Positions 1 through 37,964 of a DNA stretch of 37,964 nucleotides are shown in pieces. The notes under the pieces are model-generated. The model saw nothing but the letters and a program-made list of their open reading frames with translations. It was not told where the DNA came from and did no database searches. The position numbers and the translations under genes are program-made. This DNA comes from a virus, in IMG/VR virus record IMGVR_UViG_3300022748_000027, positions 1 to 37,964 of that record; one strand, given 5' to 3'. How positions within the stretch are numbered: position 1 is the stretch's first letter; the number at the start of each line of letters is the position of its first letter.

Positions 1-661
1 ACCCCACTATCTCGCGTTGTTCGGGTTGGGCTTCGGTATACTCTATCAATTCTTTTAGTTCGTCAAGGGTCAGGATGTTGTTGTTGAACTGCGAAGAAGT
101 AGATAAAAGGTTGAAGTTGTTTTTTGTCGTAACCCCATAATATTGATTAGTTAAATCAAATTCATATCCTTTCTTTGTTTCATTTGGAAACATCTTTCTC
201 ATCACCTTCTTAAACTCCTCGCTACCATCACACTTAACACACCATCCACCTTCTAATGACTTCTTCGGGGCTTCGGTAATGATTTCGGCAAATTGCATCG
301 TGGTTGAGTTAAACAATACCATTTTATCAATTGGGGTAACGTCTGCACCTATGCTATTAGTACCCCAATGTCTTATTGTGTGCGAAATAATAGTTTCAAT
401 TTTATCTGGGTAGATTGTCGATTTCACTTTCGGATTACCCTTATACTTCTCCTTACAATGCTCAAGTAGCCATTCGTTGAAGGTGAGGATGGTGGCATTT
501 TCTCTCTTGTACCAATCAATATCATCGTATAATTGTTGATCAAGATTAATACACGTTAATTCTTTGTCATCTTCCCATGAAGAAAAATCTCTCCAATTAT
601 ACCCTAATTCTTTACTCACAACATCCCATTGTGCTTGCGTTGTTACGTTTACTGCTTTCAT
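1..661 (-). CDS. hypothetical phage protein, N-terminal part (runs off the left edge)
   Basis: An ORF opens at ATG 661 (MKAVNVTTQAQWDVV...) and stays open to base 1, giving about 220 codons without a stop. It starts next to the 65-residue gene at 664-861, which lies just upstream. It contains a CVKC pair near residue 145 and ends in LIEYTEAQPEQREIVG. The same coding segment appears at the right edge, so this is the first part of the gene whose 3' part lies at 37438-37964. Joining at base 163 and base 37964 gives 1026 nt, exactly 342 codons in frame. The copy here lacks a 27-residue CxxC segment that the right-hand copy has. I recognise no family with assigned function. The N-terminal 'TQxxWD' style resembles other unknown Bacteroidetes phage proteins, from memory only. 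Confidence 0.8.
   Translation of the reverse strand, partial: MKAVNVTTQAQWDVVSKELGYNWRDFSSWEDDKELTCINLDQQLYDDIDWYKRENATILTFNEWLLEHCKEKYKGNPKVKSTIYPDKIETIISHTIRHWGTNSIGADVTPIDKMVLFNSTTMQFAEIITEAPKKSLEGGWCVKCDGSEEFKKVMRKMFPNETKKGYEFDLTNQYYGVTTKNNFNLLSTSSQFNNNILTLDELKELIEYTEAQPEQREIVG
19..162. repeat. terminal repeat, left copy
   Basis: Bases 19-162 match 37821-37964 with three mismatches (positions 31, 35, 36). Bases 37-162 are identical over 126 bp and the match stops at the last base of the window. Bases 1-29 also match 37722-37750. The two ends are therefore overlapping copies of one region inside a single gene, as expected for a circular or circularly permuted phage genome. The mismatches show that the copies do not come from one identical molecule. 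Confidence 0.95.
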
Positions 662-663
662 AT

Positions 664-861
664 TTACTTTTTATTAATTGTTTCTATTGTTACTCCCCAT
701 GAATACCATTTGCTTAATAACCATATTAAGTCTGCTCCTACATTTTCCATAAATATTACCTCGTGTAATTCTGAATAATCACTCTTTTTAGCTGAATGAA
801 TTAGGTCGTTATAGTTAGCTTGTAGCCAATCAAATTCTTTTTTTGTTAGTAATATTCTCAT
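664..861 (-). CDS. hypothetical protein, 65 aa
   Basis: A small soluble protein beginning MRILLTKKEFDWLQ and ending in two lysines. Its ATG overlaps the TGA of the 53-residue upstream gene (ATGA at 858-861), so it is probably translated by coupling within the same minus-strand operon. Two WLL/WYSW aromatic patches are visible but no known motif. Function unknown. It belongs to the string of small early genes downstream of the replication genes. Confidence 0.75.
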   Translation of the reverse strand: MRILLTKKEFDWLQANYNDLIHSAKKSDYSELHEVIFMENVGADLIWLLSKWYSWGVTIETINKK

Positions 862-1019
862 TTGTTATTGATTTTTGCCCTAAAGGCGGTTAATATTGCT
901 TCTCTTTTCTCTTGAGTGGTAAGTGAATCTTTTACTTCACTTGGTAGCTTTATAGTGCAGTCAACCATTGGTTTTGTTTTTCGGACTCGTTTGCCCGACT
1001 TTGGTATTCCTTTAGGCAT
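858..1019 (-). CDS. hypothetical basic protein, 53 aa
   Basis: ATG at 1019, stop TGA at 858-860. The translation begins MPKGIPKSGKRVRKTKP and ends AFRAKINNK. The N-terminus is rich in Lys and Arg, followed by a segment 'CTIKLPSEVKDSLTTQEKRE'. The strand-then-helix look of that segment would fit a small ribbon-helix-helix DNA-binding protein, but this is a weak guess. It lies 5 bp downstream of the 80-residue gene at 1025-1267 and overlaps the next gene by ATGA. The tight packing supports it as a real gene. Confidence 0.65.
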   Translation of the reverse strand: MPKGIPKSGKRVRKTKPMVDCTIKLPSEVKDSLTTQEKREAILTAFRAKINNK

Positions 1020-1024
1020 TATTC

Positions 1025-1267
1025 TTAAAGTTTAATTGCAAAATAAGAATAATCCTCGCTACCCGAATCTTGGTAATTCTCATAGATAGCGTAAACATCA
1101 GCATCGTGTCTAACACCATCTTTATACTCACCTATTTTGCGAGTTGTAAAATTGCCGTCAAAATTGTATGCTACTGCGCTGTGTCCATCCTTGTAGCTAT
1201 CTACAATGATTGCTTCACCAGTTGTGTTTGCAAATCTTCCGTGGATTGAGAATGTAATTGTGTTCAT
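1025..1267 (-). CDS. hypothetical protein, 80 aa
   Basis: Starts MNTITFSIHGRFANTTGEA and ends DYSYFAIKL. It is acidic and predicted to be mainly beta-strand from its alternating pattern. It has a promoter-like sequence just upstream (1294-1323) and is the first gene of a small cluster reading towards base 1. No family recognised. Confidence 0.75.
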   Translation of the reverse strand: MNTITFSIHGRFANTTGEAIIVDSYKDGHSAVAYNFDGNFTTRKIGEYKDGVRHDADVYAIYENYQDSGSEDYSYFAIKL

Positions 1268-1293
1268 TTTGTTTGTGTTTTAATTTCTGAGTA

Positions 1294-1323
1294 CAATAGT
1301 AGTGTTTCTTTTCTTATTCGCAA
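1294..1323 (-). promoter_or_regulatory. candidate Bacteroidetes-type promoter for the 1267 cluster
   Basis: On the minus strand, TTG (1321-1323) is followed after 19 bases by TACTATTG (1294-1301). This is close to the Bacteroidetes -33 TTG / -7 TANNTTTG consensus with one mismatch in the -7 box. It lies 26 bp upstream of ATG 1267, in the only intergenic gap of this region, after the NinG-like gene. A 16-bp AT palindrome (1328-1343) sits just upstream. Confidence 0.45.
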
Positions 1324-1338
1324 CACAATTAAAATATT

Positions 1339-1917
1339 TTAATGTGATTTTAATCTCTTAACCTTTAGCTTGTAGTAGTCAATCAGTTCTTTGATGTCGG
1401 GAATAGTTAGGTTTAGCGAGTCATTGCGGTGGTCATCGAGCCATTGCACGCGATTAATACCTATTTTTTTTATTAAATTAATTCGATATTCCTCTAAATT
1501 TCCGTGAAGAAATACATTGCATTTCTGACACGATTTCCATACGTTATCCTCATTAAATCTAAGTCCGCTTTTTGTTGTTGGGTAGTAGTGTGAAGCGTGC
1601 CATACACTTGCTTTTGTAGTTCCGCAACTAATGCAAGGTTTATCAGCATCCCTCAAGCGGATAAACTGATTGAACACCTTTTGCAAATCGTTTAGCCATT
1701 TAGAATGTGATTTAATCGATTCTAATACCGATTTTTTGTTTTTCGCGTTCTCGATTCTGATTCGTTTTTCTTCTTTGTTTTTGTATGTTTTACTATTAAT
1801 TACCGCAATTGAGCATTCAACTGAGCATACTTGTTCGCCTCGTATTTGTTCGAAGCGTTTGCGCTTTCCAAAATTTCCTTGGGTGCAGTCTTTATTTCTG
1901 CAAAGTATTTTTGCCAT
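1339..1917 (-). CDS. ninG: NinG-like recombination nuclease (HNH-like zinc protein)
   Basis: The 192-residue protein matches the NinG/Rap family of lambdoid phages, which acts with phage recombination at branched DNA. Visible features are an N-terminal CxxxxC...CSVEC zinc cluster (residues about 6-32), a Lys/Arg/Glu-rich linker, then FNQFIRLRD, PCISCG, ASHYYP, LRFNEDNV, CQKCN and LHGN in the family order. The ATG at 1917 is preferred to the upstream TTG at 1923. It overlaps the previous gene by 26 nt. With the Rad52-type annealer and the exonuclease upstream, it completes a phage recombination set. An AT-rich palindrome overlaps its stop codon. Confidence 0.88.
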   Translation of the reverse strand: MAKILCRNKDCTQGNFGKRKRFEQIRGEQVCSVECSIAVINSKTYKNKEEKRIRIENAKNKKSVLESIKSHSKWLNDLQKVFNQFIRLRDADKPCISCGTTKASVWHASHYYPTTKSGLRFNEDNVWKSCQKCNVFLHGNLEEYRINLIKKIGINRVQWLDDHRNDSLNLTIPDIKELIDYYKLKVKRLKSH

Positions 1918-2218
1918 GATCAAGCATCTTTTTTATGATTTCTAAATTCATTTTTTCGCTAATAGCCATTTTATGTTCAGGTGTGATTCTCAACTCCCCA
2001 TCGCATTGCATCAAGTTCAAATCGTCTACTGAAAGAATGGTGATTAGTTTAATCTTTCCATCCTTGGTTAGTATGTCATAACCTTTAACCTTGGTGTAAT
2101 TGTCTTTTACTGGCTTTACCTCTAAAAGTACGCAGTAGGTTAATCCATCTGTAAACATCGATTGACACCAATGGTAGCGATTATCTTTAATTACTATGCA
2201 GTTAAGGTGTGGTTTCAA
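1892..2218 (-). CDS. hypothetical protein, 108 aa
   Basis: Starts MKPHLNCIVIKDNRYHWCQS and ends MLDHGKNTLQK. It lies between the RecA-like ATPase gene (4-nt ATGA overlap at 2215-2218) and the NinG-like gene (26-nt overlap). Its pattern of alternating strands followed by a C-terminal helix suggests a small globular protein. No motif or family recognised. The location suggests a replication or recombination accessory. Confidence 0.75.
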   Translation of the reverse strand: MKPHLNCIVIKDNRYHWCQSMFTDGLTYCVLLEVKPVKDNYTKVKGYDILTKDGKIKLITILSVDDLNLMQCDGELRITPEHKMAISEKMNLEIIKKMLDHGKNTLQK

Positions 2219-3120
2219 AATGCTAAATCAAATGTAGAATTAGGTTTGATTGCTGATTCTGCCTTTTCTTCAAATGTAACCGCTTGTTGTTCGCCAATAA
2301 TAAACGGAAGTCCATTTGCATCAATCTCCATAACCATCGCCTCTATGTGATAGTTTCTTGTGTAGGTAAATTCAATGGCCGTTTGTCGTTCATCTATTAA
2401 TTCAAGCCTTGCAACCGTTTCAGCCTTTTGCATAATGAATGAACCTAAATGTCCTTTTGGTTTGTGTGTTCCAGGGTTTGTGTGAATAACGTTTAGTATG
2501 TGGCATTTCTTATCTGAAGTCCAACGCATCAACTTTTCAATCAATAGCATTGACTCCTTTATATCGTTTACATCATTAATTAAATCGGCAACCCCATCAA
2601 TAATTATAAATTCGATGTTCTTTGAATATTCGCTTGAGTAAATGGCCGTCTCGATTATCTCTACCCTTTCACGTGCTGAAAACTCGCGCAAGGCAAAAGG
2701 TTTGTAAAATTCGGGGTTTGAACCAGTCATCGGAACCACCCTTTTAAATACGTTTTGCGCATGAAATCGGCTTTGCTCAGTATCAAAGTCAAGAATGTAC
2801 CCGCTTTCTTTTCTATGTGTCTTTATTGATGTTGTAAAATCTGTTACCTTACCACCTATGTACGAAGCAACAAGTAAAGACTTAAAAAATGATTTGCGGG
2901 CTTTACTCGGTGCCATTAATGCACTAAAGTTTCCGTAGGTAGCAAATGCCGTCGGATATTCTTTGCCGCCTACGTAATGTGTGCCAATCGATATGGCAAT
3001 TGGCGGAAACTCAATCTTTTTATTAATGTCAATAAATGCACTTTGTAACTTTCTTTGCGCCTCGGTTACTGGTTGTATTACCTTTTCTTCTGACTTCAGA
3101 TATTTTAAAAATTCGCTCAT
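2215..3120 (-). CDS. RecA-like / RepA-type AAA ATPase, probable replicative helicase domain
   Basis: A 301-residue ATPase of the RecA-like family used as hexameric helicases by phages and plasmids (RepA/DnaB C-domain type). A divergent Walker A, APSKARKSFF, lies near residues 90-100, and a Walker B, IEFIIIDG, near residues 165-175. A sensor-like HILNVIHTNPG and a later arginine-containing segment follow. It overlaps the upstream DnaB N-domain gene by ATGA, suggesting co-translation. The usual GxxGxGKS loop is altered, with Ala-Arg before Lys-Ser; this form occurs in related Bacteroidetes proteins as far as I recall. Role inferred: unwinding DNA at the phage fork. Confidence 0.75.
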   Translation of the reverse strand: MSEFLKYLKSEEKVIQPVTEAQRKLQSAFIDINKKIEFPPIAISIGTHYVGGKEYPTAFATYGNFSALMAPSKARKSFFKSLLVASYIGGKVTDFTTSIKTHRKESGYILDFDTEQSRFHAQNVFKRVVPMTGSNPEFYKPFALREFSARERVEIIETAIYSSEYSKNIEFIIIDGVADLINDVNDIKESMLLIEKLMRWTSDKKCHILNVIHTNPGTHKPKGHLGSFIMQKAETVARLELIDERQTAIEFTYTRNYHIEAMVMEIDANGLPFIIGEQQAVTFEEKAESAIKPNSTFDLAF

Positions 3121-3773
3121 ATTTCTGCTTCTAATTGCATTAATAAATATTTTGCCTTCTCAGATACACACAAGCATCTAATGTTAGACAATAAAGCCAC
3201 TTTTGCATCATTTCGCTTAATACCTTCAATCTTTTTGTTTACCATATCTGCAAACTTTCGAACCTCGCGCTCCGCCACTTGTGAATAGTTTTTATGGTTA
3301 ATCATTAAAACGATTCCATCGATAGCCTCAAACACATCGATGTTGTAGTCAACTAAATCATTTGCGGCATTCTTGAATTCTATTCGCTCACTTTCGGGTA
3401 AATTGTGGTTCATTGATAGGTTAGTGAGTACCTCGATGAGTTTATCGGTTATATCGATTTGTACAAGTATCGCGGCATGATGCTGAGTATTCATAGTACT
3501 CGCTAATCTATTTGATAGATCAACAACGTGGTTAAATATTGACTTCTTAAATCGTTTTTTGTACTCGATTGAAAATGTCATTATATCAATGATTCTACCT
3601 TCTTTGTACATAGTCGTTATCATTGCCCATGCCTCTTGGTAGTCGTAATCATCCCAAATAGTGAAGTTTCTGTAACTCAAGAAGCTAATTACTTCAACTA
3701 CCTTGTTTTCTATTATCGCGGCGGAAAGTATGTATTCCTCCAATTTGCGACGTTCTTCTTTATAATCTATCAT
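3117..3773 (-). CDS. DnaB N-terminal-domain-like protein (helicase partner or loader)
   Basis: The first about 110 of 218 residues have the pattern of the DnaB N-domain: EEYILSAAII, FLSYRNF, DYQEAWAMITTMYKEGRIIDIMTF. This helical domain forms the collar of hexameric helicases and binds primase. No ATPase motif follows. The ATPase is instead in the next gene, overlapping by 4 nt. The pair looks like a replicative helicase split into two polypeptides, or a helicase with a separate loader. Upstream it overlaps the initiator gene by 4 nt. Confidence 0.65.
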   Translation of the reverse strand: MIDYKEERRKLEEYILSAAIIENKVVEVISFLSYRNFTIWDDYDYQEAWAMITTMYKEGRIIDIMTFSIEYKKRFKKSIFNHVVDLSNRLASTMNTQHHAAILVQIDITDKLIEVLTNLSMNHNLPESERIEFKNAANDLVDYNIDVFEAIDGIVLMINHKNYSQVAEREVRKFADMVNKKIEGIKRNDAKVALLSNIRCLCVSEKAKYLLMQLEAEI

Positions 3774-4441
3774 GCTCCTATTGCTATTCGGGTTCGGTTT
3801 TTCTTCCAGTTTTTAAGTTGATCGGGTGTAAGCATTTTTTGTTGTTCGGGTGTTAAATCAGCACTCCACCATTTATCGGGCAACTCTACACTTTTTTGCA
3901 TTGCTTTTAGCGTATCGTCATTTTCATTTTCCCATAATCGATTCGATAAGTACCTTTCCGCATCTTTTCGGTATTTTATTTCGGGTGTTGATTGAAAGTA
4001 AAGTGGTAAATGTTTTTGAATCTTAGCTAAATCTTCGCGTGTTAGTTTCATAAACCTTTCTTCGCTTAATTTTTTACTACCCTTGTTGTAATACTTCCAA
4101 AACACTTTAAAAGCATTTTCTTTATAAACTTTATCTTCTTCTTTCTCTTGTTCTTTCTCTTCCTTGTAGGAACCCTTATACTTACCCTTATTGCTACCCT
4201 TGGTAGGGTTACCAGTAGGGTAAGTCTGTATCCCTTTGGTGTAGCCAATTACTTGTTTTTCTAATGAGTGAATTTGACCTCTAAAAAGTAGCCTTGCTTT
4301 CTCTCTTTTTGGCTCTTTTTTCTCTCCCGTAAATTGGTAATGAAGTATAGCATCGTAATACTCTATTCGGTCTTCATTATCTAAAAGCAAACCAGTTTCG
4401 TAGTAGCTTCGATAGAAGTTAAATGCTTTTCTATTTTCCAT
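3770..4441 (-). CDS. phage replication initiator-like protein (N-terminal DUF6291-type domain)
   Basis: The N-terminus (FNFYRSYYETGLLLDNEDRI...) resembles the short domain found at the start of Bacteroidetes phage replication initiators. The middle holds a Lys/Glu/Gly low-complexity linker (about residues 75-105). The C-terminal half contains a helical segment with W/Y pairs and ERYLSNRLW, typical of initiator or primosome proteins, and ends with a proline- and tryptophan-containing tail. ATG 4441 gives the domain its usual beginning. A strong hairpin (4455-4497) lies just upstream, so expression may be attenuated. The lysine-rich linker coding region could hold an origin, but I see no clear iterons. 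Confidence 0.6.
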   Translation of the reverse strand: MENRKAFNFYRSYYETGLLLDNEDRIEYYDAILHYQFTGEKKEPKREKARLLFRGQIHSLEKQVIGYTKGIQTYPTGNPTKGSNKGKYKGSYKEEKEQEKEEDKVYKENAFKVFWKYYNKGSKKLSEERFMKLTREDLAKIQKHLPLYFQSTPEIKYRKDAERYLSNRLWENENDDTLKAMQKSVELPDKWWSADLTPEQQKMLTPDQLKNWKKNRTRIAIGA

Positions 4442-4454
4442 TTATTAAAAAGCA

Positions 4455-4497
4455 AAAGCCCCAATAGAGTAGTGGTAGGTACATCTATTAAGGCTTT
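4455..4497. terminator. bidirectional terminator-like hairpin directly before ATG 4441
   Basis: Arms 4455-4468 and 4484-4497 pair over 14 bp on the minus strand with two G-U pairs and a 15-base loop. A T-rich stretch follows on each strand: TGCTTTTTAAT on the minus strand, GCTATTTTTTATT on the plus. On the minus strand it would stop transcripts of the recombination genes, yet the next start codon is only about 13 bases away. It may therefore work as an attenuator or a target of antitermination. Confidence 0.7.
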
Positions 4498-4578
4498 GCT
4501 ATTTTTTATTGATACAAGTTGCTACCACACAACTGGTTTTGACATCGTCAGAATTGGCGCAATAGTAATAAATACTTT

Positions 4579-4803
4579 TTACTTTTCAAAAACTTTTTTG
4601 CCATTTCCGAGAAAAACTACTGGTGCTTTCGCTTCGCGCTCTTCTTTAGTTTGCGAATGGCTAATGCTAACGTCATTGTCGTATTTATCCTTTGCATCTT
4701 TTACGATAATTGATAAATTGAGGTATTTTTTACCATTCTTCCCAATGTTAATTTTGCTTTCATCTATCGAATCCATGCAAATGCTTCCGTTGATAATAAT
4801 CAT
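4579..4803 (-). CDS. small phage protein of the recombination module, 74 aa
   Basis: Starts MIIINGSICMDSID and contains GKNGKKYLNLSI, KDKYDNDVSIS and SQTKEERE. These are features I associate with a conserved small protein next to phage recombination or ssDNA-handling genes in Bacteroidetes phages. An OB-fold-like ssDNA-binding role is possible from context but not shown. It overlaps the exonuclease gene by ATGA and is followed by about 80 bp and the 4455-4497 terminator, so it is the last gene of this operon segment. Confidence 0.7.
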   Translation of the reverse strand: MIIINGSICMDSIDESKINIGKNGKKYLNLSIIVKDAKDKYDNDVSISHSQTKEEREAKAPVVFLGNGKKVFEK

Positions 4804-5534
4804 TTTGTATAATAAGGGGTTAATAATTTACTTGCTTCTAAAACTTTGTTGGTTAGTAATTCGATGTCGGCTTGTGGTGCTTCGAATATGTTGGTTACTA
4901 AGTTAGGATAAAAACCATTGTCGGGTAAATAATTCAGATCAGCATCAACACTTTCATAAATATACCTCAATAGGTGTAATGGTATCCATCCATCATACAT
5001 TTCGGTAGCCTCGCGCACTTTCATTAATTCGCTTTGATATGGCATGAATAAAATGGGTTGTATGTATTTCATTCCGGTTATGCAAGCGTTGCTAATCAAC
5101 TGCCAATACTCTGATGGAAATTCTTTCTTGAGTAATTCAACATCATTAGTCATTATTACGTCTGCATAATTTGCGAAGTTTTCGCGCTCGTAGGCTTTGC
5201 AATCGGATATTATTGATTTGGTAGTGTTTCGGTAATCGGGTGAACCTACCCAAAAACTATGCTCAGGATGCACGAATGTTGTATCACCTAAAGGCTCATA
5301 GTCAGAACCTAAATAATTTTCGAAAACATAGTATTCCATGAAATGACCCCACACCATTGGTCGTGTAAGTATGTTAGGCTTCAAATAGATGCCCATTTTC
5401 CGCTCAATATTCTTTTTATTGATGTATGTGTGCGCAGGCTTTCCAAATGATTTTTTATCGGTCGAAACTGATAAAAGTGAAGCAATCTCACTACTTGAGA
5501 AATTGCCAAATCTGTATTTGTTTGTCTGTATCAT
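4800..5534 (-). CDS. YqaJ/lambda-exonuclease-type PD-(D/E)XK nuclease
   Basis: A 244-residue protein with the order of YqaJ-like phage recombinases: SSSEIASLLS at the start, GHFMEYYVFENYL, then the metal-binding VGSPDY and ISDCKAY (the D...DxK core) near residues 105-125, and YWQLISNACITG. These 5'-3' exonucleases make single strands for the annealing partner. That partner is encoded directly upstream with a 4-nt overlap (Rad52-like, 5531-6154). Together they form a Red-like double-strand break recombination system. Confidence 0.85.
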   Translation of the reverse strand: MIQTNKYRFGNFSSSEIASLLSVSTDKKSFGKPAHTYINKKNIERKMGIYLKPNILTRPMVWGHFMEYYVFENYLGSDYEPLGDTTFVHPEHSFWVGSPDYRNTTKSIISDCKAYERENFANYADVIMTNDVELLKKEFPSEYWQLISNACITGMKYIQPILFMPYQSELMKVREATEMYDGWIPLHLLRYIYESVDADLNYLPDNGFYPNLVTNIFEAPQADIELLTNKVLEASKLLTPYYTK

Positions 5535-6154
5535 AATCTCGATAAATAGTTGAATACTTTTTTGTAGCTTTTAGATTCTTGTTCCTTGATGATTCTTTCG
5601 ATGTGTGGTAATTCATCGCCAGGAATAGAGTCTTTTTTCAATTCGAATAGTTCAGTTAGTGTTTCCAATGTCACAACTGAAGTATCAACTTTGATTTCGT
5701 TGAAATCTTCTTTATTGTAAATATCGGCCGCAATACCAATCTCGGCCGCACATTTTTTTAGCGCATCAGTCGCGGCAGACTTCAAGTCGTTACCAATGCT
5801 CAAAGGGTCGGTAGTTCCTTTTTTAAAGATAATGTCTTTATTTCCGTATTGCATCTTAACAACCACGTGGCCATTAGTGCGGCACGTTAGTTTACCTTTT
5901 ACAACTACTTCACCGTGCATAATCTTTTCGTCGATAATTTCAAAGTCCCAATCCCACCCAAACATGAGATTTAATACTTTTTTCACGTATCCACCGCTTA
6001 CGTAGTCCCATTGACCTCCGCCCTTCGCTGGTCTTTTCTTTACGTACTTTTCAGGTGTTTTTTTCAATAGGTGTTTTAGCTGATTACCATTGAGAGAGTT
6101 ATTCTCTACCAATGATAATTCTTCGGGGCTAACGATTGTTACTTGATTGCTCAT
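5531..6154 (-). CDS. Rad52/Rad22-type single-strand annealing protein
   Basis: A 207-residue protein with the Rad52-family core seen in phage annealers. GWDWDFEIIDEKI and VVVKGKLTC strands are followed by GNDLKSAATDALKKC and EIGIAADIY, the helix characteristic of the family. The C-terminal about 40 residues are a charged helix. It binds ssDNA produced by the exonuclease encoded next (ATGA overlap) and anneals complementary strands. A 73-residue unknown gene lies one base upstream and the promoter at 6426-6460 serves the operon. Confidence 0.88.
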   Translation of the reverse strand: MSNQVTIVSPEELSLVENNSLNGNQLKHLLKKTPEKYVKKRPAKGGGQWDYVSGGYVKKVLNLMFGWDWDFEIIDEKIMHGEVVVKGKLTCRTNGHVVVKMQYGNKDIIFKKGTTDPLSIGNDLKSAATDALKKCAAEIGIAADIYNKEDFNEIKVDTSVVTLETLTELFELKKDSIPGDELPHIERIIKEQESKSYKKVFNYLSRL

Positions 6155-6155
6155 G

Positions 6156-6377
6156 TTATTTATGATTTGAATTAATAGTTTCGAGGATTAATGTCCAATA
6201 ATCGGTTTTCTTATTTCTGTCTGAAAACTCAATTCTATTGGTAATGTCGCGACCTAAATAGAATACATTTTTTACTTCGAAGAATGTGGCCGTGCTTTCA
6301 TTCCATTCATCTTGATACGCTCTGAATTCGATCTCAATCGAATCGCGCATGTACTTGTCTGTTAATGTAATTGTCAT
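6156..6377 (-). CDS. hypothetical protein, 73 aa, first gene of the leftward early operon
   Basis: Starts MTITLTDKYMRDSIEIEF and ends WTLILETINSNHK. Beta-rich pattern with several tryptophans and phenylalanines. It is the first gene after the leftward promoter at 6426-6460, with about 45 bases of leader. No family recognised. Position alone suggests an immediate early product. Confidence 0.75.
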   Translation of the reverse strand: MTITLTDKYMRDSIEIEFRAYQDEWNESTATFFEVKNVFYLGRDITNRIEFSDRNKKTDYWTLILETINSNHK

Positions 6378-6425
6378 AATGTTCGCTTACTTAATGGCTT
6401 TAGCTTTCCGTTGATTAATGTTCCG

Positions 6426-6460
6426 CAAATGTACACTACTAATTCAATATATCAAGCAAA
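6426..6460 (-). promoter_or_regulatory. leftward early promoter, TTTG-N23-TACATTTG
   Basis: On the minus strand TTATTTG ends with TTTG at 6457-6460, and 23 bases later comes TACATTTG (6426-6433). This matches the Bacteroidetes -33/-7 promoter consensus. It drives the recombination and replication genes. The same pair of boxes occurs in the opposite direction 75 bp away. Confidence 0.75.
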
Positions 6461-6507
6461 TAATTTTAATAAGCTATAAATCAGTGCATTAAATATTTTT
6501 ATAGTTA

Positions 6508-6543
6508 TTTGTTTAGGATATGTAAAAGTATAAAGTACATTTG
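6508..6543 (+). promoter_or_regulatory. rightward early promoter, TTTG-N24-TACATTTG
   Basis: TTATTTG ends with TTTG at 6508-6511, followed after 24 bases by TACATTTG (6536-6543). The ATG of the first rightward gene is at 6548, only four bases after the -7 box, so the transcript would be leaderless or nearly so. The -33 to -7 spacing is slightly long for the consensus. Confidence 0.7.
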
Positions 6544-6547
6544 TGGC

Positions 6548-6928
6548 ATGAAGATACACGCAAGCGACACACGCATAACCGAGATAGGTATTGAGATACT
6601 TAGAAGTAAGATAAATGACCCGCGCCATAGCTACAAGTCATTAGGGTTAAAGTTCGGACTAAACGAAAACGAATCTTTAGAAGCAAAAGCATCTGCCGAG
6701 TATCACTTAGGCATTAAGGTGCATACTAAGTCTACTTTTGGCAATAGAACGCGACCATTTCTGAAAGTGAACGATGTGAAAGTACCGGATGTATACTTTG
6801 GAGACATTCCGCTGATGTACCTTGCACCCGAACCGGAATGGATGGAGCGAATAGACTTCAATCAACTTGAGCCTACCACCGATGAAAAGGCGGTATTATA
6901 CATGAGTAAACATTTTAAAACAAAATAG
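6548..6928 (+). CDS. hypothetical protein, 126 aa, first gene of the rightward operon
   Basis: Start ATG 6548 (MKIHASDTRITEIG) is preferred to the upstream TTG at 6509 because the promoter -7 box lies at 6536-6543, inside the longer version. The protein has a helical N-terminal third, a middle with KSTFGNRTRPFLKVN, and a segment VPDVYFGDIP. The first part could be a small DNA-binding domain, but I cannot identify a helix-turn-helix with confidence. It is expressed as the first rightward gene, so a regulatory role is possible. Confidence 0.75.
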   Translation: MKIHASDTRITEIGIEILRSKINDPRHSYKSLGLKFGLNENESLEAKASAEYHLGIKVHTKSTFGNRTRPFLKVNDVKVPDVYFGDIPLMYLAPEPEWMERIDFNQLEPTTDEKAVLYMSKHFKTK

Positions 6929-6930
6929 AC

Positions 6931-7197
6931 ATGGCAAACGAAACATTAGTACGTGCGGCAAGGAATACAACCGATAAGTACATAAACGAGCGTGAAAAGC
7001 AAACTGCATACCTTGAGTTTATCAATGGTGCTAAATGGCAAGCAGAAAGAATGTATAGTGATTTTATTAATTGGATTGATGAAAGAGAAATTCCAAGAGA
7101 AAATGGTTTATGGATAATGTACTTTAATGGTAAAGACAATTATTTAACTACCAAAGAATTATTCGAACAATTTAAAAAGAAAGACAATGACAAATAA
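6931..7197 (+). CDS. hypothetical protein, 88 aa
   Basis: Starts MANETLVRAARNTTDKYINE two bases after the previous stop. Helical and charged, with FINGAKWQAERMYSD, a pattern of Ala-Lys-Trp-Gln seen in many small Bacteroidetes phage proteins of unknown function. The last bases overlap the next gene by 11 nt. No enzymatic motif visible. Confidence 0.78.
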   Translation: MANETLVRAARNTTDKYINEREKQTAYLEFINGAKWQAERMYSDFINWIDEREIPRENGLWIMYFNGKDNYLTTKELFEQFKKKDNDK

Positions 7198-7408
7198 ACG
7201 AGGGCGCAAGTCGCTCAATCCCGAAGACAAGCAATTATACATGAAGAACAAAGGAGTAGGCACACGGAGGCAAATAGACTTGCTGGCTAAATTTAGCAAA
7301 GGTGTGACCTTGGTAAACGATAAACAACGCATTGACTTTGTAATTAATTACATGAAGGCTGCGTATGTAGTGATTGATAATTTAAAACACATGGAAGATG
7401 GAAATTAA
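7187..7408 (+). CDS. hypothetical basic protein, 73 aa
   Basis: Starts MTNKRGRKSLNPEDKQLYMKNK and ends KHMEDGN. The Arg-Gly-Arg-Lys start is AT-hook-like, and the remainder is helical. A nucleic-acid-binding role is possible but unproven. It overlaps both neighbours by 11 nt, consistent with coupled translation in the rightward operon. Confidence 0.75.
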   Translation: MTNKRGRKSLNPEDKQLYMKNKGVGTRRQIDLLAKFSKGVTLVNDKQRIDFVINYMKAAYVVIDNLKHMEDGN

Positions 7409-7769
7409 GGCACAAGATTTAAGGTTGGGTAATTGGGTAATTCTTGTAAAAGATAAAACCGAAAAATACTATCAATTAGATAGTGGTTATGATTTGTATA
7501 AACTTGACGAATCAGATTGTGCCGATATTAAGCCAATCCCCCTAACAGAAGAAATATTGTTGAAGTGCGAAGGATTTACTCAGCATGGAGATTGGTTTCA
7601 TAAAGATAAATTTATACTTGGATATTTAACAAGTGATGATAATTTGCAAGCAGAATGGAAGTTTTGCGGCACACATGGAAGTTTTCATGTAATTGACATC
7701 AAATACCTACACCAACTCCAAAACATTCACTATGCCCTCACAAACGAAGAATTAACTATTAAATTATAA
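7398..7769 (+). CDS. conserved phage protein of unknown function, 123 aa
   Basis: The order MEIKAQDLRLGNWV ... IKPIPLTEEILLKCEGF ... KYLHQLQNIHYALTNEELTI is that of a protein family I recognise from Bacteroidetes phages and prophages ('LTEEWLLKFGF ... HQLQNLYFALTGEEL'). No biochemical function is known to me. Soluble, single domain. It lies in the small-gene rightward operon and ends four bases before the next start. Confidence 0.82.
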   Translation: MEIKAQDLRLGNWVILVKDKTEKYYQLDSGYDLYKLDESDCADIKPIPLTEEILLKCEGFTQHGDWFHKDKFILGYLTSDDNLQAEWKFCGTHGSFHVIDIKYLHQLQNIHYALTNEELTIKL

Positions 7770-7772
7770 GAG

Positions 7773-8294
7773 ATGAATAAAAAAGTAGCACTCCAATTAA
7801 CCGCCTACTCGATTGCGTTGGTGGTTATTATCCTCAGCATTGACAAGTGCAGGTGTAATAAGACAAAGACACCAATTGCCGACACCAAGTTAGAAGCAAA
7901 GAAATCAATACTCGATAAAGAGGTAAAGGTACTACGCGACACCCAGCGAATCTATGTTACCAAGTGGCGCACAATTACAAAAAAAGGTGATAGCGTGTAC
8001 GTTCACATTTACCACGTTGCGCCCGATAGCTGTCAAACATACTTAGCAAAGGTTGATAGCTTGAGAAAGGTTGACACCTACAACTGCGAAAAGGCTCTCA
8101 AGGTTGATAGCTTACTCATCTACAATTTGGACTCGCTAAATAAGATTAATGACATTTTAATTGGTAAGTACAAAGCGAACATAGTACTATTGTGCGACTC
8201 GATTGAAAAGCACAAGTGCCGACGATTTAAGGCATTTGGTAAGGGTGTGCTTGTTGGGTTTGGAATTAGTGAAGGGTTACAATTAATTAAGTAG
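7773..8294 (+). CDS. membrane-anchored coiled-coil protein, possible spanin-like protein
   Basis: After MNKKVALQ comes one hydrophobic segment (about residues 8-24, LTAYSIALVVIILSI), then Cys-Arg-Cys and a long charged coiled-coil-like region with repeated VDSL steps (residues 45-150). A second mildly hydrophobic stretch lies at the C-terminus (GKGVLVGFGISEGLQL). One N-terminal anchor plus a coiled coil resembles Rz-type spanins or other periplasmic phage proteins. It is placed far from the lysozyme, so the lysis role is uncertain. Confidence 0.7.
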   Translation: MNKKVALQLTAYSIALVVIILSIDKCRCNKTKTPIADTKLEAKKSILDKEVKVLRDTQRIYVTKWRTITKKGDSVYVHIYHVAPDSCQTYLAKVDSLRKVDTYNCEKALKVDSLLIYNLDSLNKINDILIGKYKANIVLLCDSIEKHKCRRFKAFGKGVLVGFGISEGLQLIK

Positions 8295-8296
8295 GT

Positions 8297-8467
8297 ATGA
8301 CACATAGAGAATTGAAAGATTTATTTTTGCTTGAAACGGGTTTTGAATGGTATGATGATTTTGGGTGTTATATTCAATGGCTCGAAGACAAATTAATTGA
8401 ATTGCAATCCCAACCATCCACCACCACCCCAAGTGATGATGTCGCGGCGGGTCATGGGGCGTGTTAA
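8297..8467 (+). CDS. small phage protein, 56 aa, at the left border of the cassette array
   Basis: ATG 8297, stop TAA 8465-8467. The translation begins MTHRELKDLFLLETGFEW and contains YIQWLEDKLIELQ, a pattern I recall from short Bacteroidetes phage ORFs. The last about 15 residues (PSDDVAAGHGAC) are unlike the rest and the coding sequence stops 6 bp before the first attC-like repeat. The original 3' end may therefore have been altered by insertion of the array. Function unknown. Confidence 0.6.
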   Translation: MTHRELKDLFLLETGFEWYDDFGCYIQWLEDKLIELQSQPSTTTPSDDVAAGHGAC

Positions 8468-8473
8468 GGTTGC

Positions 8474-8606
8474 GGGTAACGGATTAGGGCTTTGCGAAGG
8501 CGGGGAATAGAATTACTAATGTTTAAATTAAATACAAATGTCAAATAGAATTACAAATGTTGAGGGTAGTACATCATCCCTGCCTTTTGGCAAACCGATG
8601 TTAGGC
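8474..8606 (+). repeat. attC-like imperfect inverted repeat A
   Basis: Left arm from about 8487 to 8505 (GGGCTTTGCGAAGGCGGGG) pairs with 8578-8596 (CCCTGCCTTTTGGCAAACC), with bulged bases as in integron attC sites. The outer boxes are GGGTAAC (8474-8480) and GTTAGGC (8600-8606). The latter fits the integron R' consensus GTTRRRY. The start codon of the 199-residue gene (8538) lies in the spacer. The left outer box fits RYYYAAC poorly. Confidence 0.45.
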
Positions 8607-9137
8607 GATGTTTCTTTTCCAACTAAGGCTTATCAAATTGATTTAGATAGGTTAGATGAAGGGTATTTGTCAGATACGATTATGTGTTATGCAAATAATG
8701 TAAACGAAGCAAAAAAGAAATTATTGCAAGAAGTAAAGTATGATAATTGGAGGTTAAAATATACTGATGCTGAATTAACATATTTAAACATTCCTGTTAT
8801 TCGTAGAAAGTCAGATGATAAAATTTTATTTGAAGGTCAAGCAGTAACAGAAATTGAAAAGAATAGAATTTTATATAAACGTGAAAGACTATTATTATTA
8901 GAAAACATACTTAATGACAAAAACATAAAGTATTGCTACATCAAAAAGGGTTCATATTATAGACCTAATTCGTGTGGTTACACAGATTTTCAATATCGTG
9001 CAGGTGTTTATTCGAAAGAAGAAGCTGTACAAAGTGCTAAAAGTTGCGAAGAGTTAACTATCATTCCAATTGATATTTTAGAACACAATAAAATGATAAA
9101 TAATGAAATTTCAGAGTTGTCGAGTCGGTTGCTCTGA
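8538..9137 (+). CDS. cassette ORF 1, hypothetical protein, 199 aa
   Basis: Starts MSNRITNVEGSTSSL. The first about 23 residues are encoded inside attC-like repeat A. The rest is charged and helical. A C-terminal region has YYRPNSCGYTDFQYRAGVYSK followed by EEAVQSAK, a motif I associate with small phage or bacterial proteins of unknown function (RPN..GYT..AG.Y..EEA). No promoter of its own is visible. It would be read from the upstream rightward operon. The gene ends 6 bp before repeat B. Confidence 0.75.
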   Translation: MSNRITNVEGSTSSLPFGKPMLGDVSFPTKAYQIDLDRLDEGYLSDTIMCYANNVNEAKKKLLQEVKYDNWRLKYTDAELTYLNIPVIRRKSDDKILFEGQAVTEIEKNRILYKRERLLLLENILNDKNIKYCYIKKGSYYRPNSCGYTDFQYRAGVYSKEEAVQSAKSCEELTIIPIDILEHNKMINNEISELSSRLL

Positions 9138-9143
9138 AATATC

Positions 9144-9276
9144 GCCTAACGTTTTGCGGCTACCAGAAGGGCGGGATTTTAACCACTAAATTTAATAGAA
9201 ATGACAAAAAATAATACAACCACAAATGTTCCTAACGAAGCCGATAAACCCGCCTTTTTGGTAGGTGCTGTTATGC
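9144..9276 (+). repeat. attC-like imperfect inverted repeat B
   Basis: GCCTAAC (9144-9150) fits the integron R'' consensus RYYYAAC. The arm GGCTACCAGAAGGGCGGG (9158-9175) pairs imperfectly with CCCGCCTTTTTGGTAGGT (9249-9266), and GTTATGC (9270-9276) is close to GTTRRRY. Start codon 9201 of the next ORF lies in the spacer. Total about 133 bp, within the size range of attC sites. Confidence 0.55.
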
Positions 9277-9590
9277 GCTGCTCATTTACATTAGTAGTGA
9301 AGCGTTATAAAAGAGAAAACTGTACGCTTGATGATATGAGGTCAATTTATAGCGGAAAGACTTGCTTAATTGCAAAAAATAGCAAATTTGATGGATTATA
9401 TATTCACAAAAGCGGAAAGATTATCAAGGGTAAATTTTCAAAAGTTGCTGGAAGTGTCAGATACCCGATTTTGATAGCACAAGACGAAGTTCATATCCGT
9501 TTTGAAAATTTCCACAGTATGCCAAATATCATTACAGACCAATATGTCAAGCAGGATATTATTAGCGTAGTCGATTTGAGTTGCGCATAA
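9201..9590 (+). CDS. cassette ORF 2, hypothetical protein, 129 aa
   Basis: Starts MTKNNTTTNVPNEAD. The segment KPAFLVGAVMR is encoded by the right arm of repeat B. The remainder is a mixed strand/helix protein with KSGKIIKGKFSK and KVAGSVRYPILIAQDE, of no known family. The stop codon TAA (9588-9590) lies within the R''-like box of repeat C. No own promoter visible. Gene and repeats together look like one integron-type cassette unit. Confidence 0.72.
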   Translation: MTKNNTTTNVPNEADKPAFLVGAVMRCSFTLVVKRYKRENCTLDDMRSIYSGKTCLIAKNSKFDGLYIHKSGKIIKGKFSKVAGSVRYPILIAQDEVHIRFENFHSMPNIITDQYVKQDIISVVDLSCA

Positions 9591-9683
9591 CGTGTTGCAG
9601 GTAGGCGATAGTGCCGCTTACCACAAATGTAAATATCAAAGCACTAAGGCTCATAGCGGCATTTTGCCTACCTGCTGTTAGGT
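9585..9683 (+). repeat. attC-like inverted repeat C, the most complete one
   Basis: GCATAAC (9585-9591) is near RYYYAAC. The arm 9597-9618 (GCAGGTAGGCGATAGTGCC...) pairs with 9655-9675 over about 20 positions with a few unpaired bases. GTTAGGT (9677-9683) fits GTTRRRY fully. The 99-bp element lies between stop 9590 and the next ATG 9730, in the order stop - R'' - arms - R', as in integron cassettes. Confidence 0.65.
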
Positions 9684-9729
9684 GTCTGTAAAAAATAAAT
9701 TTAGCGTGGGCAATTAAACAAATTTTAAA

Positions 9730-10011
9730 ATGCAAACAGAAGCAAAAAATTATTTGACATTGAAATGGGGAACTCTTAAAAGTTGGGACTTTACTCATTC
9801 GGAAAAAGGACAAGCATTGTTGAAAGAATACAATGAAATAGGCTCATCTTTTAGTGCGATGGCTCAAAGAGATACACCAAGACAAAAGGAAATTATTTGC
9901 GAACTTATAGACCTTTGTGATGGCGATACCATTTACTTGGATTGGGATGGAAAAGATGTGTCAAAAGATGAAGCAAAAGCCTATGTAATGGATTACGGTA
10001 AAAAAGACTAA
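9730..10011 (+). CDS. cassette ORF 3, conserved hypothetical protein, 93 aa
   Basis: Starts MQTEAKNYLTLKWGTLKSW. It contains MAQRDTPRQKEIICELID and DGDTIYLDWDGKDVSK, features I recall from a widespread Bacteroidetes small-protein family of unknown function. It is the only cassette ORF whose start lies outside the inverted repeats, 46 bp after the R' box. It is acidic and soluble. After the stop lies GTTAGTTGGGTGC (10017-10029), which can pair with GCACCTAAC at 10052-10060. Confidence 0.75.
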   Translation: MQTEAKNYLTLKWGTLKSWDFTHSEKGQALLKEYNEIGSSFSAMAQRDTPRQKEIICELIDLCDGDTIYLDWDGKDVSKDEAKAYVMDYGKKD

Positions 10012-10053
10012 TGCTTGTTAGTTGGGTGCGGTGGAAAATTTATTTTTTATTGC

Positions 10054-10172
10054 ACCTAACGGTTTGCAGGTAGGCGTTGTTGCCACAGAATTTAATTAGA
10101 AACACTAAAATTAATATTATGACAAAAATATCAAACGAAGAACAAAGCAATAACGCCAATGTGCTGTTAGCA
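10054..10172 (+). repeat. attC-like imperfect inverted repeat D
   Basis: ACCTAAC (10054-10060) fits RYYYAAC. The following GGTTTGCAGGTAGGCGTTGTTGCC nearly repeats the left arm of repeat C. The right arm AACGCCAATGTGC (about 10153-10164) pairs imperfectly with GCAGGTAGGCGTT, and GTTAGCA (10166-10172) is near GTTRRRY. ATG 10119 lies in the spacer. The pairing is weaker than in repeat C. Confidence 0.5.
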
Positions 10173-10331
10173 GAAGTAAAAACGGCTAAAGGTAAATGTA
10201 TTGCTAAATGGGAAAAAAGATTAAATAAAGCTATTGACCAACAGAAAAGGTGGGGTAATTCATATTGGAATAATTATGCAGAAAAAATAACATTATATCA
10301 AGAAGTTATTAAAGATTTGAAGCGAGTATAG
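10119..10331 (+). CDS. cassette ORF 4, hypothetical basic protein, 70 aa
   Basis: ATG 10119 (MTKISNEEQSNNANVLL) is chosen over a TTG at 10077, which lies inside the repeat arm. Residues 12-18 are encoded by the right arm of repeat D. The rest is a Lys/Trp-rich helical protein (KWEKRLNKAIDQQKRWG). No family recognised. It is the last plus-strand gene before the non-coding stretch 10332-10558. Confidence 0.65.
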   Translation: MTKISNEEQSNNANVLLAEVKTAKGKCIAKWEKRLNKAIDQQKRWGNSYWNNYAEKITLYQEVIKDLKRV

Positions 10332-10356
10332 CCGTTTTTATTTCTGCTAACTTACT

Positions 10357-10383
10357 TATGTACGAAGTATTTATTCGTACATA
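10357..10383. repeat. perfect 10-bp hairpin TATGTACGAA / TTCGTACATA
   Basis: Arms 10357-10366 and 10374-10383 are perfectly complementary around a 7-base loop. It lies 26 bp after the last cassette ORF and close to TGCTAAC (10344-10350), which resembles the R'' boxes of the array. No T-run follows, so it is not a classical terminator. It could be a protein-binding site or the right end of the array. Confidence 0.6.
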
Positions 10384-10444
10384 CAACAAGCCTCACAAAT
10401 TAGTGGTTTTAATCACAATTTAATTTCAAATATTGCAAATTGAT

Positions 10445-10560
10445 TATATTTGCAACACTTATTACTAACTTAAATTTTAGCGTTATGAAAAAGTAATCGT
10501 CAGTCTTAGGACTTAAAATCGAACTAAATGAAAAGCCTCACAAATTAGTGGGGCTTTTTT
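10445..10560 (+). ncRNA. candidate small RNA with its own promoter box and terminator
   Basis: TATATTTG (10445-10452) is a perfect Bacteroidetes -7 box. No good -33 TTTG is present at the right distance. About 100 bases downstream is a strong terminator (10531-10558). Between them is no sizeable ORF, only the three-codon ATG AAA AAG TAA at 10485-10496. A 19-bp sequence that forms the terminator's left arm and loop (10533-10551) also occurs at 10388-10406. Either a small RNA or a short leader is possible. Confidence 0.4.
10531..10558 (+). terminator. intrinsic terminator closing the rightward operon
   Basis: AAAAGCCTCAC (10531-10541) pairs with GTGGGGCTTTT (10548-10558) over 11 bp with one G-U pair and a 6-base loop, followed by further T residues. 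It separates the rightward genes from the leftward holin gene ending at 10559. On the opposite strand the A/T tracts also allow termination of the leftward late transcript. Confidence 0.8.
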
Positions 10561-10756
10561 ATTGCGGTGTATGCTTATCCTTACTCGCTGAATAATAGTA
10601 TCCCATCATGAATAGCATCACATCAACTGCCCTTGTAACTATTGGCGAGTCCTTGACGTTGTGTAATTGCGCCCAAATTAATATAAAGCACCCAGTAAGC
10701 GCGACAAGTAGCGAGATGGTGCTTCTGATGTTATCTTTTAGCCAATCTTTGCTCAT
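10559..10756 (-). CDS. holin-like membrane protein, 65 aa
   Basis: Two hydrophobic segments: about residues 11-27 (STISLLVALTGCFILIW) and 40-55 (TRAVDVMLFMMGYYYSA), with a short polar turn between and a charged C-terminal tail. The size, topology and position, overlapping the lysozyme gene by ATGA, fit a small holin that permeabilises the inner membrane. No sequence family is recognised, so the holin call rests on context. Confidence 0.65.
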   Translation of the reverse strand: MSKDWLKDNIRSTISLLVALTGCFILIWAQLHNVKDSPIVTRAVDVMLFMMGYYYSASKDKHTPQ

Positions 10757-11202
10757 AATGTAAAGTATAAGGTTGCTTCGGCTTCACGTCTGCGAACAAG
10801 TCCGGCTAATTTCTTTCCACCTGCATTCACCCATTTCATGAACTCATCTTTAATGGTCGGATCGTTTGGATTAGCATTTACCTTCTTAATCAGCGTACTA
10901 TTCTTAAGCGCATTTGAGCCTAAGTTATAAGCAAACGACACAAGAGCATCAAATTGGTGTTGCGTAACTGCATCGGTAGTGAATGAATCAACTTGCTTCT
11001 CAAAGATAGCTAATGTTGCTTTGAGTAATTCAATAGCCTCCTCCTTAGTTATTGGTTTGTCTGCCATTGTTACCTTGCGTCCGTCGGGGTAAAACGTAGC
11101 ACCTATCCCAATGGTTGGTATCTTCGCTTGGCAGAGGTAAGGCTTCAAGCACATACCTTCGAAGTTAATTATTAGGTCAATTCCCTTTTGCGATATTTTC
11201 AT
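10753..11202 (-). CDS. phage lysozyme (T4-type muramidase, glycoside hydrolase family 24)
   Basis: A 149-residue endolysin that cleaves the MurNAc-GlcNAc bond of peptidoglycan. The catalytic Glu15 is in INFEG, Cys24 stands where T4 lysozyme has Asp20, and Thr30 follows in PTIGIG, giving the known Glu-8aa-Asp/Cys-5aa-Thr pattern. Further family features are TKEEAIELL, QHQFDALVSFAYNLG, and GLVRRREAEATLY at the C-terminus. There is no signal peptide, so it depends on a holin, probably the gene that overlaps its end. Confidence 0.93.
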   Translation of the reverse strand: MKISQKGIDLIINFEGMCLKPYLCQAKIPTIGIGATFYPDGRKVTMADKPITKEEAIELLKATLAIFEKQVDSFTTDAVTQHQFDALVSFAYNLGSNALKNSTLIKKVNANPNDPTIKDEFMKWVNAGGKKLAGLVRRREAEATLYFTL

Positions 11203-11278
11203 AAGTCAAAGGTATTAAAATGCAATTAAAATCACAAAATGGATATTGCAGATGTGAATGAATGGTTAGATTTGGGGC

Positions 11279-11470
11279 ATGGAAGCAAAAGAATTCATAA
11301 AACATTTAGAAGAAAAAGACAAATACATCAAGGTATTGAACGACCACATTTTAGACCAAGACGAACTAATTGCTGACTACGATAGGAAGTTGAAACGTGC
11401 TTTGACTGGACAATTAGTGTTGTTTGTTCAAGTATTAATATTAGCAATTTACATTATTTGGAAACTATGA
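11279..11470 (+). CDS. small membrane-anchored coiled-coil protein, 63 aa
   Basis: Starts MEAKEFIKHLEEKDKYIKV. About 40 charged helical residues are followed by one C-terminal transmembrane segment (LVLFVQVLILAIYIIW). It is a tail-anchored layout. It is the first gene of a plus-strand island lying inside the leftward late region and overlaps the next gene by ATGA at 11467-11470. It may affect lysis or the host membrane. Unknown family. Confidence 0.7.
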   Translation: MEAKEFIKHLEEKDKYIKVLNDHILDQDELIADYDRKLKRALTGQLVLFVQVLILAIYIIWKL

Positions 11471-11703
11471 GTGCAGCAAAAGAAGAAGCCGAATTAATGG
11501 TAGTTGAATATAAAAAGCAGATTTTAATATCATCTTTTGTTTCAAGTGGAATGACAAGTGTATTTATAGAGTCACAAGCAAAGCAATGTGCTTTGATGTC
11601 TGTAAACAAAGTATTGCACGCTTTGAAATATAGCATGATTGAGCCTACTCACGCTATTGTAAGGTATTATGAACAGGTTAAACAAGAAATAGAGAAGCTA
11701 TGA
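11467..11703 (+). CDS. hypothetical protein, 78 aa
   Basis: ATG 11467 (MSAAKEEAELMVVEY) overlaps the previous stop by ATGA and is preferred to TTG 11458. Mainly helical: FVSSGMTSVFIESQAKQCALMSVNKVLHALKY, then EQVKQEIEKL at the end. A pattern of 'A..CA...V..I' with short helices is common to small Bacteroidetes phage proteins. No function known. It overlaps the next gene by 4 nt. Confidence 0.75.
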   Translation: MSAAKEEAELMVVEYKKQILISSFVSSGMTSVFIESQAKQCALMSVNKVLHALKYSMIEPTHAIVRYYEQVKQEIEKL

Positions 11704-11891
11704 GCGAACAAGAAACACAAATCAGAGTATTCACGAACAGATTAGTTCCTGAATCAGTAGAAGAAATGCACAAGGTAATGATTGGCGAATTAGCCGTTTT
11801 ATTTTTTATGGATAAATGCGCAGTACTCGACCACCTCAGACAATGCAACGAACACCTTGACGAAGCAATTAAAATAACACCGCATGATTAA
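11700..11891 (+). CDS. hypothetical protein, 63 aa
   Basis: Starts MSEQETQIRVFTNRLVPES and ends AIKITPHD. Helical, soluble, with FFMDKCAVLDHLRQCNEHL. It overlaps both neighbours, by 4 nt at the start and by 8 nt with the 57-residue membrane ORF at the end, which marks it as part of a compact operon. No family recognised. Confidence 0.72.
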   Translation: MSEQETQIRVFTNRLVPESVEEMHKVMIGELAVLFFMDKCAVLDHLRQCNEHLDEAIKITPHD

Positions 11892-12057
11892 GCCACTAAC
11901 CCTCATCACTCTCATACTAACCTCATCAGTAGGTGTAGCGTATGAGTTATCGGAATTAATGTTCACCAACCATTGCAATTACTGGGTGCTGATTATTTCG
12001 GCACTTGGTTTTATCGGTAGTTGTGTTTGGGTGTGGAAATGGAAGTGGAACGAATGA
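11884..12057 (+). CDS. small two-segment membrane protein, 57 aa, holin-like
   Basis: ATG 11884, TGA 12055-12057. The protein has a first hydrophobic helix (PLTLITLILTSSVGVAY), a short loop with NHCNYW, and a second one (VLIISALGFIGSCVWVW) followed by KWKWNE. This is the topology of a small holin or antiholin. It overlaps both neighbours, including ATGA at 12054-12057, which supports a real gene despite its size. Confidence 0.65.
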   Translation: MIKPLTLITLILTSSVGVAYELSELMFTNHCNYWVLIISALGFIGSCVWVWKWKWNE

Positions 12058-12209
12058 AAGTAAAACTATTCATCTGTAACTGCTGCCATTGCAAGCACGT
12101 AAAGAATAAGCGCAAAAATCGCAATTACAAAAAGCGGATAAAAAGGATGTTGAATAAGAAGATGCGTAATTCTGACGGAACTAAAGTAATTAGGTTTTAT
12201 TGGGCTTAA
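12054..12209 (+). CDS. Cys-rich very basic protein, 51 aa
   Basis: ATG 12054 overlaps the previous stop (ATGA). Starts MKVKLFICNCCHCKHVKNK; the C-x-C-C-x-C cluster could bind metal. The middle is almost entirely Lys/Arg/Asn (KNKRKNRNYKKRIKRM), suggesting nucleic acid or membrane binding. Its 3' end overlaps the 3' end of the convergent gene 12206-12532 by 4 bp. Function unknown. Confidence 0.65.
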   Translation: MKVKLFICNCCHCKHVKNKRKNRNYKKRIKRMLNKKMRNSDGTKVIRFYWA

Positions 12210-12532
12210 GCCTTAACCTCTAGATGTCGATGTATTAATTGTATGATGTCACCTTGCTGCTTGATAAAGTCTATCAAGTTATGGTTATCGGTATGCACGT
12301 ATTTTTTCAAGTCTTTCACTTCTGTCGATAGGTCAAGTAATATTCTCTTGATTTCATCAATGTCGCGGCCGTGCAAATCCTCTACTTTTTGGATGCGTTT
12401 CTCATGATCGGATTTGTTCTGCTCTAACATCTCAACTCGCTTGATGATGATGTCGTAAATGATTTTAAGTAGCGTAAACGTGATTCCAAGGATGAACACG
12501 CAAATGGTTATAACGATTGGGAGGGTAATCAT
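12206..12532 (-). CDS. membrane-anchored coiled-coil protein (XhlA/holin-accessory-like)
   Basis: One N-terminal transmembrane segment (PIVITICVFILGITFTLLKII, about residues 5-25) is followed by a long charged coiled coil (EMLEQNKSDHEKRIQKVEDL and on to residue 100). This layout occurs in holin accessory proteins and in spanin-like proteins. It overlaps the preceding gene in the leftward order by 4 nt and is the last gene of the four-gene membrane cluster. Confidence 0.65.
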   Translation of the reverse strand: MITLPIVITICVFILGITFTLLKIIYDIIIKRVEMLEQNKSDHEKRIQKVEDLHGRDIDEIKRILLDLSTEVKDLKKYVHTDNHNLIDFIKQQGDIIQLIHRHLEVKA

Positions 12533-12852
12533 AATTGTTTCAAGTATCTATAATACGATTCAAAAGTAAGTCCAAATATAACACGTAAAATGACAAAGTC
12601 AATTACGATATTAAATTGTACATCATGTGTTACAACTAACGCGAACATGGCCGCCAAGAAAAGTGCTTGGTACTGATGCCATCTGTCCGTGAACATCACA
12701 AGTATAGTGCTACTGAATGGAAACTTCTCACCTTGCTTCGGGTCGCCGTTCTTCCACTTATTTCTCCAGGAGTCAATGTCGTGAAATTGTCGGTAGTCCA
12801 TCAATGCTTTTAGTACCGCCGATATAATTGTGAGTATTACTGATAGTATCAT
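12529..12852 (-). CDS. membrane protein, 107 aa
   Basis: Hydrophobic N-terminus (MILSVILTIISAVLKAL), a polar middle with WRNKWKNGD, and two further hydrophobic stretches (YQALFLAAMFALVVT; FNIVIDFVILRVIFGL). It overlaps both flanking membrane-protein genes by 4 nt. No family recognised. It may belong to the lysis system or alter the infected cell's envelope. Confidence 0.7.
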   Translation of the reverse strand: MILSVILTIISAVLKALMDYRQFHDIDSWRNKWKNGDPKQGEKFPFSSTILVMFTDRWHQYQALFLAAMFALVVTHDVQFNIVIDFVILRVIFGLTFESYYRYLKQL

Positions 12853-13202
12853 GCTTCCTTGATTAGTTTAGCAATTAGAAACGCAAGCGGACACAACACC
12901 ACACCAAAACAACAAATCGCCACAAATAGCCCGTTTTGATTGGCTATGTCTGAGAAGTTGTAAGCATAGGCAGTATTTATTATCGAAGCGAAAATAACGT
13001 AGCAAACGTTCTTAAATGTGTTTTTGTAGTTGTAGTACAATGGCCAAATGAATTGAAACAAGGCAAGCAACGCTAACGCACCGGCACATATCCAAAAAAG
13101 AATGATGAACAATAAGAAGTCAGTGTTATATGCGCACACTCCGAACGTGACCATGCCAATACAAGCAAATAGAATGTGCATTGGGTTAATTGGTAATCTC
13201 AT
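12849..13202 (-). CDS. membrane protein, 117 aa, about four transmembrane segments
   Basis: Hydrophobic stretches at about residues 9-25, 27-53, 63-83 and 88-110, with very few charges except near YNYKNTFK and the final KLIKEA. It overlaps the previous gene by 17 nt and the next by 4 nt. No recognised family. It is an integral membrane protein in the late operon. Confidence 0.7.
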   Translation of the reverse strand: MRLPINPMHILFACIGMVTFGVCAYNTDFLLFIILFWICAGALALLALFQFIWPLYYNYKNTFKNVCYVIFASIINTAYAYNFSDIANQNGLFVAICCFGVVLCPLAFLIAKLIKEA

Positions 13203-13614
13203 AACCGATATAAATTAATGTTAGTACTATTGTTATCCACGTTGCTACTCTTAGCACAATGGTTAGTGGTTCTTCTTGGATGGGTAAACGTCCCGCCGCT
13301 TTTCGGCAATGATTGACACCTAAAAGAAATACAGTGAATTTACCTAATGGTTTTAATGTGTTGTACGTCCAATTCCACCCAAGTACCTCGCTAATAGTTT
13401 CGCTAATATCCCCAAATCTATACTCTGCATTTTTGGTTATCAATAGCCCATTCCACAACGCTTTAAACGCGGCATTGCCGAACTTGTCGATGTTCTTGGC
13501 CGTCTGTAACCAATAGCCTCGCGGATACCTCCTTTTACTTATCCATAAATAAATGAAATTTACCACCCCGAAGATTGCGAATAGGATAAGTGCTATGTAG
13601 TAGAGTAGTATCAT
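13186..13614 (-). CDS. membrane protein, 142 aa
   Basis: An N-terminal transmembrane segment (LLYYIALILFAIFGVVNFIYLW), a polar region with WISKRRYPRGYW and ISETISEVLGWNW, a hydrophobic FTVFLLGVNHC, and a C-terminal segment (LRVATWITIVLTLIYIGYEI). It overlaps the upstream gene by ATGA. No family recognised. It is the first gene of a run of four consecutive membrane proteins at the end of the structural block. Confidence 0.7.
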   Translation of the reverse strand: MILLYYIALILFAIFGVVNFIYLWISKRRYPRGYWLQTAKNIDKFGNAAFKALWNGLLITKNAEYRFGDISETISEVLGWNWTYNTLKPLGKFTVFLLGVNHCRKAAGRLPIQEEPLTIVLRVATWITIVLTLIYIGYEITN

Positions 13615-14054
13615 GCGTAGTGTGCTACCTTTAATGCTTGGATACGCGATGCAATGGATGACTTAAACACACTATCTATGCCATTCGCTAAATTGATGTG
13701 GTAAAGTGCTGAGATGATTTGACCGCGACCTAATGCACTCATCGTATTATCAAGGTTCTGCTCAATTTCCATTACTTGAATTAATGTCAATTCACCACTC
13801 TTATACTTCAGTAGTAACTCAGTTGCTACCTCGTTAACTAACGCCTTGCCTGCCGACTCTCGCACTAAGTAATAGTCGGGTGCTTTGCGCGGATCACCTT
13901 GGTAGTTCGAAATAATCCAATCGGGATTATCTGAAATCGTATCTACTATCTCGAACTTGTCGGGCATATCCACTATTAATGGATGACTTGCCAATTCTCC
14001 AACGTAGTTAGTTGTATCTACGTATGTATTTGTATTTTTTTGCTTTATGTACAT
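13611..14054 (-). CDS. hypothetical protein next to the fibre gene, 147 aa
   Basis: Starts MYIKQKNTNTYVDTTNYVG with FEIVDTISDNPDWIISNY, then helical segments (LTLIQVMEIEQNLDNTMSALG). It lies two bases after the receptor-binding fibre candidate. Fibre chaperones often sit there and also have a short beta N-terminus, but no family match is evident. Alternatively a small structural protein. Confidence 0.65.
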   Translation of the reverse strand: MYIKQKNTNTYVDTTNYVGELASHPLIVDMPDKFEIVDTISDNPDWIISNYQGDPRKAPDYYLVRESAGKALVNEVATELLLKYKSGELTLIQVMEIEQNLDNTMSALGRGQIISALYHINLANGIDSVFKSSIASRIQALKVAHYA

Positions 14055-14056
14055 AA

Positions 14057-15541
14057 TTATGCAGTTAAGTATGTTCCGCTAATCCATGCCGATTTGTGAT
14101 TTCCTGCCGAAGGGGCATTCAATGCAAGTTGAAATGCCGATGTGCTTGATGTGTCTATTCTTAAAGATGCACGATGCTGAGCCGCACTTATTGAATTAGC
14201 CGCATTTAATTGCCCTACTAACATACACACAACATCACTTGTTGCAGTGATTCCATCGGGTTTAACGGGTGAAGGCATATCCGAAGGCAATGACATAAGT
14301 ACTTGCGTTAGTGAACTTCCTTGTGTACCATAGATTAAACATAATGTAAATGTAACCACATTTCCCACTTGTTGCCAAGAGTATGAATGTTGTGTTGTTC
14401 CGCTTGGCGCAGTTGTACCCGTCCATACTATTGTACCCGTATAGGTCTGCTTAGCAATAGCCTTAAAAGTAATAGCCGTAGCATTAGCCGTAGCATTGGT
14501 GTTATTTGCCCAAAATGTGTAGGCTGATTGAGATTGGTTAAGTGGTGTGTATCCTAATGCAGTAACTACATTAGTGATATACCCTTGCGATGTTACCCAT
14601 GCTTGTGTAGCGTACCCACTCAATGCCGTTGTTATCTGTGAAGCAACCGCCGAAGTAGTAGTGTACACCGCATCCGCTTTTACCTTTATGTAGTTAGTCC
14701 AAAGGTTTACTAATGTTACCTTTTTGCTTCCGTTTGATGCCGCAGAATCAGCAATGCCGAACTCGTCTGCATCTACGGGAGTAGACTTACTTGTGAACGC
14801 ATCTACTATTGCCCCAAATAGTCGTGAGGTAAATAACGCATCCACCGCCAATGAATCATTTTTCCATTGTGGGTTTCCGCTATTGTCCGCATAGATAGCC
14901 GACTCGCTTCCGCCTGCCGTTGCCGCCGATGATTGGTGCTTAAGTCCTATGTTACCATTACCGCCCGTGCCGTTTACCTTTACACTTTTAGCGTTGAGTG
15001 CGTATGTGCCTAAGTCAACGTCACCCGTTGCGCCCGTGTATGGTACGTAACCGACCACACTTGGTATTTGGTCAGTTGTGGCGATTGTTTTGGTAGTTCC
15101 TGCCGTGTCGGGTAAATGCAAAGCACCTCCTGCCGCCGTTGGCGCATCAAATGATAAAACCGTATTAAAGCCATTTGGAACATCTACACGCTCAATACCG
15201 CTTAATGATACTTGCATTAATTGGTTGGTAACATCCCCGTATTTACTTGCGTTAGTAGCTGCTAAACCTCCCGCATCGTTTACTTCTTCTAATGTAGGAA
15301 TTGGAACCGCCGCAATCGCATCACTAACCGCCTTGCTTGTTGGTACTTTGCTATCCGTTGTGCCGAGGGTGGTTTCGATAAAGTCGCCAAATATCATCGC
15401 CTTTATCTTGGCGTATAAAGTGGTTGTTTTGTACCATCGTGTCTCCCAAACGCCAGGGGCAGTCTCGGTACTCAACTCTTGCTTGTCATCATCAAGAATA
15501 GTTGTCTGCTCGGTTGTATATTCTGAAATTTTTATGCTCAT
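14057..15541 (-). CDS. tail fibre / receptor-binding protein candidate, 494 aa
   Basis: The N-terminal about 50 residues (IKISEYTTEQTTILDDD ... PGVWETRWYKTTTLYAKIKAMI) are similar to those of the fibre gene at 16458-17213, suggesting a shared tail-attachment module. Then comes VPTSKAVSDAIAAV, a segment common in phage fibres, and repetitive Gly/Ser/Thr/Ala-rich regions with VGYVPYTGATGDVDLGTYAL, IADSAASNGSKKVTL and ALGYTPLN repeats. The C-terminal 100 residues (TFTLCLIYGTQGSS onward) form the probable receptor-binding tip. Last gene of the fibre block. Confidence 0.75.
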   Translation of the reverse strand: MSIKISEYTTEQTTILDDDKQELSTETAPGVWETRWYKTTTLYAKIKAMIFGDFIETTLGTTDSKVPTSKAVSDAIAAVPIPTLEEVNDAGGLAATNASKYGDVTNQLMQVSLSGIERVDVPNGFNTVLSFDAPTAAGGALHLPDTAGTTKTIATTDQIPSVVGYVPYTGATGDVDLGTYALNAKSVKVNGTGGNGNIGLKHQSSAATAGGSESAIYADNSGNPQWKNDSLAVDALFTSRLFGAIVDAFTSKSTPVDADEFGIADSAASNGSKKVTLVNLWTNYIKVKADAVYTTTSAVASQITTALSGYATQAWVTSQGYITNVVTALGYTPLNQSQSAYTFWANNTNATANATAITFKAIAKQTYTGTIVWTGTTAPSGTTQHSYSWQQVGNVVTFTLCLIYGTQGSSLTQVLMSLPSDMPSPVKPDGITATSDVVCMLVGQLNAANSISAAQHRASLRIDTSSTSAFQLALNAPSAGNHKSAWISGTYLTA

Positions 15542-16458
15542 CTTCTGTGTTTTTTATTGTTTTCAAATCGTTGTTTACATACCAACTCAACATCACTTAA
15601 CTTACTCTGTAATGGCTTCCAATTTGGCTCGTTTGTTGGCTCAAATCTAATCTCGAAGTCAATGTATGTCTCTGCATTTTTTGAGTTATAGTCTGTAATG
15701 GTGCATCTGTCAGACATCATAATATCCGTGCGGATTAATCGTTGGATGTTAGCCGGTATTCTTTTTGTTTTTAGTCTGTACGTTGCCTCGAACTCATCCT
15801 TTACCCACTCTTTAAATCCGTTCCAATACCTTACGAATTCCTTTGTGCCTTCACTTACCTTCGGATACCCAAAGAACCCACCTAAACGAATTTGATTATG
15901 CCAATTTAAGTCGGAATAGTTCATCGTATCTGCTTGGTTTGCCATACTTCCAATCGTTCCGTTTTGCCACCAATCAATTCTAATGGTTTGTTCGGCTCTG
16001 TCTGCTCTATATTCGCATAACTGATACTCATCGCTCCAAAGTGATACGTTACCAAGCATTGCGTCAGTAACTTCTAATTTGAGTTGATAAATACCCTCTC
16101 CTTGCAAATCTAAAACCAAATACCAATCAATGCGGTATCCTATGAACTTTTGAAGACCTATAACCTCGAAACCGAATGAATAATATTTGCCGTAGGTATT
16201 GTTGGTTAATGATCCTACCAACACGCCATCCTTGTAAAGTTTGTACACCGCCGCACTCGCAGTAGGTGAACAAAGATTTAAAAACGATGTGAAGTCATTT
16301 TTCATCGTGTCACTACCATCACCATAGGCAAGTACCATGGTTTTAAAGTCGGCGCAACAATCAAAACTCTCAGCATTTGGAAGCAAAAGAGTAGGTTGTA
16401 CCGCATTAAGACTCGGCAATGTGTAAAGGTATTGTATTGCAGTTTCCCCGTCCATCAT
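15538..16458 (-). CDS. phage tail-tip or baseplate-associated protein, 306 aa
   Basis: Starts MMDGETAIQYLYTLPSLN. It is beta-rich, with several Trp/Tyr-rich segments (YRIDWYLVLDLQGEGIYQLKL, IRLGGFFGYPKV) and a basic C-terminus. It lies between two fibre genes and overlaps both by 1-4 nt. A structural role near the fibres is inferred from position; no family recognised. Confidence 0.65.
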   Translation of the reverse strand: MMDGETAIQYLYTLPSLNAVQPTLLLPNAESFDCCADFKTMVLAYGDGSDTMKNDFTSFLNLCSPTASAAVYKLYKDGVLVGSLTNNTYGKYYSFGFEVIGLQKFIGYRIDWYLVLDLQGEGIYQLKLEVTDAMLGNVSLWSDEYQLCEYRADRAEQTIRIDWWQNGTIGSMANQADTMNYSDLNWHNQIRLGGFFGYPKVSEGTKEFVRYWNGFKEWVKDEFEATYRLKTKRIPANIQRLIRTDIMMSDRCTITDYNSKNAETYIDFEIRFEPTNEPNWKPLQSKLSDVELVCKQRFENNKKHRR

Positions 16459-17213
16459 TAGTTGAATAGTGGTATGTAGCGAGTAACTCCCGCGATTTGT
16501 ATCTCTAAGTAATCCCCAGTTGCTGACTTGGTAGCCGTTACCTTGTTCATGATTTTAAAACCATCAGTGTAAGCCATACCATTTGTTATCATCTCCTTCC
16601 ATATCAACTTACCATCCGTACCTTGCACCTCTAATGGTGCGTGCGTGTTGTGGTTAGGTTGTACGCCATCGGGATAGAAACGAACTGCACCCGTGTACTC
16701 GGTATTTTCGCCACCCGCAACCACATTTACATTCCCGTACTTTGTCTTATCTGCCTTGATGAACGCATCATCCGTTTCGCCGTATTGATTTGCATACCCC
16801 AATGATGAGACCGTGCCTACTTCACCCGTTCCGATTAATGCCACACTCGCGATGAATGTAGTACCCGTGTTGCGCGAGTTGGTAAATATTACTATCGGGT
16901 CAACTCCATTGATGCTTTTTGATACGTTAAGCCTTGCCCCTGGCGTTGTAGTTCCAATACCTACATCCGAACCGCTTGAGACAAAAATATCTGATGTAGC
17001 TACCCACGCCGATGAGCCTTTTTTTATTGTTTGTCCAGTAGTACCCGTTGGCCATATCTGACCAATTAAAGCAATTACTTTCGCCTTTAATGTTGCCCAA
17101 GTGTATTTCCTTGACTCGTAAGTCCCGGGTGATACGTATGCCGATACATCGAACTCATCAGAGTCATCGAATGTCGTTTGGCTATTTGGATATGCAGTTG
17201 TCTTTATTCCCAT
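16458..17213 (-). CDS. short tail fibre-like protein, 251 aa
   Basis: The N-terminus (IKTTAYPNSQTTFDDSD ... SPGTYESRKYTWATLKAKVIAL) resembles that of the 494-residue fibre. It continues with VGIGTTTPGARLNVSKS, the 'GIGTTTP' motif of many phage and bacterial fibre proteins. The C-terminal half has beta repeats ending in GDYLEIQIAGVTRYIPLFN. Probably a fibre or spike attached to the tail tip. Confidence 0.75.
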   Translation of the reverse strand: MGIKTTAYPNSQTTFDDSDEFDVSAYVSPGTYESRKYTWATLKAKVIALIGQIWPTGTTGQTIKKGSSAWVATSDIFVSSGSDVGIGTTTPGARLNVSKSINGVDPIVIFTNSRNTGTTFIASVALIGTGEVGTVSSLGYANQYGETDDAFIKADKTKYGNVNVVAGGENTEYTGAVRFYPDGVQPNHNTHAPLEVQGTDGKLIWKEMITNGMAYTDGFKIMNKVTATKSATGDYLEIQIAGVTRYIPLFN

Positions 17214-19630
17214 TATTCAATTATTTTTTGCTCATCATCTTCGGTAAACTTATTTACATCATCCTCGGTTACCTTGTAGTTTGCAGTTCCGTCGTTTTCA
17301 TATAATCTCGCTACGATTGTGTATGTGATGTTTCCTTGAGGTAAAAGCGTATAGTCAATTACCGCTTTTGCTACTATCGTATCTGATGCGGGTTGTGTTA
17401 ACTCTACTCTGTTACCGCTTACACCTGTTAAAGGTATGAAACAAGTCAATGGTGTTGATGTTTGCCACTTAGATGAGTACCTTTGTCTACCTCCAATTCC
17501 TCCTTGCTCATATATCTCAATACCAAAAACAACGTAGCAAAGTGAAATATTTATCGCGGTATTCTTTTCGAATGTTGCTTTTACTTGCGTGTTCGCAGTA
17601 GATTGTATGTACCATCTTGAGTTAACAGAATCGTATAGGCTATTACCCGCCATCGTGTAAGTCTCAACGTCTTTTGTTACAAAATCAGTATTTGACTCGT
17701 AGTCGTGAATGATAATCTTAGTGTCCTCGGTATACGTCATGTCAGTACCGCCGTAGCTTACCAATGTTTGCACTCGGTGGTAAACGTTCCAATCAGTATT
17801 CTGATATCTAAACCAATCTTGGTTAAGTCCGTTGTTTGGTTCTGTGCTATCGTAAAAGTCATTACTAGCTCCGATTAATTGTACCCAATCTTCCCAACGA
17901 ACCATAAATCCATGGGTAATATCAAATCGAATCTTATCACCATCCGCATAGCAATTACTTATCGTGAAGTTATCGCGTGGCTCGGTTGTTGGTATTTGAA
18001 ATACTCGGTTTGAGTTATAACTCACCAATTGATTTGCACCGCTAAATGACTGACTCGGAATAATTGTGTAGTCCTCAATTACGAACTCTGTGCCGTCTGT
18101 TTTTTTGGCTATTATTTGCGATTTTATCTGCTTATAGATAGTTGTAAGCGGATATACTAATGGTTGTAGAAAAACGCTCGAATACATCACGCACTCATCA
18201 TTCTTGAACGTATCAACATCGCCAACAACTCCATCATCAGTTACTTGCTCGTAATGTCGTATGAATTTCTTTGTGTACTGAACTACGTTAGTCAATGTGC
18301 TTGACACCAAGTCCAAAACACCCGATGATATGGCTTGTTTGTTTTGCCCCGCTGCTGTTGTAAGGCTTGGATTGGATATTGTAGTCCAAAATAAGTATTT
18401 AGGTTGTGCGGATAAATTAAAGCATCCTACCGCATCACCCCCGAACACAAATGTAATTACAACGTGGATATTATTCACATCCGTAATCGTTGCCGATATT
18501 TCTGAAATGGTTTGGTATGTTTCGCCGAATGTACTCGGTGCAACTCCCGATCCGCTTGTGTCTAATTTGGTATTGGTAAATAAGAAATTGCGCTCAAATA
18601 ACTCGCCGTTATTTTGGTACTCGGCTTGATTGTTCGGTAATTTTCCGAACGCCACCTCTAAATTTGTAGTAGTTGTCCAATGACCTGCACTTGAGTAGAT
18701 ATCAAACTCAATTGTTTGAGTATTGGTTGTATTCTCTAATTTTGGGATAGTGGTTCCCGATTGATTCTTGATTACTACGTTTTGAATCTCATAGTCTTTT
18801 AATCCGCCGTTAAAAACCTCGTTGAACCATCCCGAATTGCCAATCTCAAATGGACTTACCACCGATTGAACACTATTCGGGTTTGAATAAACTGCAAAAG
18901 CATCAATTTGGTAGATGTGTTTTAAGCATCTGCCGCTACTGAAGTATGTTGGTGCTAACCCGTTACTTAAATCAGTAATTTGTGAGGCTAAAAAGTATGG
19001 TGTGACTATCGTGTTGTGAACTATTTTAAACCTTTGTCTGCCCGTTGCCGTATCCCAACTAACACCCTCAATGGTTGCATCACCTACTTGATAACATAGT
19101 GAACCATCAAAGTTCATCGGTATCGGTGTGGTGTCACTCGCATCTAAGCCTTGCGCCCATAGCTTTTGCAACGTGCCATCTACTTTGCTCAAAAAGTTGG
19201 TAGCTTCGTTATTTTCCACGAAGTTATAAGGCATTGCAACGCCAGTAATCGCAGTAAGGTTATAGATAACCGCACCATCGTATCCCGTAAAGCTACTGCC
19301 GAAATCGTAATCAGTAACGATAAGGTTATTGGATATGACACTTACTACGTTCACCGTCTCATCGAATGAACTACCGCTATCAACAATTCGAATGGTATCA
19401 CCTACGTTGATGCCGTTAAGCCTTCCGCTATTGTTCGATAAAGCATACTGATTATTTGTTGCAACATCCCCCAAAAATAACTTTGAATTAGTGGTGAATG
19501 TCTTATAAGTATAAACCTCAAATACAATCTGAATCTCAATAGGCTCACCAATGGCAAACAGACTCCAAGTTACGTTTGAACTAGGTCTTAATTTGTCTGT
19601 TATCGTTCTTGAAATTATCGATACTGCCAT
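17213..19630 (-). CDS. large tail-tip / baseplate protein, 805 aa
   Basis: Starts MAVSIISRTITDKLRPSSN. The whole protein is beta-rich with low charge and many Thr, Ser, Asn and Val, containing several repeats of about 100 residues of Ig/FN3-like pattern. It is placed between the tail hub-like protein and the fibres, as central tail-tip proteins are. It overlaps the next gene by one base and the previous by one. No enzymatic motif recognised. Confidence 0.7.
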   Translation of the reverse strand: MAVSIISRTITDKLRPSSNVTWSLFAIGEPIEIQIVFEVYTYKTFTTNSKLFLGDVATNNQYALSNNSGRLNGINVGDTIRIVDSGSSFDETVNVVSVISNNLIVTDYDFGSSFTGYDGAVIYNLTAITGVAMPYNFVENNEATNFLSKVDGTLQKLWAQGLDASDTTPIPMNFDGSLCYQVGDATIEGVSWDTATGRQRFKIVHNTIVTPYFLASQITDLSNGLAPTYFSSGRCLKHIYQIDAFAVYSNPNSVQSVVSPFEIGNSGWFNEVFNGGLKDYEIQNVVIKNQSGTTIPKLENTTNTQTIEFDIYSSAGHWTTTTNLEVAFGKLPNNQAEYQNNGELFERNFLFTNTKLDTSGSGVAPSTFGETYQTISEISATITDVNNIHVVITFVFGGDAVGCFNLSAQPKYLFWTTISNPSLTTAAGQNKQAISSGVLDLVSSTLTNVVQYTKKFIRHYEQVTDDGVVGDVDTFKNDECVMYSSVFLQPLVYPLTTIYKQIKSQIIAKKTDGTEFVIEDYTIIPSQSFSGANQLVSYNSNRVFQIPTTEPRDNFTISNCYADGDKIRFDITHGFMVRWEDWVQLIGASNDFYDSTEPNNGLNQDWFRYQNTDWNVYHRVQTLVSYGGTDMTYTEDTKIIIHDYESNTDFVTKDVETYTMAGNSLYDSVNSRWYIQSTANTQVKATFEKNTAINISLCYVVFGIEIYEQGGIGGRQRYSSKWQTSTPLTCFIPLTGVSGNRVELTQPASDTIVAKAVIDYTLLPQGNITYTIVARLYENDGTANYKVTEDDVNKFTEDDEQKIIE

Positions 19631-19839
19631 TATAATTGCTTGAATTTATCGGTTAAATCGTGAAATTCTTTCAATACACCGCTATTTACGAAGTGTTGTG
19701 CAAATTCTTTCTTTTGTTCGTCAGTCTTTGCGCTATCTCTCGCCTCTGTTAGCTTGATGTTTACTTGATTCAATAACCCACTAACGCCACTCATTGCTTG
19801 CTCCATCATTCGCTTAATATCATTCTCCTGTTGGCTCAT
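19630..19839 (-). CDS. hypothetical helical protein, 69 aa
   Basis: Starts MSQQENDIKRMMEQAMSGV. A short, all-helical, charged protein (NIKLTEARDSAKTDEQKKEF). It overlaps the upstream hub-like gene by 20 nt and the downstream gene by one. In this tail region it could be a small chaperone or connecting protein. Unknown family. Confidence 0.7.
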   Translation of the reverse strand: MSQQENDIKRMMEQAMSGVSGLLNQVNIKLTEARDSAKTDEQKKEFAQHFVNSGVLKEFHDLTDKFKQL

Positions 19840-21661
19840 TGAATTTCAATTCTAAATTATTGGCGTAAATGTAAGGAATTTTTAATTTCATAGTAGCGGT
19901 TTTATCAAAAGGATTGTAAGTAAGTGACTCAATCTTCATCGGATTGCCATTCTCGTCAATTCCGTTCGGGTTATTCTTCACTTGCAAGTAATTATCTGAT
20001 GTAAATGGTACGTTGTTGTAATCCTTGAATTTGAATTGATTGTTCTCCATCTCAATCACATAGCAATTCTCATAGAGATATTTCGCCGTTGGTTGCGTTT
20101 CGTTCAATTTATAGTCGCTTCCCAATGATAGCAATTTATCGATTGAGAAATAGTCTTTTTCGAGCAATAGCATACCAATTCGATTATCTATTAGCTGACT
20201 GATTGGATTGTACTCAATTAAATTGATATGTGGTATTTCGGGGAACTCAAACTCCACCCCTGGGAAAAAGTTTATGACATCCTCTAATAACTCAATGAAC
20301 TCGCCGATGATATCCGATAAATCATTCACTAACGGAATGGTGGCATTTATCGCGTTCACTATTGGATGCACGAGGATATCAAGTGCATCAAGTAGTTCGT
20401 CAAATATCTTTTCAACTGGTGTGAGTTCTGTTTTACGTTTACCAAGTGCAAAAGGGACATTAATCTGCCTAAACCCTTTCATCATGTTCAACTCTTGCAT
20501 TGGTGGGTTGTTGATTGGGCGTTGGATGATTTGATATAAAGTTCCTTGATACTGAGTAATGGTATTGTCCTCGCTAACATCCGTTTGAAACTCAATCAAG
20601 AAGTTTGAGTTGATGTCATTGATGTTTAGCTTGTACGTTGTGTTGTAGATTGGCGGTAGGTTATACGTTGCTGGTTGTGTTGAAATATCCCTCCTACAAA
20701 TGGTTGCAGTTTGTGCCGTTGGGTCAATCACTATCTTAGCATTGAACGTATCCTTTAATTTAATGATGAAGTCCGCAACATTCTCTTTCGGGTATCCGAA
20801 CTGCTCAAACTCATTCGGCTGAAACGCACCAAGGATATTCAATCCGTATGGTGATGTGTTGTTCTTTGGTATTACGTACTTTTTCGGAAGTATGTATAAG
20901 TCATCCGATATAATGCTCGGAATGTAATTCAAACCAAAATAGCCAAATACTTTTGTGAGTAGTTGGTTAATCTTTGCGCCCTTGTGATACTTTACCCTTT
21001 GGATAAGCAACTCGAACATCTGCTTAATGAGTAATGTAACCGCAATGATTAGCGCGATAAACTTCAGTAGTTGAACTATTAAGGCGAATAGCTGACCATA
21101 AGACAAAGGATCGGATATCAATGCCGCAACCGTTGCAATGATAGCCTTACCCTCATTGTAAGTCGTGATACTGCAAAAAGTAAGTGATACCAAGACAATG
21201 GCAGAGTCTCGGTAGTTAGGTATTGACGAAATCACATAAGGGATATCCACAAAGTCAGATTGCGTAATAACCTCTTGTGCGTATAGATACTCAAACGATA
21301 CTGCCGATGCTCGGTCATTAATCCAATCAAGTGAATATAATTCCTTGCTCTTGGCTTGGATGGAATACTCATCGTATATCGTTTCATCGGTTAGGTCAAT
21401 ATACCCATCAAACAAAGTGATGATGTTTCCGTTTACCTCTTGCACCTCCTCAATTCTAAAAGGCAAACCCTCAAATATTCTACCTCCACCTATCCAAGCA
21501 TTGATAACATCGATGTTGTAGTTGACAAAGTTCCAATTGTTGATGGTTGCTTGTTGTGATTTGAACTCACCATCTACAAAGTTAGCCTCAATGCCCAACT
21601 CTCGCCAGTTTTGAGGCGGATTTATCTTCTGATTTTGTAGGTAAAAGTTGATTTGGTTCAT
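19820..21661 (-). CDS. tail protein, distal-tail/hub-like, with membrane-like segments, 613 aa
   Basis: The N-terminus (MNQINFYLQNQKINPPQNW) and FDGYIDLTDETIYDEYSIQAKSKEL look like the tail hub proteins of Bacteroidetes siphoviruses. Between residues about 155 and 215 are hydrophobic stretches (YGQLFALIVQLLKFIALIIAVTLLI) that look like one or two membrane helices, unusual for a hub. The central and C-terminal parts contain beta segments. It follows the tape measure gene with a 4-nt overlap, the normal position for distal tail proteins. Confidence 0.7.
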   Translation of the reverse strand: MNQINFYLQNQKINPPQNWRELGIEANFVDGEFKSQQATINNWNFVNYNIDVINAWIGGGRIFEGLPFRIEEVQEVNGNIITLFDGYIDLTDETIYDEYSIQAKSKELYSLDWINDRASAVSFEYLYAQEVITQSDFVDIPYVISSIPNYRDSAIVLVSLTFCSITTYNEGKAIIATVAALISDPLSYGQLFALIVQLLKFIALIIAVTLLIKQMFELLIQRVKYHKGAKINQLLTKVFGYFGLNYIPSIISDDLYILPKKYVIPKNNTSPYGLNILGAFQPNEFEQFGYPKENVADFIIKLKDTFNAKIVIDPTAQTATICRRDISTQPATYNLPPIYNTTYKLNINDINSNFLIEFQTDVSEDNTITQYQGTLYQIIQRPINNPPMQELNMMKGFRQINVPFALGKRKTELTPVEKIFDELLDALDILVHPIVNAINATIPLVNDLSDIIGEFIELLEDVINFFPGVEFEFPEIPHINLIEYNPISQLIDNRIGMLLLEKDYFSIDKLLSLGSDYKLNETQPTAKYLYENCYVIEMENNQFKFKDYNNVPFTSDNYLQVKNNPNGIDENGNPMKIESLTYNPFDKTATMKLKIPYIYANNLELKFNEPTGE

Positions 21662-24312
21662 ATCCTACGTTTAATTGTGGTTACTTTATGCACTCCGTTG
21701 CGTATCTCGGTGTTGATTACGTTGCCTAAATTATCAATATTTGTTTGATGTACGGGTTTATTTCTCTCTACCGATAATAACTCGCGCAAAAGTGTATTTG
21801 TTTCCTCTAATGCGATATTCTGATTTAATAACACCGCCTTAGGTTGCTCGATGCTTCCGTAGTTGAATAATAGCCCTTTTTGATAGTCATGAAGTATCTG
21901 TGCCGCTTCATCGTTTGAGATGTTGCCAATTTTCGCGTTTTGAGATGGGTTAAAAATACGTTCGTCACCATCTACCGCAATTACATATCCATCCTTACCA
22001 TTATGCACCTTATTTCCTTTCAAATCACGCTCTACTGATTCAGTACCATCGATAAATGAACCACTAACAACCTCGGCAATGGCAGTATCAACGATGGCTT
22101 TTTGTAGTGCCGTGTTCGGGTCAGTCTTAGCATAGCTTGAGAATAGTGAGTAGAACGCAAATATCTTTTGTTGGCGCACCTCACGCTCTTGTTGGCGCTT
22201 CCTTTCCAGTTCTAACTTAGCCGCTTTCTCCTTTTCAAATGCCAAAGTATTATCAAGTCCTCGTTCGGCAAGTCTTTGTTGTTGCTCAATCGCGGTCTCG
22301 TTGGCTTTGGTTTCTCGGTCTAAATAGTCATTGGCTAATTTGTTTTTCTTAGCGTAAGCCGCCTCAACATATTTCTCCAATTTGTCCATCTCGCTAATGG
22401 CTTGTTGGGTAACTTTCTTCTGATTCTCAATATCCTTTTGGTATTGTTCGTATTTCTTTTTAAAGTCCGCCTCTGCCGCTTTTGCTTTCTTCTCTTGTGC
22501 TTTTGCTTCTTCAGCATCCTTTTTATCTTGCGCATCCTTTTCAATCTTAGCTAAATCATTTTGCAATTGTTGATTTGCGGCAAGTATCGCGGCATTTTTT
22601 AATTCTTCAGTAGCTAATGAATCCTCAATTTCTTTAATTTTATCATCATGCCTCTTTTGTGCTTCTGCTTTTCTACGCTTATCCTCATCTTCAATCGATT
22701 TTACTTGTTGTTCTTCGATGTATTTATTGAGTTCTTCCGTATCTTTTTGCATCTGATTCCAAGTATCATCAAATGCTTTTTTCATAGCATCTCTACGTAT
22801 CTTTAATTTTGCTTCCTCATGCTCACGGATACGCTTCAATGCTTCTTCGTTTTCCTTTTTTTCCCTCTCTAATTCTTCTTTTTTCTTTGCTTTTTCTTCG
22901 TTTGTATTCTCTTGCTTCATTAGATTAACCTCATCTTGTTGTTGTTGAAGTAATCCTAAACGCTCTTTTGCTTGTGATTTTTCTAAGTCTTTAATTGCCT
23001 TGTTGAAAGCTATATTTGCTTTCATTTGCTTGTAATCACCAGTATATCGTTCATCCGCAAGTCCTTTTTCTAATTTGAGTATATCAACACCCATATCTTT
23101 AGCAAGTTGAATCTTTTGCTCTGCAAACTTTCGAGCCAAATCACTTCTTTCGTTATTGCTTTTTAATTCAGCAAGTTTCAACTCTCCTTGCGCCTTGGAT
23201 AGCTTACCCATTGCAACCGCCATCTTTACCACATACTCGGCGTGAGCATTAGCGTATTGTCTATAAGCCTTTTCATTTTCTTCAATAGTCTTTTGATTAT
23301 TTACTAATGCCTCATCCAACTTTCGATTAGCATCAATCAAATCATAAACTACATACACAACTGCCGCTATTGCCGCCGCAAGTAGTGTGAGTGGGTTCAT
23401 TAATAACGCCTTTCCCATACTCAATAAAGTACTACCAAGGCTTTTTAATCCATCCGTTACATCTTCAAAATCAATATCCTCTATTACTCCCTTAAATACT
23501 TTTGCTTTATCTGCCGCATCCTTGAAATCCAAATCTTTTATAGAGCCTACCATCTGCCCGAACGCAGTACCTGCTTGTGCCGTTTTACTTTCGTTAGCAA
23601 ATACCGCAGTAGCTTCCTTTGCATCCTTTATTTGGTCGCGTAATTGCCCCGCTTTTTTAGCCGCTTTCTCAAATTCAGCAGTACCAACCTCCATGTTTTG
23701 CATCTCTCGGTTAAGTGCTTTCAACTCCTTAACCGCATTTGGATAGTTTCCTACATTTCGTTGAAATTCACCTACTGATGTTTCAGCCTTGCGTACTTTC
23801 TTGTCAAGTTCCTCAAACTCTTTTCCTAATTGCTTGTAAAGTTTTCCATTATTCCTACCTGTAAACTCTAACTCCTTCAATTGCTTTTTAATCTCAGCAA
23901 GTTGCTTCACACCTTTCGCGTATTCGCCATTTAAAGCATTAAGGCTTCTTTCGGTAGCTTTGTTTTGCTTCTCGATGATTGCTGAATTCTTGATTTCTTC
24001 GCGCTGAGTCTTTAGCTTCTCTTGGTTTAGCTTCTCACTCTGTTGTTGAATCTGTATCTCTGCCTTTGTGAGTTGCTCTTTTTGCTTGATTAAAGTATTG
24101 GTTTCGGCAATGGCTTCGTTTAGCTTCTTCACATCATCGTAGCTTTTCGCCTTGAATGTGGATACAAACTCTTTTTGCGCCGTGAGTGATCCTTTGATTG
24201 TATCTTGCGTTTCCTTGATTACCGCCAATAACTCCTTCGCGCCGTTGGTAGCGTTCTGAAATGCGTCCTTTTCAAATAAGTCATCCTTGCCTAATGCTTT
24301 GCCTTCTGCCAT
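21658..24312 (-). CDS. tape measure protein, 884 aa
   Basis: A long coiled-coil protein rich in Lys, Glu, Gln and Ala, with repeats such as LKELEFTG...EELDKKVRKAETSVGEFQRNVGNYP, a stretch typical of tape measures in this phage group. A hydrophobic segment at about residues 300-330 (MNPLTLLAAAIAAVVYVVYDLI) may pass the membrane during DNA entry. The middle is almost pure charged helix. It is the longest gene, as expected; 884 residues at about 1.5 Å each would suggest a tail near 130 nm (estimate). Confidence 0.9.
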   Translation of the reverse strand: MAEGKALGKDDLFEKDAFQNATNGAKELLAVIKETQDTIKGSLTAQKEFVSTFKAKSYDDVKKLNEAIAETNTLIKQKEQLTKAEIQIQQQSEKLNQEKLKTQREEIKNSAIIEKQNKATERSLNALNGEYAKGVKQLAEIKKQLKELEFTGRNNGKLYKQLGKEFEELDKKVRKAETSVGEFQRNVGNYPNAVKELKALNREMQNMEVGTAEFEKAAKKAGQLRDQIKDAKEATAVFANESKTAQAGTAFGQMVGSIKDLDFKDAADKAKVFKGVIEDIDFEDVTDGLKSLGSTLLSMGKALLMNPLTLLAAAIAAVVYVVYDLIDANRKLDEALVNNQKTIEENEKAYRQYANAHAEYVVKMAVAMGKLSKAQGELKLAELKSNNERSDLARKFAEQKIQLAKDMGVDILKLEKGLADERYTGDYKQMKANIAFNKAIKDLEKSQAKERLGLLQQQQDEVNLMKQENTNEEKAKKKEELEREKKENEEALKRIREHEEAKLKIRRDAMKKAFDDTWNQMQKDTEELNKYIEEQQVKSIEDEDKRRKAEAQKRHDDKIKEIEDSLATEELKNAAILAANQQLQNDLAKIEKDAQDKKDAEEAKAQEKKAKAAEADFKKKYEQYQKDIENQKKVTQQAISEMDKLEKYVEAAYAKKNKLANDYLDRETKANETAIEQQQRLAERGLDNTLAFEKEKAAKLELERKRQQEREVRQQKIFAFYSLFSSYAKTDPNTALQKAIVDTAIAEVVSGSFIDGTESVERDLKGNKVHNGKDGYVIAVDGDERIFNPSQNAKIGNISNDEAAQILHDYQKGLLFNYGSIEQPKAVLLNQNIALEETNTLLRELLSVERNKPVHQTNIDNLGNVINTEIRNGVHKVTTIKRRI

Positions 24313-24758
24313 TATTCTTGTGTTTTAGGTTGTTGTTGTGAGTATGTCTTTATGTACGTATACCATTCAACAACCGATATTTTATGCAAATTTAGTTTAA
24401 ATCCTAACCATTTTTCTAAAATAATCTTCAATTCATCATTAGATAGTGATTTTATCTCAACTAAACGCTCTAATTCTGCTTCTTTTATCTTGATAAATGT
24501 GTTGTTGAACCTATCCCCAGTTATGGCAATCTCGCACTTTAACTCGCATATTTCACGTTGTAGTTCTAATATCTCGCTGAATGTTTCCGATATGCCGAAC
24601 CTATCCACTATCTGCCGTTGGATATTGTCGTATGCCTCTACGATATTGCCGAAAAAACCACGTTTTTTTACGAGGTAACTCAAATTACCATCAACCATCT
24701 GAAAGTAGTTGTACGCAGGCATCGTGTCGATGTTATCGTAGTATTTTGCTCGCCACAT
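24312..24758 (-). CDS. tail assembly protein, chaperone-position, 148 aa
   Basis: Starts MWRAKYYDNIDTMPAYNYFQ. VDGNLSYLVKKRG and later helical charged regions follow. It lies immediately before the tape measure gene, where tail assembly chaperones are found, with a 1-nt overlap. It overlaps the gene before by 26 nt. ATG 24722 is an alternative start, but the N-terminal WRAKYYDNID segment looks genuine. Confidence 0.7.
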   Translation of the reverse strand: MWRAKYYDNIDTMPAYNYFQMVDGNLSYLVKKRGFFGNIVEAYDNIQRQIVDRFGISETFSEILELQREICELKCEIAITGDRFNNTFIKIKEAELERLVEIKSLSNDELKIILEKWLGFKLNLHKISVVEWYTYIKTYSQQQPKTQE

Positions 24759-25194
24759 ATTGTAGTACGATTGGTTTTGCTTGATATAGTAGTTGTTCTT
24801 TGCTCTCTTTGGTAAGTCCTACCACTTGGCTGAACCTATCTTGTAAATCCTCGCCATCTTTTATCGTATTTGCAGTAAGGTATAACTCACCCGCTTTTAG
24901 TTTGGTGCCAAATGTTTGGTAAAATGCACCCGTATCACGTAAAGTTACTCTATTTATCGGTTGGTTCTTTTCTCTTTTGTAGGCAATTGTTCTATTTGCA
25001 TATACATTGCCATATCGTGCGTAAGCAGACCTTAATTCTCGCCCATCTACACCAATACCCTTTTCATACAATTGAACGCTCCTATTCAAACGTATCGCAT
25101 CAAATTGAACCGATTTGTTATCAGTCACAACTTTTAACGCATCCGTTTCGCTTAATTTAAGTGCGTTGCGTGCTATTACCTCAAGCCTCCACAT
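24733..25194 (-). CDS. tail completion-like protein, 153 aa
   Basis: Starts MWRLEVIARNALKLSET. A mixed protein with SVQLYEKGIGVDGREL, YKREKNQPINRVTLRDTGAFYQTF and QLLYQAKPIVLQYV. Its position between tail tube and tape measure suits a tail completion or assembly protein, and the GAFYQTF region resembles those I recall in Bacteroidetes phages. It overlaps the 63-residue gene upstream by 14 nt. Confidence 0.65.
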   Translation of the reverse strand: MWRLEVIARNALKLSETDALKVVTDNKSVQFDAIRLNRSVQLYEKGIGVDGRELRSAYARYGNVYANRTIAYKREKNQPINRVTLRDTGAFYQTFGTKLKAGELYLTANTIKDGEDLQDRFSQVVGLTKESKEQLLYQAKPIVLQYVASKILR

Positions 25195-25372
25195 CTTTGC
25201 TTATCTCTAACCACTTCTTACGCACTTGTCTGTATGCGTTTTTCCAATGAAAGTTCGATAGGTTTTCAAATGCCTCTTTGAAATCGCGCTCGGTGTATTT
25301 TCCGATTGTGTTAACCTCAAACTTATAACCATCAATGGTTATCATCGTGCGTGGTATATTTTTTTCAGTCAT
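25181..25372 (-). CDS. hypothetical protein, 63 aa, with its own promoter
   Basis: ATG 25372 (MTEKNIPRTMITIDGYKF) is preferred to a longer reading from 25438, because that extension runs back through a terminator stem and the promoter. It lies four bases after the -7 box TATATTTG. Small, helical, with KEAFENLSNFHWKNAYRQVRKKW. Unknown function. It begins a second transcriptional unit of the tail region. Confidence 0.7.
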   Translation of the reverse strand: MTEKNIPRTMITIDGYKFEVNTIGKYTERDFKEAFENLSNFHWKNAYRQVRKKWLEISKDVEA

Positions 25373-25376
25373 GGCA

Positions 25377-25408
25377 CAAATATAAAAAATAGCCTCACAT
25401 TTCTGCAA
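25377..25408 (-). promoter_or_regulatory. promoter of the tail sub-operon, TTG-N21-TATATTTG
   Basis: Minus strand: TTG at 25406-25408, then 21 bases, then TATATTTG (25377-25384), a good match to the Bacteroidetes -33/-7 consensus. The start codon ATG 25372 follows four bases after the -7 box. The -33 element lies within the terminator hairpin of the preceding gene. Confidence 0.65.
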
Positions 25409-25416
25409 GGCTATTT
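25387..25416 (-). terminator. terminator after the tail tube gene
   Basis: AAATAGCCT (25387-25395) and AGGCTATTT (25408-25416) form a perfect 9-bp stem with a 12-base loop. On the minus strand the stem is followed by a run of T residues. It lies 28 bp after the stop codon of 25444-26400, giving that gene a separate 3' end. Confidence 0.8.
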
Positions 25417-25443
25417 CAACAAATAAAATATCAAACAAACGAA

Positions 25444-26400
25444 CTATGCCACCGTACCAGTAGTACCAATCATCGTAGTACCATCAAGGCCATTTTTCTT
25501 AACGTATGGTTGTAATACATCAGCAACCGTCTGCGAGGTATACGCTAATGTGTAGCGACCTGCTTGAGAAGTACTTTCAGTAACGCTTGAAAGTGTTACA
25601 TCTGCACCATCGGTTGTATTTCTGATTTTAGAACCCGTACCCGTAACGCTTGATGCAAAATCAACAACAAGTAATCCCTCGACTGGCGAACCATTGATGA
25701 AATCTCCGTACTTGTTGTAAACATCAACAACCATTGAAGTCTGACCCGTAGACACCACGCGAACGTAAGTGTTAATCAAGCCGCTTACCTTAGCTAAGTT
25801 GATGCCCGAAATTGATGATGATAAAATCATTCTCAAATCCTCATCTTTCTCATCCACTCCAAGTTCGAAAGATAACATTACCTTCTGAATGGTTGTGTCG
25901 GTAGTGAATACCAACTTACCATAGAATGACGATGCTTGTACCTCAACCGGGTAAAGTAAGCCGTCATTGTTCTTTACCTTTCCGTAAAGTGAACCATCAG
26001 CATCGATGAAGAAGATACCAAATGATGAGCAACGATTTGAGTTAAGTTGTGAAAGTAACTCTGGACCGCCTTTTAAAATCATCGCGCTGAAGTTTCTAAC
26101 TCCTTGGCGAATGAATACTTTTGAACCATCCTCGAACGTCTCCATTAAAGGGTCGGCACGCTCACCCGTTACGTTTTTCATAGCACCCGTCGGATACCAT
26201 CTTTTTGAATCATCAGCATTGTTTAATAATGCCGTGAAATATGCAGAGTCCAACGTATCAGTTGGGTCAATGCAGTTCTCTGTTCCATCGTTTGCGATAA
26301 GAGGAACGAGAATCAATTGTTTTGTTACGCCGAAAATCGGAACGCAACTCGGAACGCCAGTATTTTGTAAGGCTACTCCGCATGAACATAATGCACTCAT
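25444..26400 (-). CDS. major tail (tube) protein-like, 318 aa
   Basis: Starts MSALCSCGVALQNTG. The body is beta-rich with EDGSKVFIRQGVRNFSAMILKGGPELL, and the C-terminal about 100 residues (INTYVRVVSTGQTSMVVDVYNKYGD...) look like an Ig-like domain as in several tail tube proteins. It is followed by a strong terminator, typical of an abundantly made structural protein. Family identity is inferred from position between connectors and tape measure and from composition. Confidence 0.65.
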   Translation of the reverse strand: MSALCSCGVALQNTGVPSCVPIFGVTKQLILVPLIANDGTENCIDPTDTLDSAYFTALLNNADDSKRWYPTGAMKNVTGERADPLMETFEDGSKVFIRQGVRNFSAMILKGGPELLSQLNSNRCSSFGIFFIDADGSLYGKVKNNDGLLYPVEVQASSFYGKLVFTTDTTIQKVMLSFELGVDEKDEDLRMILSSSISGINLAKVSGLINTYVRVVSTGQTSMVVDVYNKYGDFINGSPVEGLLVVDFASSVTGTGSKIRNTTDGADVTLSSVTESTSQAGRYTLAYTSQTVADVLQPYVKKNGLDGTTMIGTTGTVA

Positions 26401-26431
26401 TTTCTATAAGTATTAATTGTTTGTAAATTGG

Positions 26432-27106
26432 TTAATTGCAACATATCGCACATTTGTTGAAAGCTATTTTAATCAGCAACTCCACGCCGCTAATGTTATC
26501 TGAGAATATTTTGTTTACTACTCCCATCTCGCGCACTTGCCCGAAATTTACATAGTCATTCTGAACGTAAGTGAGATTGTATGCCGCGTTTGTTTTTGCA
26601 TAATTTGATAGGCTAATGATGAACTGACGGATTAAAGCCTTCATTGGTTTAATGGCATTTGTGTAATGATCTCCCGTCAGCCAATTCTTAGGGTCAGCAT
26701 CCACCATGAAATAAATCGCGCAATCACTTTCGAAGTCCACAAAATCCATCTCCGAAGCATAACTCTCGGGTGCATTTAAATGAAGATAAATGAAAGGCAA
26801 TTTATCATTTGACTGCTTTTTCTTGATTAACTCAGCGTTAGTGTCAAGGAAAGTTCCGAAATAATAGTAAGGTGCTTCAAGTGACCATGTTCCGATAGAT
26901 GGCGCAGTAACCGAAGTGATGGTGATTGACTGATTAATGTCTACTGATTCAATCTTGCATCCTTCGATTAGCTTGCCATACGTTGCCCACTTGGTATTAG
27001 TTGTATTCAAACGATATTTATTAGAACCTAATGAATCTATCGTTGTCACCTTTATAGTGCAGTCGATAGTGTCAATGATTGCTTTGATATGCTCGTTTGT
27101 TGTCAT
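26432..27106 (-). CDS. head-tail joining or tail completion protein, 224 aa
   Basis: Starts MTTNEHIKAIIDTIDCTIK and ends KIAFNKCAICCN. The pattern LPFIYLHLNAPES ... DFESDCAIYFMVDADPKNWLTGDHY resembles adaptor/terminator proteins of the HK97-like head-tail junction found between connector and tail tube. It overlaps the upstream connector by 4 nt. The CAICC end is unusual. Confidence 0.6.
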   Translation of the reverse strand: MTTNEHIKAIIDTIDCTIKVTTIDSLGSNKYRLNTTNTKWATYGKLIEGCKIESVDINQSITITSVTAPSIGTWSLEAPYYYFGTFLDTNAELIKKKQSNDKLPFIYLHLNAPESYASEMDFVDFESDCAIYFMVDADPKNWLTGDHYTNAIKPMKALIRQFIISLSNYAKTNAAYNLTYVQNDYVNFGQVREMGVVNKIFSDNISGVELLIKIAFNKCAICCN

Positions 27107-27597
27107 ACTCCAATGTATTCTTTACACATTCCTTTATATTCGGGATAGGTAGTCAAATTATCCTCTATGAATGCTTGAATTGATTTGTACGTTTTAATCG
27201 CGGTATTGTAGTTTTTCTGAAGCGTAGCGTAACTCATTCGTGAGTCTCTGTTGATGCTTCCGTCATTCTCTACGTTACCTTGGATAGAGTTATCTTGCCA
27301 TTGCTCTCTAACATAAAAGAAGAACACCCACCACACTAACATCTGCTTCATGCCGATTGACTGAACAACCTCATCGTTAATGGTTTTAAACCACCACTCA
27401 AAGATGTCCGTAAATCGTTGTGTAGTCGGTATGCCTCCGCTTAAATCATCGAGAAATAATGTCGCTAACTCAACACCTAACAACTCATAGATAAGTTGCA
27501 ACTCATAGGTATCAATAGCACCACCAATCTCGTTTACCGTGTAAACATCGGTTGCAATGATGCTTGAAAAGTCTGATGATGCTATTATTACTCCCAT
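27103..27597 (-). CDS. head-tail connector-like protein, 164 aa
   Basis: Starts MGVIIASSDFSSIIATDVY. IYELLGVELATLFLDDLSGG is the type of motif seen in the connector proteins (gp6-like, DUF6712-type) of Bacteroidetes phages. The rest is helical with WWFKTINDEVVQSIGMKQM. Its position one base after the secreted repeat protein and before the completion protein supports the call. Its start overlaps nothing. Confidence 0.65.
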   Translation of the reverse strand: MGVIIASSDFSSIIATDVYTVNEIGGAIDTYELQLIYELLGVELATLFLDDLSGGIPTTQRFTDIFEWWFKTINDEVVQSIGMKQMLVWWVFFFYVREQWQDNSIQGNVENDGSINRDSRMSYATLQKNYNTAIKTYKSIQAFIEDNLTTYPEYKGMCKEYIGV

Positions 27598-28380
27598 TTA
27601 GTTTGATGCGCTTAAATATCCGCTTAACGTACAACTCATTGTTCCGCTACCGGTATAACTCAATCGGTAATACTTGTAAGGGCTTGATGTAACCGTTAAT
27701 ATTGATGTGTTAGTTGTTTGGTTGGTAACGCTCAAGGTTGTCGCACTTGCATAGCTTGAACTGATAGTAACGAAATTTGTACCATCGTTGCTCACTTGCA
27801 AGGTAACCGTTCCACCCGCAGTACCACTTAATTTGGTTACAACTGGTTGAAAAGATACCTTCTCGTAGTAGTTTGACAAGGTGTATTGAACATAACCGCT
27901 ACCTGTATTCGTGATGGTATCGGAAGTTAATGAGTAATCAGATAACATTGTCTTGTTTACCTTCTCGCTTCTTTGTCCCGATCCAACGAAATAACCCGCA
28001 CAAGTCAATGATTGAGTCGTGTTGTAACCCAAGCAATACAATCTATAATACTGCGCCTTGTTTTGTGTAATAACAAAGATTTTAGTATTGGTAGTTTGAT
28101 TTGAAATATGTAAGGTATCTGTCGCATCTACATCAACGTAGTTTGTGCCATCGTTTGAGTATTGTAGCTTCACCATACCTAATGCAGTACCGCTTACTTT
28201 GGTGATTACTGCTTGAAAAGAACATACCTCATACAACTTTGAGATTGTCAGAGTAACGTAAGATGTAGCGTTGTTGGTTAGCGTTGAACCTGTCATCGTT
28301 TTCGATGTAGCCCCACTTGGTTGTTGTGCATACGTTGCGAATGTCAACAACGTGAATGCAATTGCTAGTATTTTCTTCAT
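27598..28380 (-). CDS. secreted two-repeat protein in the head operon, 260 aa
   Basis: The first 19 residues (MKKILAIAFTLLTFATYAQ) form a textbook Sec signal peptide with an AYAQ-type end. Two similar halves of about 115 residues follow. Shared positions include KTM..., SYVTLTISKLYE / GYVQYTLSNYYE, VSGTALGMVKLQYSNDGTNY / LSGTAGGTVTLQVSNDGTNF, LxxxNQTTNT and YYRL. The LQYSNDGTNY pattern is like sugar-binding or virion decoration domains. A signal peptide in a gene between capsid and connector is strange. It may be exported to the cell surface, or a virion fibre whose leader is cut. It overlaps the 63-residue gene by 4 nt. Confidence 0.7.
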   Translation of the reverse strand: MKKILAIAFTLLTFATYAQQPSGATSKTMTGSTLTNNATSYVTLTISKLYEVCSFQAVITKVSGTALGMVKLQYSNDGTNYVDVDATDTLHISNQTTNTKIFVITQNKAQYYRLYCLGYNTTQSLTCAGYFVGSGQRSEKVNKTMLSDYSLTSDTITNTGSGYVQYTLSNYYEKVSFQPVVTKLSGTAGGTVTLQVSNDGTNFVTISSSYASATTLSVTNQTTNTSILTVTSSPYKYYRLSYTGSGTMSCTLSGYLSASN

Positions 28381-28568
28381 TTTATTTCAACTAATTTTTT
28401 ATGACTTAGTATCTCGGCAATATTCTGAGATACCTCTACTTCATCACCCGCTTTTAATGTACCGAAGTCAGCAATAACTTTAACGATAACAACATCGGTT
28501 GATTGTGAGAATACTACCGCATCAACTGAAGCGGTAGTCTCATCTTCTTGCTTTGCTTTCTTAGCCAT
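28377..28568 (-). CDS. small head-region protein, 63 aa
   Basis: Starts MAKKAKQEDETTASVDAVV. The rest (VIVKVIADFGTLKAGDEVEVSQNIAEILSHKKLVEIK) has the look of a small beta-barrel domain (SH3-like) seen in phage head proteins. It lies two bases after the capsid gene, where decoration or head-tail proteins often sit. Function not certain. Confidence 0.65.
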   Translation of the reverse strand: MAKKAKQEDETTASVDAVVFSQSTDVVIVKVIADFGTLKAGDEVEVSQNIAEILSHKKLVEIK

Positions 28569-28570
28569 TA

Positions 28571-30052
28571 TTATGCCTTGGTTAATGCAGTAATATCAGT
28601 TGAGAATGTACCTTTTACAAAGGCAGTTCTGTTATTGTTCTTAACAACTAACGCACCTCTCCACTCTGCGATGATTGTACGTAAATTCTTAGTCCAGTCA
28701 TCAGAGTCAAGACCCATGTTGATTGTAACTGATTCCTTAGAGTACAATGTTGCAAGGTTGAAGTTACCTACCATGTAAGTACCCGCAGTTACTAAGGTAG
28801 TACCAATCATCGGAACTGCATCTAATGTTAATGTATCACCAATGTAAAGTAATCTGTCGATGTAACGCTTGTCGGTAGCTGATACTTTGTAAAGTTTCAA
28901 CTTCGCGATATCAGTTGGATTCATCAAGATAGCGTTTGGTGCTTCTTGGTTAGCCAATGCGATTTGGTTCATTGCAACAACAAGTACGTCAGCCTCGTTT
29001 GGATTATCAACCGCTAATGCGAAATCTCCCGCAGAGAATGCAGTTGCAACGGTTCTAACACCATTCAATGCAGGTGCAGTACCATCACCCGAATACGCAG
29101 TATTCTCAACATCCAACATCAACATTCTCATCAACTCGTTACGGATTTCTGACTCGATAAAGTCGATATCTTGCAACATCTCAGTTGATACCTTGATGTA
29201 AGCAGTACGCTTAACAACTGATTGAGAAGCAACAACTAAGTCAAAGTCAATTTTGTTTTTAGCCGATCCCTCAGTAGTACCACCCGCAGAACCATCGCGG
29301 TTAGCTTGGTATACCCATGAGATGATGTTTGATGTTGCAGTACCTTTCGCGAATAAGTCAAGTAAACGTACACGACGAGTAGGGATGATGTTAAAGCCTG
29401 GAATACGTTGCTCAACTGGTACATTTCCTCCCGAAATGTTAGTCGACTCTAACATATTAGCCGCCGCCTTAATCTCAAATGATACACCGCTTGATTGCAC
29501 CTCGCTTAAGTTGCTTGATTGTAACGCCTTTAGTTTTGCCATGTTCTCTGCAGTACCTAAAGTTTCTTTGATTGATTGAGCATTGCTCATAATACCTCTG
29601 TCAGCATTGTTCTTGTTTAGCTTCTCAATTGCTAATCCGTATTGCTTCAATGCCGCATTCAATGACTTCATTTGCTCAGCCATGTCTTCTTTGAGTTGCT
29701 TTTGCAAATTCTCGATGTCTTCCTTGCTTGCTTTGTTAGCAATTGCCGCCTCAAGTTCTGCACGTGATGCCGCATTCTTTTGGTTGTAGTACTCAGCTAA
29801 TTCTTCTGCTGATGCCTCTTTGATAAAGTTGTCAAGTTCTTCACCTTTCAACTCTTTGAACTTACCACCCACCATGAATACTGGTGCAGTTGCTAATACT
29901 AATGCCGTGGCTGATTTGTCAGCACTTACGCAGCTAATGGTTAATAACGCTAAAAGGAATACTCCCAAAACTCGCGCTATCGTTTGTTTTCTTTTTGCAA
30001 CACGGATTTTCACTTCATTTGCTCCGCTTGCTTTGTAACTTAACTCTTTCAT
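28571..30052 (-). CDS. major capsid protein, HK97 fold, with N-terminal scaffold and hydrophobic segment
   Basis: 493 residues. Residues about 165-493 are a HK97-type capsid: QRIPGFNIIPTRRVRLLDLFAKG, GSAKNKIDFDLVVASQSVV, STEMLQDIDFIESEIRNEL, EAPNAILMNPTDIAKLKLY and DDWTKNLRTIIAEWRGALVVKN. Residues about 65-160 form a coiled-coil delta domain expected to be removed by the protease encoded next door. Residues 24-63 are strongly hydrophobic (VLGVFLLALLTISCVSA) with a lipobox-like LTISC at residue 41, not expected in a cytoplasmic capsid precursor. Confidence 0.85.
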   Translation of the reverse strand: MKELSYKASGANEVKIRVAKRKQTIARVLGVFLLALLTISCVSADKSATALVLATAPVFMVGGKFKELKGEELDNFIKEASAEELAEYYNQKNAASRAELEAAIANKASKEDIENLQKQLKEDMAEQMKSLNAALKQYGLAIEKLNKNNADRGIMSNAQSIKETLGTAENMAKLKALQSSNLSEVQSSGVSFEIKAAANMLESTNISGGNVPVEQRIPGFNIIPTRRVRLLDLFAKGTATSNIISWVYQANRDGSAGGTTEGSAKNKIDFDLVVASQSVVKRTAYIKVSTEMLQDIDFIESEIRNELMRMLMLDVENTAYSGDGTAPALNGVRTVATAFSAGDFALAVDNPNEADVLVVAMNQIALANQEAPNAILMNPTDIAKLKLYKVSATDKRYIDRLLYIGDTLTLDAVPMIGTTLVTAGTYMVGNFNLATLYSKESVTINMGLDSDDWTKNLRTIIAEWRGALVVKNNNRTAFVKGTFSTDITALTKA

Positions 30053-30055
30053 TTT

Positions 30056-30964
30056 TTAGTTAATTAAATTGATTAATAATTCTTTCTTTCTTTTTGCAAG
30101 TGCTTTCGCGGCTTCGCTATCGTTAGTGTCTTTCGACGGCTCACTCTTTCTTGGTGTGCCACAACTTGAGCAGTATTGACCACTCATCGGTGCGTTGCAG
30201 TTCTCACACTTCATATCTTCTTCGGGTGATGGGTTCTGAAGTACTGGTGTTGCATCATTGCTACCTTTCACTACCATGCTACCTTCTGTGACAATCTTTA
30301 ATTCCAACACCGCCCAAAAGTAACCTTCTGCATCAGCTAATTCCTTGTTGGCTATCATTGGGTAGTACTTATCCCAATTTGCTTTTTCAGTCTTGTATTC
30401 GGGTCTTTTATCGTTTATGCAAGTGACGAAATTCACATACTGCATTCTGATTGAATTCTGTACGGGGCGGTTATGTTCAATGATTTCTTCAGCATCATCG
30501 TCATCGATGTTTTCCTTGTCAATCTTAAAAATTAAACACTCTGATTGTCCTTTGAAGTCTTTTCCAAGTATTGACCAATCAAGTTTCTGAACCATCATCT
30601 CAACATCCTCTGGCCATGCAATGATAGTACCCACTTTTACATCGTGATTCTTAGCGTAGAATATCTTTCCTTGTTGCTCTTGTACAGTCTTTTTGAAGCA
30701 TCCATCAATATGAACATCTCCATGCGAGTCAAGGTAGTTCGTCGTTGAAATTACGGGGTAAATATACCCATCCTCAATTGTTAACCCTTTAGTTGCGCCA
30801 TCCTTAATCGTCACATTTGTCTTTGAGATATGACCACGCTCATGACTGAATATCAACTCAGCCTTTTTCAAGGCTTTAATACGTGCCTCATCTTTACGAA
30901 TAGCGTCAAACAACTCATCCTTAGAGTTGAATGTTTTATCTGGAAAGTATCTATTCTTTATCAT
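30056..30964 (-). CDS. prohead protease (HK97 S78 family) with C-terminal zinc ribbon
   Basis: The protease domain spans residues about 60-235. His107 in AKNHDVKVGTI and Ser171 in VQNSIRMQYV are the expected catalytic residues of the S78 family. After PSPEEDMK comes a CxxC...CxxC zinc ribbon (C253, C256, C265, C268: CENCNAPMSGQYCSSCG) and a charged tail. It would cut the scaffold part off the capsid protein during head maturation. The zinc ribbon is an addition not present in HK97 gp4. It lies 3 bp before the capsid gene. Confidence 0.82.
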   Translation of the reverse strand: MIKNRYFPDKTFNSKDELFDAIRKDEARIKALKKAELIFSHERGHISKTNVTIKDGATKGLTIEDGYIYPVISTTNYLDSHGDVHIDGCFKKTVQEQQGKIFYAKNHDVKVGTIIAWPEDVEMMVQKLDWSILGKDFKGQSECLIFKIDKENIDDDDAEEIIEHNRPVQNSIRMQYVNFVTCINDKRPEYKTEKANWDKYYPMIANKELADAEGYFWAVLELKIVTEGSMVVKGSNDATPVLQNPSPEEDMKCENCNAPMSGQYCSSCGTPRKSEPSKDTNDSEAAKALAKRKKELLINLIN

Positions 30965-31003
30965 TTTGTAACGATTTGCTTGGTTTTATCCTTGGTTTTC
31001 TTC

Positions 31004-32299
31004 TTAATTTCCTTGATTTTGTCCTTGTCCATTGTCTAATGTATTAGCTAATGTTGTTGATATGATTAGTTCATCTGCGGTTGGGTCGGTAGTTATTCTA
31101 TCCATTCCCATCTTCTCACGCACCTCGTTGGCAGTATAAATACCTCGTGAACGCATATTCATTAAGATATCTGCCTTTTCTTTTAGGTTCTCTTGCAAGC
31201 ATTCAACCTTACTGAAATCTTGGCGCATCCTTACCCTTTGGTTTGGGTAGTGATTTTTACACAAGTACTGGGTGTAGGCTTCCGACATCTTATCAGATAG
31301 TGGCATAATGCAATTTGTGTACATTGCTTTTTCTGCCTCTAAGCGGTTGTTATAGGTTTTGTTCTCGGGATCGTTGAATAGAGATGAGTCTAACCCTAAC
31401 ACATTGCACAACGTGCGGGTAGTAACAACTCCTTTCTTTAATAACTCCATATCAGCCGAACTCATGCCTATTTGGATATAGTTCAAATCCTTATTTGTGG
31501 TCAGAATTTGTCCAAATTTATGCGCTCCTCCAATCTTTTGTCGTAACGCACCATCTACAATATCACTTTCTTCGGCAGTCATTGGCAGTTGGCTTCTGTC
31601 GGTAATCATACCGCTTATCCCCTTGTTACCAAGTATTGAAGCATCCGCAATCCATCTCTCGTTACCCACTTGCACGACATTACCCGCCACTTGAATTGGG
31701 GATAGTCCGTAGTAATATCTTTCTAAGTTCGGGTTGTAGAATTTTACGTGGCAGATTTGCTCTCCGGTATAAATACCGCTTGATGAACCAAAACTAAATT
31801 GGTACTCAAGCAATGGCATAAAGAAGTCGCTATTCTTATTGAGGATGTTTACCGCTTGGGTTGGTAGGATGTCAAGTTCTTCAATTAATGATGAATTAAA
31901 TTGAGTATTACCGACAATATAAGTATTGCCAGTTACCAATAAGTAAAGTAGTGTTTGTTCTTCGATATCGTTCCAAGTATAACCCTTAGTGACATTTGGC
32001 GCATCCATCAACTCATGTAGTGTTGAATCGGGCATCTCTTTCCATGTGCCGTTAGATAGTTGTCTTTCAACTACCCAAGGAATAGACTTAGAAATATCCA
32101 CTATCTTTTTAATGATAGCGTAAACATCAACATTCTCAGAGTATCCGTATTGAATTTGTTGAACAAAGTTGTTGTTAAAGTTTAGGGGTATCCATCCACC
32201 CACCAAACACCATATTACTTGACGTTGTTGTTCAGTAAGTGGTATAGTACCACCGAGTAATCCAAGTGCTTTGGAGGCTAAATTTTTTACAATTCCCAC
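31004..32299 (-). CDS. portal protein, HK97 family
   Basis: 431 residues, with LLYLLVTGNTYIVGN, YYYGLSPIQVAGNV, ILGNKGISGMITDRSQ and the C-terminal LDSSLFNDPENKTYNNRLEAEKAMYTNCIMPL, the HK97 portal sequence pattern. Forms the 12-part ring through which DNA enters the head. A Gln/Asn/Gly-rich end (GQGQNQGN). It lies 40 bp after the large terminase. Confidence 0.9.
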   Translation of the reverse strand: MGIVKNLASKALGLLGGTIPLTEQQRQVIWCLVGGWIPLNFNNNFVQQIQYGYSENVDVYAIIKKIVDISKSIPWVVERQLSNGTWKEMPDSTLHELMDAPNVTKGYTWNDIEEQTLLYLLVTGNTYIVGNTQFNSSLIEELDILPTQAVNILNKNSDFFMPLLEYQFSFGSSSGIYTGEQICHVKFYNPNLERYYYGLSPIQVAGNVVQVGNERWIADASILGNKGISGMITDRSQLPMTAEESDIVDGALRQKIGGAHKFGQILTTNKDLNYIQIGMSSADMELLKKGVVTTRTLCNVLGLDSSLFNDPENKTYNNRLEAEKAMYTNCIMPLSDKMSEAYTQYLCKNHYPNQRVRMRQDFSKVECLQENLKEKADILMNMRSRGIYTANEVREKMGMDRITTDPTADELIISTTLANTLDNGQGQNQGN

Positions 32300-32339
32300 G
32301 GAACAAAGATATTAATTTTCCATTAAAACAAATACTTTT

Positions 32340-33538
32340 TTAATTCATCCCTCCAATTGCTAACGTAGATGGTGGGCAAAGCCTATCAAACGCATATCGT
32401 AATGGGTCGATTTGGTGATTAAACGCATCAATTGGGGTTTCTGATTTCTTGTCGTGCCACACATAGTTGCGTAGTTCTTTGATAAGGTTAAGTGAGCTTG
32501 CGTCAATAATCATTTCATAGTCTTGTAATCTTTTTATGCCACTCCTTACACTATCCTTACCTTTGTTAGCCGGTACAACATTCAGTCCGTGTTGCCTCAA
32601 GTCTATTATAGTTCGTGGGTCGGCACTATCAGCAATGATAAGCGAGTTGCTTGGCTTAACGTATGATTTGAGTAGTGATATGAGTTGTTGGGTTGAGTTA
32701 CCCGTTTTGTACAATTCCTCTTTAGCATAGATAACCTTTCGTTTTTTATCTACCGCCACCTTAATTAGCGAATCGGGGTCATTCGAGAAACCAAAGTCCA
32801 AGCCATAGACAAAAGGCAAAGACTCATCGAATTCTCCAAGTTTCCAATTTTGGAAGATAGCACCTTGCAAAGTACCAACTTCGCCATCGATATACACTCG
32901 ACACCAATTAGCCCAGTACTCGGATGTCTTAGCTTTCTCTTGCTTGATTAATAACTCCGATAGTATTTCGGGTGGTAGTGCCTCGTTGTCGTGATAGGTA
33001 AGAAGTAAGAATTCCGAGTCGGGTTCTGTCAAAGTTTCCGTGTGTACCCAAAACTCATTGTCGGGATTAAAGTCTATCCATGTTTGATTACTTCTGACCA
33101 TTAAAGCATCGGCAATGGCAAAATCTATGTGATTTGCTTCGTTTAAAAACAACACATCTCTCTTGCCGCTTGCCTTTGCCTTGCCTTGTGAATCAAATGA
33201 TGTGAACTGAATCAATGCACCATTTGAAAACTTATATTCCATTGGATTACTTCGCCAGTGATCTTGTATCCATCTGTTTGTATCCATCATCACATCTTGG
33301 AATATCCGCACTGCACCATTCCTTACTGCAGGTATTGACTCAGCTACAACGGTTATAATATGCCGTGGGTTCTTCGTTGCGTAGTCAATTAGGATGGGTA
33401 TGATACCGTATGTCTTTCCAATTGCCCCTACTCATTACTAAGTAGGGGCTAAAGTCCCGCACTTGTACCACCCTGAATAACTTTCTTACGGGCGGTCAAG
33501 CGCAATAATTTATTAATAGCCGTTGTTCTTTGAAACAT
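32340..33538 (-). CDS. terL: terminase large subunit, reading frame interrupted inside the Walker A motif
   Basis: ATG 33538 opens MFQRTTAINKLLRLTARKK followed by VIQGGTSAG, then meets a TAG stop at 33449-33451. Reading resumes at 33416 in another frame with KTYGIIPILIDYATKN, AESIPAVRNG and continues to the stop at 32340. Joining both gives 386 residues with Walker A at 22-30, Walker B DVLFLNEANH (catalytic Glu about 121) and the nuclease domain (YGLDFGFSNDPDSL, LIIADSADP, DAFNHQIDPLRYA). Skipping bases 33417-33454 (38 nt) restores frame exactly. Without this the 28-residue N-terminal piece is separate and a GTG at 33311 would begin a protein lacking Walker A. It overlaps the small terminase stop by one base. 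Confidence 0.85.
33417..33454 (-). other. 38-nt hairpin insert in the terminase P-loop, candidate translational bypass element
   Basis: The insert follows takeoff-like codon GGA (33455-33457) and ends with landing-like GGA (33417-33419), both on the minus strand. In between, GCCCCTACT and AGTAGGGGC (plus coordinates 33424-33432 and 33441-33449) form a perfect 9-bp hairpin with an 8-base loop. In the upstream frame, stops occur at TAG (33449-33451) and further on. It sits at the Gly|Lys junction of the ATP-binding loop, also a favourite site for introns and inteins. Confidence 0.75.
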
Positions 33539-34047
33539 TATTTGTCGGGGAATAGTGGTTGTTCTTGTTTTAATTCTACTTGGGTCTTCGTTGCCGCATA
33601 GTCACCCTCTATCTTTGATATTTCGGATTGTAATTCGCGAAGGGCTTTCATCAATTGCGCCCTTTCGATGTACGTTAGCTTCCTTTCGATCTCCATGTAC
33701 TGCAATTCTTTTGGACTCTTTACGATGTCGGGGGTAATGTTGCTATCGAGCATCCTTTGAATGTCATCTGCTTGCCGTTGCAAATTCATCAACCTTTCAC
33801 TTTTCGTTTTTAGACCGTTTGAGAGGTTTTCTATTGTGTTGTGTATGGTAGCCTCATTTATCTTTGTTTCGCGCTTATCAATGAATTCTGAATGCTTTTC
33901 ATTGGCAATTTTCCAATACTTATCAAATGTCCTACGGGTCATGCGAAACTTTGCGCAAAAAAGCGAAGCAACATCAAGATATTTGACGTTGCCCGCTTTC
34001 AATTCTTTCGCAATAAATGCCGTATAGTCTTCGCTACTTTTCGCCAT
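33538..34047 (-). CDS. terS: terminase small subunit-like, 169 aa
   Basis: ATG 34047 (MAKSSEDYTAFIAKELKAG) is preferred to a TTG at 34131. The first about 60 residues include VASLFCAKFRMTRRTFDKYWK, a helix-turn-helix-like DNA-binding region. A long coiled coil follows (residues about 75-145). DNA-binding N-terminus plus oligomerising coiled coil plus position directly before the large terminase (TAATG overlap) supports the call. The transcript begins just before the ATG at a TACATTTG promoter box. Confidence 0.72.
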   Translation of the reverse strand: MAKSSEDYTAFIAKELKAGNVKYLDVASLFCAKFRMTRRTFDKYWKIANEKHSEFIDKRETKINEATIHNTIENLSNGLKTKSERLMNLQRQADDIQRMLDSNITPDIVKSPKELQYMEIERKLTYIERAQLMKALRELQSEISKIEGDYAATKTQVELKQEQPLFPDK

Positions 34048-34051
34048 GCCG

Positions 34052-34059
34052 CAAATGTA
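34052..34059 (-). promoter_or_regulatory. late promoter box TACATTTG before the terminase gene
   Basis: On the minus strand TACATTTG is followed by CGGC and the ATG of the small terminase gene at 34047. The same spacing (four bases) occurs at 6548 and 25372. No good -33 TTTG is present at the normal distance, so an activator may be needed. It lies just downstream of the end of gene 34061-34246. Confidence 0.55.
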
Positions 34060-34060
34060 A

Positions 34061-34246
34061 CTATTTTTTTGATTTACGTTCCATTGCCCTTCTTTGCCTT
34101 CTGAGTTCCTTACCCGAAAGATAAATGCCAATGTCGTTGTTTACCCGTGCAAGTTCAAACGTCTTAAGCACCTCATTGAGTTGTTGGGTTTCTTTTGTTT
34201 TTAGCCCAAAAAATTCGGCCATTTCTTCTGCTTTATTTTTGTCCAT
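34061..34246 (-). CDS. hypothetical charged protein, 61 aa
   Basis: Starts MDKNKAEEMAEFFGLKTKETQ and ends RRQRRAMERKSKK. Helical and very basic at the C-terminus, suggesting nucleic acid binding. It begins 3 bp after the 68-residue gene and lies just upstream of the terminase promoter. Function unknown. Confidence 0.65.
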   Translation of the reverse strand: MDKNKAEEMAEFFGLKTKETQQLNEVLKTFELARVNNDIGIYLSGKELRRQRRAMERKSKK

Positions 34247-34249
34247 TCC

Positions 34250-34456
34250 TTAATATCCTTTAACTTTCAAACCGATGTCGATTAGTTCCCTTATCACCTT
34301 GCTTCTATTTTGATTTCCTATGCAAGTGTGAAGTCTTTTGTATAAGGTTTTATTATTTGTTCCGAACGTAACTGACTCAAGCACTCTACGTTTGTCGATG
34401 ACGCTCATAAAATGCTCAAGCCGTTGTTCTAGTGTTAATGGTAGTTTTGCGGGCAT
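34250..34456 (-). CDS. hypothetical small protein, ribbon-helix-helix-like C-terminus, 68 aa
   Basis: Starts MPAKLPLTLEQRLEHFMSVI. The C-terminal QNRSKVIRELIDIGLKVKGY has the RxxVIRxLIxxGL pattern of ribbon-helix-helix DNA-binding proteins, although the preceding strand is not obvious. It overlaps the methyltransferase stop by one base (TAATG). It might regulate the early/late switch located just downstream. A weak call. Confidence 0.6.
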   Translation of the reverse strand: MPAKLPLTLEQRLEHFMSVIDKRRVLESVTFGTNNKTLYKRLHTCIGNQNRSKVIRELIDIGLKVKGY

Positions 34457-36618
34457 TAAAATAGTGTAACTTGTTCTTTTAGTTTTACTGCTGATGCTAC
34501 ATTTGATTTTGCTAAATCGTAGTATGATTCTTTCAATTCAAATCCAATAGCCTTTCTATCCATTTTTACCGCTTGGAATACTTCTGAGCCTATGCCCATG
34601 AAAGGTGTCAATACTGTATCGCCTTTATTTGAGTAAAGCAGTATCAATCTTTCAATAGTGTCTAATTGAAGTGGGCAAATATGTTTTTCATCATTATCAT
34701 CGCGGCCATTTCTATAACCTTGTAATGTGTTTCCATAATCTATATCCATCCATACTGGTGAAGCTATCTTTTGCCACAAATCAACACTCATTTCTGTATT
34801 TGTTACGGGGTCAGTTCTATCGCCGTCTTTTCTGAATATCATTACATAGTCGGGTATTCCAACTCTGCTCATAGTTGAATCTTTTTTTACTTGCTTATGA
34901 AGCAATCCCAATGCTTTAGTTCTTTGCATTTCTATTACTGGGTCTTTCCAAATTGTTACTCTTGAAGCATAAATAAAGCCCGCTTCCTCGAATGCCTTGA
35001 GTATCATTCCTGAAAAGTCGCGCAATCCTATAAAACCTTCTTTACCTTTTTGAATAGGTAAGTCCATACAATGAACGCATACATTTCTGCCTTGCTTAAT
35101 CACTCGGTAAAGTTCTTTAATTAAAAAACCGAACTGAGTTAAAAACTCATTATAGTCTTTTGAATTACCCATATCCTCTAAGTGGCTTGAGTATGTATAA
35201 AGCTCGGCAAACGGCGGGCTAAATACTGAAAGACCTACTGATTCTGATTCTACCTCTTTGATTAATTGAACGCAATCGCCTCTTTTTATCTTATACCATT
35301 CATTTTGCACCTCGCTGGTATCTAATGTTCCTGATGTCATTAATTGACCTTTTAAATTAGCGTTTATTGCTTTGCTCATTTCGTCTTGCATGATTTCAAA
35401 TTGCTTTTGTTTATTGTTTATTGATTGAATTACATTTGCCATGGTATCGGTTGTAATTAAATAGATATTTACTTCTTCTTTTTGCCCAAATCGGTATGAA
35501 CGTCTAATAGCTTGGTATAATCCCTCAAAGCTAAAATCTAATGAAGCAAAAATCTGATTTCTGCAATTTTGATAGTTCATCCCAAAACTAGCTATCTTAG
35601 TTTTTGTTATCAAGATTCTAAATTCATTATTTGCAAATCCTAGCAATGTTTTTTCTTTCCATTCGTTGGTATCTGAGCCTTTTACTTCTCTTGCTTCGGG
35701 TAATAGCTTTTTAAGCATTTCGCCTTCTTCATTTTGCTTTATCCATATTATAAAGTTTTCGTTAGGCTTTGAATTAATAATATTCACAACTTCATCAAGC
35801 CTTTCAATCTTAGTCAATCTCAGTTCACTATTGAAATTCGTTGCTGATATGATTGCATCATTAAATAAGCTACCATTATCGCGTTTTGGCGTCAATATCA
35901 TTTTGTCGATAAGGTTTAGGCTTGGCAAATTATATCCATCCATTTTAAAACCTATATCTTGCGGCTTATTGAGCATAATAGCCCAACTGCCTACAAACTG
36001 ATAAAACATTTTAACCGCATGGCCTTTTAATCTCCATTTGGCCGTTTCGCCTCCATCATGAACAAAATACATTGCAAGCATTTCATTTCTGCTCATAACA
36101 TCCAAAAACTCTGAATGATTCCCTAATTCCATTGGGTCGTTCGGGCTTGGTGTGGCCGTGCATGCTAATTTGTATGGTGTCAATGCAAAAAAGTCAATAA
36201 TTTGTCTTTTAATTGAGCCTTCAAAGTTCTTAAGTATTGAACTTTCATCAAGTACAATTCCTGAGTAAATCGAGCAATCAATATTTTCTAACTGCTCATA
36301 ATTGTTCACGTGGATATTATCCATGTTTACACCAAACTTTAATCCCTCTTGTTTAGTTTGGCCAACAACGGCCAATGGCGCAAGTATCAATACAGGCTTA
36401 TTTGTATGGTTGTTTACTTGCTTTGCCCACTCCAACTGCATAAATGTTTTACCAAGTCCGCAATCGGCAAAAATTGCATACTTACCCGCTTTCAATGCTC
36501 GCTTAACTATGAACTTCTGAAAATCAAATAATGAAGGGTTAAGTTCTGAATCTGCAACATCAAATCCGCTTTCAATGTGTTGCTTCTGTTTAGTTTCTAA
36601 AAACTCTTTATAATCCAT
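34456..36618 (-). CDS. SNF2-type helicase fused to a DNA N4/N6 methyltransferase, 720 aa
   Basis: ATG 36618 (MDYKEFLETKQ) is chosen over ATG 36669 because the latter starts inside a hairpin. The N-terminal about 430 residues are an SF2/SNF2-like ATPase: Walker A FADCGLGKT (residues 50-60), motif II VLDESS, motif III TATPSPND, and motif VI QAIRRSYRFGQ. The C-terminal about 260 residues are a beta-class methyltransferase: SPPF (catalytic motif IV) and TPFMGIGSEVFQAVKMDRKAIGFEL (SAM-binding motif I). Together they would methylate phage DNA while moving along it, or remodel it. DESS replaces the usual DEAH/DEAD box. Confidence 0.87.
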   Translation of the reverse strand: MDYKEFLETKQKQHIESGFDVADSELNPSLFDFQKFIVKRALKAGKYAIFADCGLGKTFMQLEWAKQVNNHTNKPVLILAPLAVVGQTKQEGLKFGVNMDNIHVNNYEQLENIDCSIYSGIVLDESSILKNFEGSIKRQIIDFFALTPYKLACTATPSPNDPMELGNHSEFLDVMSRNEMLAMYFVHDGGETAKWRLKGHAVKMFYQFVGSWAIMLNKPQDIGFKMDGYNLPSLNLIDKMILTPKRDNGSLFNDAIISATNFNSELRLTKIERLDEVVNIINSKPNENFIIWIKQNEEGEMLKKLLPEAREVKGSDTNEWKEKTLLGFANNEFRILITKTKIASFGMNYQNCRNQIFASLDFSFEGLYQAIRRSYRFGQKEEVNIYLITTDTMANVIQSINNKQKQFEIMQDEMSKAINANLKGQLMTSGTLDTSEVQNEWYKIKRGDCVQLIKEVESESVGLSVFSPPFAELYTYSSHLEDMGNSKDYNEFLTQFGFLIKELYRVIKQGRNVCVHCMDLPIQKGKEGFIGLRDFSGMILKAFEEAGFIYASRVTIWKDPVIEMQRTKALGLLHKQVKKDSTMSRVGIPDYVMIFRKDGDRTDPVTNTEMSVDLWQKIASPVWMDIDYGNTLQGYRNGRDDNDEKHICPLQLDTIERLILLYSNKGDTVLTPFMGIGSEVFQAVKMDRKAIGFELKESYYDLAKSNVASAVKLKEQVTLF

Positions 36619-36630
36619 AATGTAATGAAA

Positions 36631-36677
36631 AAGCCCCCACAACGAACGCCAGTGCGAGTGACGTGTCATGAAGGCTT
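36631..36677 (-). terminator. terminator-like hairpin before the helicase-methyltransferase gene
   Basis: On the minus strand AAGCCTTCATGAC (36665-36677) pairs with GTTGTGGGGGCTT (36631-36643) over 13 bp with four G-U pairs and a 21-base loop, followed by TTT. The start codon 36618 lies about 12 bases beyond. Its sequence and position resemble the hairpin at 4455-4497, so both may be attenuators. Confidence 0.55.
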
Positions 36678-36718
36678 ATTTTAATTTCGTTTATCATCTC
36701 GCACATGATTTATTTTTG

Positions 36719-36726
36719 CAATAGTA
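36719..36726 (-). promoter_or_regulatory. weak promoter-like box TACTATTG upstream of the methyltransferase gene
   Basis: Minus-strand TACTATTG differs from TANNTTTG by one base and equals the box at 1294-1301. It is 101 bases before ATG 36618, so the transcript would contain the hairpin at 36631-36677. No convincing -33 TTTG is seen. Confidence 0.3.
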
Positions 36727-36731
36727 GTAAA

Positions 36732-36932
36732 TTATTCTACTTCTACGTTTTTGCCTTGATTTTTTAATTGCATTTTAAGACTCTCAATACACTTCTCGGG
36801 CGAATGATTGAACACATTAGGGATATTTCGCGCCTCAAGCACCGTCAGTTTCCATTCCTTACCCACCCACTTGGTGATGTGGATGGTGTAGGGTATGCCG
36901 TTAATGGTTATCTTTTTTGTGATGTCGTTCAT
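36732..36932 (-). CDS. hypothetical protein, 66 aa
   Basis: ATG 36932 (MNDITKKITINGIPYTIHI) forms an ATGA overlap with the upstream stop and is preferred to ATG 36995, which would overlap by 67 nt. KWVGKEWKLTVLEARNIPN follows. Small beta-rich protein, unknown family. It is the last gene before the 113-bp gap with the hairpin. Confidence 0.65.
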   Translation of the reverse strand: MNDITKKITINGIPYTIHITKWVGKEWKLTVLEARNIPNVFNHSPEKCIESLKMQLKNQGKNVEVE

Positions 36933-37234
36933 AGCTTCCCAAATCTTAAGTCGTTTATTAATTGCTGAGTGCTTGGCTCGCTTGGTGCTGACCATTGCTC
37001 GTACATTACCTTGCTTCGTTTTCGGCGGCTAACTTCAATAATGTGCTTCATGCGTTCGCCTTCGATGCGGATCAATTGCTTTTGTCCGTTCTCCATCATC
37101 GACATCAATACCTTGCCAACGTGGATGAAGGCTTGCTTTGTTTTTTGTAACACTATCTCGGTAGTTGATAGGTTGCGCCCAGGGGAGCGGTCTAACTTGG
37201 ATATCGTGTAGCCGATTGTCTTAGTTGTTTTCAT
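36929..37234 (-). CDS. hypothetical basic protein, 101 aa
   Basis: Starts MKTTKTIGYTISKLDRSPGRN and ends LINDLRFGKL. Basic middle with MKHIIEVSRRKRSKVMYEQW. It overlaps the 76-residue gene upstream by 14 nt in a way that is nearly identical to the overlap one gene further up. No family recognised; the high Lys/Arg content suggests nucleic acid contact. Confidence 0.7.
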   Translation of the reverse strand: MKTTKTIGYTISKLDRSPGRNLSTTEIVLQKTKQAFIHVGKVLMSMMENGQKQLIRIEGERMKHIIEVSRRKRSKVMYEQWSAPSEPSTQQLINDLRFGKL

Positions 37235-37451
37235 TGCGTACGTCTAATATAAATTGTTTGAACCTTTTTATTTCTTCTTCTGATGTAGTTTTGAATGAAA
37301 AGTCATACTCAACGATATGACCTTTTTCATTAAAATAAAATTCTAATGGTATTATTCCTAAAAATCGTTCTCTTTTTTGAAGATAATATAAATCTTGTCT
37401 GTTGAACTCCTTTAATACACAAATGTGGTATTTGTCTTTAGTTGTTTTCAT
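37221..37451 (-). CDS. hypothetical protein, 76 aa
   Basis: Starts MKTTKDKYHICVLKEFNRQD and ends FILDVRNENN. The C-terminal VRNENN equals the end of the upstream gene, reflecting a duplicated overlap sequence. Mixed fold, no motif recognised. It overlaps both neighbours by 14 nt. Confidence 0.7.
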   Translation of the reverse strand: MKTTKDKYHICVLKEFNRQDLYYLQKRERFLGIIPLEFYFNEKGHIVEYDFSFKTTSEEEIKRFKQFILDVRNENN

Positions 37452-37964
37452 TTCTTACTAATTTGAATTTTGTTTGTTGTTTTGCGTATGATTTAAAATT
37501 TTGACTTGTACCATGAATAGCCCAATCAGTAGCTATTTCATCCCAATTCTCTGCTTGCTCATCCGCTTCTGTCTTTTTGTAGATGGGTGTGAAAAGTGAC
37601 TCAACAAGTTTTACGCAGAATACACCTCCTATGCCTCCATAATAATATTCGCCCATTTCAGATTTTCTGAACATATCTCCTTTTTTGACCGAGTGATATG
37701 GCATATCGCAAGGCGAAGCATACCCCACTATCTCGCGTTGTTCGGGTTGGTTCGGGTTAGCGTAACATTCCTCATCATCTTGTGTAGTTTCTGCTTTACA
37801 ATACTTGCAAATGTGTGGTTGTTCGGGTTGGGTTTCCTTATACTCTATCAATTCTTTTAGTTCGTCAAGGGTCAGGATGTTGTTGTTGAACTGCGAAGAA
37901 GTAGATAAAAGGTTGAAGTTGTTTTTTGTCGTAACCCCATAATATTGATTAGTTAAATCAAATT
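37438..37964 (-). CDS. hypothetical zinc-ribbon-containing phage protein, C-terminal part
   Basis: The reading frame is open from the right edge to the stop at 37438. It contains LIEYKETQPEQPHICKYCKAE, then EECYANPNQPEQREIVGYASPCD, that is a CxxC plus a later Cys pair that may bind zinc, then GEYYYGGIGGVFCV and a C-terminus ending VRNENN. The 5' part of the gene is at 163-661 on the left; the joined gene would have 341 residues. A TTG at 37851 is not a separate start. Function unknown. Confidence 0.8.
   Translation of the reverse strand, partial: FDLTNQYYGVTTKNNFNLLSTSSQFNNNILTLDELKELIEYKETQPEQPHICKYCKAETTQDDEECYANPNQPEQREIVGYASPCDMPYHSVKKGDMFRKSEMGEYYYGGIGGVFCVKLVESLFTPIYKKTEADEQAENWDEIATDWAIHGTSQNFKSYAKQQTKFKLVRNENN
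37821..37964. repeat. terminal repeat, right copy
   Basis: Same sequence as 19-162 with three mismatches; 37839-37964 is identical to 37-162. The right copy is preceded by an extra 81 bp (including a CxxC coding segment) that is absent from the left copy. The 12-base GTTCGGGTTGGG occurs here at 37821-37832 and its first 11 bases also occur at 37740-37750. Confidence 0.95.

Follow-up and report, generated by a model that had tools for sequence, protein, structure and literature searches.

With a probability of about 0.8, the region analysed here is a short array of mobile cassettes belonging to a phage-borne, integron-like system that uses a XerA-like tyrosine recombinase, here without the recombinase itself. 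It lies in a 37,964-base virus record (the window, i.e. the whole stretch of DNA under study) with genes for terminase, portal, major head protein and endolysin. At the level of sequence, this reading is built on hairpins, on inverted repeats at the own ends of each unit, on exact unit boundaries, on a conserved polarity and on the link to one recombinase family. The array works integron-like; the type of the integrase and the orientation of the genes exclude "classical integron" as its label.

Hairpins and cassette units in the window

Four attC-like elements had been proposed in the initial annotation, and all of them were found in place when their edges were checked letter by letter. On the plus strand, hairpin 1 extends over 8477-8603 (TAAC 8477-8480, GTTA 8600-8603), hairpin 2 over 9147-9273 (TAAC from 9147, GTTA 9270-9273), hairpin 3 over 9588-9680 (TAAC from 9588, GTTA 9677-9680) and hairpin 4 over 10057-10169 (TAAC from 10057, GTTA 10166-10169). 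Hairpins 1, 2 and 4 enclose the ATG of ORF1 (8538), ORF2 (9201) and ORF4 (10119), respectively, and hairpin 3 belongs to the ~90-nt class, its sequence family being common to the loci L004-L011. The proposed fit to RYYYAAC/GTTRRRY holds at all four elements for AAC/GTT boxes with inner arms, and in several boxes, not all, for the full seven-base consensus.

Our scanner looks for TAACG plus an arm, followed by the complementary arm plus GTTA, excluding CGTTA; sites that do not begin with TAACG or that end in CGTTA are dropped, and the rule also sets the orientation, equally for both strands. It recovered 3/4 of the window elements and missed element 1, which has several arm mismatches. Dinucleotide shuffles of 8300-10500 (n = 1000) yielded a mean of 0.008 scanner sites (maximum 1), and shuffles of the whole window (n = 120) a mean of 0.075 (maximum 2). 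The top (gene) strand was predicted to fold more stably than the bottom strand at all four sites, with top/bottom values of -12.9/-9.1, -14.8/-9.4, -19.2/-18.2 and -11.4/-8.7 kcal/mol for elements 1-4 (element 1 folded from 8478). A strand bias is thus present in single-fold predictions of the sites, from which no systematic extrahelical base could be established. Searches of the window for Rfam families and tRNAs found neither, and BLAST returned no matches, whether the query was the region (against phage records) or one hairpin sequence (against phages and plasmids).

A repeat search placed inverted repeats at the unit ends, at 8600-8614/9136-9150, 9270-9284/9577-9591 and 10166-10188/10329-10351. 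Since these span from the end of one hairpin to the start of the next, the unit is a cassette with its own complementary start (GTTA..) and end (..TAAC). The own-end repeats measure about 15 nt, and cassettes 1-4 score 11, 10, 7 and 11 of 11 diagnostic positions. These repeats do not appear in the initial annotation; as evidence they are stronger than the hairpin scan.

The body of cassette 1 (8600-9150; plus strand, as are all features given here) has the own ends GTTAGGCGATGTTTC and GAAATATCGCCTAAC, with 11/11 diagnostic positions. ORF1 (8538-9137, 199 aa) matches phrog_35347, a PHROG family of unknown function (E 3e-18), and peptide patterns retrieved no relatives of it from the viral contigs. 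Cassette 2, taken as a unit (9147-9591), is 91.3% identical to positions 283-727 of L371 over 447 columns; its terminal TAAC box contains the stop codon of ORF2 (9201-9590, 129 aa). The body of cassette 3 (9677-10060) has the own ends GTTAGGTG..AAAAAATAAATTT and AAATTTATTTTTTATTGCACCTAAC, with 7/11 diagnostic positions, and ORF3 (9730-10011, 93 aa), whose start codon lies outside the hairpin, has 18 relatives in viral contigs. In cassette 4 (body 10166-10351, 11/11 diagnostic positions) the own ends extend over 23 nt and are 96% complementary. ORF4 (10119-10331) comprises 70 aa from the ATG inside the hairpin, the ORF list having it start at TTG 10077 with 84 aa, and a family search gave no match below E 0.01. 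A fifth TAAC (10348-10351) closes cassette 4, and the array end (10348-10369), consisting of TAAC and TTACTTATGTACGAAGTA, is tentatively an attI-like landing site or a relic. On the other side, a truncated upstream cassette (8297-8480) comprises a small ORF (8297-8467) and the end GGTTGCGGGTAAC, which carries the diagnostic motif of cassette ends; no start matching it (GTTACCCGC..) appeared further upstream.

Related arrays and the linked recombinase

The hairpin pattern of the window matched nine viral contigs, at least eight of them with real copies, and most of these neighbourhoods hold arrays of the same kind. In genomes of GTDB species the same pattern gave 14 matches, all without the hairpin, and these candidates were dismissed as chance. 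A tyrosine recombinase is encoded by five of the nine viral contigs, each time near an array. With the five recombinases as queries, 216 relatives were retrieved from viral contigs, and the best 80 were analysed (67 of these 80 DNA sequences are distinct). The part of G005 that duplicates G004 was left out of the counts. Upstream of the recombinase, the 80 loci hold 311 sites on its strand and none on the opposite strand; the numbers downstream are four and none. A site is present in 64/80 loci, and 15 of the 16 loci without one have fewer than 1300 upstream bases; where at least 1300 upstream bases are available, the proportion is 56/57. In the comparison sets, portal loci (n = 61; 1.27 million strand-bases) contained 9 sites, and lysozyme and annealing-protein loci (n = 101; 1.72 million) contained 27.

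The arrays end in TAAC followed by TATNATATAT.., about 50-70 bases before the recombinase start, with variable sequence before the TAAC and conserved sequence after it. By the rule of TAAC and then TATA, such an attI-like sequence adjoins the recombinase in 75/80 loci. As the start of the last cassette pairs with the bases before the attI-like TAAC, the junction between array and platform lies within the TAAC box, and the hairpin therefore belongs to the gene on its right, i.e. stands 5' of its own gene. Homologies that start at the left TAAC, shared right flanks and shared cassettes bounded by TAAC agree with this assignment.

In 193 related cassettes (258 unique sites of the 311 were used), 10.06 of 16 own-end positions pair, against 5.49 in shuffles (sd 0.12; n = 1000, maximum 5.87); the flanks of one and the same hairpin are not complementary (mean 5.4 of 16). 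For the last cassettes (n = 46), pairing with the attI-side end amounts to 9.93 versus 5.38 (sd 0.24). After GTTA, the match rate is 68-89% at positions 1-6 and 8-11 but only 7% at position 7, where G predominates in the start (77%) and A in the reverse complement of the end (99%), resulting in a G/T mismatch in the paired ends. An A 7 nt before GTTA (254/258) and a T just before it (258/258) are likewise almost invariant. Inner arms are seen at the scanned junctions, varying in sequence with their complementarity kept. The strand common to gene and recombinase folds more stably at 43/48, 74/81 and 118/126 untied sites of the size classes, and the longest ORF faces the recombinase in 177/193 cassettes and away from it in 15. 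Start codons inside the hairpin exceed chance only in the ~127-nt class (84/128 versus 971/2580 in random segments), the other size classes having 4/81 and 8/49. A Pfam scan of 77 of the 126 cluster representatives of the cassette proteins found nine families with one member each, among them DNA methylases, RNA ligase and exoribonuclease; PHROGs added mostly methyltransferases and exonucleases.

The earlier claim that the window ORFs have no promoters of their own is not established: sigma-70-like matches numbered 15 versus 17.9 in shuffles, and this consensus does not describe Bacteroidota promoters. Counts of the sigma-70-like motif and of TAnnTTTG, the Bacteroidota-type promoter motif, identified no cassette promoters. 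A Bacteroidota-type promoter at each cassette end, serving the next cassette, was considered and rejected (7 matches of TAnnTTTG versus 7.15 expected); in hairpins plus 40 nt, the motif occurs 39 times versus 25.

The first five recombinases comprise 263-275 residues. Thirty aligned members carry the motifs GLRVSE (29/30), HxLRH (30/30) and KGxKDR (30/30), and a strict pattern finds the catalytic-tyrosine motif in 26/30. The family is colinear with archaeal XerA (4a8e; E 6e-47) without any insert; in the alignment with IntI4 (2a3v), there is a break at a stretch of 80 residues in IntI4 to which 32 correspond in the phage family. An AlphaFold model (mean pLDDT 83) gave Z scores of 19.3 with 5hxy, 17.6 with 4a8e and 16.0 with IntI4, XerA being the best match. 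Member 1 scores 195.2 bits with the XerA-like family NF040815, under the cut-off of 220, and with the IntI family TIGR02249 the score of the phage recombinase is also below the cut-off. In an unrooted tree of 51 recombinases, 10 IntI and 6 Xer are separated, with a support of 99/93, from a group of 31 phage sequences and four XerA-like companions; the latter come from three plasmids and one phage. To judge from these comparisons, the linked recombinase is XerA-like, without the IntI-specific insert and outside the IntI group, rather than an IntI. The nearest recombinases, together with sites carried by a Chryseobacterium plasmid and by a Polaribacter phage, suggest that the host belongs to the Bacteroidota.

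The window record itself gave 0 recombinase matches, and in this respect the initial annotation, which saw no integrase, was right. A recombinase is present in G002, which has major head protein, DNA polymerase and helicase as hallmarks (25/70 ORFs scanned). In G007, with terminase, portal and virion proteins (19/34 ORFs scanned), arrays are present and no recombinase was found. Among 19 records chosen mostly for their arrays, the window included, the count was 0/19, many of them being fragments; as records may be fragments, a missing recombinase argues only weakly for action in trans.

Whole units common to different phages

Cassette 2 recurs as an exact unit in L371, another phage contig. 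The DNA homology between the window and L371 stops exactly at both TAAC boxes (9147-9591); in the 40 nt beyond, only 11/40 and 9/40 bases agree, and the neighbours differ. The L371 relative of ORF2 has 93% identity, and in the codons past the hairpin substitutions number 2, 0 and 15 at codon positions 1, 2 and 3, a concentration at position 3 that points to a protein under selection; the N-termini encoded within the hairpins are also alike. In L371 the relative of cassette 2 is the last in the array and is followed by TAAC and TTCTTTATATACGAAATA, and in the window cassettes 3 and 4 come after cassette 2, and then TAAC and TTACTTATGTACGAAGTA. This order would fit with newer cassettes inserting at the landing site. 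The two array ends agree at 14/18 bases, a level reached by only one of the 368 TAACs in the window. When scored with a matrix built on 56 attI-like sites linked to recombinases, the window site ranks 10 of 368, which is not significant, and the array-end site of L371 scores near the low end of true attI-like sites. Because the matrix does not single out the array end of the window, we call it attI-like only.

A further shared cassette, likewise bounded by TAAC, occupies the attI-proximal position in L077 (4004-4280) and an internal one in L093 (2981-3255). Of the homologous stretches of 150-1500 nt between arrays (229/394 kept after removal of those touching locus ends), 113 begin at the left TAAC box and 6 at the right GTTA box, the expectation for random positions being 2.5% and 2.8%, respectively. 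One hairpin is present in eight viral copies, of which two are on near-identical contigs; these copies have the right flank in common and not the left. Among the 18 ORF3 relatives in viral contigs, a scanner site lies at most 400 bases downstream in five and upstream in none; as most of them have no scanner site nearby, the ORF3 gene also occurs outside such arrays. In L363 and L364, the ORF3 relative sits between sites that by eye resemble classical attC. Phages related by portal or lysozyme have flanks too different for an empty-site comparison.

A cassette consists of a 5' hairpin (TAAC, ~5 nt, arm, loop, arm, T and GTTA) and one small gene, often starting within the hairpin loop; its end, an inverted repeat of its start, finishes in TAAC. 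According to our proposal, the substrate of the recombinase would be the hairpin folded from the coding strand, with the crossover in the TAAC box (GTTA on the other strand). Cassettes would enter at the attI-like site of TAAC and TATNATATAT.. that immediately precedes the recombinase gene or, where a phage has no recombinase, at a site resembling it. The window phage would be of this recombinase-less kind, with an array and an attI-like array end; as it has no recombinase, its cassettes were presumably inserted in trans by a co-resident phage or element having one. The hairpin site would supply the 5' end of the gene, often its N-terminus, and small phages would keep only the landing site. 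We infer that the sites recombine, that they fold in vivo and that the cassettes are expressed.

Integrons and alternative readings

With integrons and CALINs the phage arrays share tandem one-gene cassettes, TAAC/GTTA boxes, an asymmetric hairpin with one strand favoured in folding, an attI-like site beside a tyrosine recombinase and the polarity of the sites relative to it. They differ in a recombinase without the IntI-specific domain and outside the IntI group, in reversed genes with the hairpin 5' and many start codons inside the sites, and in an own-end repeat that extends over ~15 nt and includes a conserved position of G/T mismatch. In classical integrons the cassette genes face away from the integrase and the own-end repeat has 7 nt. 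Instead of genes with attC at the 3' end, oriented for transcription from a platform promoter next to intI, we found the hairpin 5' and the genes facing the recombinase. Of 14 IntI neighbourhoods, six had sufficient length for the scanner, and the four sites located in three of these have the same polarity as in the phage system (4/4). Since site polarity relative to the recombinase is classical, the genes, not the sites, are turned round. XerA-like recombinases (NF040815; 4a8e, 5hxy) are the best match to the phage enzyme in sequence and fold; known XerA resolves chromosome dimers at dif, and we know of no cassette array for XerA.

The accessible part of one source names the IntI-specific additional domain as defining for integron integrases and holds it necessary for integron recombination (PMC9668308). 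For the reverse integrons of Treponema denticola, the portions of the reports available describe integrase and cassette genes as co-directed, a likeness to the phage arrays, with cassettes downstream of intI and attC 3' of the gene (PMC4909258, PMC7691350); in the phage arrays, by contrast, the cassettes lie upstream of the recombinase (311 versus 4 sites) and the hairpin is 5'. From Bacteroidetes, only In0 elements and later one complete integron in Salinibacter are on record in the accessible text of another study (PMC9024848). As far as the available text of Qi et al. 2023 goes, integrase-less attC clusters (CALINs) occur in virulent phages, 5/6 tested sites work with IntI1, and the CALIN of Polaribacter phage P12002L carries two DNA methyltransferases (PMC9892861). 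In the same phage we located three sites of the present kind on one strand, around the methyltransferase genes (30008-30056, 38035-38090 and 38879-38936). One of two tested P12002L sites, which may not be those found here, recombined with IntI1/attI1, and the text, in the part available, treats the phage CALINs as integron components and describes no XerA-like recombinase, attI or reversed-cassette rule (PMC9892861). In the full-text articles searched, which comprise no preprints and few subscription papers, no reversed cassettes or XerA-type integron in phages are described.

The region had first been read as an integron array without integrase. Mobile one-gene cassettes, attC-like hairpins and the missing integrase survive from this reading; an ordinary CALIN from a chromosome, i.e. 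attC cassettes of a classical bacterial IntI integron carried into the phage, is an unlikely origin. It would be in keeping with the partial fit of the boxes to RYYYAAC/GTTRRRY, with the polarity relative to IntI at 4/4 classical sites, and with the same-kind sites in the P12002L CALIN and the 1/2 P12002L sites that recombined with IntI1/attI1 according to the accessible text (PMC9892861). Against this stands that the hairpin sequence is found in viral contigs (at least 8/9) and at 0/14 genome matches. Moreover, the matching recombinase is phage-borne and XerA-like, has no IntI insert and stands apart from 10 IntI; the cassette gene is reversed relative to the site, the longest ORF facing the recombinase in 177/193 cassettes where classical genes face away; and the own-end repeats have ~15 nt rather than 7.

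Double-stranded modules of the pdif/Xer type would explain why the outer repeats reach ~15 nt and why the recombinase is XerA-like: the repeats would be recombinase arms and the inner hairpin incidental, e.g. a regulatory RNA. Yet the inner arms vary and stay complementary, the A (254/258) and T (258/258) are near-invariant and the fold strand bias is consistent, so that we regard such modules as less probable still. Very improbable, finally, is a static operon of the phage in which intergenic hairpins recur as terminators, attenuators or elements of translation control and the gene order differs between phages through ordinary homologous recombination; hairpins in the 5' part of genes, often with a start codon, would suit it, but it predicts neither the end-to-start repeats of each unit nor the two-sided TAAC limits of homology nor the association of the sites, in a constant orientation, with a single recombinase family.

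Beyond the reading of this region as a phage-borne, integron-like cassette array, we lean towards the view that the integron principle has a separate lineage in phages: its XerA-like recombinase would handle folded cassette sites without the IntI domain, its cassette genes would be inverted, large phages would have complete platforms, and small ones would receive cassettes in trans from a shared pool. A small phage with four swappable cassettes and bigger phages with cassettes plus recombinase seem to represent the phages' own gene-swapping system. Integrons are known as bacterial devices. If true, the finding would provide a second case for the questions of how integrons originated, whether the IntI domain is needed and how genes become cassettes, and it would explain the shuffling of accessory genes, e.g. 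methyltransferases, among phages.

Site lengths and array ends

The 258 unique attC-like sites collected from the loci around the XerA-like phage recombinase genes (L069-L148) fall into three length classes, near 48, 90 and 127 nt, and many of the short sites have the loop CGTTTTAATG in common. At the ends of arrays without a recombinase, TAAC is followed by a partly shared sequence, TATAACC..YATAAA (position 14730 in locus L302, 14783 and 2471 in L051, and 11249 in L048). These array ends perhaps represent a second family of landing sites.

Between the array and the lysis genes, the window itself carries a perfect 19-nt direct repeat (10388-10406 and 10533-10551), the second copy of which could pair with the bases just after it, followed by a T run. 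Elsewhere in the window, a single protein of 737 aa (34456-36669, minus strand) has matches to families of DNA helicases as well as to families of DNA methyltransferases.

Hairpin-encoded leader peptides

An N-terminal peptide encoded by the hairpin, ..ENLNISDV.., is identical in seven loci (L069, L071, L075, L081, L082, L114 and L132), where it is joined to unrelated downstream proteins. The pattern of these fusions looks as if leaders could be exchanged at the right-hand box, GTTA.

Plasmid-borne relatives of the recombinase

Among the phage recombinases, the tree places close XerA-like relatives from two plasmids, in which the recombinase gene adjoins erm(F) (Flagellimonas, L149 7044-8819) or tet(X3) (Acinetobacter, L338 2546-4567). 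Beside the erm(F)-adjacent gene, no cassette array was seen in L149. A Chryseobacterium plasmid (L150) has an attC-like site of the window kind at 10147-10272 (minus strand); it lies on the downstream side of a XerA-like recombinase, and its orientation is the opposite one.

Relatives of ORF3

A relative of ORF3, the gene of the third cassette (9730-10011), is also present in a 334-kb phage contig (G174; loci L373 and L374), in which a recombinase gene (206207-206985) contains in-frame stops. In loci L363 and L364 (about 2930-3400), an ORF3 relative is flanked by sites that, judged by eye, appear to be classical attC sites; the gene family may therefore be common to classical and phage cassettes.

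Follow-up and report, generated by a model that had tools for sequence, protein, structure and literature searches.

The terL gene and its insert

The DNA analysed here, hereafter the window, is the whole stretch of 37,964 nt of the IMG/VR record IMGVR_UViG_3300022748_000027 (positions 1–37,964). The gene for the terminase large subunit (terL) lies on its minus strand, and an insert of 38 nt splits the Walker A codons at 33454–33417, confirming a preliminary description of this DNA. The locus is organized as follows.

33538..34131, minus strand: upstream ORF in the terS position, resembling (by eye) the ORF 5' of terL in locus L005
33455..33538, minus strand: terL 5' segment, 28 codons, MFQRTTAINKLLRLTARKKVIQGGTSAG; aligns with the N-termini of about 60 relatives
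33457–33455, minus strand: proposed take-off codon GGA, the last codon of the terL 5' segment
33417..33454, minus strand: insert proposed to be bypassed, 38 nt (35-nt gap plus landing GGA), absent from most relatives
33449..33451, minus strand: in-frame stop UAG, one codon (CUU, 33454–33452) past take-off; its G pairs within the stem
33424..33449, minus strand: hairpin of 11 bp with a GUAA (GNRA) tetraloop, arms GCCCCUACUUA/UGAGUAGGGGC, one U.G pair
33417..33419, minus strand: proposed landing codon GGA, identical to the take-off codon
32340..33416, minus strand: terL 3' segment, KTYG..., 358 codons and a stop; encodes the remainder of the ATPase and the RNase-H-like nuclease

The terL start codon (ATG, 33538–33536, minus strand) overlaps the stop of the upstream ORF, for which Pfam and PHROG searches gave no match. 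After the take-off GGA, the minus strand reads CTT TAG, the hairpin, AATT and GGA, followed by AAG ACA TAC. The stop codon reported near the take-off site is present, although it follows one codon after GGA and is not immediately adjacent to it. The 3' segment matches PF17288 (E 9e-20) as well as phrog_2 and phrog_5653, all terminase large subunit, and its frame is open from the landing codon to the stop at 32340. Skipping from GGA to GGA joins the two segments into an intact product of 386 residues, as originally proposed. The window contains a single copy of the insert, and nearly all of the ~60 relatives aligned to its N-terminus are uninterrupted.

Two established kinds of intervening sequence were rejected for the window. 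An insert of 38 nt that is out of frame and holds an in-frame stop is not an intein, and the ribozyme core of group I or II introns takes up at least about 200 nt; an Rfam search gave no match at the insert site.

Elsewhere in the window, positions 34456–36669 (minus strand) encode a helicase fused to an N6/N4 DNA methyltransferase. The window ends, 1–162 and 37722–37964, overlap imperfectly (147 nt at 98% and 29 nt at 100%, offset by 81 nt), and the genome is probably circularly permuted with an untidy join.

A family of interrupted terL loci

Related loci were gathered from a protein search of IMG/VR, a pattern search, the following of each lineage and one set of bacterial genomes. This search for related terminases with and without the insert yielded 57 further interrupted loci, along with close relatives that are uninterrupted. 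Including the window, 58 interrupted TerL P-loop loci are found, 52 of the hairpin type (37–43 nt) and 6 with short inserts (6, 10 or 11 nt). They contain 33 distinct element sequences, distributed over several TerL lineages and many separate metagenomes, and fall into about 13 hairpin and 3 short element types. Some of the 58 loci belong to close strains, so that the number of independent events is smaller.

The IMG/VR protein search identified L005 and L049, the inserts of which are 38 nt long and lie two codons further upstream than that of the window. Their hairpins have the shape of that in the window with a different sequence, and their loops are GCAA and GAAA. The pattern CCCCT..TAGNAAT..AGGGG retrieved ordinary terminators as well as P-loop inserts in other TerL lineages. 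The layout of the hairpin type consists of a take-off codon, usually one sense codon, UAA or UAG, a stem arm of C4-5, a GNRA loop, G4-5, an A-rich spacer and the landing codon. The C-run of the stem mostly begins six nucleotides past the take-off codon, and the position of the stop is kept in most element types. Among the short types the stop comes directly after take-off, which is also one way of reading the L205 group and L347; an early stop codon is missing in L005, L049 and the CGA-UGG types.

Short inserts lacking a hairpin occur near the P-loop in L211, L212, L220, L232, L269 and L272. Their forms are CGC-UGA-CGU (carried by L232, L269 and L272), CGC-UGACAAA-CGA and CGC-UGACAAAC-CGU, all at the same Arg codon. 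These CGC-UGA(N)n-CGN inserts are candidates for natural stop-hops.

Among 80 TerL relatives in bacterial species genomes, one carries an insert (L532, on a Chitinophagales MAG contig). The element was not found among the matches listed in protein and DNA searches of isolated phages in INPHARED, and a literature search, with subscription papers and preprints outside its scope, returned no report of the family. The hosts are probably mostly Bacteroidota, judging from the nearest bacterial relatives and the nearest phages and, for the other lineages, by extension.

Hairpin structure and covariation

Folding of the insert region of the window gives a z-score of −3.4, and none of 200 shuffled sequences is equally stable. 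The hairpin had been described with a stem of 9 bp; the stem in fact spans 11 bp including one U.G pair, and the AGGGG stretch previously likened to a Shine–Dalgarno motif is its 3' arm. A covariance model built from 12 relatives, with the window left out, finds positions 33452–33421 with 34.1 bits (E 4e-8), a match far beyond chance. Across 13 distinct hairpins, 96.2% of cells are paired and 5 of 10 pairs are changed on both sides. The covariation score of the stem in this set is 0.521, compared with 0.212 for shuffled data (0/500) and at most 0.123 when the alignment is slid. GNRA loops are observed in all distinct hairpins except those of the L487 group and L532.

A model search of the same records and of other genes revealed no strong second copies of the element; each record has at most one strong match, located at terL. 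A weak match in the window, at 25417–25389 (minus strand), corresponds to an intergenic terminator-like hairpin, the loop region of which, GCAGAAATGTGA, resembles the loops of some of the putative bypass elements. Terminator-like hairpins such as this one are a possible source of the bypass hairpins. The stem sequence alone was discarded as a diagnostic feature, since an exact search with the hairpin yielded just terminator-like hairpins in unrelated phages; what is diagnostic is the place in terL. Separately, a CCCC-GNRA-GGGG hairpin is conserved among L089, L105, L106, L146 and L152, in surroundings that these loci share and that are apparently non-coding and unrelated to terL.

Proposed take-off and landing codons

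The insert lengths of 6, 10, 11 and 37–43 nt cover all three frame offsets, and the sequence downstream is always in the TerL frame. Every proposed junction restores Walker A. The take-off/landing pairs of the hairpin types include GGA/GGA (window), TCT/TCA, GGG/GGA, GGT/GGA, GCT/GCT, ATT/ATC, CGT/CGA, CGT/CGT, CGA/CGA and CGA/CGT, and those of the short types are CGC/CGT and CGC/CGA. The two codons are synonymous in 9 of the ~13 hairpin types and in all three short types. In matched pairs, codon bases 1 and 2 are identical and differences are confined to base 3, as predicted by the re-pairing of one tRNA and not by passive duplication of a target.

The mismatch types belong to one lineage (L448/L451/L458, L203, the L487 group and L532) and combine a GCN take-off codon with GUA or AUA before the point of resumption, so that re-pairing would be poor. 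Pairing of tRNA-Ala(UGC) with GUA could occur through a central G.U alone, and bypassing accounts poorly for the mismatch types. In the L205 group and L347 two adjacent codons are repeated, hence the take-off is ambiguous. The second codon (CUU, UGU, CGU, AAC and others) was rejected as take-off, as by eye it does not match the landing codons in most families. With regard to the nascent-peptide stimulator and 5' stem-loop that belong to T4 gene 60 bypassing, GGG is present 5' of the site in 15/18 cases versus 76/210 in the comparison, counts that ignore relatedness.

Sporadic distribution and segment exchange

In the protein tree, the intact L043 and L006 are 0.023–0.03 away from L005, and the distance between L523 and the intact L489 is 0.000. 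The 17 carriers of the L285–L364 lineage are scattered on the tree of the terL body, requiring 14 insert changes, at least 10 of them forced by supported branches, versus a mean of 15.7 when shuffled. At equal divergence of the body, carriers share the 5' flank (0.86 and 0.85 versus 0.62 and 0.74) and not the 3' flank; a cis requirement on the 5' side could add to this sharing. In the pairs L208/L210 (body 98.9% identical) and L005/L043, identity drops mainly from about the end of terS to shortly past the site. A drop limited to a short segment around the site is as expected of gene conversion.

Homing endonucleases and inteins at the site

An endonuclease gene is located directly 5' of terL in 18 of 53 carriers and in 5 of 368 intact loci (p 8e-14, by motif detection and uncorrected for relatedness). 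Within one lineage, the corresponding counts are 8/17 and 0/62 (p 9e-7, relatedness likewise uncorrected). The genes between terS and terL end ~90–150 nt ahead of the P-loop codons. NUMOD4-HNH_3 genes are found 5' of terL in L285, L286, L305, L308, L338, L342, L349 and L352, and another in L509–L514. An HNH motif is also present there in L222 and L375, and GIY-YIG-like genes in L451 and L523, the Pfam match of L451 being below the cut-off. No adjacent endonuclease gene is recognized in 35 of the 53 carriers, among them the window, where searches of the record for HNH_3 and HNH and a Pfam search of the neighboring ORFs were negative. As no endonuclease gene lies between the upstream ORF and terL, the window copy is an orphan.

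As exceptions to the cassette pattern, HNH-motif genes are observed directly 5' of uninterrupted terL genes in L372, L483, L486, L505 and L506; those of L483 and L505 look like a different HNH class.

In L380, L381, L382, L384, L390, L399, L400, L405 and L409, intein-like inserts are present just before GKS in the TerL P-loop. Their position in intact relatives is between GGSKG and S-GKS, beside the site of the putative bypass elements. In L049 (3001–5010), the terL gene with the bypass-type insert is interrupted a second time behind GLDFGFS, by an intein-like insert that contains an HNH_3 match. The earlier suggestion of an intron or intein scar at the P-loop is borne out for the site, where inteins and, apparently, homing events are concentrated. 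It is not borne out for the insert, which is neither an intein nor the scar of a known type of intron.

Interpretation of the insert

The insert is very probably a programmed translational-bypass element and, in evolutionary terms, that half of a homing cassette which gives protection; we infer both the bypassing by ribosomes and the protective role from sequence comparison. The original proposal that the terminase is made by translational hopping gains support from the use of all frames, the synonymous codons, the covarying hairpin, the insert-free relatives and the nearby endonuclease genes. Ribosomes would translate the first 28 codons of terL, bringing GGA into the P site. Two codons ahead lies the stop, where the stable GNRA hairpin has its base; here the peptidyl-tRNA-Gly would release GGA, and the ribosome would cross the 35-nt gap, re-pair with the second GGA and resume at AAG. 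The predicted product is an intact TerL of 386 residues with the Walker A sequence GGTSAGKT. A free-standing endonuclease, with its gene between terS and terL, would attack competing phages at the conserved P-loop codons; in the carrier this target would be disrupted by the bypassed insert, as proposed for MobA and the 50-nt insert in T4. In the window the endonuclease gene is missing, and the element would persist alone.

Bypassing might be real and yet regulate TerL synthesis rather than protect from an endonuclease. Such a role would fit the majority of carriers, window included, in which no adjacent endonuclease gene is recognized, and in T4 bypassing gives about half full-length product (PMC11194080). 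We nevertheless consider it unlikely, because the sporadic presence in near-identical phages, the P-loop site shared with inteins, the enrichment of endonuclease genes and the exchange of short segments look like homing. As this reading accepts bypassing and disputes its role only, the probabilities of the rival explanations are not mutually exclusive.

The main rival is splicing of the insert from the mRNA, the splice point falling after the second base of the codon. This would require a new class of 37–43-nt hairpin introns, removed by an unknown dedicated enzyme and acting as homing-protection elements in TerL P-loops. A junction between bases 2 and 3 gives the correct residue in every family, including those with GCN/GUA and GCG/AUA, and the hairpin is structurally conserved. 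However, besides the missing Rfam match, group I or II introns are much larger than these inserts; splicing offers no explanation for the agreement, in most families, of bases 1 and 2 of the second codon copy with the first while base 3 is free, and it is at odds with the 6–11-nt inserts at the same site, which are implausible as introns. Bypassing is favored because it accounts jointly for the diversity of frames, the codon synonymy, the stop codon, the hairpin and the short forms, and splicing appears very unlikely.

Inactivation of terL, or dispensability of its P-loop half, with the insert as a scar, would agree with the UAG that closes the reading frame in the window. TerL is essential in tailed phages and requires Walker A. 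Between carriers, dN/dS of the downstream segment is 0.01–0.15, with group medians of 0.03–0.12 similar to those of intact genes, and the downstream terL frame is under purifying selection. These intact and selected frames, together with the conservation of codon pairing and hairpin across families, make inactivation highly improbable.

Stop readthrough combined with frameshifting would produce a TerL with ~13 extra P-loop residues, and some insert lengths are indeed multiples of three (39, 42 and 6). This is scarcely credible, since residues added inside GxxxxGK are expected to destroy Walker A, and the remaining lengths need an extra frameshift, for which a shared slippery site is not seen.

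An assembly or sequencing error might be suspected in a single environmental record with imperfectly overlapping ends, but the probability is negligible given that the layout recurs, in 33 distinct sequences, across dozens of contigs of different metagenomes, and that six contigs (L509–L514) share one identical element. Inserts of the same architecture in other lineages, insert-free close relatives and upstream endonuclease genes argue against error and inactivation alike.

Comparison with known bypassing systems

The comparison with T4 gene 60 made in the preliminary description proves apt, as the relatives show the same architecture and homing endonuclease genes on the 5' side. Gene 60 resembles the window in its matched GGA take-off and landing codons, in having a UAG and a hairpin near take-off and in the location early in a phage gene (PMC5009743, PMC11194080). 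Its gap of 50 nt is similar to the 35–40 nt of the TerL elements. The hairpin loop of gene 60 is UUCG, in contrast to the GNRA loops found here, and the TerL elements differ further in the gene (at the P-loop), in sequence and probably in host. Their stop is usually separated from take-off by a single sense codon, the stem beginning past the stop, and, unlike gene 60, they comprise many insertions with several codon identities. As with MobA in T4, relatives of the window have a gene for a homing endonuclease directly on the 5' side, and carriers of the TerL elements share the 5' flank. In T4 an endonuclease gene came to lie 5' of gene 60, and cleavage may be prevented by the 50-nt insert (PMC5009743). 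The likeness strongly suggests that the TerL elements are of the T4 gene 60 type.

The byp elements of Magnusiomyces capitatus are spread over 12 genes of a single mitochondrial genome, at 81 positions, and the A site there holds an unused codon (PMC5009743). Like the TerL elements, they are numerous short inserts, often of non-triplet length, in essential genes and with a codon match that is sometimes imperfect. The TerL elements differ in their site, which is the TerL P-loop, and in their number, with a single insert in each phage record. A candidate terminase bypass in Streptomyces phage Hau3 depends on a UUA codon and is described as not serving insert avoidance (PMC5009743); it shares with the TerL elements a phage terminase gene and the proposed bypassing, but its gap is much shorter. 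The 29-nt hop proposed for an adhesin of Prevotella loescheii was hard to make work in E. coli and had no follow-up (PMC5009743). It comes from the Bacteroidota, like most bacterial relatives of the TerL elements, but concerns a bacterial gene. Synthetic stop-hops have been described in E. coli, and a natural in-frame stop-hop was not known (PMC5009743). With matched codons flanking the stop, CGC UGA CGU in L232, L269 and L272 is formally similar to these constructs.

Significance

The best reading of the family is as programmed bypass elements linked to homing, in the TerL P-loops of phages that probably infect Bacteroidota. For long-range bypassing in phages and bacteria, T4 gene 60 had been the single solid case and might have been a freak; the T4-type bypass trick now appears to be widespread in environmental phages. 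Terminase genes that phage annotation calls split or 'truncated' may be real, and with the 6-nt CGC-UGA-CGU forms an in-frame stop-hop would for the first time be known from nature.
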